DNA from: Thuidium tamariscinum
Taxonomy: Eukaryota > Streptophyta > Bryopsida > Hypnales > Thuidiaceae
DNA length: 64,000 nucleotides
NCBI GenBank assembly: GCA_947034885.2
Contig: OX344757.2
Location: 21,198,001 to 21,262,000, forward strand
Direction of reading: 5' to 3'
Below, piece by piece: positions 1 to 64,000 of this stretch. The notes beneath the pieces are model-generated. The model was not told the DNA's origin. It was given only the letters and a program-made list of their open reading frames with translations, and ran no database searches. Both the position numbers and the translations under genes were made by a program. Positions within the stretch are counted from its first letter, which is position 1, and each line of letters begins with the position of its first letter.

Positions 1-398
1 AGTAAAATAAAGGACTTCAAAGTTTATTTTAGAGAAGAGAATCCATAACTACTTGCAAACTAAAATTCTTCATAACTTTTGACTCATTAATCCAAATGGA
101 ATGATTCAAATCTTTCCACATATATATAAATATATAAAACTAATTTCAAAAATTTTATTAAAAAAAATTGATTTTTTTTATCTGCCCGAACTGCCCGAGT
201 TGAGAAACAAACAACATATTGTACAATAACTTTTCAACCATGAAGTCAAAAGTCACAAAAATTGTCGGGCTTTAAAGATATTCCTTGTCCAAACCTTCTA
301 TTAAATTTTGGTCCCAAAATATGGAAATCTCTAGTCACACATACCTACCCAAAATTGCTATGTTGCCAAAAAAGGCACATTGGTCTTTTAGGGGTTAA
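1..398 (-). mobile_element. piggyBac-like TTAA non-autonomous element, cut by window edge
   Basis: The right part of this stretch ends in GGTCTTTTAGGGG followed by TTAA (395-398). That is the same end, in reverse orientation, as the element starting at 27463. Similarity to the reverse complement of about 27463-27885 runs along most of its length, including the stretch around GGCAACATAGCAATTTT. No coding potential is seen. The other end lies outside the window. Confidence 0.7.
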
Positions 399-1303
399 GT
401 ATACACGTGCGTGAACAAGGTATTTAACATGGGACTATTTACCTTCATTATAGTAATTAAGATGATTATATTTTTACATAGAAAGATACCAAGGGCATAT
501 TTTTAATATCCTATGATTTTTTATAAATTCATTCATATTGTTTTTATAGGTGGGCTATCTTGTATACAAAACTTACATGTCTAATTTTTTTCATACCTAT
601 ATAAATAGACACTATAAAACTATTGTCATACATGTATACTTTTTTTTTAATATATATATATATATATATATGCACTACTTATATTGTAGTACAATTTCAA
701 ATGACAAATAAAAGTGTGAAATGCAACATTAGTTTTAAATATTTCTAAATTCTATACCATGTATTCTAAACAATCTGATATGGTGAATAACTCACAACAT
801 GATAAAAACATTTAACATAGTTAAGATGATGAAACTAAGAAAAATACCAATACGAGCAATATAACATCAACATGAAAAATTAACACTCTAAAAACAATGT
901 AGATTAATACCTGAATATGACCTCTACTGTAACATAGAGACCATATATTTTATCCCTCTCTATATATGCATTTGCAATGGTTTGAGTTTAGAATCAATAA
1001 TTAAAAGAGTGTTCATAAAATGCTAGTAAAAAGAAGATGATTTTAAACATTTACAAGCATATGTACAAGTAGTTAAGGCAAATCTAGAGTTTATAGTGTC
1101 AAAGCATGGGAAAGATTCTATACAATTGTTGTAGATCAACAAGTTCTATAGAATAGTAGTTGCTGTAGATAAGAAACTCCACCTAAAATAGAAATCACTT
1201 TGCAACCCCAAACTCTCAAAACAACAAAAGAGAGTAGAAAAAATCACAGCTTGAAATCCTATCCGTCTAACACAAAAATGCATCAAGGGTGTAAGACAAC
1301 AAT
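399..1303. other. AT-rich intergenic DNA
   Basis: No gene is recognisable. An (AT)n microsatellite lies at 650-671. The motif CACGTGCGTGAACAAGG just after the TTAA at 395-398 resembles the ends of the insert described at 34679-36800, which may be chance. Confidence 0.6.
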
Positions 1304-1531
1304 CACTAGAAGAAATCCTTGTTATTTTCAGCGCAGCAGGTCAGGTAGATTGTGTTGAGGCCGCGTTGCTGAAAACGCGGAAAACACACAAAAAAACACA
1401 AAAAAACGCGTTTTCTGTGTTTTTCTGCGTTTTTTCAGCGTTTTCAGGGTTTTCAGCAACGCAATCTCAACACAATCTACCTGACGTACTGCGTTGAAAT
1501 TAACAGCATTTTCAGTGTTTTTCTTCTAGTG
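1304..1531. mobile_element. CACTA-type foldback MITE
   Basis: The 228-bp element starts CACTAGAAGAAA and ends with its inverse, TTCTTCTAGTG. It is flanked by the 3-bp direct repeat AAT (1301-1303 and 1532-1534), the target-site length of the CACTA superfamily. Long internal inverted repeats (CAGGTAGATTGTGTTGAG and its complement, near 1343-1360 and 1466-1483) would fold it into a hairpin. It has no ORF. It is much richer in GCG-containing motifs than the surrounding DNA. Confidence 0.85.
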
Positions 1532-1534
1532 AAT

Positions 1535-3790
1535 TGCAATATTAATGTTTTCAGCAACCCTAGCCGCACACGAGTGGAAGTAAGTTATCCCAAACCTTAT
1601 AACTATTTTTCATTTCTCAATGTGTATTTTGTGTGAACACAAATTGGCCCCATAGTACAACCTCATTGAAAATTTACAACTCAATTTTTCTGTCTTAGAA
1701 CAATAGATTCTCACATTAGTTAACTTATAGATTGTCACATTGTTGGCATACTTATGAAAAGATTGGTATATATAGGCTAACATTATTTGACAACTACAAA
1801 AAATGTAAAGAAAAAAATCCTTAGATTTCCAAGATTGTATAAGTTTTATCATTCACTTAAAAAAATTTGTATACATCTATACTCATTGTACTACAAATTT
1901 TTTGTTTGGACCCTATTTGTAAAGGCTAATTTATTAGTAAAAAATCCTACCAAATGATGTTTTTACATAGCCTAATTTATATATAATAGGCTATGTGGCA
2001 TTTCAAGGACCCTACAATAGCCTTACATATTATATAAAATTTATCTCCTTTGAATTAAATGAACCCTATTTTTTAACTCACATAGATTTCAAAAAATCAC
2101 AAGTTATCTCCTTGGATATAACTTTTGTAAGCAATATTTGCCAAGGTCTCTATAATTTTTGTTTGTTAGCTTGCTTTAAATAAGGTTAATTTTCTTTACC
2201 ATAATTCCAAATTTAAATAAACCCTTCTACATTAAATGATTCAAATTAACTCTTCTTCTTCTTTCTCTTATTAAGTTCTAATTTCATGTATATAAATAGT
2301 TTATGAAATATTTGCTAGAAAGTTTGGCAATGTGCAAAAGCAAACAAAATCTTCTAGATGGTCCTACATCCTAGAAAAATTAGATTAAACTCGAAAGTTT
2401 GAAGTGTTTTTTTCAAGGACACTTTAAGTTCAATTTTATTTCCACTAGTGCTTAGGAATAAAAATACTTGAGCTTAGGCAACAATGAAACCCTATAAAAA
2501 ATTGGGACAAAATTTTCAAAAAATTGCTTAAAATTTATCTACTTAAAGGTATATACTTCTTTCTATTTGTATTTCTAATGGAAAAGTTGTAGAGCATCTA
2601 AAATAATTATACATTAGATTTATTTTTGAACTCAATTTTGATCTTTTTAGAAAAAAATTTTACTCACGATTAGTTTTTTTTATTATAATCATTTTCTTTT
2701 TTTGTGTGTGTAGGGAGGGGGATTAGAGTATCTAATGCTATACTAGAAAAATTAATGATTTAGTTTTTCCCTCTAGAATCTATCTATTTTTGTTTAGAAA
2801 TTAGAAATTAAAATTAAAAAATAAGGATTTTTTCAAAATTATTTTTCAAAATTTCAATTGAATTCTTCAACATTAAAACATTAGATTCATATAGATGAAG
2901 TACAAATTGAAGTGAAGAGCATTCAAAGTCTTATAATCTAGTTTGGCAAAGTATTCAGAAGAACATTCACTTTGCATTAAACCCAAATACCTTGCAATCT
3001 ATGAGTTGAAAGTTTACTATTTTTTTGTACAAATTTTCATAGTAGTCTATTGCAAGATCATATTGTTAGATATGCAAAACCAATAATCAAATTTTTTTTC
3101 TCTTTGAATTAGAAATGGGAGTTTTTTTTTAATGATTTTTGAATAAATATAAGACCTTAGGGGACTTTAAGGATTAATATCATAGAAATAGATTTGCACA
3201 ACCCTTGGCTAGAAATCAATATTCTAGTTTATATCTAAATTTGGTTTAGTTATCAACACCCTTTTGCACACTAGTATCAATATCTTCTTAGGTCCCATGG
3301 CATTGAAAAGTGGTCTTGAAAATGCTTGCAATAGAAATGGTTGAAAATTCATGAAGAATTTGAACTAACCTTGGTAGTAGAGGTTACTAAGTTTGTATAA
3401 ATGAATGTCATGAAGAAGAACAACCTTGAAAATCATATTGTATGTTGAAGTTATTAGGTGAAGAACAACCTTGAAAATCACATTGTATGTTGAAGTTATT
3501 AGGTTTTATACACGACCATGTTTGTTAGTCTCAAAATAATCATGATAATGATGTAAATGATGAGAGATTGAAAGATGTTTCCAAGTAAAATATGCTAATT
3601 TCATGTTTGGCAAGTGGCAAATCATAGAGGACTCAACATGCTTGGATGCTTAAATCTCTAGAATTTGTACATCTCTTATTTATATATATATATACACTTG
3701 CAAATAGAGTTTTCCATGTTTAAAATAAGTGAAATATCAAACATGAGTGTACAATCAATATATATTGAGAATTACCTCAACAAAAGTGAA
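1535..3790. other. AT-rich intergenic DNA
   Basis: I see no coding region, RNA gene or complete transposon here apart from the short tandem duplication at 3415-3504. Small ORFs are short, low-complexity and without recognisable domains. Confidence 0.6.
3415..3504. repeat. 45-bp tandem duplication
   Basis: A 45-bp unit beginning GAAGAACAACCTTG is repeated twice head to tail with a single visible difference (ATCATATTG versus ATCACATTG). The high identity suggests a recent slippage or replication event. Confidence 0.9.
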
Positions 3791-3791
3791 C

Positions 3792-3895
3792 ATAAGGGCA
3801 AAACACCCATTCCCGTCCATATGTAGCAAGGGTGCACATTTTGAAAAATGTGCACCCCTACTACATATGGATGGGAATGGGTGTTCCCACCTTAT
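3792..3895. repeat. Near-perfect 104-bp hairpin
   Basis: The left arm (3802-3841, beginning AACACCCATTCCCGTCCATA) pairs with the right arm (3845-3884) with three mismatches in 40 positions, around a 3-nt loop. Weaker pairing (ATAAGG/CCTTAT) extends the stem outwards. It could be a small foldback MITE or a young MIRNA-like hairpin. No target-site duplication is obvious. Confidence 0.8.
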
Positions 3896-3899
3896 AAAG

Positions 3900-5980
3900 A
3901 CAACAAGTGAAGATTCTATGTACAATTATTGAGAGTAAAATATCTGTATTTCTGCAATAATTGGGCTCCATTTGCCCTCAGCCGGGGTTGGCAACATTGA
4001 TACAAAGATAAGTCCCATGTCTTGAAAATTCTTACACTGTCTATTTTCACAGTAACTGCTGGTGGGACTTGTATTTTAGAGTGTGCCTCTACCAGGGATT
4101 TTCTGGCAAATGCACAAGGTGAATCATAGTCAATTCTGAAATGCAAAAGCTTGATACCATCCTCTTTTTGCTATTTATGGTTAAAATGTCATATGTGGCC
4201 ATCTGTTATGAGAAAAACACAAATTTGCAAGTGATTCCCACAATAATCCTTGTTACCTGAAAAACAGACCTGGGACCTAAAAGTATTAGCATTTTGGTAT
4301 GCATCCCCCACTATGGCCAAAATCAGAATAAGCAGTAGTCCAAAACATAACAATAATATGAGAATATAATTGTGAAACATTGAGGTTCAACAAGATACCA
4401 GGATCCAACTGGTTTATAAATGATCTCATAAATTCACCCACCTAATGGTAATGCAAAGAAACAAGAATTTACACTTACCAACATTGGTAGAAACATTGCT
4501 AATCAGTGACGGAACAGTAGTACATTGTGTAACATTTACTATCATCGGTAAACCAGCTCACGATGAGTACAACCAATGTAGTATGATTTATATACCATAG
4601 GGTTGTTGTGGTTCTTCTTGGACTCAAAATCTTGGGCCGGAGATGTGGGGGTAGTCCAGATGCCAGAAATTTGTTGTAACCAGTTGTCTAGCGAAAGCTG
4701 CACAGAAATTGCAATATATGAGCTGAAAGGAGAAGACTGAGCTCATGAAAAACAACAGAAAACTGGAAAAAAGATGTAACTACGGGGAGACGTTTGCGCA
4801 GGAACAACGGGACTCATGAAGATGTGACTGATATTTGGGGGGGCTTGGACTTCATGTCAGGCATGTATGACAGGATACAAAAGCCTGATCCTATCACCTT
4901 TTAACTGACCCCCGTTACCACTTTGAAATAGCATAAGAAATCATCATACATAGTGATAAAATTTTGTTCTGGAGAAAGTTCGACTCTTGTACCCAAACTG
5001 AACTCTCCAGAGCTTTAGACCAAGCTCGCAATGAAAGCAAACTCCATACTGATTCAAATGCTTGAAGAGACGCAGATAGTATCCTCTACCTTAGAGAAGG
5101 GGTTCGTTAGGATGTTCGCTTGCAGATTCAATTGGTCCACAGGACCCGGTTGGGTAAAAACTAGTAGCAGAATCATGCAAAGTACTTAAATCTGCGACAG
5201 AGCTGCAGACAGAGCTACAGAAGCAGATCCGGAGAGTCCAAGGGCATTCCACTGCAAAACACAACAGCAGAGTTCAGCATGCCGGCATCAACTAGAAAGC
5301 TGAAATAATAGGTTACCAGTTTTACAGGCATCTTCTGCAATGCCATCTCATATTGCAAGAGCAAATTGTGATCATTCTGGATACTCTTGTGAAACTAAGG
5401 CAGACAACTTACCTGCTGAAAAGAAAAGGTTGCTCACTTCGATCCATAGCAATTCAGCTTTATTTCGGGAGCAGTATACAAAGGCATATAGAATCTGCAC
5501 AAAATTGGTTCCAAATTTAAATAACCCAGTTGAGTCCTGCCTCTAACAAACTCGGAATAAGAAAAGAAGATTTAACAGTAAAAACATCTAGTCCAACTTA
5601 GAAATGCATTTGGAACTCCCAGAACATAAACTTTAATAGCTCACCACATGTTTCGGAGTCTTGGGTCGCAAAACAACTGAGTGAGGTCAACTGCAAGCGC
5701 CGGTGTTGAACCTCACAAGCCAGCGATTATCTCAAAACAATTCGACGCCATGAGGGACAATTGATTGCTCTTCATGAAGGAAGGTATGGTGAGTGCCTTC
5801 GATCCAAAGAATATAGTAACGATGAAATAATGGCATCCTCTCAATATAAGGATGCAGAAGAATCAGGAGCAGCGCCCTCAGTAACTAAAGAATCGTTGTG
5901 TCGGACTTCTACAAGAAACTAGTGTCACAAAAAACTAATACTATGATCTTCATCGCTTCAGGTTAATACGGTAACAACAA
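3900..5980. other. 3' flank of the exchanger gene, no assigned gene
   Basis: Base composition here is less AT-rich than in the distant spacers, as expected near a gene. Minus-strand ORFs at 4189-4380 (hydrophobic N-terminus) and 3916-4146 match no family I recognise. Some of the stretch could be 3'UTR of the exchanger or an unrecognised gene. I cannot support a coding call. Confidence 0.4.
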
Positions 5981-8900
5981 TCAGTCTAAGCTCCCCATTG
6001 ATGCCATCTGGGCCACTACAATACTAACCACCATGAATAAGATGTACCAGCCGATCAAGCACTTCCCCCACAGGCGAGTCAACTGGAATTTTGAAGAAGA
6101 TACAACAGAAAGGGTCCCGAGCAGGTTTAGGGAGAGAAACCCAAACGCAACCAAGATTCCAGGGTGGTGATCTAATTGGTACCCCACAGGGTAGTCTTTC
6201 GCAGTTCGTAAGCATAGAGCTGACCCTAACCCTACCAGCATGTTGAACATAGGACCTGCAAAACAACCGGCCACCGCCATTGCGGGTTGGCCAACCCTGG
6301 CAACAGCCACATCGGCCACGAGATCCCCAATGGAGTTCCCCCAAGCAAGCACTGTTAATCCCAACAATGCTGGCGACACGCCGAGAATGATACCTAGTGT
6401 TACTAGGCATCCAAGGAGCTCCCCGGCTATAACAGATATCCAAAACACACTCATGATAAACGCTACAGCTACCGCAAGAAGTTGGCCAGAAGCAGGAGGC
6501 CGTTTCACCGCTAGATAATACGCAGCTCCCATGAACGCTCCCTGCAGCAGTATGAGCACCCATACGGGTAGCCGCAGGGAAGGAGCCAGAAAGACTATGT
6601 GGCGATTGAGGGAAACTAAAGAGGTGAACATGTAGAGCACGAGCAGCGGGCATAGCACCACGTTTGCTGTTCCATAGTTCCTACTCCATTTGGCTGGCTC
6701 AATTTCAGGTATTGTGGACTTCAGCAGTACGGATACAGGCATGTTTAATATCATTATCACCTGCCAGAAGCAGAACAATTCTATGAGATCCAAAATCCAC
6801 CCACGGATGCACCTATATTATACCAAGACTAGGTATTTTCGTGGTATTTGAGATCGCCAGGGCAGATCTACACGGAGTCAAGCTACTGATACTTATACAA
6901 TACAAAAGAATTTACGGTTTATTGCAAAGTTAATCACTCCATGTATGATCCTATGCACAGGACACACCTTCGACTACTTCCAGGTCAGTGTCTGGCATAA
7001 GTTTCCAATATTGAACGTGTGATTACTAGCTTGATGAGAGACAAAGCTGGAAGTGAGGGTAATAAGCATACCTCTTCTGATGGGAGGAGTTCATTCAACC
7101 ACCTCACAGGGCTCATGAACACGTCCCAACATTTCTTGCCCAATGCTTCTTCTGCTTCCGACACCACTTTCACAGGCTCTCCAATTTTAAAGGACGAGAT
7201 ATCGACAGTCACGGCATCCTCTTCAGACATGTCTTTAGTGCCAGAGGCATTGGAGTTCTCCTTGGTCTCAACAACATCCCCTTTCGGTCCCGAAAAAACA
7301 GAATTCACCTCCTTCTTGTCAGTGCAAAGCACCACAACGACAAAGACGACGTAGAAAGAGACCATCCCTACAGCTTGCCAAAGCGCAATCTCGCCTTTCA
7401 GATAGATGATAAAGAGAAGCCCCACGGCACCAAGGTAAAACGACACATCCCGAATAAACGGTGTGGGCTGCAAAGAGAAAGGCGCGGCTGCCAGCGCCAC
7501 TGATCCCACCACAAACGCAGACACAAATGTGCCTGCACTCAGAATGGCACCCAATCCAATTCTCGAGTTGTCACCACCGATTGCGGCCAGGGAGGCAAAA
7601 ATGTCGGGAGCTCCGTTGCCGAGAGCCAGGAGCGTCACGCCACCCATGCTTGGGGTCATCCCGAGAAGCTCCACTAGCCGACGGACCACGGGTGAGAAGT
7701 AATTCTCCGCGGTTTCCGCTAAGATGTAAAAGGCCAGCAAGAGAATTGCGACAAGAACAGGCACTGAAACCCACTTCGCTCCACCCATTCCACAGAAATG
7801 GAGGACAAGGTAGTTCACCATGCTGCGCCCACTGTCGTCAGCGCAATACTTCCGCGCCATTTCACAGCGCACAAGGGGAGATTCGCTTGCCACACTTGCA
7901 CATTCCCTGCGCGTTGATAGACTCGCATGTCAGGAATTAGGGATTCATCTTGACTGGCACCTGACCCCTCAATCCATACCCTTATTTTGCGCATGACATT
8001 GCCAGAAGTTGAAGACCCTTGCGTACAGGAGTATACAGAGACATTCGGTGTGCCAAATGACATATTCGGACAGTTTCTGCCTAGCAACATCGAGAAGAAA
8101 GACAGAGGGATAGTTATCCTAAAAGAAGTGTACGACACTACGACGCATACAAGCATTGGCCCAGGGCCATTTTTCCAACAGCAAAAATGAAGGCAGATTG
8201 CTTAATGCAACATTCTACTAATCAAATACTCCTTAAACCAAAACTCGGGGTGTAAAAGTCATTTAAAACCCTAGACAGCGAACTTCAATTGGTCACTGCA
8301 ATCTCAATACTGAAGAATCAAAACATGGGAGATGGATTGAAAAAAAGCGCATTGTTGCTATCCTTCCAACAAACCTTAATAACTCACAAAAGTTTGACCC
8401 GAACACGACCAAGAATGATCTCATCACTTACGTGTTGAGAGCTCAATTCTTTGAGTTAAAAGTCGTGTTACAGCTCATTAGAAGCGCGTTTTTAAAAGCA
8501 AACAAACTTTGGTTGCAATTTCCGCACAAAATCTCAATTGAGTGCGACAATTGCATAAGCTACCAGATTGAGTTACCAGAGTCGCCTACACCCAACATCC
8601 GGAATAAAATCATCCCCTTCCTATCATTCAAATGAACGGAACCGGCCCTTTTCCCCGGTAAATCAGAAACTGATCTAAAAACAACGCAAAAATACAACAA
8701 TTCTCAATCAACAAGCGCCTCTTCAATCCACACCATTCCTTCAACTGCAAATCATCTACCAATCGCTTCCTTTCTCGCGGAAACCCTAAATGCACACCAT
8801 CTACAGTCAATTGCAGACATCCAATCACAAGGAAAGTTACAACCCCGTACCTGTTTGCATCCTCCTGACCCTCGTCCTTCGCCACCACATCTTCCAGCAA

Positions 8901-9059
8901 CCCCCGATGCTTGTTGTTTCTCACCCCGCCGTGTGCACTATTCTCCACACTTCCCCACCACGAATGTAGACTCGCCACCAGGAAGAAGAGCACAATGCCG
9001 GCGCCCTTGATTTGGAAACGCAATGCACGAGACGATCTGTGGATCTCTGTTGTTGCCAT
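5981..9059 (-). CDS. Cation/calcium exchanger, CCX family (CaCA superfamily)
   Basis: This is a membrane antiporter of the CCX group, which exchanges H+ or Na+/K+ against cations across endomembranes or the plasma membrane. Three exons read on the minus strand: 9059-8851, 7906-7072 and 6760-5981, all with GT-AG borders and compatible phase, giving 607 aa. A Met 8 codons upstream at 9083 is also possible. A hydrophobic N-terminal segment (about residues 20-35) precedes a Cys-rich stretch (ECASV...RCEMARKYC) typical of plant CCX proteins. The alpha-1 repeat has GNGAPD at about 166-171, and the alpha-2 repeat has GNSIGD at about 489-494. Between them lies an acidic hydrophilic loop (about 265-340). 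About 11-13 hydrophobic segments are visible. Length and both ion-coordinating motifs are as expected, so the gene looks functional. The transported ion and the membrane are inferred from the family only. Confidence 0.93.
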
Positions 9060-11640
9060 GGTGCTGCTCACCACTCCTGCCACCGCAAGGGCAGAAGAGC
9101 ATGGTTGCGCGAACGAAGCATACGAGGGGAGAATTCCATAACCAGCAACGGAGATGCTTGGGAAAGGGGGGCTTCACGACTTCACGAGAACAGGGAGGAG
9201 GTTGAATAATTGCAGGTGGGACGAGAGGGAAATGAACGAAGAGACTAGATTGGGATGTTGGAATATTCCGGACGGGAAAGGATCGTGATTTCGGTGAAGT
9301 TATATTCTCACTGAGTAGGAGACTCTATCTGTACCACTTTGTAGTCTCTAGTCTAGGATTAAGGTAGAACCACCTATTCCCGACCTATAGGATGCAGCTA
9401 TTTCCAACCAAGGCTAGAAGAGATTTTCAATGAAAACTTGGAATGTATTTTGGTCCACTTTCAAGGTTGAGACTACTGAGATCATGGCACATGTTTCAAA
9501 GTGTCATAAAGTGTGTGGGAAGTACTAAATAGGAAAATAGTTTCTGCTCTAATCTGAATTGAAAGACTTTAGACATTGCCTATGGGTTCAAAGCACTTTT
9601 TAGCTTCCAAAAATCATAATAAATTTAGTTGTCGGAGTAAAATTATGAAAATTTTGCAATTTCTATATTCCCTATCTTAGTACATGGAAAAAAATTGTAT
9701 ATTGTCATATTTTTCATTATCCGTTTGAGAATTGCTTAAGTAATTGGGTATATGTGGTTCTACCTCAAAATGCCACGTATTATGGGAGTCAAAAATGAAT
9801 TCCAAAGGTCTTCAAAGGCAGTATCAAGGTAGACCAAAATCCATCAATGAGTTAAATATTTTATTTATTTTATTACAGAAATCTAATGCTTTCTAGATTT
9901 GAACATCTATATATGTGAAATTCTTCTCATTAAGGTGTGCCAACCTCCAAACGGGGCCTTGAAGCCTTTTGTTGGCCATTGCTGATAGTATGGAGAGTGT
10001 TGAAGCACTAGTGATCTTTGAAGCCAAAGTTTTTTTTTATGGAGTATTATATTGATACATACATATTGCACACACTATTGTACATTATTGCTAATTGTCT
10101 ACAAACATCTTACAATTGCAATTGTACTTTTTAAATGCTCAAATTCATATCTCATGTCATTGATTAACAATATCCATGTAATAAAATTTGATCACATCAA
10201 ATTTCATTGTCTCACTTTCTACAGCTTTCTTTATCTTTATTCAAGTCTAAAAATAATCTCATTGCTAATAAACTCCTAAATGTCAAAATCATCACATTTT
10301 GGTATCTACAATAACCTTGAAATTAATGAAATTTAATCAAAGTACTATTTTTATTATATTTCTAAAGAATGATAATTCTTCAAGTCTATTGTAATATCAA
10401 CAAAGATATATATTTTTTAAAGTATTTTTTAGTTTTTCTAAGATTTTCATGCAATAGAATGCATCTATCATTGGAGTCAACATTAAAGACTAAATCCTTG
10501 ATCGCATAGCTAAACTGCAAAATCTTTGACTATATCTTTTCTATTGTATTGCTATTTATGAGTGAATTTTTAAAATTTTAATTTCTTAGAGATGATATTA
10601 CTTACATATTATTATTTTTTAATTTCAAATTTCTTTGGAAATTTTCAAATTGCCATAAATTCTTTAAGAAAAAATGAAGAAAATTTATATTGGACATAAA
10701 ACATGCTTAAAAATTTTCAAAATTTCAAAATAAAATTACTAAAAAATCTAATACAAAAAATTTCTTTTTATCATTTTATATTTAGATACTTAGAATCTTA
10801 ATTATTGATCTTCAATAATTAGATGAATTTATAGCTATGAGATGATTGTAGACAATACAAAGTACTTTATAATAATTGTAAAAATCTTAAAAATCAACAA
10901 TTAGTGTAAAGTAGGCACTGTATATGACCTTTTCACAAATGAGCATTTACAAACATCTTAATATTCATTTTCAGTATTAGTTCAAAATTGTTAAATAGGG
11001 TAGAAGCTACACTTTAGAAGCTTTATTTTTTTAGGATCACTTAAGACTTTTATATTTTGAATGTCAAAATCATGTTGTAATAAAAAAAGTTCAAAATACT
11101 TGAAGAATTTGTATGAACCACCTCATGTAAAATTAGAAGACAACTAATATGACTAGAATTTAAACCAATGATGTTGATATAGCATTAATAAAGTTGCACA
11201 TATACAAAAGGAATGAAATCACCTATTCTTAAATATGAAAAAAGACAATTTGACAATGTGAAGGCTACTTTTGTTCCTCAACATCCCTCAAAAGTTAAAT
11301 CAGCTTCATAACAACAAATTCATTGTTGAAACAGAAGACTTCCATTGGATGAATGGTTATCATGCAAATACAGAAAAACAAAAATGTTTTTTTCATTTGC
11401 TTTGTCTAATTGAAGTTCAAATGTTTATAGGTATTGATGCAAGCTACATTGATTTGTCATAATAGTACATGTGACACTTATGTATCAAAATCACACTATT
11501 TTGAATTAGTACACCAATCCTTTGTACTACACCAATTTCCATCAAAATAAGATTTTATGGTGACATTAATTTTATTGGTTACACTAATCCCCTCACTTTA
11601 GGGCAAATCAGTGGACTGCACTGATGGTTGTGTATTCGCA
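9060..11640. other. Exchanger upstream flank and AT-rich spacer
   Basis: The first few hundred bases should hold the promoter and 5'UTR of the minus-strand exchanger; no clear TATA box was assigned. From about 9800 onward the DNA is AT-rich, with no recognisable gene or complete repeat. Confidence 0.5.
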
Positions 11641-12176
11641 CTCACTTGGCGCATTTGTTGTAGGACGTGAGCTTCGAAAGGTGCGTAGTTGTTTCTACGA
11701 TACAGATTCTGGTTAGGTTTCTTCTTTTGTGATTTTGATCATTTCTTCACATAGTTCGGGCAATGCTTTTGAAGTGAATTGGGCTACTTCGGTGACTTGT
11801 AATTGGCAATGAAGAATGAGTTCTCGTGATCTTCTTGTTCTTGGATTTTTCACTTCCACCTCTTGAATCCTTCAGCACTGAGTTTGGTTGGCATTAAAAT
11901 GCAGCTGGTTTCTTTTAGAAATCTGTTTCATCTTTGAGAGCTATTGTTGTTGAGTTCTTGTCAACTAGCTCTAAATCTCATTGGCTTCATCTTTCATCCA
12001 AATTTTAGGATATTTAGTTTTTGGAAGGGTTGTGCTTCCTCCATGCCATGTCATGGGATTAGTTTATTGAAATGCTTTATGTAATTGAGGCTTAGAGAGT
12101 TTTCCTTTTGTTTGATTCAACGCACTTGAGAGACTCTGAATTCCAAGAATGACGCAACAACACTTTCTGTCTTTTA

Positions 12177-12193
12177 AAACCCTAACCCTAACC
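12177..12193 (+). promoter_or_regulatory. Telo-box-like motif
   Basis: AAACCCTAACCCTAACC lies about 450 bp upstream of the F-box start codon. Such telo-boxes occur in promoters and 5' leaders of many plant genes. Here it may be a remnant of the original F-box promoter. A possible 5'UTR intron follows, with a donor near 12291 and an acceptor near 12593. Confidence 0.4.
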
Positions 12194-12636
12194 ATAGCGA
12201 CTTCTTTACAATGATGTGAATTCTATTTTGGAAGTAGAATTAAGGACGGGCATTGAGAGGCTCGACAGTCATTGCAATTTTGTGCTGAGGTATCTATCTC
12301 TTTTCTCTACAACTCGCACACAAAGGTATTGACGTTTGTTCAGTTTGAGGGATTGATGTATGATAGATGTTTTTTATGCAAGATTGCATCTTATTTAATT
12401 GTGATATGAGGAAACTTACTAGATCTGATGTTGGGTGCATGTTTCTTGACTACTAGAATTGTCTCGATGCAATTGTCATCTAATGTGGCAATACGCTAAA
12501 TCATGGAATATCTGAAGTGCTTGAATGTGGTTGTATTACATCATATCACTTTTTATTTGTGTAACTCTGATTTGGGTATTGACTGTGTATAGGCAATGTG
12601 AATTTGGTTTGTTTGCAAAGCAACGTACCGAAAACA

Positions 12637-13956
12637 ATGGATTCATGTGTCTCCGAGACAACTTCGAATGTTTCTGATGATTATGACTCTGAGTTTGGAG
12701 AGGACGAGGACGAGGACGAAATCTACTTGGATCATATTGTGTGGATCAAACTCCTTGAAGAGCTGTTGATACACATATTTGCAAGATTGCATGTGAAGAA
12801 TATCCTCCAAATTTGTTCTTTAAGCAAGTCTTGGAGATCTACCATAACATCTCCTCAATTCCAGCAAGCATTTTCCGAGGCTTCCTTGGTGAAGATTTCT
12901 CTGCTAGACATAAGTGGTCATCCTAGTACAATCTTCTTCAGCCAAGGGAATAAGGAGGAGCATTTTTGACCTAATTATAGTATTCCTTGTGCAACTAAGC
13001 TGCTTGAAATTTCTTCCGATGTAGCAAGTACAACGAGTGGCCTCATTTGTATTATTGATTATGAAGCACCTGTATTGCATACCGGACTGCATCCTAGATT
13101 GCATATTGGACTTCGTGATCACTATCTTGTCAAAAGAGTTTTTGTTATGAATATGGTGACCTGTGTTTGTCGTGAACTACCCTCTCCTTATATCATGAAC
13201 TTCGCACCTACATTGGTCTAGATGAAGGCAAATTTCAATGGCGGTTATACCATCACGTTTCTTTACACCGAAGACTGTGAATAGCTTCAAGTGACCTCAT
13301 AGTAGGTCTATGATTTTGTAAAGAATACATGGAGCAAAGATGATCATAGAAGAGCCATTGCAAACTTCAAAGATGTGGAAGTTTTCAACACATATTGTTC
13401 TTTAACCTGTGGTCAATTCTATGATGTTCCAGCAACTTTTTATAAGGAGACAAAGGCGATTAGCATACACTACAAGAAACCCATGTTTTGGGTGACGAGC
13501 CCTAATTTTTTATGACGGATTTTAGGTGATGTCAATGTTTACAACCCAAAAATTTTATGTCAACAAAAGTGTCCAATGTAACATCAATGTTGATAGTCCA
13601 ATGTTTTTATGTTAATATTGATGTTACATTGGACATTTTTGTTGACATAAAGTTTTTGAGTTGTTAGCATTGACATCACCTAAAATCTGTTATAAAAAAT
13701 TAGGGCTCGTCACCAAAGACAAAGGTTTCTTATAGTGATATTTAATCATGAAGAAAATGAATGGCTTGATTTTGGATTTTATCTTAATCATGCGCATAGT
13801 GTGTCTAGAGAGTTGTACAAGCTTTGTACCCAGAAAGGGCAGCATGGTGTTTGGAGGCTTGTGTGCTTAAGCAAATGGGAGATGGTATGCAAATTCCCTG
13901 ATTTGGAAGGTGAGTAGACTTGCCTTTGTGTGATGAATGACTTGATTGTTTTGATT
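12637..13956 (+). pseudogene. F-box gene relic with in-frame stops and a MITE insertion
   Basis: The ATG at 12637 opens an acidic N-terminus (EDEDEDE) followed by an F-box (about 12745-12890, core LLEELLIHIFARL and SKSWRS). F-box proteins recruit substrates to SCF ubiquitin ligases. The same frame continues to about 13917 with homology to the fragment at 15853-16292. It is interrupted by TGA at 12967 and TAG at 13219, 13282, 13300, 13303 and 13915. A 270-bp MITE plus its 3-bp duplication (273 bp) also sits in the frame without shifting it. The first ORF alone would give a 110-aa F-box-only peptide. I call it a pseudogene, though a short F-box protein cannot be excluded. Confidence 0.8.
13468..13737. 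mobile_element. CACTA-type MITE inside the F-box relic
   Basis: The ends are CACTACAAGAAACC and the inverse of CACTATAAGAAACC. The target duplication is ATA (13465-13467 and 13738-13740). Internal inverted repeats pair most of the element. The paralogous F-box fragment reads straight through the site (CGATCAACATATTTAAAC near 15938-15955), which gives a natural empty site and confirms the exact boundaries. Confidence 0.92.
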
Positions 13957-14060
13957 CACTATAAGAAACCTATGTTTTAGATGACGGATTTTAGATGACA
14001 TCCAATGATGCAACCTGTGTTTTTATGTCCAAACTAACGTCCGCCATAACATAAAAATTT
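13957..14060 (+). mobile_element. Left part of a related CACTA-type MITE
   Basis: CACTATAAGAAACC at 13957 and about 90 bp of following sequence match the reverse complement of 39950-40031. That region is the matching terminal part of another copy. No partner end is visible before the BTB relic. It marks the point where homology to the F-box paralogue stops. Confidence 0.65.
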
Positions 14061-14271
14061 ATGTGCAAAACAAAACAAAATTCCAATGTTTCTCTTGGGA
14101 TAAATCCAGCCGGGGCAAGTTTGGTGGCTGGCGTCTGGGATGGAGCTCTAGCGTGTGAGTCTGGCTTCTCCCTTCTTGGAACGTCCTCTCGTGTTGCCTC
14201 GTCTTCTTCCCCACCTCGCTGCGTGGAATCCCCTCTCCCTCCCGGCCTTGACTGTTTTGATTTTTCGTACA

Positions 14272-15603
14272 ATGGAGGCAGGTTTCAGTAATAGACGTAC
14301 GAGTGACATAGCGGTCATTCTAATCGCTGCGGAGTTGACCGGAGGAGTGGAGGGTGGAGACACTAGCAAGAAGCAGAAGAGGAACGATGAGAGTGTGTTG
14401 GCTACTTTCACACTTCATTCTCATCGACTCCGTTGTTGGAGTAGATTCTTCGAAGTTGCTATGGAGGAGCGGTGGTCCAACTCCACCACCAACAGTCACA
14501 AGGAGCTTTTCCTAGAGGCCCAGGTAGATGTGCGCTATTACCAAGATTGCTTCGCGAGGATGTATTCCCCTACTTTTATCGCCATTTCAGATGTCGAGCA
14601 TGCTTTGGAGTTGTTAAAGATAGCGTCCCAGATTGAATTTGCAGAGCTGATGGAGCACATTCTTTGTTATTTATCTATAATACGATGGTCCGCCAGTGAC
14701 GATAATAAGATCCGGAATTTCCCGTTCACGACATACGTCGCGTCTAGGGATTTGGTTGAATTGCATGATCACATGCGATTCAGGGACAGTACTGAGGCAA
14801 GTTACCGGTACTTGTTTGCAGTTGCCAAATAATTTGTGAGGTCGAGTCTAGGATTCGCCTTAGATTCTGCAACGACGTCAGATACCGCTACCAGCCAGCG
14901 TTGCTGTTCTTTTTTCGAAAAAATGTTGCACGATATTCTGGCGGGATCTTGTTATGACCTGGCGAACAACACAATCGATATAATGCGTGGCAAAACGAAA
15001 GCATTGTTTTCGAAGATCGTCCAAGTAGGCGATGATACCGAGGTGTTGGATTCCAACTTTGGGAAAATATGTTGGTTGATGAAAATTCTTTTGAGTGCCG
15101 GAGGGGCGAAGGAGGTCGTGGAGTACATGCTAATGAAGAGCGATTTTTCAAGTAGTCTTTCTATGACCTTTACTACGGGTAGAGCTTTGGGAAAATGGTC
15201 GCTTCAATGGACCTATACGTTACTCTCCGGCTTCGATGAAGTATTGGTTGGGCGGCTATTGTTGAATTCTCTCATGTGAGTCCAGTTGTTTGAGCAGTGG
15301 GAGTGGCTATATGAAGCCCTATTTTTAAATAAAGATAAATATAGGGTTCTTACAACAAAACTTGCGAAAACTTTGAGTTCATTCATAGTAACCCTACCTC
15401 ATTATTATCAAACGGCCCTTGTTACAAAGTAGATGAGTCATGTTGATGATGCGGATGCGGAGGATATTTCTATCCCAGCGGCGCTGGAATTGCCTTATGA
15501 TGACCAATTTTTCCGCGAGATACTAGAGTTGGTTCATCCGTTATATATGAGCGATTTGCAGGCAGGGTTACTTTCTCTCGAATCAATTGCTTCCAGTAAG
15601 TGA
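14272..15603 (+). pseudogene. Intronless BTB/POZ gene relic
   Basis: From the ATG at 14272 the frame encodes a plant BTB/POZ protein of the At1g63850-like type. Visible parts are SDIAVIL, FTLHSHRLRCWSRFFEVA, a BTB core ending ISDVEHALELLKIASQIEF, and a helical C-terminal region. BTB proteins of this kind usually act as CUL3 adaptors or scaffolds. The frame stays open for 1.33 kb without a frameshift but has stops at 14830 (TAA), 15277 (TGA) and 15430 (TAG) before a final TGA at 15601. The first ORF would give 186 aa. All three internal stops could come from single C-to-T changes (CAA, CGA, CAG). The absence of introns would fit a retrocopy. No poly(A) tail or flanking duplication was found. 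Confidence 0.75.
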
Positions 15604-15852
15604 AGGGCAGTCAAGATGCACGAGGAAAAAGATGGAGAGGCGTGTGTGGGGAGTTGGTGACCATTTTGCATAAGGTAACACCTAATCTCACATTGACTAC
15701 TACTCTTGGGATATCATCCTCGTTCTGTGAATGAGCTTCTTATGTCTCTAAGGTAACACCTAATTGCAACACTTAAGGTGCCTATCATGATCTTTACCTG
15801 TTCTTGTATTGAGGTAGTTATTGTACACGTTTCTGATACGGGTTCTTGTGTA

Positions 15853-16292
15853 GATGTGGAAGTTTTCAACACGTATCGTTCTTTGACCTGTGGTCAATTC
15901 TATGATGTTCTAGCAACTTTGCATAAGGAGACAGAGGCGATCAACATATTTAAACATCATGAAGAAAGTGAACGGTTCAACTGTGGGTTTTTATCCTTCA
16001 AATCGCAAGGGACATGCGCATAATGTGTCTGGAGAGTTGTACAAGCTTTGTACCCAGGAGGGCGGCATGTGTTTGGAGGCTTGTGTGCTCAAGCAAATGG
16101 GAGATGGTATGCGAATTCCCTGATTTGGAGGGTGCGTGGACTTGCCTTCGTGTGATGAATTACTTGGTTGCTCATGGTTATTTTGTGAAGGTCTTTCACA
16201 TGCCTTCAAAGGTATGGCATAGTTTTCCTGAAGATGATCCCTTTACTACCCGCTTCAGTTTCTGTAATCAGTATGATTTATTCCCTTTTTAG
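15853..16292 (+). pseudogene. Partial F-box paralogue, C-terminal part only
   Basis: The fragment starts GATGTGGAAGTTTTCAAC and matches the relic at about 13375-13950. It then continues past the point where that copy is cut, to a stop at 16290-16292 (ending NQYDLFPF). Within it the homologous reading changes frame near 16020. It has no F-box of its own and no visible promoter. It is a duplicated tail of the same gene family, perhaps the displaced 3' part of the same locus. Confidence 0.75.
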
Positions 16293-16866
16293 TGGAGATT
16301 CGATTCCATTCCATTCCATACCTTGGTTTGATTTTCCCGGTCTGCAATGTAAGGAACTCCAAATATTTGAATAGAATGATGCTGATAACTGGATGCGGAC
16401 TTTATTGAAGGATATTGAGTAGTCTCTCCTTTCCTGGTCATTTCTATGACTGAATTTCTGCATGATTCTTGTAATTGTTGTTCTGTAAACACTCTCCACA
16501 ATCTTACATCCTCTCAAGCATCTTGCAATTGACTCTCTGTGCCTTACAAGTCAACAAGTTTTATTTCTGGGACCACACTATCACGCATTTTTGAATCGTA
16601 AGAATCCAAGTGTGATACTGAAGAATATGGTAAGTTAAAAAATAAGCCTCTAAAGTTCGTCACATTATTGAACAAGGTTGGAGGTTCTTCACTGCGAAGA
16701 AACCAAAATTGGCTGCACGCATTGTTGTAGTTATTCCATGTGGTTTAGGCCAGACCCACTCAGTAAAACTGCTCTAAATAGATTCTCTATCCACATCCGT
16801 TATTATGCTTCTACTCCGATCCGTCAATCCCCCCAGCTAGACTTGGAAGAAAGCTAATGAATTGTT
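16293..16866. other. Spacer between F-box fragment and SDR gene
   Basis: No gene or repeat is recognisable. The part nearest 16866 is probably the 3'UTR of the minus-strand dehydrogenase. Confidence 0.5.
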
Positions 16867-19800
16867 TTAGTGGGAGTTAAGGTAGTCTTCCGTCCATTTC
16901 CAAAGCTTGCTCCGCAAATTCAAGTCCAGCGCTTTGCCTTCCAGAGGATGCTCATTAACATCCATGAAGTATTTCCCAGACACTCCATTCAGGTGTGGGT
17001 GTGTTCCAACATATACTTGCGTTGCAGCACCCTGGTAAGAAGAATACAATCCACCATCAATAAAAAAAGAGAAGAAGAACTCTTTGACTATAAACATCAA
17101 TTCGGTTATATTTGGTAGAATATCACAACTCTGAAACTTTTCAGAACCCAAGTCCCTTGATATTTTTTTGAGATTCATGAAATTAGTTGTGAGGCAGGTG
17201 TGAAAAAAGAAAATCACGTTTGTTAAATTGGAGAAAATTCTGAAAGCCATCATTTCTCGAACAAGAATCGGAAACCTTTCTATTACTCGTAGAATTTTTT
17301 AAGCTTTGACCACTTGAATCTCACAATTTTGGTACTTTGAATAGCACCAATATTTCATGATTTAGACAATTAAAAAGATCTTTTTTGGGTAGTTCTTGTA
17401 ACTCACTTGTTCCGGAGTCTTGAATACGAACGCTGGTGTCAAACCTGGATAGAGCAACGCTGAGAAGATTAGCAGTTGACGTGGCAAGTGATAACTGAAT
17501 ACGCAGTACTATATTGAACAATACTTGTCTAATTACCGAATTTCTACTTCATACTTCAGTGCAAGCTCAGACACTGTATGTCTTGCAATTGATGACGGAT
17601 GATTAAGGTTGCAAATTTCGCTTTTGTGAGTAAAATTTCTCTTCAAAATTTTGATGGCTTCAAGTCAAAAAAGATATTTCCTTCTTCTCTTACTTCTCCA
17701 CTAATTGAAGGCTAAGATGAATAACACGGATAAAAATTTAGAAAATGTTTGTGGAGGAGAAAGGCAACATGAAAACAATTAGTAAGTGTGTCTTGCACTA
17801 ATTGATTTAATTTGAGAAATAGCAGAGAGTAACATTGGTTCATACCTGAGACCACGCCTAGAAACCCATCAAGGAAGGTAAGTTTCGTCCTGATGGCGCC
17901 GGGATGAAGTGTATTGACAGTAATGTTCACACCCTCTTCCTGTTGAAGGACCATCAAATTAACAGTAAGCTTAGTTTCCAATCCAGTGGATACTTAGCGC
18001 CCCTCCATTGTCAAAAAACAATTCCCATTTGCATGTGGTTCATTCTAAAATTTGCATGAGACCCACTCATTTTCTCATAGCTGACTTTGGCATTCGCAGC
18101 ATTAATTTATTTGTTTTCCGACGCCACATGCGGAAGCCGGTTAAGAGTGGCATACCTTCAAACGCGCAGCAAGCTCCTGGCAATGCAAAACACGTGCAAG
18201 GTTCGACTGCCCGTAGCCTGAGAATCCCCAGACCCTGTGGAAAAGAAAAGAAAAAGTGCCACATGTCATCTTCTGAATGGTGTGAGGTAACGTGGACTCT
18301 TCAGAATCTGACGTGGAAACTCTTCACTTTCGGTAATGAGTTGGGTCTTACTCTTTGGTGTTGACGAGTTTGTCGAATTGGATTCCCTCGTCGGGAGTGA
18401 ATTTGTAGCTTGCACCAGAAACCAGCACAATGCGTCCTTCAATGCCGCTTTCCTTGGCAGAGGCCTTCATGGTGTCGAGCAGCAAATCCGTCAGGAGGAA
18501 GTGACCTGAAGACAGTCGGCCACCACGGTGAGAAATCGTTCCAAATATTCAAAAGAACTTTGATCGGTTTTCTAACTTAGATGATGGAAATCATTGAACC
18601 ACAGGGTGTGTGTGTGTGTGTGTGTGTGTGAGATACTTCTGTATGCAAAATGATCATAATTTTCTAAGATTTTAGATGTCATAATTCATAAAATTATACC
18701 TGAAGAAATGGAGACAATCATTCTAGAAACCACTCGAAAAAAGGAAAATCATCTCCTTTACCTAGATAGTTGGTTGCAAACATGAGCTCCAAGCCATCGC
18801 GATTATTACTCGGAGCCTTGATCGAAGTAATCCCACCATTATTCCTGCACCAGAAAAAGTCCCCAAAGCAAATAATTCATGAGCACAGAGGCCAAGTCAA
18901 ACGGCTTTAAACCATTTGCACATGAGCTTCAATTTTTTGGAAAACAAGACATCAATGCCTTCGTCTTTTCACTTGCTTGAAGAAAATACGCTTGTATATA
19001 AACAGTAAGATGGGACTTGTTGCAATTCAACAATACCCAAATGGAATGTGAAAGCAAAGCGCTGTTATGAGAACCACACGATGTTAAATGTTTGGATCTT
19101 GGACTCTTTGCCAACCATGATCAATCCAGGCTCTCGAAATCATGGGGCTGATATTCAATTTTACAGTTCGAAGGCCCCTTGAAATCTTGGTGCAGACTTA
19201 CTTAAAGCAATTTGAATGTGGAGCGGCTTACACGAGAAGGTTAAGCGGGAGTTTCGACTCCTTATATTCGGAGCAAAACTTGCGCACCGACTTGACATCG
19301 CTCAAGTCCAAGTGCATCACCAGCACGCGAGCCTCGCTGCCAACTTCTTCCACGATCTGGGCCTTCACGGATTCGCCTAACTTCAAATTCCGAATCGCCA
19401 GGATCACGCGAGCACCTCGCTTTGCCAGCACTCTCGCAGTTTCCAAGCCGATCCCCGCAGTTCCACCTGCGACGTTGTAGTGCAATTCGGCCCAGGGTGA
19501 AATTCCGCATCTAGCTAGCTATACTTAGAATTGATTTGCACCAGAGATGTCCAGAAATTTCTTAGACCCAATTCCATACTGCAAGTGTGGAATTATACAG
19601 CTTGAGAGGGGGATATATAGAGCCCCGAAATTCCCTGCTGTAGCTGTGAAATTCTGTCGTTGCACTAAGGAATTGGGGAACCCCATTCGGCTCCAGGTTT
19701 CAGTCGAGAAACTCAATCAAAAACCTGTTTCCCGTTTTTCAAAATTCATATATCCGAGCTTCACCATGTCTGCGAATTCAGCCATTCTAACAAAGATGAG

Positions 19801-19984
19801 GTAAGTTTCTCTAGCTAGCTCGATCTCTCGCAAGCTGGCAGCGGAAAGAATGTAATCTCGTACCTGTGACAATGGCGGTCACGCCCTTGAGATTGAGCCC
19901 TTCGGTGACATCCTCCGCAGTGGCCCCCGATCCGAACCCACTCGGGCCGGGAGTGCCCCGAAAGTAACGCCACAAAGCAAGCAT
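16867..19984 (-). CDS. Short-chain dehydrogenase/reductase, TIC32/retinol dehydrogenase-like
   Basis: Eight exons read on the minus strand with GT-AG borders and matching phase: 19984-19864, 19466-19232, 18844-18762, 18505-18352, 18234-18156, 17939-17846, 17444-17407 and 17031-16867. They encode 322 aa, the usual length of plant TIC32-like SDRs. The Rossmann NAD(P) motif TGGTAGIG is at residues 40-47. NNGG at 120-123 replaces the usual NNAG. FATNYLGHF, TVNTLHPGAIRTKL and the tail GVSGKYFMD are family signatures. The catalytic YxxxK reads YGQSN (205-209), so the lysine is asparagine here. VLVSGAS supplies a serine at 176. The protein may therefore bind cofactor without normal reductase activity. 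Chloroplast location is inferred from the TIC32 family. The start is the first ATG (19984) in a frame that joins exon 2. Confidence 0.92.
18606..18630. repeat. (GT)n microsatellite in SDR intron 3
   Basis: A 25-bp uninterrupted GT repeat lies in the intron between exons 3 and 4 of the dehydrogenase. Confidence 0.95.
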
Positions 19985-22787
19985 GATGTTCGTAGTCCCC
20001 ACACTCGTCCCTTCGGCACTGCGCCGAGAACGACACTCTCAAGATAGACAGGCACAGTACGTGAGCACAGATCCTCGCAGTAAGGATTTGATGAATTCGC
20101 CATCGTCGCCATGCTACTTAAGAATCGCTCACAGCCATTGAGAAGACGAGAGCAAGGTCGCCCATCCTCTTGAGAAAATTTGATTGGACTCTGGGAGTCG
20201 CCGTTGACGGCCGGTCCAGTTTTGACGAGGATTGACGAGCCTATAGTTGACCTGCGGCAAATCAACGATGAGCAGCACCCGAATTGTTTCTGGCCTACGG
20301 TCACCGGATTCGGCAAATCGGCAAGGACTCGTGGCGGAGTTGAAGACCTTGACGTAAGTTAGTCAGCTTGTTGTGAAATTGTATCATTCCTGCGTTTTGT
20401 GGAAATTGGTGGCGCGAGAAGCTTCGTCGTCAGTTCCATTGGGGGCAGCATGGGTCCAATTGCACCATTTCAAAGGAAATCTTGACATTTGCCATATAAA
20501 AGTAGTTTTTTTTCCGACAGTCTTTCCATTACAATTCTGAAAAGGGGTTGATCAATGCTTTTGCGGGCTGACGGATGGATGAATGTAGGAAGACAACTAA
20601 ATTGAATCCTTCACCAAATTGGAAGAGATTGCTCATGTAGAACCTGCTCAAAAAGTAAGAAGAGTGTTGAATTATTTGTTGTAGCTTGAAGACTTTAGAA
20701 ATTTTTCCATTGACTCAAGCATGGTTGTTGATTGGATGAAATTCATATAGTTATTGAGGGGTGGGCATATTTGGGAAAAAATGGTGGTTAATACCAAGAT
20801 AGCCAATGAAAGGGAAAAATAACTAGTTGGATTTGCAAAAAACAAGACAAAATCAATAAAAAAATTTTAATTTTTTTATTTGCAATAAATTTTTTTTTTA
20901 AAAATGAACTGGGTACTTACAAAAGAAATTGAATATGGCAATTAAAGGGGAATAGTTGGTAAAGCTCAAAAAAAAAATTCAAGTACTAATGTATAGTCTA
21001 CTTAACTTTTAATTTTGATTTCTTATTGGTAGCAAGATGCACAATAACAAATAAATCTTCCATTTTGGAACATCAATTTGTCACTTCTATATTTTCATCC
21101 ATAAGTTATCTAAACTTAGTAGAATCCATTCAAATTTTGAGAATTTTAAAAAAAAATGTTAATGATAATGTTTTCTACACATTTTTACTAGGCATTAATT
21201 TAGAGCCCGCTTTAGTGTTTTTCTAATATTGTAATAGTAGCTAGTCAAAGTTTGACAAAAATCTACAATAGTTTAAATATTGGGTTGTCTCGCTCAAGAT
21301 TGTTGGGCCACTTCAAGAATGTACTTCAAGTATGATTTATAAGTTTGCAACCCAATTAATATGCAAAAGGGCTCTTTAATGGAATAGTTCATCCATTATA
21401 CAAAGTACCAAATGAGTAGTTTCACACCCTTGTCATGAATCTTGTCATAAAATCCATCACAATTTCATCCTTAAGAGATATTATTCAATTATTTGATAAT
21501 TGAGAGATTATTATTAAACAAATTTGATGAATGGCTAAACTCTTGATTTTGACTCACTTCTAATAGAGGTATACAACATGTTGTAAATAATGAAGAATGC
21601 AATTGTGTCTAAGCAAGGTGTATGATAGTTTCAACAATATGATGTGCAAAAAATTTATATAACTATGTCTTTTGTATATGAAATGAAAGCTAGAAGAGGA
21701 TATGGTTTGCAACACAATTCTAACTTCCATTTGATCAACTCATAACATTATTTTGCCAAATTTATGACTCACCTTGATTTTTTTAAAAAGGCCATGGCAA
21801 AATATATTGTTGGTGTTTAAAGTTTAAGATTCAACAACGAACATATAGGAAGTGGAATCAACATCATAATAAAGGAACATGTAAGACAAACGATACTATG
21901 AAAGCTATTATGAAAGGGATATCCATTATGACAAAGGTCATGTACAAAGATACAAATTCTAATGACTTCTAATTATTTTCTTTTAGTACACAGTAATAAA
22001 TTAGTTTATAAGCATAAACCTCCAAACACACCCTTGTTTTCCTTATTGAATGATGTTGTAATTTTGACCATTCATTATTTACAGTAAGACCAAGTTGAGA
22101 TTGTAGATCTCTAAATAGAATTACAAGTAGATGGATCACAATAGAGATGAAATATGATGCATGTGATATACTTTTCGAACCAACCTTATTCTTTCCATAC
22201 TTACAACAACATCTACACTAAGTAGTGTAATCATGTTGCCCTACCCTAAAAAAATTACTTTACAAGCCATTAAAGTCAACAAATATTTTCTATAGATATT
22301 TTCATTTGTACACATGGAGGTTGACAAGTCCCAACTACAACAATGCCTAATTAAAAAGTAGTGCATTCTCGTAGAAGAACAATACATATTTATAGTGGCA
22401 CATGTCAGAAAATTATTGTGGGACCACCTAACTTCACTATTTAGTGTAATCCACTATTTCACTATTGTAAGGGAGAGGCACCTAATGGTACACCTATACC
22501 CAATGCCGTCCGTTTCTACAGAATACAATCATTTCAGGCTATAAATGTAAGTAGGCAGTACATGGCTTATTTCTTTTGACCTAAAACAATAAACAGTCTA
22601 CAATCCCGCTACATTTCTGCTCTACAATGAACAATTAGGTTTCTATAAAACAAGGTTCCTCCTGAAACAATCTTGTCTCTTATTCAGGAGATAACAACTC
22701 AGGGAAAATGTCCATGGCTGCCGTGATCTTCACATTGACATCGGAATCGTCAGAACAAAATAATTAAAACTTGGGATGCAGGATCCG
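19985..22787. other. SDR upstream region and AT-rich spacer
   Basis: About 400 bp upstream of the SDR start are GC-richer and probably hold its promoter and 5'UTR. ORFs there have no recognisable domain. From about 20500 to 22650 the DNA is AT-rich, and I see no gene. Confidence 0.5.
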
Positions 22788-22796
22788 AAAAAAAAA
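22788..22796 (-). terminator. Pol III terminator of tRNA-Gln
   Basis: On the minus strand a run of nine T follows the tRNA 3' end after about 8 nt, the usual RNA polymerase III stop signal. Confidence 0.85.
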
Positions 22797-22804
22797 GAGA
22801 GCGA

Positions 22805-22876
22805 AGGTCCCGGCGAGATTTGAACTCGCGTTACTGGATTCAGAGTCCAATGTCCTGACCACTAGACTACGGGACC
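22805..22876 (-). tRNA. tRNA-Gln (anticodon CTG)
   Basis: This 72-nt cloverleaf decodes CAG codons. The acceptor stem GGTCCCG/CGGGACC pairs perfectly with a T discriminator. The anticodon loop is CTCTGAA, and the T arm is GCGAG-TTCAAAT-CTCGC. The internal A box (TAGTCTAGTGG) and B box (GTTCAAATC) are intact and CCA is not encoded, as in nuclear genes. There is no intron. Confidence 0.97.
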
Positions 22877-23324
22877 TGACAACTGCCGTCATCCGTGGAG
22901 CTGGAGAAACGCAAACTCAGCTCGGATGATCGAGAAGGTTAATTGTAACTTCCTATTCTAAATGTTTGCAAATTATTGGGACACACGTCCGACCTAAAAA
23001 TAGAAGGTTACATTTAATTGAAGTAACTTCCTGGGTAAATATTTACCATCCATGAAACGATCTAACAATGTTAACCTTATATTTTTAAAGTATTAAAGTA
23101 CTAAAATAATACTCCGAGTAACAGATTTGACTAAATTTAAATGGCAACCAACTTGAGGTGATACAGAGAGAGAATCAGAGTAAGTTTAGAATAAACCCAA
23201 CTTTCTAGAATGCATTTCAGATGGGCTATAGAATCCTGCATATTGAGGAGATGATATTCATGTGAATCGCAGCAGGAAAAGCACAGAAGATTCGGAGAAA
23301 AACTTGCAGCAAAATTAAAAGAGC
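22877..23324. other. Spacer between tRNA-Gln and CRR7
   Basis: The first part lies upstream of the tRNA. The part near 23324 is probably the 3'UTR of the minus-strand CRR7. Nothing else is recognisable. Confidence 0.5.
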
Positions 23325-24901
23325 CTACTCCTGTTCCATGCGAACCTCGTACCACTGGAGGGATCCCTGACCATCTCCGAGGTCAAGCTCGCATACAGCA
23401 TTCACCAAAAATTGTACTGCTTCATCTACGTTCTTATATTTGGTCAAGTCTAAAGGGGGCTTCTCTCCAGGCCATTCTTGCAACCAATTCTGTCACGAAA
23501 ATGAACAAAAGAATCATATCAAAAACATCAAAAGATGGGGGACAGCAGTATAGGATTTTACAAGATATGAAAAGCGACAGTCTTCTCTGAAATATACTAA
23601 ATATATGAGACATATGATGACCTTAATGTATATGTAAAAAGCAAAGATCAAAGAGATAAACCCTAAGAAATCCTATTCTCATTAAAAAAGAAAGTATCAG
23701 ACCCTAAGCAGGATGGATTACAACGACCAAGCAGCTTTTTCAGTCTTATCTCACATCCTATTCGCCCCACTCTGTAAGATTCTTGATATATGAGAGTTTT
23801 CAAAGCGCACCAAGACGCCAGGATTCGTCCCCCTCTACAGGACAAAATAGCGATGAAATGCATAACTACTGCAATGGTGCACACCGGTGTGACTAGGTAC
23901 CTTAAGTTTTTCTTGCAGCTCTTCAGCTGTGACGAACTGCTCGTCTTCGCCAGGCTCCAACAACACGTAAGTTTCTGCATCTCCGTACATTGTACTCCGA
24001 CCAGACCGTCCGTGTGCCACAATCTGCATACATCGTCATATTCTTTAAATGGCAAAGTTTCAAGACATTGGCACTTCTTAAGAAATATGCCAGTCAAAAA
24101 TGAATCCTAATTTAAAGAGTCTGTGCATGTCTTGAATGTCCCAAACTTGACCAATGAAGGACGTCATTTTCACAAAAGTGACCATATGCATAGACAAGAT
24201 GACCTCCAAGAACTGATGTAAGGACGAGATTCACAGCACGCCTCAATTCAGCACGAATGGAATACAAAAACCCAGTGGTAATACGGATTGGCATGGCAAC
24301 AAACCTGGGATCCCCTTCCGTTGAATGCGGCATCTCGAGGAGCAACAGCTACGCTATTTATTCTTGGACTTCCCGTCAAATTGTGCGCAATTTCCACTTT
24401 CCCCTTGACTGCTCTACAGGCACTTCCCCTCCAAGCCACTGCCTGCACGGCGCAGACACTGATAAGCTTCTTTCTCTTACTAATCAAAATTCGGCAATTC
24501 CCCTTTCTCTCAGTAAAGGTCCAGTAGGATCAACAAGAGGCAAAAGCGTTGTAACCCCATCTTCTTAAAATTTTGCCAATTTAAGGCAGCACGAAGACGA
24601 GTCTCCAATCACCAAGCCTAATGATCCATTTTCAACGCTGAGAAAGCATTAACCACCACCTTAGGATGCGTGAATAGCTTGCTGCGTTGGACGAGTTCGT
24701 GAAGAACGGGAGTGACAAGTACTGTCCAATGATGGAATTCACCACTCTGAAGTCCAGTACTACTTGACACAAAACCTGAATTGCGAAAGCCAAGCAGAAG
24801 AAAGAAAGAACCTGCACTACGGAGGGGAGCGGAGAAGGAGTAATGGCTATGGTGAGGGAGGATGGCATCGCTTGTCGAGAGTTTAGGCCTTGAACCGCCA
24901 T
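23325..24901 (-). CDS. CRR7: CHLORORESPIRATORY REDUCTION 7, chloroplast NDH complex factor
   Basis: CRR7 is a small nuclear-encoded stromal protein needed to build and keep the chloroplast NAD(P)H dehydrogenase-like (NDH) complex, which supports cyclic electron flow around photosystem I. Four exons on the minus strand, all phase 0 with GT-AG borders, are 24901-24812, 24442-24305, 24023-23901 and 23489-23325, giving 171 aa. The first two exons form a Ser/Ala/Arg-bearing transit-peptide-like leader. The conserved part has AETYVLLEPG, EQFVTAEELQEKLK, NWLQEWPGEKPPLDL and the C-terminal GSLQWYEVRME. Identification rests on recalled resemblance to Arabidopsis CRR7, which is slightly shorter. Its promoter and first exon are duplicated at 40208-40670. 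Confidence 0.92.
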
Positions 24902-25106
24902 TGCCGTGATCTTTTGAGGCAGGAGCGCTCAGATAGTAACAACAAAAATTCCTGAGCCCCGGGTGCCGCACTCTACTTCAGGCAAGCCGAGACAGACTCC
25001 ATCGACAACAGCAACGTCGTCTTCGAAATATGATACTGGCAAGCAACAAAGAAAGCGACGGCTATGGCGGAAGGCGTCGTCTCCAATTCGGAACTCGTGG
25101 TTTTCT

Positions 25107-25164
25107 GTATAGCGAGACGCCTTCACACGAGGGCTTCCCGTCGTGTGAGGGCGTCCCACTATAC
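25107..25164. repeat. Hairpin in the CRR7 upstream region
   Basis: GTATAG...AGACGCC.TCACACGAG pairs with CTCGTGTGA.GGCGT...CTATAC around a short loop. The same hairpin, with changes, ends the duplicated block at 40208-40670. It lies exactly at the outer border of the duplication. Confidence 0.7.
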
Positions 25165-26195
25165 GTCAACGAGAGAGTGCGTCCGTCCGTCATGATCTAG
25201 CGACATAAAGGGAGGGTGTCAGAGCTACTGGTCTGGAGAAGAAGCTGAGTTCAGTGTCACGTTCACGGTCCAATACGAAGAGACGAATACTTCGGAGAAA
25301 GAAGAAATTACGAGGAGACTAGTACTTCGGAGAAAGAAGAATAGCTATGTGGCCAATGTGGACATAAACTGCAAACCACAGAGCTGGAATCGAGAGGTCT
25401 GACACCTGCTAAGCATCATCGATCGATTCTCCGTGTTCAACATTTCTCCGAGTCTCAGGTCTAAATTTCATTGCAGATGGTGGTCTCGACTTCGGACGTA
25501 ATGGCAATTCAGCATGTGAAGCTTCACCTCCGCTGAGGAATACTGTAGATTTCTGTCTCCGTACTCAAAATAGTTTGAGGACAAAATAATATAATGATAA
25601 ACAAAATTAACCTTAGACGTCCAGCTCATCTCCAGATTTGACGATTTCGGAAAAATCATTATGAAGTACCACTTGGAAGATTATTTTGGAATTGAGATGC
25701 AAACAAAATGAAAGTCGTAGAGTTTGATTTTTAGATACAATTAGATTCATCAATGCTATCACCAATACTTTTCTATAAATTTTGAAAGGGAAAATTCAAA
25801 ATTCCTTCTAAATTTGATTACAAGCTAAATATTGCTATTTTTTGAGAAAATTTTGTTGGAATGGATTTGAAATGATTTTCGGAAATTTTTGTGTTCTTTG
25901 ATTCTGCAAACCCATTTTTACAATTTCAAGTTTGAATTAGAATCAATGCAATTTTGGCTTGGTCAATTTCTTGACATGCTTTGACATTTGTAATATTAGA
26001 AAAATATGTGATCTACTATCACAAAATCCAATCCTTGGATAGAACAACTTCATAAGTATCTCTAAAAATTAGGATGACTTTCATCCAAGGGATATTGGAT
26101 GATTGCAAAAAAGGGTAACCGATTTCCTAGTCACAATTGAAACTATTTTCTTGTTTTTTGCTATTACTTTTGAAGTACAATTCAAATGAACAGTA
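25165..26195. other. CRR7 distal upstream region and AT-rich spacer
   Basis: About 500 bp of mixed composition include a short repeat (TACTTCGGAGAAAGAAGAA twice, near 25287 and 25322). AT-rich DNA follows. No gene is recognisable. Confidence 0.5.
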
Positions 26196-26199
26196 AATT

Positions 26200-26890
26200 T
26201 TTATTGAACATTTATAACTTATATATTATGTATAATATATATATTATCAACATAAATTTGATCTTATTCAAAAATTTCATGTTAAATAGACAAATTTTCA
26301 GCCCTTGGGAAGGTGGCAAAGTTGACAATAGTGAAAATTTTCTCACAACTACACATGTTGGGAGATTTTGTATATCTTTTTCTTGGTAATTCATTTGAAC
26401 TTGAAATTTGTAGCACATATTATCAACATAGAGATGACTTCACCTAAAACAATTCATGGTAAGAAACCAAATTTTCAGCCCTTGGGAGGGTGTCAAAGTT
26501 GGCAATTGTGAAAATTTTCTCAAAACTACACCTATTGAGAGATTTCAAATATCTTCTTAAAAAAAAAATTTACCTTGAAATTTTTTATACATATTAAAAA
26601 CATAGAGATTGTTTCATGACAAAAACTTCATGGCAAAAGAAAAAAAAACTCAATCCTTAGGAAGGTGTCAAAGTTGAAAGTAGTGAAATGTTTCTCATCA
26701 CTACCCATGTTGGTAGATTTTGAATAACTTTTTTTGGTGAATTTTTTGGCCTTGAAATTTGGCACACATATAATTAATTTAAAGATGATGTTGTGGTAAA
26801 AATTTCGTGGTAAAATACCAATTTTTGAGCTCTCGGGAGGCTTTCAAAGTTGGCAATATTGAAATTTTTCTCATGGCGAATTCGAAAACG
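26200..26890. repeat. Four diverged tandem units of about 176 bp
   Basis: A landmark such as CAGCCCTTGGGA(A/G)GGTG recurs near 26299, 26476, 26651 and 26827, with spacings of 175-177 bp. The surrounding context is shared (GTCAAAGTTG, GTGAAAATTTTCTCA, CTACACATGTTGGGAGATTT). The units have clearly diverged, so the array is old. The period is nucleosome-sized, like many plant satellites. Confidence 0.85.
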
Positions 26891-27462
26891 ACATTTTGAT
26901 CCCACTATATACTTCTACACCATTGGCAAGGTTCTCCTAGAGGAGGTGAGGTTTTCTTCATCTTGACCATTACGTGGGCAAAGTTTGCAAAGAATGTAGT
27001 CTTGATGCAATTCTTGACCACCAATACATGAGTGGTCTTCTATTTTGGTCAATTGATATAAAATTGTTCTATCACAAATACACCCTTTTTGAAAACAAGA
27101 TATTAGCAACTCAATTAAAATGCATGTTTTGCGTTCATCTATCATTTTGAAATTTAGACAATTTTAGGTGCAATTAGCCAATTACCTTGGTCTCATTTTG
27201 AGAGAAATTTGTAATTACTTCATTTGGTAATCTAACACTAGAGTGAATCCTATATTTTTTTATTTAAGAGATTTGAAGTTGTGTAGCTTTTCACTAAAAA
27301 TGATCTAATGTTAAAATAATGTTAGTAGCCAAGTTAGCCCCATGTTTTGTTGTTTGTGACTTCTTTTCACTCATTCCATGTTTTATTGCTATTTCAAATA
27401 ATGATTTACAATGGATTTCGTAGTACTATGAGCAACTACACCATTTGCAGCTAAAGATTGCC
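26891..27462. other. AT-rich spacer
   Basis: Nothing recognisable as a gene or complete element. Confidence 0.5.
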
Positions 27463-27890
27463 TTAACTCCTAAAGGACCAAACTGCGTTTTTTGGCAACA
27501 TAGCAATTTTGGATAGCTCATTACAGATGGAGTTTTTCTTCTTCTTGTTTGAAATTTTTCACAAAACATGTGTTTGAGGAGTATCTTTAAGGCCCAAAAT
27601 TTTTCATAACTTTTGACTTCATGGTTAGAAAGTTATTGCATGATATGTGATTTTCTCTATTTGGCGGGTAGCTTGGGCAGATCAAAAAACTTCTTCAAAA
27701 AACATTTTTTTAAGGAGTAAAATTTTGAAACTAGTTCTTTAGATTTATATAGACATATAAAGCTTTGAATCATGCCAATTGGATTAATGAGATGAAAATT
27801 ATGAGGAAACTTTAGTTTGTGGGCAGTTTGTAGGAAGCTAAGGAATGTCTACTCTAAAATAAACTTTAAATTCTTTTATTTAATTCAAAT
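27463..27890 (+). mobile_element. Partial piggyBac-like TTAA element
   Basis: TTAA at 27463-27466 is followed by CTCCTAAAGGACCA, one base from the end of the intact copies. Internal similarity to both the window-edge copy (reverse orientation) and the 31020 copy is clear, for example GATTCATTCC-like and GGATTAATGAG blocks. A matching right end followed by TTAA was not found downstream, so its true end is unknown. Confidence 0.65.
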
Positions 27891-29607
27891 TTTAATATCT
27901 TAAAAAAAACAAAAAAAACATAAGGTGTAGATTGTTTATTACAACATTACAACAATTGAGATTTACATTTTTTGATTCAATAAATTAATTGTTAACAATT
28001 TAGTATTTTGAATCATTCTCTACTTCTTTCAACTTACTATTTTTTTTGTACATGTTGTACGATTTCAAATGATTTGAAAATTTTCAAGCATGAGTCCGTA
28101 AGTGTAAATCTACATTCTAGGAATAAATGATGTGCATTTGGAAACCAATATCACAGTTGAGAAGTCTATCATGTGCAAACTTTTGGATACACATACAAGA
28201 TCGGTTTAGTACTGAATACTATTCTATAGAATAACAACACAAATTACAAATTTTGGTTTTGACGACCAAACCTTATTATTTACTACAAACTAGATACCCA
28301 ATCGAGGGCCGGAAGGTCAAAGTGGTCTTTGTACATGATCCTCTCCTTTCAAATAAATTTGGACTTTAAGATCATAGAGATCTACAACTGTCGAATATGC
28401 CAGGGAGAATAGGATATATGACTCTAGACCTTTCTCCTAACCATGTGACAATATTATAAAAGAAACAAACAAGGTTATAAAACAAGAGTACATTGGCAAA
28501 TTCTATGCCACTTATGTACAAGAATGTAAGAAAAAATTTCAATAGATAAGAAATTGGTTATGAAACCTGAAGCATGGACCTTTTTCCCAACTGCTTTATC
28601 TCACTATCCATCTGCCTAATCAACATCAAGATGAACATCTTATAGTGGCAAATGAAGGACCAAATTGGATGGCCGAAAGAGGCCAGAGTATTTCCTTTGA
28701 TGAAGAAGTGGTTGTACTAGGCAAGCTCGTAGCCAAAAAGAGCAGCACAAAACAACAACCACCATTTGATCACAATCACAGCTATTAAAAACAAGGTTGC
28801 GCATCCAATTGCATAGAAATGCCATCTCTGTGTTGGGATGATTGCAAGAAACACTTGTCCTATTTTTTGTCCCCTTGACTTTTAAGTAGTTTTTTGTACA
28901 TAACTTTGCATGTTTTGTTCTTTTAGCTTGAAATTTGGAATGAAGGTGCATACAAAAGTTTTAGATGTTGAAATTTTTTTTCAAAGTTTTCAAAATTATT
29001 TTATTATTCTTAACCTGCCCCCAATTGGATGCCTACTTTGGCCATTTTAGGGGGATTTAGTCTTGTTTTTGATCCAAAAATTCGAATTTGAAGCCAAAAA
29101 TTCGACAAGTTGGAGGTCTTTAAACATTATAAGGATTGATGATGAATTTTTATGAAATTAACAACATGTCTATTGTACACATGGGGTCAAAGTGACCTTC
29201 CTAGGTACAAAGGCTATAAAGACGAGAAAAGATTTCTAGAGGAATTTTTTTATTGCAATGTAAGTACAATCTTGTCTAGAAAAAATGGATTAAAAAAAAA
29301 AATTAATTGTTTTTTTGAATTACTAAAAATGAAAAGGTTGACAAACCTTTTTTTTAACTATTTTTGCTACATGTGGCCTCTGTAGTACTTTGTAGTAGTC
29401 TACAATACTACATAGTACTAACAAACAATCTAGATCCGTAGGTGCCTTGATTTGACAGTTTAGATTTGCAGACACAATGTTGATGTGCAATATTGATAGT
29501 ATTGTATAGTATAGCCAATCTTGTAGCCAAAAACTACTTTTTTGAAACAAAAGCGTGAAGTATTTCTTGCAATCACTTGTTGATGCTTTGGAATGTTGGT
29601 TGACATA
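27891..29607. other. AT-rich intergenic DNA
   Basis: No gene is supported. The minus-strand ORF at 28640-28951 has no recognisable domain. One transposon end lies at 28835. Confidence 0.5.
28835..28900 (+). mobile_element. Single end of the GGGTC-TTGCAAG element family
   Basis: GGGATGATTGCAAGAAACAC followed by TTGTCCTATTT matches the left end of the element at 45545-46276. No inverse end is visible downstream, so this is a partial or decayed copy. Confidence 0.55.
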
Positions 29608-29839
29608 TGTGGGTGCTTTATTCCCACCCTTGGAATTAAGCGAATGCAACTAGGCTCTAACTAAGTTCTATATCCTATAGGTGTCTAAATGTCAATCCAT
29701 TGTGCCTTCCAAGCAATGAATCTTTTTCCTATCCTACCTACTTTGCTATTCAAGTTGATTCTACCTCAAGTATTCTTCCTTTCTTACTTAAGTGTTTTAG
29801 TTCTTTCTATTTTTCTTCCAATTGATCGCCCCTCCCTAT

Positions 29840-30320
29840 TCTAACTTGCGGATTTGTCTCTCTACTCTATGTGTATATATCCCTTCTTCTACTCTAGTTG
29901 TATGTCTTTGGTCCCTCTACTCTACGTGTATGTATTTCTTCCTCTACTCTATTTTAGATATTTTGTCCCTCTATTCTACTCTATGTATTAATCCCTCTAC
30001 TCTACTTGTATGCATTCCATCCTTCTATTCTATGTGTATGTATTTCTTCCTCTACTCTATTTTAGGTATTTTGTCACTCTAATCTATTCTATGTATTAAT
30101 CCCTCTACTCTAGTGTAGGTATTTCATCCCTATACTCTATTCTATATATTAATCCCTCTATTCTATTTGTATGTATTCATTATTCTACTCTACTTCTACA
30201 TTTTTGTTTTTCTAGTCTACCTCTCCATATTTGGTTCCTCTAATCTACCTCTACGTGTTTGTTCCTCCAATCTATTCTATGTTTGTTCCTCTAGTCTATT
30301 CTAGGTTTGCTAATCACTGG
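29840..30320 (+). repeat. Pyrimidine-rich short tandem repeats in the outer LTR
   Basis: Diverged units built on CCTCTACTCTATGTGTATG follow each other. A reverse-complement counterpart (AGTAGAATAACTATAGAA type) occupies about 37200-37720 in the inner LTR, which shows that the array is a fixed part of this LTR family. Confidence 0.75.
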
Positions 30321-31019
30321 CTTCGAATCATAATTAGGCCACTAGTCCCTTCCTTCTAAGTCGCTCCTAATTGCATAAGCCACTTAAATCAAACAAACAA
30401 GCTAGACTTAGGGACCTACCTCCAATACGTGTGTGGAGGCATCCTCCGGGTCTTCTTTATTCGACGCCATATCCATGCTCCTCTTTTGTTGAATTAGCTG
30501 TTTCCTAATCCCTACTCTATTACCTAACTATTTCCTCTAATTGGTTGGCTTTGGTCCTAATTCCTCAACTATTCCTACACTATTCACTCTAATTGTTGGC
30601 TTTTTTCTAATTCCTCAACTACCCCTACACTATTCCCTCTAATCGTTTGGTTTTTTTCTAATTCCTAAACTATCCCCCCTTCTAATGCTAATGTTGATTT
30701 CCAATTATTCTTTTTCCTTGGTTCCCCCTAGCCCCCTGGACTTCTAATTGACAGCCCGACCCCTAGCCCGATTAATAACCTAACACTTGGATCCAATTAA
30801 TAGCCCTAATATCCGGGCTCCAATTAACAACCAACACCTAGACTCTGATTAATAGCGCCGATACTCGGTTGGGTTGGGCTTCAGCTAGACTAAAGCCCCA
30901 ACTAGACTGAGGCTCACGGCTTGGCTGGGGCTCCGCCTGGCCTAAGGCTCATGGCCTGGACTTGGGTGGTCAAGGCTAAATATACTAGTTTAATTCATAA
31001 ATAATCATGCAAGGCTAAG

Positions 31020-31950
31020 TTAACCCCTAAAGGACCAAGAGTCCCCTCGGGGGACTTTGGGATTTCGGGCAGGTACTTGTGACTTCAATTTTTGATGAAT
31101 TTTCTTGAAATTTTTACATAAGATATAAAAACTGATTAGCTCCGTGGAAATATAATTTTTTTTTCAATTGGTGACCGGGAGCAAAAGTTATGCCATTTTA
31201 AGCATAATTTTCATGTAGCCGGGCAGAAAAAAAAATCTACAAAAACTTAAAAATTAAAAAATTAATTTTTTTCCCTTATATGTCTTATTTTTGTCTATGG
31301 GTGAAGCTTTGATTCATTCCATTTGGATTAGTGATGTGGAAGTTATGAACAATCTTATTTTTCGGGCAATCTAAACATCTTCTCGAAAAAATAACTTATA
31401 GGATTCATTTGTGAATGCAATTTTTACAATTTTTCCAAAAAAATTGTTGGAAAAGGTTGGTTTTGTTTGCTAAAACAATCTCACTATTGGGATTATTGTG
31501 TTTCAATCCCATCTATAAGATATTTGCAATTTAAATTTTCTTTCAATCTTGGACCTTCATCTATTTAACAATTTTTTAAAGAATGAAAAAAAAGTCTTCT
31601 TTTGGGGGATTTTTTTTCCTAAGGTCTCAGCTCAATCCTTCAATAGAAAAAAATTTTAATTCAAGGTCTATAGTGCAAAATACTTCCACAAATGGAGGAC
31701 AAAGTCGTATGAAGTTGCATATCAAAGTTTAAAAAAACCTTGTTTTCCAATTTTGAATACTCATATCTTCTAATCTATGCAGTCAAACTTCATGAAATTT
31801 TCACCACATGATCTTAGATAAGTAAAGTACAAGATCCTACAGTTAGATTCTAAAATTTTACTTTTTTTTGTTTTCATGGATGAATGGAGCAAAAATGGCA
31901 GTTTTGAGTGGTTTTTGGCTAAAAAATGGCCATGGTCCTTTAGGGGTTAA
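31020..31950 (+). mobile_element. piggyBac-like TTAA non-autonomous element, complete
   Basis: TTAA (31020-31023) is followed by CCCCTAAAGGACCA. The right end is TGGTCCTTTAGGGG followed by TTAA (31947-31950), so the terminal inverted repeats are 14 bp and perfect. Exact TTAA targets and ends starting CCC are hallmarks of the piggyBac superfamily. A small hairpin, GTCCCCTCGGGGGAC, lies next to the left end. No transposase ORF is present. It sits inside the outer LTR. Confidence 0.85.
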
Positions 31951-34900
31951 ATATATGGTCATAACACCTATCTACCTCAAGGGACTAATTAGCACTAGTT
32001 TATTGGAGGCTAAACGTCGAATTAGTTTCCAAATGTGTTAAAAACTAAACATTGAGACTAGCTCAAGGAGGTTTGCTTTTAACACCCCACTAAGACTTTA
32101 GAGGTTCAAAACTTTACCATGGAAATGGTGATTTTGACACTTGACTAAGACTTTTAGTTTTCTAAGGACCTAGGAAAGCCAAAGCTTCACCATCCCGCAT
32201 GGGACTCCTATAATTCCGTAAACAAGGGAAGAGAGGGAAAAGAAGGTTACACAAAAAAAAAACATACTCTCATAAGTCATCTCCCAAGTGGCCCTCAATT
32301 CCTCACAACCTCTCCTACAATAACATTCAATGACCCACAAAGTACTACACAAGCTTGAGGGGGTTGTGAGCCTCCGATTCATCACCAGGGACTCACAAGT
32401 TCTTTTTTTGAGATTCCTATACAATCCAAGGCACAGTTAGGCCCATAGAACCCCATAAAAGAGGATAAAATCAGTATTAGCATCCTACATGCCAATACAC
32501 CATTTGATCTATAAAGGGATTTAGGGTAGTTTGTATTCCCAAAGGGTCTTGCTTTGGTCAAGCAGATGACAATCTGAGAGTAATGTGGGATTTAGGGTAA
32601 GAAGCCTAAAAAGGGCCTTGCTGGGTTAGGAAGTGCCCATAGAGGAATCTAAGAGCAGATTCTCCACTCCCCATAGCATCGAAAAGAATACGAGGTAGAA
32701 TACTAACCTTGAATTGTAGGTACCATGCATTTCCCTAATTTATGACGCGCACAGTGGGGATGTGAGTCTACATCTACTTGGAGGGATCCCATGAGAGGTC
32801 TCCTCCAAAGTTTGGGAATTTTTCAAAGCATTATAGATATTTTCCTAGGCGGTCAACCGCAACAATCTTTGGGTGGAAATCATAAGAATATCCCAAGGTG
32901 CGATAAAATTCTACTAAAAATCAAGCTAGTCGGTCTCACACCAACAGAGCACTCCCCCAAGTTTCAAGAAATATTGATAGGCAAAAGACCTTGAAACGGT
33001 GACCTCTCTCAACAATTGGCAATTTAAATGACGGTATTGAAAGTTGACCAGAGTATCGGGAGCATATGGCATCGTATCGAGGCCTAATTTAGATCTATTC
33101 CTACCCGCCCCCCTTCTATCCACTTAAGAGCTTGGTGAAGGTATGGGGTCCAAAAAAGTCAAACTCCAAAAGTTGGGTATTTATCCCAACTTTGATCCCA
33201 GCCTACACTAGGTTCCGTGGAGATTTAGGGCATATTTTGAAGTTTAAGGGGTTCCTCTAGGTTAATTATGGACTTCCGGATCCAACGGCGCAGTCCGTTT
33301 ACAAATCGAAGTCAAACTCCAAAAGTTAGAGTTTTGGGACAACACATGGTGGAAGAAATGGGGTTTAAGGCCCCTAATGAGAATTTAGGGGATTTGAGCC
33401 CCAATGGCCGTGGGAACGTGTAGGAAACTTGTGGGGAGTTTTGGGCACATGTGGGAGCAAGTATAACCTCAAAAAGAAAGTGGAGGAAGATCCAAGTGCT
33501 TGGTGTAAGTAATTTGAATTTGAAATAGAAAGTAGGTGGGAACGCATGGGAACTGATCACTTCCATGTGGGAACTTGTAGATTTGGGGAAGGTAAAAGTA
33601 GGTAGATTGCAATTTCTTGTAATGATTATGTGAGATTTGAATTCTAAATTCAAATTACAAAGATCTTAAGTGGATAGTTAGATTTGGGGAAAGGTCACAT
33701 GTATAGCCCATCTTATTTCCCTTATCTAGTTTTTTTAGTAGATTAAGGGGGGGGGTGCTCCCTTTTGAGTATAAAAGGGGCGGCATTCTCCTTTCATTCT
33801 CTCTCTTTCTCACTCCTTACAAATTGGGGGGAATACTATTGGACCCGGATCATGCCAGATTTTCTTTAGTTTATTATGCCAAAGAAGCCTTTGATAGTTT
33901 TTGAGGGGTTTTTACACCCTAGGCACTTGTAATTTGCACCTTGGAGACTTGAGACCCCCCTAAGTTAGTGTGGTATTTATACAACTTGATAATTGAGCAA
34001 CTTTGTGTATGGTGGAGTCATTAAGTGTTGTTGTAGGAGAGACTTGGGATAAACCGCAGGATTAACTAGTGAGGTGACTTATGAGTGTATACTGCTCTTT
34101 GTGCAATTTTCTCCTTTCCCCCCTTTTTCCTCTCTTGTTCATGAAGTTATAGTAGTCCCAAGAAGGACGGCGAAGCCTTGGCTTCCTTAGCTTGTTAGGG
34201 ACCCAAAAGTCTTAGTCATATGTCAAAATCCTCACCCTCATGGCGAAGTTTTGAACCCCCTAAGTCTTAGCGGGATGTCAAAAGCAATTTTCCTTGAGTT
34301 AATAATAACATTTAATTTCCAACACATTGAAAATTAATCCAACGTTTAGCTTCCAACAACCTAGTACTAGTTGTCTCCTAGATTAGGACAATCAAGACTA
34401 AGACCAAGCCTTTGTTTTAAACACCCTTGCAACTCATTAAGAGTTGAATTTAGAGTGTCCAGTTCAAAAGCCAGAGCTCCAGCTCAAAAGCAAAGCCTCA
34501 ATGCAAGCGCTGCACCTCCCAAAGGGCTGGGAACCGCCCGAGTATCGGGTGCCGTAGTATTAGGGGCCGTAGAGTCGGAGGCTGCCGGGGGTGGGGTTTA
34601 CTCAGATTTAGGGGCCATAGGGGTTCGAGGTCCGCCTTGGGATCTAGGGACCCCGGGGGGTGCACTCCCCATTTTTTAAATGTGAGCGTGCGAACAAATG
34701 AAGGGTATTTTTAATTGGAGCAACCTAAATTTTTGACAATTATTGAAAATAAATTAGCATGTCCATAAAGGACAACTAGCCATTGTAAAAAAAGAAGGGT
34801 ACCTTATATTAGTAGATTTTTTTTTCTATTTTTTTCTAAGGTAGCCCCCCTCCAAATCCCCTTCAAAAATCTAAACTTTTTAGGACTATACTTAAGAGAG

Positions 34901-35190
34901 TATAAATTGGTTTTAGGATACCAAGGTGGAATCCCATGTATGACAGTGGTTTACAAGAATAACTGAGGGTACGTGCAGACCAATCAATAAGGAGCAATAA
35001 CGATGAATTATGTACAGGAGCTATTGTAGTCAACGCAGCAAGACTGGAGGTTGATGAAGGTTGGTTCCGATGCTGTGCTTCAGACTTCCGTAAGGTAGGA
35101 GATATATCTTGCTACAATGGCGTTCTTGATGTGGCGTCACAGAGTTAAGATATACCGGAGCCGGTTCTTGTTTGCCGGGCTGCTTAAAGC

Positions 35191-35290
35191 ATATACTTTG
35201 TTATTGCGTTATTGCGTTATTGTTATTGCGTATACTTTGTTATTGTGTTGTTGTTATTGTATATACTTTGTTATTGCGTTATTGCGTATT
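35191..35290 (+). repeat. TTATTGCG-type microsatellite/minisatellite
   Basis: Alternating ATATACTTTGTTATTGCG and short GTTATTGCG units fill about 100 bp. Confidence 0.85.
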
Positions 35291-35639
35291 GTGAATATTA
35301 TATTGAGATAAATTCAAAACAAGCTGTAAGCTTCGATTTCCTTGAGGATTGAAGATCCATAAAATGCACTTCTAGGTCTAAATCCACTTTTGAATCTACA
35401 TCCAAACATTGAAAAACTATTCGTTCTAAATTTTTTTAATATTGAGTTAAGAAATTAATCCAACAAGTAATTTCTTAAAAACAATCACATCATAATTTGC
35501 TCCAAAACAAGATGCTCCTTAAGCTACATCACTAATCCAAATGGAATGAATGAAAGCTATGTTGAAAAAAAAATCTTTAAAGAGACTAATAAATTAATCA
35601 TTCAAATATTAGAAGTTGTAAAAATTTAATTCAAAATAA

Positions 35640-36290
35640 AAAGTTAAACATAGAAAGTGTGCTTGAGGTGTGTTTGACGTAGACCTCAAGTACACCTCAA
35701 GTACACTTTTATATTTTACATTAAATTTAGTTTAAGGTACAAAAAGAAACAACCTATTGAAGTAGACTTTAGATCAATAAAAAAGTAAACGAATGTGTTG
35801 AAGTAGGCTAGAGGTAATGTAAAAGAATGTTCAAGTACAGAAAAAGATTAAGTTGAGGTAAAGTACAAAAATTTATTGAAGTAAAATTGAAGCAAAGTAA
35901 AATTGTGTATTGACGTATACATGAGATGCACCTAAAGTACACTTTTTTTATTTTGACATAGAAGTTCATTTATAAAAATAAAAAATAAATGTATTGCCAT
36001 GTGCTTGAGGTGTGCTTGAGGTGTGCTTGAGGTGATCCCAAGCACACCTCAAGCACAATTTCATAAAAGTAAAAGAATAAGAAATTTAATTCCAAATTCA
36101 ATGGGAACTAAATTCTTGTGCTTGAGGTGACCTCAAACACACCTCAAGCACAATTTGATAAAAATAAAAGAATAAGAAATTTAATTCCAAGTTGAATGGG
36201 AAATAATTTCTTGTGCTTGAGGTGTGCTTGAGGTGTGCTTGAGGTCACCTCAAGCACACCTCAAGCACAATTTCATAAAAGTAAAAGAAA
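35640..36290. repeat. Array of palindromic GTGCTTGAG repeats
   Basis: GTGCTTGAGGT units are followed by their complements (ACCTCAAGCAC) as dyads near 35650-35705, 35998-36057, 36115-36153 and 36211-36270. They are separated by a shared spacer with AAAAGAATAAGAAATTTAAT. The last dyad has 25-bp perfectly complementary arms (36211-36235 and 36246-36270) around a 10-bp centre. The last three dyads repeat at about 95-120 bp. Confidence 0.85.
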
Positions 36291-38614
36291 ATCAAATTTC
36301 GGTAAAATCAATCCGTAAAATCAATTTCGGTAATTTCGATAATTGATTTCACATTAGGACGGCAATGGCACGTTGGTCTCACAGTGGCAACTAGGTACCA
36401 CACTCTGCAAATACACTTCAATAATTGCCTTCAGGAAGACGCTTCCTCACCGTACCACTTGGATGTTCACGTAGGATCGGGAAATAAGGGAAGGCACCGG
36501 TCTGTGCGCTTCTTTAAACATTTTTGGATTACTTATAAATTTCCAAAGGCGCTAGGTTATAGATTTGTATTTACGACTCTAGGTCTTGTATGAACCATTC
36601 ACTTGCAGTTCTTGGAAAAAAAATGTTGTATTTATAATAAACATAGGGTATAAAGAATGAACACCCAAAAAATTTTCAACCAAAATATAGGGTATATGAA
36701 ATAGGCAAGTTTTAGAAATTTAGGTAAAAAAAGCCCCCCATAAATTACAAAAAACTTACCTAAATAGCCTACACATAATAGGGGCTTGTTCGCACGTGAT
36801 CAACAGAGTTCCTAAATAGTGCACACCCCGAGCTAGGGACTAAAATTACAAAAGTAGTTAGGGGGTTAGTGGACTAAAATTATAAAAGTAATAAAGGGGT
36901 TAGTATAGAAGTAGTTTAGGGGGTTAGTATAGAAAGTAGTTTAAGAAGTGAGTTTTAAATAGAATACAATTAGAAAAGGTAGTTTAAGGGGATAATTTGA
37001 AGGGGGGAAAACGAATTGAGGATTAAGGCCCAACTACTTTGATCGACGGGGAGCTATGGAGGTGGTATGGAATGGAGAAGGCTTGGCGTGGGCCACACAC
37101 GGAATGGAGGTAGGCTTCTAACTTCACTCTTTTGAACTAAGTGGCTTATGCAATTATGAATCAATTAATAGGAAGAGGGTAGCGTCCTAATTAAAATTAA
37201 GGGCCAACAATTAGCAAGTACAAATAGAAAGACAACCATAGAATAGAGTAGAATAACTATAGAAAGATAGATACACAACTATAGAATAGAGTAGAATAAC
37301 CATAGAAGGATAAATACCCAACCGTAGAGTAGAACCCCAAAATACATAAAGTAGAAGTAGGACAAAAGGATCAAATATGTAATCATAGAGTAGAGCCCTA
37401 AAATACATAAAGTAGAAGTAGAAGAACGTAATACATAGAAGTAGAATAAAAGGAACAAATACGTAACCATAGAGTAGAGGGATAAATACCCAACTATAGA
37501 GTAGAACCCGAAAATATATAAGGTAGAAGTAGAACGTAATACAGAGGAGTAGAATGAAAGGAACAAATATGTGAGCATAGAGTGGAGGAACATTACACGT
37601 AGAGGTAGAATATGAGGATCCAATACCTAGAGATAAAATAGGAAGGGAAATACGCACAAGTAAAGTAGGGGGAATTACCTAGAATTAGAATAGGGAGGTA
37701 AGTACAACGAAACAAAGTTAAGGGGGTAAAATATGTAGGATAAAATAGGAAGGAACAATCACTTAAAAGAGAGCAAAGCAAGCCAAACACCTAAGTTAGG
37801 GTAGGAAAAATGTTCTAGGTAGAACAACTTATGCTTTAAAATAGGTAGGATAGCAAAATATCCATTGCTTGGAAGGCACAGTGAATTTGACGTTTAGACA
37901 CCCATAGGAGTTAGTTTATAATAGAACCTGGTTGTGATTGCTTAATTTCAAAGGTGGAAATAAAGCGCCCATAGGGGTTTCAAGTCCCCAAGGGTGTAAA
38001 AATCCAAGCAAAACTATTAAAGGCTTATTAGCATTACAAGCCAAGAAAATTCAGCATAACTTGGGCCCAATAGTACTCCCCTTAAAACGTGGAAAGTGAG
38101 AAAGAGAGAGAATGAGGGGAGAATAGCAACCCCTTTTATACCCAAAAAGTAACATTCACCCCCCCTTAATCTACTAAGAAAAACTAGATTGGAAAATAAA
38201 GATGGGCCATACATGTGACTACTCTCCAAATCTAATTATCTACTTAGATTTGAATTATGAATTCAAATCTCATCTAACCCTTACAAAAACTTGTAATCTA
38301 CCTACTTTTGTCTTCCCAAAATCTATAAGTTCTCACATAGGACTTGTTTGTATGTGTTTCCACCTACTTTTTATTTTCATTCAAATTTACTTACACCCAA
38401 GTACTTGGGCTTACATCTTTTTGTTTTTCAATATATACTTTGCTTCCACGTACTTCCAAAGTTCCCCTCATTTTCCCAATATGTTCCCCACAACCATTGG
38501 AGGTAAAATCTCCTAATTTCACATTAGGGGACCCTAAACCCCATTTTCTCCAATGTGTGCTATCCTTAAATACTAACTTTTGGAGTTTGACTCCAAATCT
38601 CAAATGGAATGCGT

Positions 38615-38852
38615 CAATAGATTTTTTTCTACTAGTAACAAGACTGCAAGTTCCCGACTGTAGGAACGCTGGGGAACGTTGCCATGTCTGCGATCTGATG
38701 TGGCCGAGAGACTGCCACGTCAAATTTTAATAATTAAATAATTAAGATTTTTTTTTAATATAAATAATAATAAATTATTATTTTATTATTTTGACTATTC
38801 CCAGAATTGGGAACGAGCCTGAAACGGTCTTCTAATCTCTGAAAAAACATCT
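38615..38852. mobile_element. MITE (hAT/Mutator-like) inside the outer LTR
   Basis: The 238-bp insert is flanked by the direct repeat AATGCGT (38608-38614 and 38853-38859). The inner LTR lacks the insert at the corresponding point (near 33285). Its ends TAGATTTTTTTC and the inverse of AGATGTTTTTTC are imperfect inverted repeats. Internal blocks (GAGAGACTGCCACGTC, CCTGAAACGGTCT) are shared with the element at 43579-43940. Confidence 0.75.
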
Positions 38853-39949
38853 AATGCGTTGGATCCGGAAGGCCATAATTAGCCAAGCGGAAACCCCTTA
38901 CCCTTACACTATGCTCTAAATCTCAACGAAACCTACTATAGGTTGGGGTCTAAGTTGGGGAAAATCCCAACTTTTGGAATTTGACTTTTTGGACCCCATT
39001 CCTTCATTGGGCTTTTAGGTAGGTAGCGGGAGGTAGGAATAGACCTAAGGTAGGTTTCAATCAAATGTCGTACGCTCCCAATACACCAGTCAACTTTCAA
39101 TACCGTTGATTAATACGCTAATTGTCGGGGGAGTTCGCCGGTTCGGGGTCTTCTACCTATCGAAATGCCATGAAACTTGGGGTAATGCTTTGTTGGTGTG
39201 AGACCGCCTAACCAAATTTTTAGTGGAATTTTACCGCACCTTGAAATATTCTTACAAATTTCCACCCAAAGACTACCACGGTTGACCGCCTAGGAAAATG
39301 GCTAATTAATATTGGAAAATATCCAAACTTCGGAGGGGACCTCCCATGGGATCCCTCCATGTGTATGTGAGCTCACATCCCTATTGCATATACCAGAAAA
39401 TAAGGAATCGTTAGGTACCTGCAATTCATGGTTAGTATTTATTCCGTACCCTCTTTGATACTATGGGGAGGTAGGGTCTCACCCTAGATTCCCCTATCCG
39501 TAACTTACCTAACCCAATGTGACCTCTACAAGCTCATTATCCTATTTTCTTACATTTCACTCCAATCGTTGTCAGTTTATCCAAACTAAAAATCAATTGG
39601 AACACAAACTCACACAAACCCCTTCTATTGACTAAATATTGTATTGGTATGTAGGATGCCAATATTGGTACTATATTCTTTTGTGGGTTTATTGTACCTA
39701 TTTGTGCATTGGATTATGTAGGAATCCAAAAATAGAACCTGTCAGTCCCCAGTGACGAATTGGGGGCTCACAATATAGAATGGCCAAAACTCTTCAAAAT
39801 TCTTGAAATGCATGTTGGCCACATGATAATTGACTTTTTACATTCTTGCTTGTATATTCACAAAAGAGAAGAGAGTCAATTTCTCAAACCTAATAAAGAG
39901 AAGAAAATATTTAGTACAATGAATTTAAATGAGAAGTTATGGCGAACAT

Positions 39950-40031
39950 CGTTGTTGACATAAAAACACATGTTGCTACATTGGATGTCACCTACAATCC
40001 ATCACCCAAAACATGGGTTTTTTTTATAGTG
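39950..40031 (-). mobile_element. Right part of a CACTA-type MITE
   Basis: The end CCCAAAACATGGG...TATAGTG (ending 40031) and the preceding 80 bp match the reverse complement of 13957-14035. No opposite end is visible on its left. It is a partial copy. Confidence 0.6.
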
Positions 40032-40207
40032 GATGTAGCTTTTTAAAATTCAAAATATTTCTATAAACAATTACTTCTCATGGTATAGGCCATTGCCTCA
40101 TTGTCTATAAACAACTTCTTCGCATGAAGAGACCATTACTTCCCATGAAGAGACCATGGTTTCTTAAATTCTAACTATTCAAGATTTGGTATACAACGTT
40201 GATTTCT

Positions 40208-40670
40208 ACAAGTACTGTCCAATGATGGAATTCACCGCTCTGAAGCCCAATACTACTCAACACAAAACCTGAATTGTAAAAGTCAAGTAGAAGAAAGAAA
40301 GAACTTGCACTACGGAGAGGAGCGGAGAAGGAGTAATGGCTATGGTGAAGGAGGATGGCATTGCTTGTCGAGAGTTTAGGCCTTGAACCACCATTGCCAT
40401 AATCTTTTGAGGCAAGAGCACTCAGATAGTAACGACAGAAATTCCTGAGTGCCGTGTGCCACACTCTACTTTAGGCAAGCCAAGCCAGACTCCATCGACA
40501 ACAACAACGTTGTCTTCAAAGTATAATATTAGCAAGCAACAAAGGAAGCGACGGCTATGGCGGAAGAAGCCCGGCAAGGGCATCGTCTACAATTCATAAC
40601 TCATGGTTTTTTGTATAGTAGGACGCCCTCACACGAGTGCTTCCCACTGTGTGAGGGCGTCTTTCTATAC
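40208..40670 (-). pseudogene. Duplicated CRR7 promoter, exon 1 and part of intron 1
   Basis: This block aligns along its length with 24715-25164. It contains part of intron 1, exon 1 (40394-40305, starting MVVQGLNSRQAMPSS), the 5' leader and the upstream hairpin. The original CRR7 exon end GCAG/GTTC has become GCAA/GTTC. Exons 2-4 are absent, so no CRR7 protein can be made. Similarity stops at the hairpin on one side and inside intron 1 on the other. It is a DNA-level duplication, because intron sequence is kept. Confidence 0.85.
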
Positions 40671-40814
40671 AAAATAGCTCCAATCCTTTTGCAATGACTT
40701 TAACAATGAATTATTTGATTGCATTTTGTAAAATTCATTTTTTTAAAATGTAACTCCATCCCAAGAGAGAAATGATTGATTGGTATGGTCTAAACTATTT
40801 ATCACAAAGACATA

Positions 40815-41393
40815 CTCCCTCTGTTCAACTAAAAACCTTGTCAAATCCCTCCTCTTGAGGGATTAATTGTAATTTTAGTCATAGTGCCAACAATGCATGC
40901 ATTCAAGAACAAGAATCCTATCCCTTAAAATCTATGCAAAATCTTTAGCTTAGGAACTATCATTTAAACATTCAAAATCTATGCATAAAGTATGATTTTG
41001 ACCATAGTATATAAAATTACTCATTTTGTCATTTTAGATTCTTTGAAGGGTGGTGACAAGACAAGGATTCCTTAAAACATGTTCCCTAATCTAAATATTT
41101 ACAATAAAGAAATCTAGTCTACTTTATGATCAAATTTTCATAGTGGTGAAAGTAGTCATTAAATGCACTATCAACATTAGTATTTAAAAGATCAATGAGT
41201 ACAATGTATTTCATGTGGGTAACACCAAGCTAGCTTGCAAATCCAATGGAATGCTCCTAGATTGTTTCACTTGCCCCTACAAGGTCATTCAATACAACCA
41301 ACACTTCCTACATGGTCGAAATTTTAAAAATAGAACTTTTTAGTCAAACAACAATTCTATGTGATTTGGAGGTTTTTAGTAGAGCAAAGGGAG
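40815..41393. mobile_element. Stowaway-like (Tc1/mariner) non-autonomous element
   Basis: The ends are CTCCCTCTGTTCAACTAAAA and the inverse of CTCCCTTTGCTCTACTAAAA. The TA target duplication is at 40813-40814 and 41394-41395. CTCCCTC(C/T)GTTC is the classic Stowaway terminus. At 579 bp it is longer than most Stowaway MITEs. No transposase is seen. Confidence 0.85.
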
Positions 41394-41395
41394 TA

Positions 41396-42690
41396 CTACT
41401 CAACATCAATTTTAGTTGTAATGTTGTAGCATTAATGATGTTCAATGGTGGCATTGTTAGATTTGACATTCTTATTTTCATGGGAACTAATTGTCCTCCC
41501 ATAATCCCATATATAATAATCTTTTTGATGCAAAGCCTATTCAAGTGACTCTAATATCACCTACCCTAATTAAGAGAGACTTTGTGCTATTTAAAAGATA
41601 GCAACTTATTCTTGATCAACTCCCATTTTCAATCAATAGGTTTTTTTCTTTATGTGAAGTTGTGGTGTAGTTCTCATAGCAATTGTAGCACATTATGATT
41701 GGTTTCAAGGCTCTTGTAAATGCAACTAGACCTTGGTTGGTTTTGCTATCAACCTATATCACTATTATAGGTAAAAAAAGAATCTTCTACTAAAAAATTA
41801 TTAGTAATTACAATTTGTGTAATGAAATTGTAAAAAAATATGTCATCCTTCTAGATTATATTCTATACATGAAAAAGGATTTGCATTCAAGAAAGCTACA
41901 TTCTACATATGTGTAATTGCTTAAGTAGTTGGAAATGGGTGAAATACTCTAGAGGTTGTTTTGGTTATAGATTGGCAGAAATCTAAAGCGTATTCACATT
42001 AGATGGTACATCTTTGAACTCTAAAAGTTTACAGCCCTATCATGAAGGAATTTAGCCAAAGATAATTGCATTCTTTTGTCAAAAGGCACAATCATTGTAT
42101 TTTATAATTTATTTTTAAAAATCATTCATAGGACACTTTTTGGATGTGCAACCAATTCCAAATAAATCTTGTTTATCTTAAAATAATTCAAATCTACTAT
42201 GAAAGTAGTTGACAAAAATTTATAAGACTTGTAGAATCATTGATAAAATCTTCATTTCTATATTGTTTTGACTTTGTATCCTTATGGGGTTAATCCATAA
42301 ACATTTCACACTCCATTTATGTATGAAGTACAAAGTGCTTTATGGGAATATTTCCTTCCAATAACTTCTTATCCAAAAGACATACATTAGGTTATTGATA
42401 GAAAAATAGTTAAATTACAATATAAATCAATAAAATAATATATATACCAATGTACATTATGAGATACATGTGGAGGCTAGGGAGAGAAGGAGAGGGAGAA
42501 GGAGAAGACATACATAGATTTAAATGTATGTCAAATTAGTGATGAAAACAAATTGTTAATGCGGATTACAACACTATCATCATACGCATTTGGATACTCA
42601 CCAAGAGGGTCTAGCATTGCAAATACAAAAGTGAGGTTTGCTATTTTCTAGGCTTGTTTTTTCATGAAACTCAGCTTCTCATTCTCATTT
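41396..42690. other. AT-rich spacer
   Basis: No gene is recognisable. A purine-rich tract (GGAGAGGGAGAAGGAGAAG) lies near 42488. Confidence 0.5.
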
Positions 42691-42691
42691 A

Positions 42692-42959
42692 CTAGAGCGG
42701 TTGCGGCATCAAGAATGGAGAATCGGGGAAGTTAATGTGGTGCAACTTATTGTAGTAATGGAAGACTGTGTCTACCATACAAACAACCTCCTCTTCCGAC
42801 TTGAATATATTGAACGAGACTTTGTGCTCGGTATTCGTAACTTGTGACTTAGGTTTCCGCCAACCATTTTTTGCGGTCGTCACAATAACATGCCCCGTTA
42901 ATCTCGTCACTTGCATCCGAGATTGTAGTTTCTATATTTCTGCATGTAGCCATGGCTAG
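42692..42959 (-). pseudogene. Broken AP2/ERF DNA-binding domain
   Basis: On the minus strand one frame reads GACYCDDRKKWLAET and then a stop. The next frame continues VSFNIFKSEEEVV...NKLHHINFP. Together these resemble the first and second halves of an AP2/ERF domain (RKWxAE, then FxTEEEAA..YD and NFP). The halves are in different frames, so the domain is broken by at least one indel. No flanking exons are recognised. The identity rests on short motifs and is tentative. Confidence 0.45.
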
Positions 42960-43275
42960 TTCTTGGATTTTTGGTGTGCGATGTTTTGATAAAAAAAACC
43001 CGGCCAATTGTAAATGAAATTTAGACTACACCTATGGACTATATTAAGTTTAAACACCCAATTCTCCACATGACAATTGAGTGTCGCAATGTCACTAGTA
43101 TCATACACCTTGTCCATCCAAATAGGAAGCCCACAAGTACAATTTCTGCACTAAAACTTGCCTACAAAGCTCATCCAAGTGGTATTGAATCAAAAGATTT
43201 AGGGTTTGTCAATTTATATCTGGATTTGTGAGTATATTGATGCTTTCAATTAGATTTTAGTGAAATGAAATGCTT
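42960..43275. other. Short AT-rich spacer
   Basis: No gene or repeat is recognised. Confidence 0.5.
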
Positions 43276-44013
43276 CATTAGAGAAAATATGGACTCTCCA
43301 GAGGGCCGCTAGGGTTTGACAAACCAGTCTATATACACAGTCCTATGGAGCTACAAAAAGGGCGGAATCTCTAACAGAGGTGCGTGACAGAGGTGCGTCA
43401 GCTTGTGTGAATATCTTGGGTATGTATGAGTTTCTTGCCTTTTTTAATTCCTAATCTGTCAGTGAAGGGTAACTATCACATGCTCCTCCATTTAACTAAT
43501 GGTTCTTTGCAATTCAATGCATTGACAATTGCAAAACTGACATGAACGACAATAGGGGAAAAACATTTGTGAAGGGGACATAAGAGGATTTTCAGCTGCA
43601 GTAAGAGACTGCGAGTTCCCAGACCCTGGGAACGCATTGGGAACTCTGAGAACGCGATGCTGATGTGGTCGAGCGACTGCCACGTCGGAAAAAATTATTT
43701 TTTTATTAATTTTAATTAAATATTAAATATTTTTAAAATATTTTTTTGAAAAAAAAAAAATTTTTAAATCATTTTTTCTCTCTTTAATACATTCTGAAGT
43801 TTTTTGAAAATTTTTTTTTTTTTTTTTTTTTTTGCAAAATTCAAAAATTCAGACCAGCAGGGTGCTGGTCTGCAACAGTGGGAACAATTTCGGGGAACAC
43901 CCCTGAAACGGTCTCTTGGGGGCCCAGAAATCCTCTTATGAATAAATGTTATCGAAAGGGTCCCCTCCGGCACTTCTTAGCGGCTCTCCAGATAATCCAT
44001 ATTTTCTCTAATG
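43276..44013. mobile_element. Inverted-repeat DNA element hosting a nested MITE
   Basis: The left end CATTAGAGAAAATATGGA...GGGCCGCTAG is the inverse of the right end CTTAGCGGCTC...TCCATATTTTCTCTAATG. The inverted repeats are about 36 bp and imperfect. The interior is mostly taken up by the element at 43579-43940. No transposase or certain target duplication is seen. Confidence 0.7.
43579..43940. mobile_element. MITE related to the one at 38615-38852
   Basis: The ends are CATAAGAGGATTT and its inverse AAATCCTCTTATG. Internal blocks GACTGCCACGTC, GGGAAC and CCTGAAACGGTCTC are shared with 38615-38852. A 25-base T tract lies near 43809-43833. Confidence 0.65.
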
Positions 44014-45544
44014 TATGAATTTTGAGCAAGGAATTTTGTATTAGAGTGTATTTGAAGTTTTGAATGTCGAAATTTTATAATAGTCATATTATTATTATTA
44101 TTTAGTTGTCTTTGTTATTCTTGTTGTTAATGCTTTTTAATTCACCTATTTTTGTATTTATGATGCTTTAATTCTTCTTTCTTTGTGGACAATTTAGGAG
44201 TCCAAAGGAAAAAATAGAGGAAAAAGAGACATGAGATTAAAGACAAAGTTGTTGAAGAAATAAGGGTTTTGGATTGAATATAAAAGTTTTACATTCATTA
44301 GAAAAATGAACGGTGTACTCTTTTAAAATATATGTAAAACTCTTACAACCAATGGAAAAATGACACACGTAAATTTTTGGAAATCATGTATCATTTTCAT
44401 TGTTTTTGATATGGTTTCAACTATGCCTTCAAAAGAGGTAGTAACTGCCTGCCTACTTAACAAATTCTTATTAGAAATAAACAATGTATGAAGAAGAAAT
44501 AGGTTGTTTAAGTCAATTTTAATCCAAATAAATGTCTAAAAAAATGAACTTTGAATGTTTTCCTAAAAATTAAAATACCTTGGTGTGACATGCAAATTTC
44601 ACTACAATAAATAGACTTTAAGGAACATCTTACACAATAAATTTGATCAAAAATAAAGATTGATTAAAGGAAATACAAGCCTTGAAAGTTGCAACTATCA
44701 AAAATGAACTTTGGTAAATTAAAATCAAATCCATAAACTTTAAATAGCTCCCAAAAAATTGGTTTAATATGAAAATTTTACTACACAATCCAAAACAAAG
44801 AGTACAAATTTTCCAACAAATTTCATTAAATTTGGACCTTGGATGCATCAACTGCAACACTTCAAGTTGAACTTTCAAACTATGTGGTCACTTTTGGTCA
44901 CTTGGCTCACTTGGATCACTTAAGGTTTATCTTTATTTGAGACACTCATACAATTAAAATTCATCCAACAATAATACGCAATATAATTTTGTTTTTTAGC
45001 ATATTTGATTTGTTTTCAATATTCCTTGTTTGCTTTCAAAAATAGCTATCTATTTTCAAGAATTCAAAATTTAAGATTAAAACACTAAAAATTCTTGATG
45101 TTTTGCAAGATTTCCATATTAAGATGCACCCATCGTTCACTCACCCAAAAAATGTATGCAAGATTACACAATATGCAAATTGTTGCTTTTAGGTTTAAGG
45201 AAATAATAGAAAATAACTTATTATAGAAAGAGACAAAGAAGACAAGGATAAGGGTATGGAAGGTAAAGGTAAATCCAAAACTTCTTCCAACTAAGAATAA
45301 AGCTCCTACCATCTCTATTGGGTAGACATGCAAACTTGACATTTGTGTACCAAATTTTATAATACACTAAATAATGTGACTTTATCGTCTCATTCCCAAA
45401 AATGAAATGTTGAATATGGAAGTACAGAAATGGCATTTTACTTCATTTCATTTATTTTTGGGCAATATAAAAGTTATCTTTAGTGAAATGATAGAAGATA
45501 TTTTAATTGATAATCATAGACAAAAGATTTATTCTTTTGACATT
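44014..45544. other. AT-rich spacer
   Basis: No gene is supported. Small ORFs lack domains and are compositionally like the surrounding DNA. Confidence 0.5.
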
Positions 45545-46276
45545 GGGTCATTGCAAGAAACACCTGTCCTATTTCATGTTACAATTTGAACCACTTTTTT
45601 GTTGTCTACAATAACTTTTGGAGATTAAGTCCAATGAAAATGAAATTTTTATTGAACATACCTAACTTGAAGTTTATTAGATCCCTTATTTTTCAGAAAT
45701 TAAAAAAAATCATTTTATATTTATAAAAACATTTTTGTTGAGCGTCACAAAATTACGTTTATGGTTATCATTACGTTCGCAATGTCTAAATTTAATGATT
45801 TCAAGACGAAACTTTCATGGTCTATTTGCATAGGTGTAAAACCTATGAATTCCAAAAAAAAATCTAAAAATATGTTTTTTTATGTCCTCCACATGAGTAC
45901 AAATTTTTTTTTGTGGCACGCAATTTTTGAACATTGATGATGGTTCTAAGATCGTTCCTTTGGTCAAATCTCATCGAAATCAACTTTCCTCAAATGGCCA
46001 ATTTTTATTTTTTCTTAAAATTGATTTTCCTATTTTTTACAAATTAAAATGTCGAAGTACTAATTTTCATGAGATTTTGCACTTTTCTGGATTTCCTACT
46101 TAGAGATTTTTCCTATGCTTTTCCTTTCTAGGGTATATTCTTCGTAAAGGTTTATACATGAAACATATTTTTCACTTTTTTTAAAACTTGTTTTTCTAAT
46201 TTTAAAGTACTCCTGAAAAAAAAAGACTACGTTGCAAAACGCTACGCTTTTTGGTAGGTGTTTCTTGCAACGACCC
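45545..46276. mobile_element. Inverted-repeat element GGGTC(A/G)TTGCAAGAAACACC
   Basis: The 732-bp element has 20-bp ends GGGTCATTGCAAGAAACACC and the inverse of GGGTCGTTGCAAGAAACACC. CATT repeats directly on both sides (45541-45544 and 46277-46280). A related single end lies at 28835. There is no coding region. A 4-bp duplication does not fit the common plant superfamilies well. Confidence 0.7.
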
Positions 46277-47087
46277 CATTATGTATTGCCATTCAAAAAC
46301 AATGATACCACCCAAAGATTTTGTAGCAATTTAGCAATTTCACATATGCCAAAAAGCAAATAACAAGTCTTCAATGATTATTTAGTATTAAATTTAATCA
46401 AAAAAATTAGATGTATTGTAATATATTTGGATTTTGTAAGTACTAAAGCTATGAGTTCAATACAAAAATCTAGGTTTTCACTAAAACTAAACTATTTCAA
46501 GGAATAGAGGAAATTGTTCAAACAAAAATGAGTATAATGAATCTCATGGTAGAAAGATCTTCAACAGTGATAAGTTGTTGGAAGATCTTCCTTTAATCAT
46601 TTATGTCAAAGTGATTTCAAGATGTTTATGTGACTATTCAAAATAAATGATCTCAACTTTGCAACAATGAAATGAATGGAGAGGCTTTCTATAAATTAAC
46701 CTAGTAATTGTCATCTTTCCATTACACTTCTTCTGGTAGTCTTTGATTGATATCAAGATTATTGATAAAATTTACTCTTATTGGAAACTAAGTGAAAAAT
46801 AAACTATCTGAGGTTGCAATCAAGATGCCATGTATTGAAAGTGCAATGTCAATTTTGTAAATAATTTTCATCTTTAATATGTGAAGAAAATGAAATTTTC
46901 ATTCACTAAGAAAAATTCTTTTATTATTATCATAACAATGCATGCCAAAATCAAGAGTTTATAGAAAAAATAAATATGCATTTTGAAATAATTTTTGAAT
47001 ATTTAAAACAAAATTAAAACAAAATTATGTCATCTAAATTGTACACCAACCTATTTCTAACAATATCAACACTAATAATTTATCTTT
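46277..47087. other. 3' flank of the cyclophilin gene
   Basis: AT-rich, with no recognisable feature. The part near 47087 is presumably 3'UTR. Confidence 0.5.
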
Positions 47088-50000
47088 CTACCAATTTCTA
47101 ATTGAGGCTTTTGGAAACATTTGGCTAGTTCTCATTGTATTGCCAAATCTTTCAAAGTTAGGATCCTTTGGTTTTTCTGATACAATTAAATCTTCTCGTT
47201 TATTAGCTTGATCCAATATGAAATTTGGAAGGACTAAATGATTTTGGTATCGCTTCAACATTCTCATTGCCCTTGAGTTTAATGGAGTTTCTATGGGAGT
47301 AGCTTTAAAAGGTTTAGAGAAAAGTTGACTTGTTCTTTGGGTGTTTCCATATCTCAAAAACAAAGGTTTTGTTCCTTTTCCTTGAGGAATGACATTTTCT
47401 AGAGGATTGTCACCATCTAATGTTGATTCCATTGAAACCTGCATGCAAAATACAACTTGTTACACAAATACACAACTTGATTCACAATGTCATTTAAGTT
47501 AAAGTTGTTGAAGTGAATGGATTTTCTTGTATAAAAAAAATCTAAGACATTCTAATCTCTATTTTCTCAATAAATGCTTCATGAATTTCTCACACATCTA
47601 ATATAAGACAAGCAACTTGTGTATGTGCTTAAAGTCAAATTTCAATACTAGAAAATTCAATGACAAAACTAACAAAAATTTAATACAAAAGTATCAATTT
47701 TTTGTTGATTTAGAGGTGTTAATTTGGGTATTTTTTTACACAAAAGTGTTGATTTTTTTGGGATGTTTTTTATTAATTTGTTCAAAATAAATTATATAGA
47801 AAATAAATTTTAAATGACATTCAACCATACAAAATCTGCCATGTAAAAAATACCACACCATCAAAATGGCCACATAGGTCACCTTGTCACATGGTCCAAC
47901 CAATAGACAATGGCCACCTTGATATGCGGTTGCCAAGTTGAAATCCTAGACCTCTTGGATACCACCTTAAAGACTCTAACCACTACAATATACTAGAGCT
48001 TCTATGTCAAGAGTTGAGTTTAATTTAGGTACTTCTTTCACTGTCACCCGATAGACTTGTTAATTCAACAAACTTCATAGGCCATTAGGCATAGTAAAAC
48101 AATTTTTTTCAAAAAAATTTGAACTTTGAAAAGTTATGAAATTAAACTAAATTTCATCTTTAAGAATCTGTTTTCAATTTCAAGTCTCCTATCAAAAGTC
48201 ATGAATAAATTTCAGAGAGGGTGTTTAAAAATGTCAAAAAATAAGTTCATTCCAACCCCTCTATGAATTTATCTCATTACTTTTGATTGAAGACTTGAAA
48301 TTGCAAACAGATTTTTAAAGATGAAAGTTAGTTTAATTTCACAACTTTATTTTGTTTAAAGTTGTTTGAAAAAAGTTGTTTTACTATGCCTAAATGGCCT
48401 ATGAAGTCTGCTGATTTTTTTTAATACCAAATTGTGCATGATTAAGCTCTTTAAGAGAAAACATTGTGCATAGAATACTAACCATGGTGAATTAAACATT
48501 TTTCAAATGTCAAAAACTTACTTTAAGATACTTGTAAGTCAAAATAAACAAAAAAAAGTGGTGATTTCTTATTACTTTAGAATAGTAGTGTCCAAATCAA
48601 CAAAAATTGAGTGTTGATTTTGTCAATGTATGCCAAAATTGACAAAAAAAAACAAAAAACTGTAAAAATGAACAATACAATATCCATTTCGACAAAAATT
48701 TGTTAATTTAGTCACTATTTATCCTCTAGTATTTTTAATAGAAATCACATGAAGCATAAAAGACAATTCAATTTCAAATTTATCATTTTGGAGGAGGACA
48801 ATTAAGTGAACATGCCAATCTAAAAGATAATGACTTCCCAAACTCCCTATGAAATTTTTAGATATTGAAGTTATACAATGTGAATCCAAAACATTGGAAG
48901 ATAAAAAAAATGAACTAAGTAGGACCAAAATGCCCCTTTAGAAAAATGTCATCCATTGAGCACTTATTATCCAGGCTTACGTCTTTTCAAGGTTTAACTT
49001 CATAGATTCTAATGTACACATCAAGTCTTAGCTCCAATACCTATTAGTATTCATTGTTCAAGACTTCAAGCTCAATTATGTGACAAAATCTCTTATTCTT
49101 ATTGCTTCAAGATAAAATCCTCAAGTAAGATCAATCCTAATACATCTCATTATATGTTAGTTGTAAGACCAATCATATTTTGGGTTATAAATATGAGAAA
49201 AATATGCTCTATACCTGCAAACTAGGCAGTGGGTCAAAAGCCCGACTAGTTCGTTGGCCATATGGCTTGAAAAAAAGTTGTGAAGTTTGTTGGGTATTTC
49301 CAAATCTCATCCATATAGGTTTCTTTGACTTTGATTTCATTTCATTATTTGATGATTCTAATGATTTTGACAAGATGTTTCTAGATTCATTGTTGTGGCC
49401 CAACATAAGCTCTGATATGCGACGCATTGTCTTCTCGTCTGGAACCTCTGAGGTTCCTTGGTATGGGTCCAAAATCTTATCATGATCAATTTGTGCAAAT
49501 GGAGAAATCTTCCATCGATATGTCAAGTTTCGCTCCATTGAAAATGGGTTGATGATGCAAATTCGCTTTGTACCAATTGCATTCAATGGCACTCGCTTCC
49601 GCTCAATATATATGCGCTTCTTTGGGAAGAGCTCCAAGCGCAAATCTTCTGTCTTTGTAATACACACCTACACTCGCAATTTATTCATTTAGGAGCAATT
49701 CAACACTAAAATCAAAGTATATTCTTTTGGAATAAAATAAATTGACAATGAACTATAAGAGGTGCAAGTGATGGCATTCCAAATATATTTTAAGCCTAAA
49801 AAAATGACAAGGCACTTTGCCAAAAATAATTTGACTTTGGACCAATAGGTGCATTATTTGTTTCTACAACAATTTTGAAAGTCATCCATCAACCACTTCG
49901 GGGCCTTTGCAACATTTCAAGGTTCATGGATATGAAAGGATCATGTTGACTTTGTGTGTATAACAATAAAAGAAGATGACCATTTGGGATGCAATCTATG

Positions 50001-53000
50001 TCAGTTTTGAAGGTGATCAATAATGTGAAAGTTATGGACTTTGATATACATCTCTTTTGAAAACTTATAAAAATTTATGGTATTTCAAGAAAATGTGATT
50101 CTACTTTCTATTATTATTAAAAAAAATTAATAGAAGAAATGTTTAAAACTTCTTTCTTTTAGTGTAGACTCCACTTGTGTTGTATTCATGTAGAAAGATG
50201 AAATACAAATCTCAAATTATAGAGATCCAAGTATTTGCTAAAGCATTTGCATCATGGAGGAAAATTCATCACCCCAAACAATTTGTAACACATGTCATGG
50301 TAGGTGTTAAGTGAATCACACCTTAAATTTTTAACTCAAAACAATTAGATGTTGAAAGGAAATAATGAGAGTGCTTAGTGAATACCTAAGAATGAGATTT
50401 TTGTTGTTGTTTGCTTAGCTATTGAAGGTTGTATTTCATCTTTCTAAAGGAGTCATCTCTCAACTATGCAAGAAATTTGATTACTTAAAGTCAAATGATT
50501 TTCATTAAAAACTCTAGTTAAATTCAAAACTCATATTTGTAACGTACACCTTCCATCCTATCTTAGTTAACAAGACTGAACCAAAGAGTTCTCATTAAAG
50601 ATTTAGAAATACAAAGTATAATATCAAGCTCTTCAAATTCATGATTCTAAATGGAAAGCTTGTATGACTTCTTCTACAATCTTATCTTGCCCATGCCTTC
50701 AAAATTTGTGTTATATCTTTGGGAAGAGAACTACAATAGATATTAGTAGTAAAGAAGGTATAAATATTGAAATCTAGTGTTTTTCTAGGATAAACACTAG
50801 CATAAAATAACCAAATTTTGAACCTTAGAAGGGCTTGTAGACCTTATGGCTTCAGTGCTTACAATTGATATCTTAATACATGGTTTGGCAATTTGTCTAG
50901 GCCAAGGTGTAGTGGTAATGCTTTATACACTAAAGATTGTAGCCTACTGTGGATTTGTGGATAAAAAATAAAAATAAAAATCCTTGACCTCCAAGTCTTT
51001 GATGTGGCGACGCATGTCAAGAGAGATTGAGTTGTTCTTGCAGCGCCAAATAGATGGCAAGTACATGGAGGGGTGGGGTAAGTCTAAGTGAGGGAACTTT
51101 GGACCTTTGTGTAGGATCTTTCCTTGCAACCAATTAGGCCGTGTAGGATCCCGGTTAATATTGAGTGGCATTTGTCCACAATTTTTTATCTTCACAAGAT
51201 ACTTAGAACATCCACGTTTTGATCCATTTGCTTCTATCTTGCGAACTACTTCTTCACCCTTGATTACCTAACTCAACCATATTATTTTGCATGAAATTTA
51301 GCTATATGAAAGTTCACTAACAAACAAATTGATTAGAATATTTACAAGGTTTTTTGTAACTAATGACAACACTTGCAATGCAACATTATATATTGTAGCC
51401 AAATTTCCTCCTAGTATCACTCATGTATCATTCAAATATTACTTAATTAAGTACCATCTATTTTTTATCCAAATGTCTCCCAAATATTATCCAAATATTA
51501 TTAAGCAGATATCATTCAAGTATAGCTCAACTATCATTTCTATAATACATAAGTATCAAAGAAAGAAAATATAAGCCAATATGCTAGCTACTCATGTGAG
51601 ATAGATTGAATTAATTTGATTATTAATTGTTGTTTAAAATCTATATTTACTTTTGCTAACCTGGCCAAAGACAACATGATGGCCATCTAACCAGGGACAT
51701 GGTGCTAATGTAATGAAGAATTGGGAGCCATTGGTGTTGGTCTTGCCAGAGTTTGCCATGGACAACATGCCAAAGCTAGTATGTTTTATCTCAAAGTTCT
51801 CATCGTCAAAGAGTTCCCCATAAATGGATTCACCTCCCATGCCATTATTGCGCACAAAGTCACCTCCCTATCTCATTCAACCATCATAATGCTCAATTTT
51901 AATTTTTGATCAACTAACCATCATGCTACTAAAAAATTAAAATACATTATCATATTTAGTAAAATTATAAAATTACAAAAAACCAGCACTTTTGAGATGA
52001 TTGTATTGAAACTTGAATCTACATTTATCATCCTAGTTTTTAGAGTTGTGAATATACACTTGAATATTCCAATGGGGATGTATTTAAAATTCAAGAATAC
52101 ATACATCAAAATTTATCTATGTATCAAAATTTTGCAAAGTTAGAAAGGTCAAAGATGATTTGAATGAAAAAAATAAAGGTGAACAATCTTTATAGTGAAA
52201 TCAATAAAAATTAAGTGCTTCTCAAAATGTGTCTTAGAAAGTGCAAAGAATGAATTAATGTTTCTTGTATAATGTTTAATAACATGAGTATATTAAAATG
52301 TAAGCACAACTTAGAAAAATCTACCAATTCATTTTTGAATTCTTACAACTTTTCCACATTATATTTGATTAGCTACATCATTACTAGAAGATACTGTTGT
52401 TTTGTTGTTTTGGTTGCAAAGATTTGGTCACTTTTTTTTGTTGATTTTGACACATATTAATTGAAATTTGTCTGAATCAACAAAAAAGTGACTAAACCAA
52501 CGTGACCAAAACAAAACAAAATCGAATTTTTCAGTTGACAAGAATTTATTACAATTTAACTTCATGTAATTAAAAAAATGAGAGCTTATAACATTAGTAG
52601 CCTTTAGAAAGGCTGCCTTTTCCTCTTTGAAGGCCCTCATCCATCAAAAACATCTAGATAGGGAACTAAAGTGTAATAAAGAAGATTTGTTTTGTTATTA
52701 ATTGTATTGTAGTTTTTTGTTGCAACCTTGGCACTAGCTAACTAAGTAAAGTTCACTATCTAACAATTTTGACATGTATGACATATATTAGTAGTTACTG
52801 ATTTTGGTGTAAATTATTCGACACTAATTCATCATACAAATGAAATGATGTGGAATATTCCACATCATTCCATCAAACCAAAGGCAGGCTGTAGTGTTAC
52901 TACAAAACATTATGCTCTTGAAAATATAATAATGATTTTGAGACAAATTTGATTTTAAATAGTAATATTAATTTAGATGCAACAAACAACTATAGTAGTA

Positions 53001-53960
53001 TGAGAGCTTTTGTCCTTCTTGAATTTCTTCACACATAGCTTAAACTATCAATGTATAGTAAAGCATCTTCCTTTCAATACAAATCTTATAGGGATCTTTT
53101 AGAGGATCAAGACAAAAATTTGTTTATGAATGTCATAGAAGGATGTTGCAACTTCAATTGAACTATGTATAAGAATAGGATTTGACTCACTTGAATGCAA
53201 AAGTTGGGGATAATTCGAAAGAGTTCGCTATGGCGGTACCAACGAAATGATCCTGAGGAGCCTGTACCATATTCCCCTGTACATAGCCCTCGAAAATTCT
53301 CTGCTGTCTTAGGCACCACATTTTTAAAGAGTTCAAACCAAATGCGCCCCTCAAATACTTTGTTGATAGTGATGTCAAAGTACACAATGGGGTTGGGAGT
53401 CTCTTTGGATTCTTTTGCAAGCTTAAGCTCCAACAGACTCTTGTTCATTCATAATACACCCATTAATTTTTCATATGACAAGTATCATTGAAGGATTTCA
53501 CAATTTAAAGAAAATCAACTATTGTCTGAAGTTGTTTTGTGCAAAATGAGAAGAAAAATACAAAAAATAAAATGGAAAAGGACGTAAGAGGAAAGAAACA
53601 TAGAAAAAGAAGGTGCCAAAATGTAAGAAGATTCTTTGAAATCTTGACCCTTTTATCAAAACCTAAATTTTTCATGTTGATTGGCTTTCCTTGAAGAATT
53701 CTAGAATCTACTTAGCCTTTAGAAAACCTACTACTACCATCCAATCTTCATGCATAATAGGATGGCGTTAGAAAAAATTGATTCAAAAATTCTTATCAAT
53801 GCAATACTCACCTTTCTTTTGGCACACCCTCTACTAGAGCCTCTACACCTCCCACCATTGGCACATCAACGTCTACTATAGCCTCTGAGACTTCAATATT
53901 CATCTTTGAGCCCAACTTTGAATCCTTAAGTGTGGACTTGCGAGCAATTGCCTTAGCCAT
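47088..53960 (-). CDS. Cyclophilin-type peptidyl-prolyl isomerase with repeated C-terminal GNT-TSQ motif
   Basis: Six coding exons on the minus strand (53960-53812, 53437-53191, 51867-51661, 51267-50989, 49667-49215, 47438-47088) join in phase to 561 aa. Residues about 65-233 form a complete cyclophilin domain: [22 protein letters not shown] (catalytic Arg), [23 protein letters not shown] and [11 protein letters not shown] (Trp and His of the active pocket). It should therefore be an active prolyl isomerase. The tail of about 330 residues is not an RS, RRM, TPR or WD domain. It carries three copies of one motif: [15 protein letters not shown] (415-429), [15 protein letters not shown] (474-488) and [14 protein letters not shown] (542-555). 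I do not recognise this architecture. Introns 2-5 are phase 0. The exon 2 acceptor is weak, so that border is least certain. The first 49 residues lack an obvious targeting signal. Confidence 0.88.
48071..48407. mobile_element. Foldback element in cyclophilin intron 5
   Basis: The left arm starts AACTTCATAGGCCATTAGGC and the right arm ends in its near-complement GCCTAAATGGCCTATGAAGT. Pairing continues inwards for about 150 bp. There is no coding potential. It is probably a MITE. Confidence 0.75.
52423..52500. repeat. Short inverted repeat in cyclophilin intron 2
   Basis: TTGGTCACTTTTTTTTGTTG pairs with CAACAAAAAAGTGAC and TAAACCAA across a loop of about 20 bp. Confidence 0.65.
52844..52869. 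repeat. 26-bp perfect palindrome in cyclophilin intron 2
   Basis: AATGATGTGGAAT is followed directly by its exact complement ATTCCACATCATT, with no loop. Confidence 0.9.
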
Positions 53961-54481
53961 GGCTCCACCTACAATACAAAATAAAACCCTTTGAAATTCT
54001 TTCAAGTCTCAATAAACATTTATATTCTTCATATATCATCAATTTTGTTAGATGGCCATAATTCCATAGCTTTCCACTTCTTTGCACTAATGGTTCAAAA
54101 CAAGAAACAATACCAATGACAATTTTTAGAGTTTATACACATGAATACTATTGAGCATTCAAAATTGAGCAAATCAACAAATTGATAGAAATTATACTTA
54201 TTGCAGTTTTCAAAACTTGTGTAGATGAATTCCACAATTTTGTTACAAATTAACAAATTGACAATATATGGTAGGAAACAATTCCATCCAAAAGGAGTTC
54301 ACTTGAATTTATGAGTCATAACTATTTCTTTTCACCAAATTATAGTAGAATTTCCTTCAGATTTTCATTCAGTTTCTACAAAGTTTCTTTTTCTACATTA
54401 GATCACCCATTGTAGTGTCTTCATTCTAATGATGCCTAATTGTGAAAGAAAAAAAACATTTGTCCCTTACAAGTAACTTAC

Positions 54482-54649
54482 CTTGTAATGATTTGAAAGG
54501 TTTGATGGGAAATAGGAGAATGGTGATGATGTTGCCCAACAAGAGATGAAAAGCGGGGTAGCTTCAATTGAACTATAGCCCTTCACTCCAATTACTCTCA
54601 ACCCATCTTTTGTATGATTTTGTTGGATGAAGTATCTTTCCATCTTCAA
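54482..54649 (-). other. Probable 5'UTR exon of the cyclophilin gene with an upstream ORF
   Basis: A consensus donor CAAG/GTAAGT ends this stretch at 54482. A good acceptor (TTTTGTATTGTAG) at 53969-53970 leads 8 nt later to the start codon context GCCATGG at 53960. The stretch contains an ATG-started ORF (MKMERYFIQQ...) in a frame different from the main start after splicing. It would therefore act as an upstream ORF. This is inferred from splice signals only. Confidence 0.5.
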
Positions 54650-55299
54650 TTTAACCTTTAACGCCCAAATCCTTGCTCAAAAATTTGCATTATTGATTTG
54701 TTTTTATCTCAAATCCTTATGAATGAAGGACTACAATTTGTCGTCTACTATTTTTGAGGAGAATTATTAGAATTTGTTTGCACATAAGAAACATGGGTAG
54801 ACCCTTCAAGCCCTAAGCATTTGATAAGCAAGGCTATATTAAGAAAATAATGTAACCAATGATGTACTTTCAATGATACATTTATGCCTCTATCTTGTAT
54901 AAATTTCTTAAAGCTTGACATAGGCCTTCATTCTATTAAACTATCCTATATACCAATCAATTTATTAAAAACCTTGTAAAGCTAATGCACATTGTGATGA
55001 ACATTGGTGAAGACTATCAAATAGGGTACGGTACATAGTAACTATAGTTACATTGGCATATTAGTACAATCTGGTACTAAAAGCTTACAAATTGCTATAG
55101 TAAGCCATTCAATGATTTGTACATTAAGTAGAATAAAATTGACTTTTTCTTTCTTGCACAATTATCACTCAATTTTTATCCAATCCATACTCAATAATAC
55201 CTAATTTTGGTTTTAAATAAATAAATTTTTATTTTTTAGGGATTTTAAAAGTTAATCTGTGATATTTTACATAATATTTTATCGAAAAAAATTGGTGAT
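54650..55299. other. Cyclophilin upstream spacer
   Basis: AT-rich. It should contain the cyclophilin promoter near its left end. Nothing else is recognised. Confidence 0.5.
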
Positions 55300-55722
55300 G
55301 AATTTTTAAAATTTGATTGTATGCACACTTAGAAAACATCTATGTACACACCTTTGATATAGAAAAAAGCACCCCCTTTAGTGACAAAAATATGATCAAT
55401 AAAGAATTTATTCTTAGGCATCATATGACCAAACTTTGTAAAATAGATATCTCTTTATTTTAATTAGATTTTTCTAATTGACCTTCAAACTATAACTAAC
55501 TTTGTACATTTCAGGTTTTCAAAATGATAGTACAATTACTTTGCCAAAATCTAGTTGAGATGTACAAAATTAAAATCTATGTTACAAAGTTTGGTCATAT
55601 GACGCCTCACATTGAATTCTTAATTGATCATATTTTTGTTCCTTAAGGGGGTGTTTTTTTAATATGAAAGGTGTGTATTTGGATGTCTTCTATATAAATA
55701 TGCAATTGAATTTTTAAAATTC
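55300..55722. mobile_element. Foldback MITE-like element
   Basis: The outer ends AATTTTTAAAATTTGATTG and CAATTGAATTTTTAAAATT are inverted. The arms of about 140 bp share ACACACCTTT, AACACCCCCTT-like and CATATGACCAAACTTTGT blocks in reverse complement. The central spacer is about 150 bp. There is no ORF. Confidence 0.8.
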
Positions 55723-55961
55723 AACAATTGTTGTTCACAAGAAAATAAAATGTAGAACCATGAAATTTGACTTAAAAAATTCACCAGAAATGAAATTTTG
55801 TTTTTTTAAACTGAAATTTGGCATATATTATTTGGATTGCATAACAATGCAATGACAATTATGCTTACCAAAATATACCAATTATATTGCACATTGTAAG
55901 AAAAATGTGAGGCTCAAATCAGTTGGTTGTAAGATTACAATATACGACTCTACAAGAACTA

Positions 55962-56890
55962 TTAACCCCTAAAGGACCAAGAGTCCCCTCGGGGGACTTT
56001 AAGAATTCGGGCAAGTACTTGTGACTTCAGTTTTTAATGAATTTTCTTGAAATTTTCACATAAGATAGAAAAACTGATTAGCTCTGTGGAATTTTTTTTT
56101 TTTTCAATTGGTGACCAAGAGCAAAAGTTATGCCATCTTAAACATAATTTTCATGTCGCCGGGCAGAAAAAAAAATCTACAAAAACTTCAAAATTTAAAA
56201 ATTAATTTTTTTTTCCTATAGATTTTATTTTTGTCTACAAGTGAAGCTTTGATTCATTCCATTTGGATTAGTAATGTGAAAGTTATGAACAATCTTGTTT
56301 TTCGGGCAATCTAAGCATCTTCCTGAAAAAATAACTTATAGGATTCATTTGTGAATGCAATTTTCACAATTTTTAAAAAACAATTGTTGGACAAGGTTGA
56401 TTTTTTTTGCTAGAACAATCTCACCATTGGGATTATTGTGTTTCAATTCCATCTATGAGATATTTGCAATTTAGTTTTTCTTTCAATCTTGGACCTACAT
56501 CTACTTGACAATTTTTTAAAGAATGAAAAAAAAGTCTTTATTTTGTGAATTTTTTTTCCTAAGCTCTTAGCTCAATTTCTCAATAGAAAAAAATTTAAAT
56601 TCAAGGTCTGTAGTGCAAAAAAATTACATAAATGGAGGACAAAGTCATTTGAAGTTGCAAACTAGAGTTTAAGAAAACTTTGTTTTCCAACTTTGAATGC
56701 TCATATCTTCCTATCTATACGGTCAAACTTCATGAAATTTTCACCAAATAATCTTAGTTAAGTAAAGTACAAGATCCTATGGTTAGATTCTAAAAATTTA
56801 GTTTTTTTGTTTTTCATGGATGAATGGAGCAAAAATGGCAGTTTTGAGTGGTTTTGGGTTGAAAAACGGCCGTGGTCCTTTAGGGGTTAA
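55962..56890 (+). mobile_element. piggyBac-like TTAA non-autonomous element, complete
   Basis: TTAA (55962-55965) and the left end CCCCTAAAGGACCA mirror the right end TGGTCCTTTAGGGG and TTAA (56887-56890). It is 2 bp shorter than the copy at 31020-31950 and very similar to it along its whole length, including the subterminal GTCCCCTCGGGGGAC hairpin. There is no transposase ORF. Its right TTAA is also the start of the next element. Confidence 0.87.
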
Positions 56891-57696
56891 CCCCTAAATG
56901 CCCAAGCCTTTTCAAGTGTGTTTTGACTATGAATAAAGTGCATGGACTTGTAGTCATCCCTAGTGAAGCAAATTGATTTTTTTTCAAAATCTAACCGCAT
57001 AGATGTTTAAAGATCTTGTTTATTGGTAAGTACACAAATTTTGAGTACAAAATTGCATTGGAGTTGTGAGATTATAATGAGAGAAGAATACATTTTCTAT
57101 ATTTAGTATGTTGCCTTTTCCCACAATGTTTCTCAAATTTGCATATAAATTCTTTTTGGGATTTGAGGTGACATGAACAACTACAAAAAGTGTTAGCACA
57201 CTAAAATGCACTTCTAAAAAACTTAATTTCACATGAAAAGCTATTAAATTCATTACACAATCCACCTTGCAATTGTTGAAATGCAATTATTTTTATAAGT
57301 AGAAATTGCAAATAACTCCAAATCAATAGTTGTATGTTTAAATTTTCAATAGTGAATATCATGAAAACACTTTCCTCTTTCCATTGGGACCATTTTCAAA
57401 GCAAATGGATATGTACAATTTTTTAGATCTCAAATTAAGTGAAATTGCATAAAGCTAGGAAATGAAGTAAAATTGGCAAGCTTTACACTTCACTTATAGT
57501 ACATGTATGCCTTTGAAGACCTCTCAATAATCAAATATGTACTTTTTTCCGTGAAAAATGAAAGTTTTCAATAGTTAACCCTTAAAACTGCCCAAAAAAA
57601 ATTTTAAAACAGGCATAGGAATTTAACTGCCCATTCAGAAATGGGCTTGAAATTTCAGGTCGACCATATATGGTCGCTGGGGTAGTTAGGGGTTAA
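56887..57696 (+). mobile_element. Second TTAA element sharing a target with its neighbour
   Basis: TTAA CCCCTAAATGCCCA at 56887 and GGGGTAGTTAGGGG TTAA at 57683-57696 are inverted, with 12 of 14 positions matching. The interior differs from the 0.93-kb family, so this is a second family with similar tips. A shorter reading is also possible: TTAA CCCTTAAAACTGCCC at 57575 with the same right end gives a 122-bp element. Confidence 0.55.
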
Positions 57697-57837
57697 GTTG
57701 AGTAGGTTGTCTAATCCAATCAATTTGAAGAACTTTTTGTAATAGTTTATGATTTAAATAAAATATGAGTGATTTGTGACAATCCCATCTAAAGTACTTG
57801 TCATCATTATGAAGTTGGATAGAAGTATAGCAACGAT

Positions 57838-58062
57838 GCTAGTATGTGAGCATAAAAGTGTGAGTCTATAAGCCTTGAGCCTAAATATAAATAAGTATCC
57901 TATATTCATTGAAAGTGTTTATAACATAAATACCTATAATAAAGGTTTTTAGAACATAGATACACTATAACCATTGAGGTGTCTATAATATAGATATCTA
58001 TACTATAGGTGTATGGAACTCTAGGCTCATAGGCTCATACTTTCTATGCTCATATACTAGCA
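57838..58062. mobile_element. Foldback MITE-like element
   Basis: TGCTAGTATGTGAGCATAAA at the left pairs with TCTATGCTCATATACTAGCA at the right. Pairing continues through GTGAGTCTATAAGCC and its near-complement. The total length is about 225 bp. Confidence 0.8.
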
Positions 58063-59085
58063 ACTATGCTCTTTCGGAGGTTCATTTTTTTCTTGATAAG
58101 TTGGTGGAGGTAGAAATTTCCTCATTGAAGTGTTCATTTCTTACATTAAAAAAATATTTATTTACAGATTACCAAAAATGAATTTCTAGTGTATTTCAAT
58201 TGCTTTTATGTCTTTACTCTTGATATAAATTTTAACTACAAGGACAAATTCCCTTTGATTTTGAGCCCAACTAATTAAATGACATTTACCAAGTGCAATT
58301 TCTATTTCTATTTCTATTTCTATTTTTAAAAGAAGCTTAAAATTATACATTATATAGCAATTTGAACTTTGGATCTATTATTACTATCTTTTTATATTCT
58401 AATTATAGATTGACACAAAATTGATTTACACCAAGATGTTCTAGTGCACAATGATTGAAGCATATTTTATAATTAATATAAGGTCCTTCACTTTTTATTG
58501 AGGTTCACAATTATTATAACCTATAAATAGTAAAGGGTTTTTTCAAGAAAATTTTCAAAGACTGAAATTTTTTAGAGCATTCACAACATTAGATAGTTTA
58601 AACTTCTTTTGCATTCAAAACACACAAAATTGCAATAGCCCATTAAGTCAATGTGTCAAAAAAATCCAATGCATTTGACAATATATGGATGAATGTTGAG
58701 AGCTTTGGAGTTCCACAATAAAATGAAGTATTTCTACTTTGGCACTTCATAAGAAATTTTTTAATTTTTTTAAATTAAAACTTAAATTTTAAAAAAAATA
58801 AAAATTGCCAAGGACTAAAAAGTATATATCAAAAAAGCTTTAGAATCCAAGATTGCAATATTTTCATTATAGTTTTTGAAGTAAGAAGAAACTTTTTTTT
58901 TTTTTCAAAATTGTCTTACATTGTTAATAAAGTTGGACTCCTCTTGGAGTCGAATTTTAGAACAAAAAATAGTCTCTTCTTGATAATTTAATAGTATCCC
59001 ATATTTAATTTATATACATGCCAATTTAAAAGATAGTAGAGAGGTTTAGCAATAGATATTTTCAATTGTAAACCATCCAATTTAA
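58063..59085. other. AT-rich spacer
   Basis: No gene is seen. A (CTATTT)n microsatellite lies near 58300-58326. Confidence 0.5.
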
Positions 59086-60738
59086 AGAGGTGTGGGCGCT
59101 TTATTCCCACCCTTGGAATAAAGTATACACAACCAGGTTCTATTCTTTTATGTGTGATTCCTAGTGGGTGTCTAACTTACGTGTGATCCAGTTACGCCTT
59201 CCAAGCAATGGATCTTTCTAATTCCTACTCCTAATTTGTCTATTGGCAATCGCTAAATCGATTATCCTTGGGTTCTAAGAATTAGCCACTTAGCTTCCAC
59301 ACTGGTGAGTGATAAAGGTCTATCTATCGGAATCAATTGAGTGTCTTTAGTTACTTCCTATTCCCTCAAGACCTAAGTCTTTGCTAAGTTTTTTCCCTTT
59401 CTTTGGTTTTTTTCCGTTCTAGGATATCTTTTGGGTAATTCTATTCCTATTTTGTCCTTGATGGGCTTTCATATAACTGATGATGGTTTTGACTAATCTT
59501 GGCTATTTTTGGATAAAATTGGAATAAGTGAATTGGTTTTGGTCAAGAAAGGAATAATTTTACCTTTGCAAAAGTAAAACCTCAACTTTTGACGGTGAGG
59601 TAAACGTGAAATTCTTTAGTAAATTTCGACCGTTAACTGGTTCATCAAAATTACCTAATCGAATTCCTTTTTACCGAAGAGTCCAATCCTTAGTTGACTT
59701 TTATCTTTGTTTTTTTATCCTAATTCAACTTCTACCTTTTAAATCCTTGGGTAAAATGAATTTTAAGTAAACTTTGACCGTTGTCCGGTTCTCCAAAATT
59801 TACTTATTTCTTGTTTTTACCTTGGAAGTGCTTTTTTGGGTTTTAATCTTCTACTTCTACTTCTAATCAATTGTCTAATTTTCTAAAACTTAAATCTTCC
59901 AACCTTGGTTTAATCTCGAAAATATTATTGGTTTGGATTATCTTTGGAATGTTTGTTCGAATTGTTATCTTTGTTTTGGAAGTAGAACTTTCCTATGCTA
60001 ATTGATTTTGCTTAATTCTAATTGAAAAAATAACCTAATTGATACGTTGCCTAGACTAGAATCTAATTTGGATAAAATCAAAAGAAGGGTAAATGAGAAA
60101 ATAGGTTTAAGAACTAACCTCCAACATAGCAATCTCCGGGTCTTCGTGTGCTCCCATCAGTTCTCCACGCAGCGCCAATTCCATCTCCATTTTTTGTGTT
60201 TTTTGTTTGAATACCGTTGAATGGGGTATTTCCCTTCAAAACCTCCTTCCTTTACTTACCTTTGTTTTGTTTTTGTTTTCTTTATCCTTCGAGCTTCTTC
60301 TTTCCCTTTTAAATAATCCCCAAAGTCAACCTATAAAATATCCTAATAAAATCTAATTTTTGAAATTAACCATTAAATGGTTTTGAAAGTCAATCTCACT
60401 ACAACTAATGTTCTCCAACTTTTCTCTAAATTGGCAAATTCTCTAAACTACTCAAAGTCAACTTATTCTTTTATTTGTTTTTTTCTATTTGTCTTTTTTC
60501 TTCTTCCTAGGCTAGATACGACACAAAAGTCAACGATCCCCTACTTGGGCCTAACTCCTTCTTCCCAACTTCAATGCTTGCATATCATTCTACTTCCGCA
60601 CTTGCTTAAGGACTTGTATTTTGAGAGATGAGAGTTTGCGTGAGATTGCACTGAATTGTTGGAGGAGAGCGTGCTGGAGCTGGAGTCTGAATGTTGGTGG
60701 TGAGGCTACTAGGTAGCCTGTTCTCAATGGGCTGATTT

Positions 60739-60930
60739 GAATTTGAACCAGCCTTGCTTGGTCTGGTCCTGATCTCTCTTCAATTGAACCCGCCTTGCTG
60801 GGTCTGTCCTGATTTCTCTTCAATTTGAACCCGCCTTGCTGGTCTGTCTTGATCTCTCTTCAAATTGAACCCAGCCTTGCTGGTCTGTCCTGATCTCTCT
60901 TCAAATTGAACCCAGCCTTGCTGGTCTGGG
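60739..60930. repeat. Minisatellite of about 45-48 bp in the LTR
   Basis: About four units carry GCCTTGCTGGTCTG, CCTGATCTCTCTTC and AATTGAACCC. They are very similar to each other, so the array is recent or homogenised. Confidence 0.9.
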
Positions 60931-61312
60931 CCTCTGTGGGCTGATGTGCTCAGTCAACCCAGGTTGACTTTGTTTTAAAATTCAGATTTTATAGCATCCA
61001 GCTACTGGCTGGTCTGGCCTCTCAAATTTCAATACTCTGGAATTTTCTACTTGACTGAATTTGGCTTTGGGCTAACCTGGCTTGGAAATCTGGGTTTTTG
61101 GAAGTCCTATGATCACTCAACAACCTTTCTTTCTTCTCAAAAACTCTCCCTGCAGTTTAATCTAATTTTTCCCAATGCAAAATTATCACTATATAGTTTT
61201 TTCCCTCTTTCTCTCTCAACCAGTTGACACCTGGTGTTCAAAAAAACTCTGAAAAAACAAAGTGGGGGCCCTCAGGCATCATCCCCAGTAGTGATGGTAT
61301 GATGGAAAAAAT

Positions 61313-61480
61313 TTGGTTTCATGGCCTGGCTAAGTGGCCGTATAGTCTGGCTAGGTGGCCGTATGGCCTGGCTCAATAACCGAGCCTGACTAATGCCTCG
61401 CTGGCTGCTTGGCCGACTGGCTGCTGGCCGAACTGGTTGCTTGGCCGAACTGGCTTGCTTGGCCGAACTGGCTGCTTTGT
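61313..61480. repeat. GGCCGAACTGGCT-type minisatellite in the LTR
   Basis: Short units such as GCCTGGCTAAGTGGCCGTAT and TGCTTGGCCGAACTGGCT repeat with slippage. It is locally GC-rich in an AT-rich window. Confidence 0.85.
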
Positions 61481-62879
61481 CACCAAATTCTGGCTGTTGC
61501 TCGCCAAACTTTGGGTCTCCAATTGGGGACCCCTTGACAAAACAAAACACGGAATTTTACTTAGGAAGTCAAAGCTTCGCCGTTTGGCAAAATAATCCTA
61601 AAAAATGTTTAAAATTTGGCGATAGCTTCGCTGTCTAAGGAATCTCACCCGTGTTTCTTGGAGAATTTGGCAAGGGGTTGCCTCCCAAGGAATCCCCAAG
61701 AGTTAGAGTTTCCTCTAAACACAACTTTCGTGGATCACAATTCAACGGTTAGGCCCGGGGGGAATTCTCAATAAGCCTATCCAGGCTGTAAATTCCCCGA
61801 AGAGACTAATCACAAAGGATTATGATTTCAAAATTGCAAGAGTCACAAAATGACTAATACAAAAGACACAAGGAGTTAGGAGAACCCCCAAGAGTACACA
61901 AGGACTCCCAATAAATCCCCAACAAAATGCTTCAATAGTTGAAGACAACTTGTAATGACAAAGGTGGTTTAGAAAATACCAACAAAGTTGGAGTAGCGTG
62001 AAGGTGAGCACACACGCCCTTGGACTTGCAATATAGTAATCAAATGACACTAAAGAAGAATTGAAGAATGGCAATAGAAGATGGTAGTGTTTGATGTTTG
62101 AAAATGATATTAGAATGATAAGAAGTGTAAGAGTTTAGAGGTGTGAAATGAGGGGAGGGGGAGGCCTTTTATATGTTTCCAAGGCCTCCTCCCCCCTCAA
62201 GTTACGAATAAAACTAACTAAGAAAAACCCAATTAACGAACTAAAAATCTACCCTACTGCTGTAGCAATTCTATCTTTTGGAGAAATGGTCCGATCGCCA
62301 AACGGACAGCGCCATTAGCTCCAGAAGACCCAAATTAGTCTAAGGGAACCCCTACCCCTTACTCTCGGAACCCAAATGTGCTCCAAAGCTAACATTCACG
62401 AACCGGTAAAAAGGGTGGAAAATCTATCTTTTGGAATTGATTTTTCCCAAAGGTTTTGACTAGTCCAGGTTGTTGGGAAGGTCCAAGAATGTTGGAAAAG
62501 AGTCTAAGTTGACCCGAATCGGACTCCGTATGCTCCCCGTGCGCTGGTCAACTCGCAAGAGTTTTGGTAAAAAACCTAGAAAGTTGTTGCCGCCGCTGGT
62601 TCTGGTACTTGCCGCTATCAGAATGTCTTGAAATTTGGCGGGACTCTTATTTAGGCTAAAACATACTATCCTAATCTTTTAGTGGGATTTTACCATCACC
62701 GTGGAATTTTCCATGAATTTCCAATTGTCGGTAAAAGCGGTTGACTTCCCATGGAGTCAATTCCGTAATCTAGAAAATTACGAAACTTTTAGGGGATCTT
62801 CTAGGAAGTCCCCTAATGACAAGTGCAAAGTTTCACCAAAAACCCACACTGTCTAACCAAAGCAGAAATTGCACTGTGG

Positions 62880-62993
62880 CGGAATTAATTCCTCCGGGGA
62901 GGAATCATTCCCGTACAAGGGAATCTCCACTAGTTGGCTTAATTCCTCCGGGGAGGAATCATTCCACACGAGGGAATCTTCACCAGTTGGCTT
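62880..62993. repeat. Two-copy tandem repeat with a dyad
   Basis: A unit of about 57 bp occurs twice. Each contains the palindromic ATTCCTCCGGGGAGGAAT followed by CATTCC and ending AGTTGGCTT. It lies in the upstream part of the LTR promoter region. Confidence 0.85.
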
Positions 62994-63286
62994 CGCCATG
63001 ACGCCAGTAGAAGACTGTTGGACTCCCGTGGTGCTAGTGTCATTTCCTGTGAATTGCGTAATATCATGTCTAATCTCCCGATAAGTTGTAGAAATTGGCT
63101 CTAAGGAGTCTTTTAAGGTACTCTAAAATATTTAGACCCAATTCTCCCTCATTGACAGGAATTGTATCAATCCTACTGTGAGCACTCTTTTTAGTCGTTT
63201 TTAACCATAATTACCCTAAATACGAGCAATAAGCGAAAAAAAGAAAAATCCGAGGCCTGAGTGACAAAGACATGGCTCACAAGAGG

Positions 63287-64000
63287 CAATATAAATTTTC
63301 TCTTAGTCATCCAATTGGGCTTTATTTCTTTTTTGCAAAGGTGTTTAGCATAGGTACCTTGTATCAAAATTTAAAAATACTCCATTCAAAATTGACGTCA
63401 TAAAAACCTACTTAAACATTCAATTGATAGTTCTATAAGCAATTGTCTCTTAAGTATGAAATACTATAAAAGAAATTCAAATATCTTGTGACAATATGAA
63501 ACATGTGATTTCATCTCAAGGAAATTAATAAAATTATTCTCTAAAAAAATGGTGTAATAGAGCATATAAAAAATGATACTAACATTTAAGCACTTAAATG
63601 TTAAATGCCAAAAGCACCATATTTTGGTGTCCCAAAACTTTGAAGTTAAATAAACCTTTCTATTATTGCTTTTGGTATAGTTTTTGTATAACTTTAGGTG
63701 TTTTATAAAGACCCTTTAAATTCCATTAAAATTTTATTTTGATAAAAATTACTAATGGTATTTTTAGATGCTCTTATAGTCTTCAATATCTATATTAATG
63801 GTAAAGAGTAACATAGAGCTAACACAAGAAAAAAAACATTTTTGTATTCATATTATCATATGAATTTTGAATCTCTAGTCTACAAGGGCTTAAGAGACAT
63901 TGATAGTGACTTTAAGAGGTTTTATTTCATTTTTTTTGTTCATGTCATTTATGAAGTGGCATTTTTTTAATTCAAAAAAAATAATTTTTAGAAATATAGC
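63287..64000. other. AT-rich intergenic DNA to window end
   Basis: No gene or repeat is recognised. Confidence 0.5.

What the first reader, a model, noticed from the sequence alone, without database searches (positions are those of the whole stretch)
47088..53960. Cyclophilin with three copies of an unrecognised R-[FY]-GNT-x-[RQ]-TSQ-[LM]-F motif in its tail
The cyclophilin domain keeps its catalytic Arg, Phe, Trp and His positions. The roughly 330-residue tail has none of the usual partner domains. Instead it repeats [30 protein letters not shown] and [14 protein letters not shown] at intervals of about 60-70 residues. Repeated short linear motifs on a prolyl isomerase suggest a scaffold that binds several copies of one partner, or phosphorylation sites at T-S-Q. 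The sequence and splice phases are seen directly; the role is inference.
Basis: partly seen in the sequence, partly recalled or inferred. Interest (0 to 1): 0.82.

Follow-up and report, generated by a model that had tools for sequence, protein, structure and literature searches.

The report
Cyclophilin with triple-motif docking tail
A protein-folding enzyme of the cyclophilin family, in what is probably a plant, carries a long positively charged tail in which one short, well-preserved motif occurs three times; the tail probably anchors the enzyme to a partner, which is not yet known.

Summary
Six minus-strand exons between 53960 and 47088 splice at GT-AG sites into one open 561-residue protein. 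Residues 69-232 match Pfam Pro_isomerase (148.3 bits, cut-off 21.7). Pocket residues are kept at 8 of 9 positions; Met61 is Cys (numbering recalled). The 327-residue tail holds three copies of a motif wider than reported: K-x3-P-x-[FW]-x-R-[FY]-GNT-x-[QR]-TSQ-[LM]-F-x-K. The best triple has 9 of 14 invariant positions; 200 shuffles of the tail gave at most 4. The copies differ at silent sites while amino acids are kept (dN 0.19-0.37; dS 2.1 for one pair, not computable for two). They are therefore not a recent duplication, and selection on the protein is the likely reason.

No relative of the tail was found in Pfam, NCBIfam, solved structures or IMG/VR; one prokaryote pattern match does not encode the motif. 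No eukaryotic genome collection was available, so conservation across species is untested. Best reading: an active prolyl isomerase whose basic arm docks at several points on a repetitive or multi-subunit partner. The partner is inferred, not shown. Membership among microtubule PYG repeats was tested and not met; the ATM/ATR-site reading is weak.

The parts
53812..53960 (-). exon 1, residues 1-49 plus two bases; N-terminal extension, no known domain
   Evidence: ATG at 53960, donor GTGAGT; an alternative in-frame ATG lies at 53448, 11 bases before exon 2
53191..53437 (-). exon 2, start of the cyclophilin domain (R55-, F60- and Q63-equivalent positions)
51661..51867 (-). exon 3, cyclophilin core (A101, F113, W121, L122 and H126 equivalents)
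50989..51267 (-). exon 4, end of the cyclophilin domain (to residue 234) and the first 60 residues of the tail in one open frame
49215..49667 (-). exon 5, residues 295-445, basic tail with motif copy 1
49272..49307 (-). motif copy 1 core, [12 protein letters not shown]
47088..47438 (-). exon 6, residues 446-561 and stop, with motif copies 2 and 3
47319..47354 (-). motif copy 2 core, [12 protein letters not shown]
47115..47150 (-). motif copy 3 core, [12 protein letters not shown]

Best explanation
A real gene for a probably active cyclophilin (prolyl isomerase) joined to a long, basic C-terminal arm. Shown: the gene model is open throughout; the cyclophilin domain is complete and keeps 8 of 9 pocket positions; the arm holds three copies of a roughly 22-residue motif, diverged at silent sites but kept in amino acids. 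Inferred: the arm is mostly extended, and each motif copy docks on the same kind of surface, so three weak contacts together (avidity) hold the isomerase on a repetitive or multi-subunit partner such as a polymer or an oligomer, where it acts on prolines of that assembly. The partner is not identified.
For: Open six-exon model. Pro_isomerase 148.3 bits. 98 of 170 aligned columns identical to the best-scoring solved cyclophilin chain. Three motif copies far beyond chance. In the 14-residue core, 5 of 11, 4 of 10 and 6 of 10 identical residues per pair have different codons, including serine written TCA in copy 1 and AGT or AGC in the others. Between -40 and +17 only two shared positions lie outside -10 to +12. 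Basic tail, 55 K+R against 32 D+E. Copy 1 lies in exon 5 and copies 2-3 in exon 6, which ties these two exons to one protein.
Against: No relative of the tail was found in what I could search, so conservation between species is unknown. Neither AlphaFold job gave a usable model (mean pLDDT 37.8 and 35.9, single sequences from exon 5), so an extended arm is not demonstrated. Nothing shows binding or a partner. There are no transcripts, and the joints at introns 1 and 4 are weak. dN and dS rest on 14 codons.
Confidence: 0.5

Rival explanations
1. The motifs are phosphorylation sites for a PI3K-like kinase (ATM/ATR, which favour SQ/TQ; recalled), and the tail is an SQ/TQ cluster that controls the isomerase after DNA damage.
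For: All three copies hold T-S-Q and two also hold N-T-Q; 5 SQ/TQ in residues 411-561.
Against: The invariant positions extend to P, R, G, N, F and K, which such kinases do not need (recalled preference). SQ/TQ enrichment in the tail is modest (p 0.03) and there is none in residues 235-410.
Confidence: 0.1
2. The tail is a ciliary microtubule-binding arm like those of microtubule inner proteins, and the protein serves the axoneme of swimming sperm in a plant that has them.
For: Architecture only: short motifs with an aromatic-Gly-x-Thr element repeated every 60 to 93 residues also occur in CIMIP2B (about residues 21, 93, 186, 246 in chain 9cpc_4M). A radial-spoke protein, RSP12, is called a peptidyl-prolyl isomerase (passages of PMC3471859).
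Against: The motif is not a PYG repeat: 311 of 2000 (best sum) and 83 of 2000 (all sum) column-permuted versions score as well, and this comparison was chosen after seeing a likeness. No ciliary chain was among the hits of exon 5, exon 6, the motif profile or residues 280-359. The organism is unknown, so motile sperm is a guess.
Confidence: 0.12
3. Ordinary cyclophilin gene with a lineage-specific tail whose repeats are an old duplication without specific function.
For: No homologue of the tail was found, though no eukaryotic genomes could be searched.
Against: Silent sites between the copies are strongly diverged while 9 of 14 core positions are invariant, which neutral drift would not be expected to leave.
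Confidence: 0.13
4. The gene model is wrong: exons 5-6 belong to a separate gene, or the tail is not translated with the cyclophilin.
For: Weak donor of intron 4 (GTCAAG), a 1321-base intron 4, no transcript.
Against: Same strand, phase-0 joint, and the exon-4 frame already runs 60 residues past the domain. Minus-strand frames wholly inside intron 4 reach at most 61 codons (list of 40 codons and more); I did not examine them as possible first exons.
Confidence: 0.12

Closest known systems
Cyclophilin family (PF00160)
   Same: Complete domain; pocket residues R55, F60, Q63, A101, F113, W121, L122 and H126 kept by alignment (CypA numbering recalled)
   Different: Met61 is Cys, Ala103 is Ser, one residue inserted in the [12 protein letters not shown] loop, and extensions of 64 residues at the N-terminus and 327 at the C-terminus
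Multidomain cyclophilins of plants (TPR/Cyp40, RRM/CYP59, WD40/CYP71, U-box, RS-rich; recalled)
   Same: Cyclophilin domain fused to a second region
   Different: Full-length Pfam scan found no second domain above cut-off; three SR/RS dipeptides in the whole protein by eye, so it is not an RS tail
CIMIP2/FAM166 PYG-repeat microtubule inner proteins (passages of PMC10973386)
   Same: Several short motifs with an aromatic-Gly-x-Thr element spaced 60 to 93 residues apart
   Different: No GYTG-x2-P stretch as printed for CIMIP2; alignment not clearly better than permuted motifs
Radial spoke protein RSP12 (passages of PMC3471859)
   Same: Called a peptidyl-prolyl isomerase
   Different: Recalled as a cyclophilin without such a tail; its sequence was not compared here

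Membership tests
Cyclophilin (PF00160) | Whole-domain profile match above curated cut-off | tested here: met
   148.3 bits, cut-off 21.7, profile positions 1-158 of 159
Cyclophilin (PF00160) | Catalytic and proline-pocket residues | tested here: met
   8 of 9 CypA positions kept by alignment with two solved chains; M61 is C (positions recalled)
Cyclophilin (PF00160) | Prolyl isomerase activity, cyclosporin binding | not testable with these tools
   needs purified protein
Known multidomain plant cyclophilins | Second domain: TPR, RRM, WD40 or U-box | tested here: not met
   only PF00160 above cut-off in the full model; RICTOR_M at 12.2 bits (14.4 for exon 5 alone) is below its cut-off of 27
PYG-repeat microtubule inner protein (CIMIP2) | PYG repeat signature | tested here: not met
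   no GYTG-x2-P stretch; 311 (best sum) and 83 (all sum) of 2000 permuted controls reach the score against 9 of the 20 repeat fragments printed
Mn, SNYG, NWE microtubule-binding modules | Module consensus | not tested
   only partial consensus seen in the passages; no profile on hand
SQ/TQ cluster protein | Enrichment of SQ/TQ beyond composition | tested here: inconclusive
   5 against a mean of 1.9, p 0.03, all within the motif copies
Conserved family with this tail | Same tail with the motif copies in other species | tested here: inconclusive
   0 confirmed loci in viral contigs; 1 pattern match in prokaryote genomes that runs into a stop after SYGNT; no eukaryotic collection available

The most novel reading that the evidence does not exclude
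A so far undescribed family of plant cyclophilins whose tail carries a new three-copy docking motif that places a prolyl isomerase at regular points on a polymer, possibly the axoneme of motile sperm or another cytoskeletal lattice.
Probability: 0.15. Interest if true: 0.65.

Novelty: new variant of a known kind. Interest (0 to 1): 0.42.

Why it matters
Many multidomain cyclophilins are placed by a known second domain (recalled). A tail with one motif kept three times points to a specific partner that could be sought with simple peptide pull-downs, and would add a new way of placing a prolyl isomerase. If relatives turn out to be limited to plants with swimming sperm, it would be a lead into their flagella.

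Tried and rejected
Solved structures: exon 5, exon 6, the three-motif profile and residues 280-359 gave no credible relative (the last two had no hit at E 10). The 2e-06 hit is named circular tendon repeat protein and is a sum of eight weak stretches, none passing on its own, so it is rejected; the other three hits (E 0.85-0.89) and the five (E 0.29-0.83) are chance level. Residues 235-279 were searched against solved structures only within the full-length query (limit 1e-5, 60 of 148 matches shown).

A beta-sandwich (ASH/HYDIN-like) reading of about residues 300-350 was considered from the look of the sequence. Pfam and PDB gave no support, and the AlphaFold models were too poor to search with, so no fold search was made.

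PYG repeats: not met. A degenerate fourth copy, YGQRTSRAF at residues 430-438: 170 of 1000 (whole protein) or 78 of 1000 (tail) shuffles score as well, so not claimed.

Literature: ten searches. I saw titles and starts of abstracts only, and capped lists in two (15 of 107, 20 of 51); none named a cyclophilin with such a tail. Passages of three papers were read: PMC10973386, PMC4378016 (Volvox cyn23, unrelated) and PMC3471859. Three motif strings from the window and two variants were in 0 papers. The library holds only open-licence papers.

Full report
What is there. On the minus strand between 53960 and 47088 six exons can be joined at GT-AG sites into an open frame of 561 codons. Exon bounds are 53960-53812, 53437-53191, 51867-51661, 51267-50989, 49667-49215 and 47438-47088. 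The joint at intron 1 is in phase 2, the other four are in phase 0. Exon G+C is 34-46%, intron G+C 25-30%. Frames as long as those of exons 5 and 6 stay open in 0 and 5 of 20000 random sequences with the introns' dinucleotide content, and the longest stop-free run in the introns is 72 codons. The model has two weak joints, the acceptor of intron 1 and the donor of intron 4, and no transcript was available.

The enzyme domain. Residues 69-232 match Pro_isomerase with 148.3 bits over nearly the whole profile, and nothing else in the full protein passes a Pfam cut-off. The best-scoring solved chain is a peptidyl-prolyl cis-trans isomerase, 5yb9 (E 5.5e-60; 60 of 148 matches were shown), identical in 98 of 170 columns of that alignment. 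In CypA numbering (recalled), R55, F60, Q63, A101, F113, W121, L122 and H126 are kept, M61 is Cys, A103 is Ser, and one residue is inserted in the [12 protein letters not shown] loop. The domain is expected to be active; this was not measured.

The tail. Residues 235-561 are basic (55 K+R, 32 D+E, pI 10.07). The first 60 are in exon 4 in the same open frame as the end of the cyclophilin domain, so the protein runs past the domain whatever happens at intron 4. Three copies of a motif have their GNT glycine at 417, 476 and 544. Lined up without gaps they share K(-10), P(-6), R(-2), G, N, T, T(+5), S, Q, F(+9) and K(+11); [FW] at -4, [FY] at -1, [QR] at +4 and [LM] at +8 are similar. In the stretch compared, -40 to +17, only two further positions (-40 and -24) are shared by all three. 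Chance is excluded: 9 of 14 invariant positions for the best triple against 3 (151 shuffles) or 4 (49 shuffles) in 200 shuffles of the tail. The degenerate DNA pattern, written from the copies, matches three times in the window against a mean of 0.00 in 100 shuffles.

Is the motif kept by selection? Within the 14-residue core the pairs of copies share 11, 10 and 10 residues; of these 5, 4 and 6 are written with different codons. The serine is TCA in copy 1 and AGT or AGC in copies 2 and 3, which takes at least two base changes. By Nei-Gojobori dN is 0.20, 0.37 and 0.19; dS is 2.1 for one pair and could not be computed for the other two. These are 14 codons, so the numbers are rough. Still, the copies are not a recent duplication, and amino acids have been kept while silent sites changed. 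Independent gain of the motif would also count as selection for it.

Relatives. Exon 5, exon 6 and the cyclophilin part (with the start of the tail) used as queries in the IMG/VR viral contigs gave 1, 23 and 1 stretches with a peptide pattern, none confirmed by tblastn. The motif's DNA pattern gave 0 matches there and 1 in the prokaryote genome collection, in a Heimdallarchaeota assembly. That match does not encode the motif: in its own frame it reads SYGNT and then a stop (frame 3907-4122), and it lies antisense within a 437-codon frame that reads like an aminoacyl-tRNA synthetase (recalled resemblance). Pfam, NCBIfam and solved structures gave no relative of the tail. No plant or other eukaryotic genome collection could be searched, and the window's own genome is not held. 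So this negative says little, and the tail may well be known to plant protein databases.

How it may work. The most likely reading is a prolyl isomerase placed by a multivalent arm. Three copies of one motif, each about 22 residues, with 59 and 68 residues from one to the next, suggest three contacts with identical surfaces, as on a polymer or an oligomer. Conserved aromatic and hydrophobic positions with R and K at both sides look more like a docking motif than a bare phosphorylation site. All of this is inference. The five SQ/TQ pairs in the tail all lie in the motif copies, so the kinase-site reading has no independent support.

The ciliary idea. I tested a resemblance to PYG repeats of microtubule inner proteins, described in passages of PMC10973386; real CIMIP2 repeats appear. 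The bait was my own composite and leaned towards the window's motif, so that call shows only what the real repeats look like. Spacing is comparable, sequence is not: permuted versions of the motif reach the score in 311 (best sum) and 83 (all sum) of 2000 trials (against 9 of the 20 printed fragments). The idea remains only as an analogy. RSP12, a radial-spoke protein, is called a peptidyl-prolyl isomerase in PMC3471859 (passages), but I did not compare its sequence.

Verdict. A genuine and somewhat unusual cyclophilin with a constrained three-motif tail. Filed as a new variant of a known kind, of moderate interest.

Noticed in passing
window 5981-7929, minus strand: Two sodium/calcium exchanger halves (Pfam Na_Ca_ex in each) in different frames with 167 bases between the open frames: a short intron or a frameshift in a cation exchanger gene.
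   Followed up: no
window 14152-15279, plus strand: Two open frames of 226 and 148 codons in the same frame, parted by a single stop codon; reads like a BTB-type protein from memory, but Pfam found nothing at E 0.01. Possibly a decayed gene.
   Followed up: partly
window 49236-49262, minus strand: YGQRTSRAF right after motif copy 1 looks like a shortened fourth copy; not better than chance.
   Followed up: yes
window 31156-31455 and 56096-56395; 24715-25014 and 40208-40507: Two pairs of 300-base direct repeats, 91% identical; perhaps transposon remains.
   Followed up: no
window 12583-12969 plus and 19228-19518 minus: F-box domain and short-chain dehydrogenase frames.
   Followed up: no
window 50944-50988, minus strand: If intron 4 is retained the frame ends 14 codons later, giving a 308-residue short form without the motif tail (one search gives the frame).
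   Followed up: no
window 22805-22876, minus strand: A tRNA gene, the only Rfam match in the window at gathering score.
   Followed up: no
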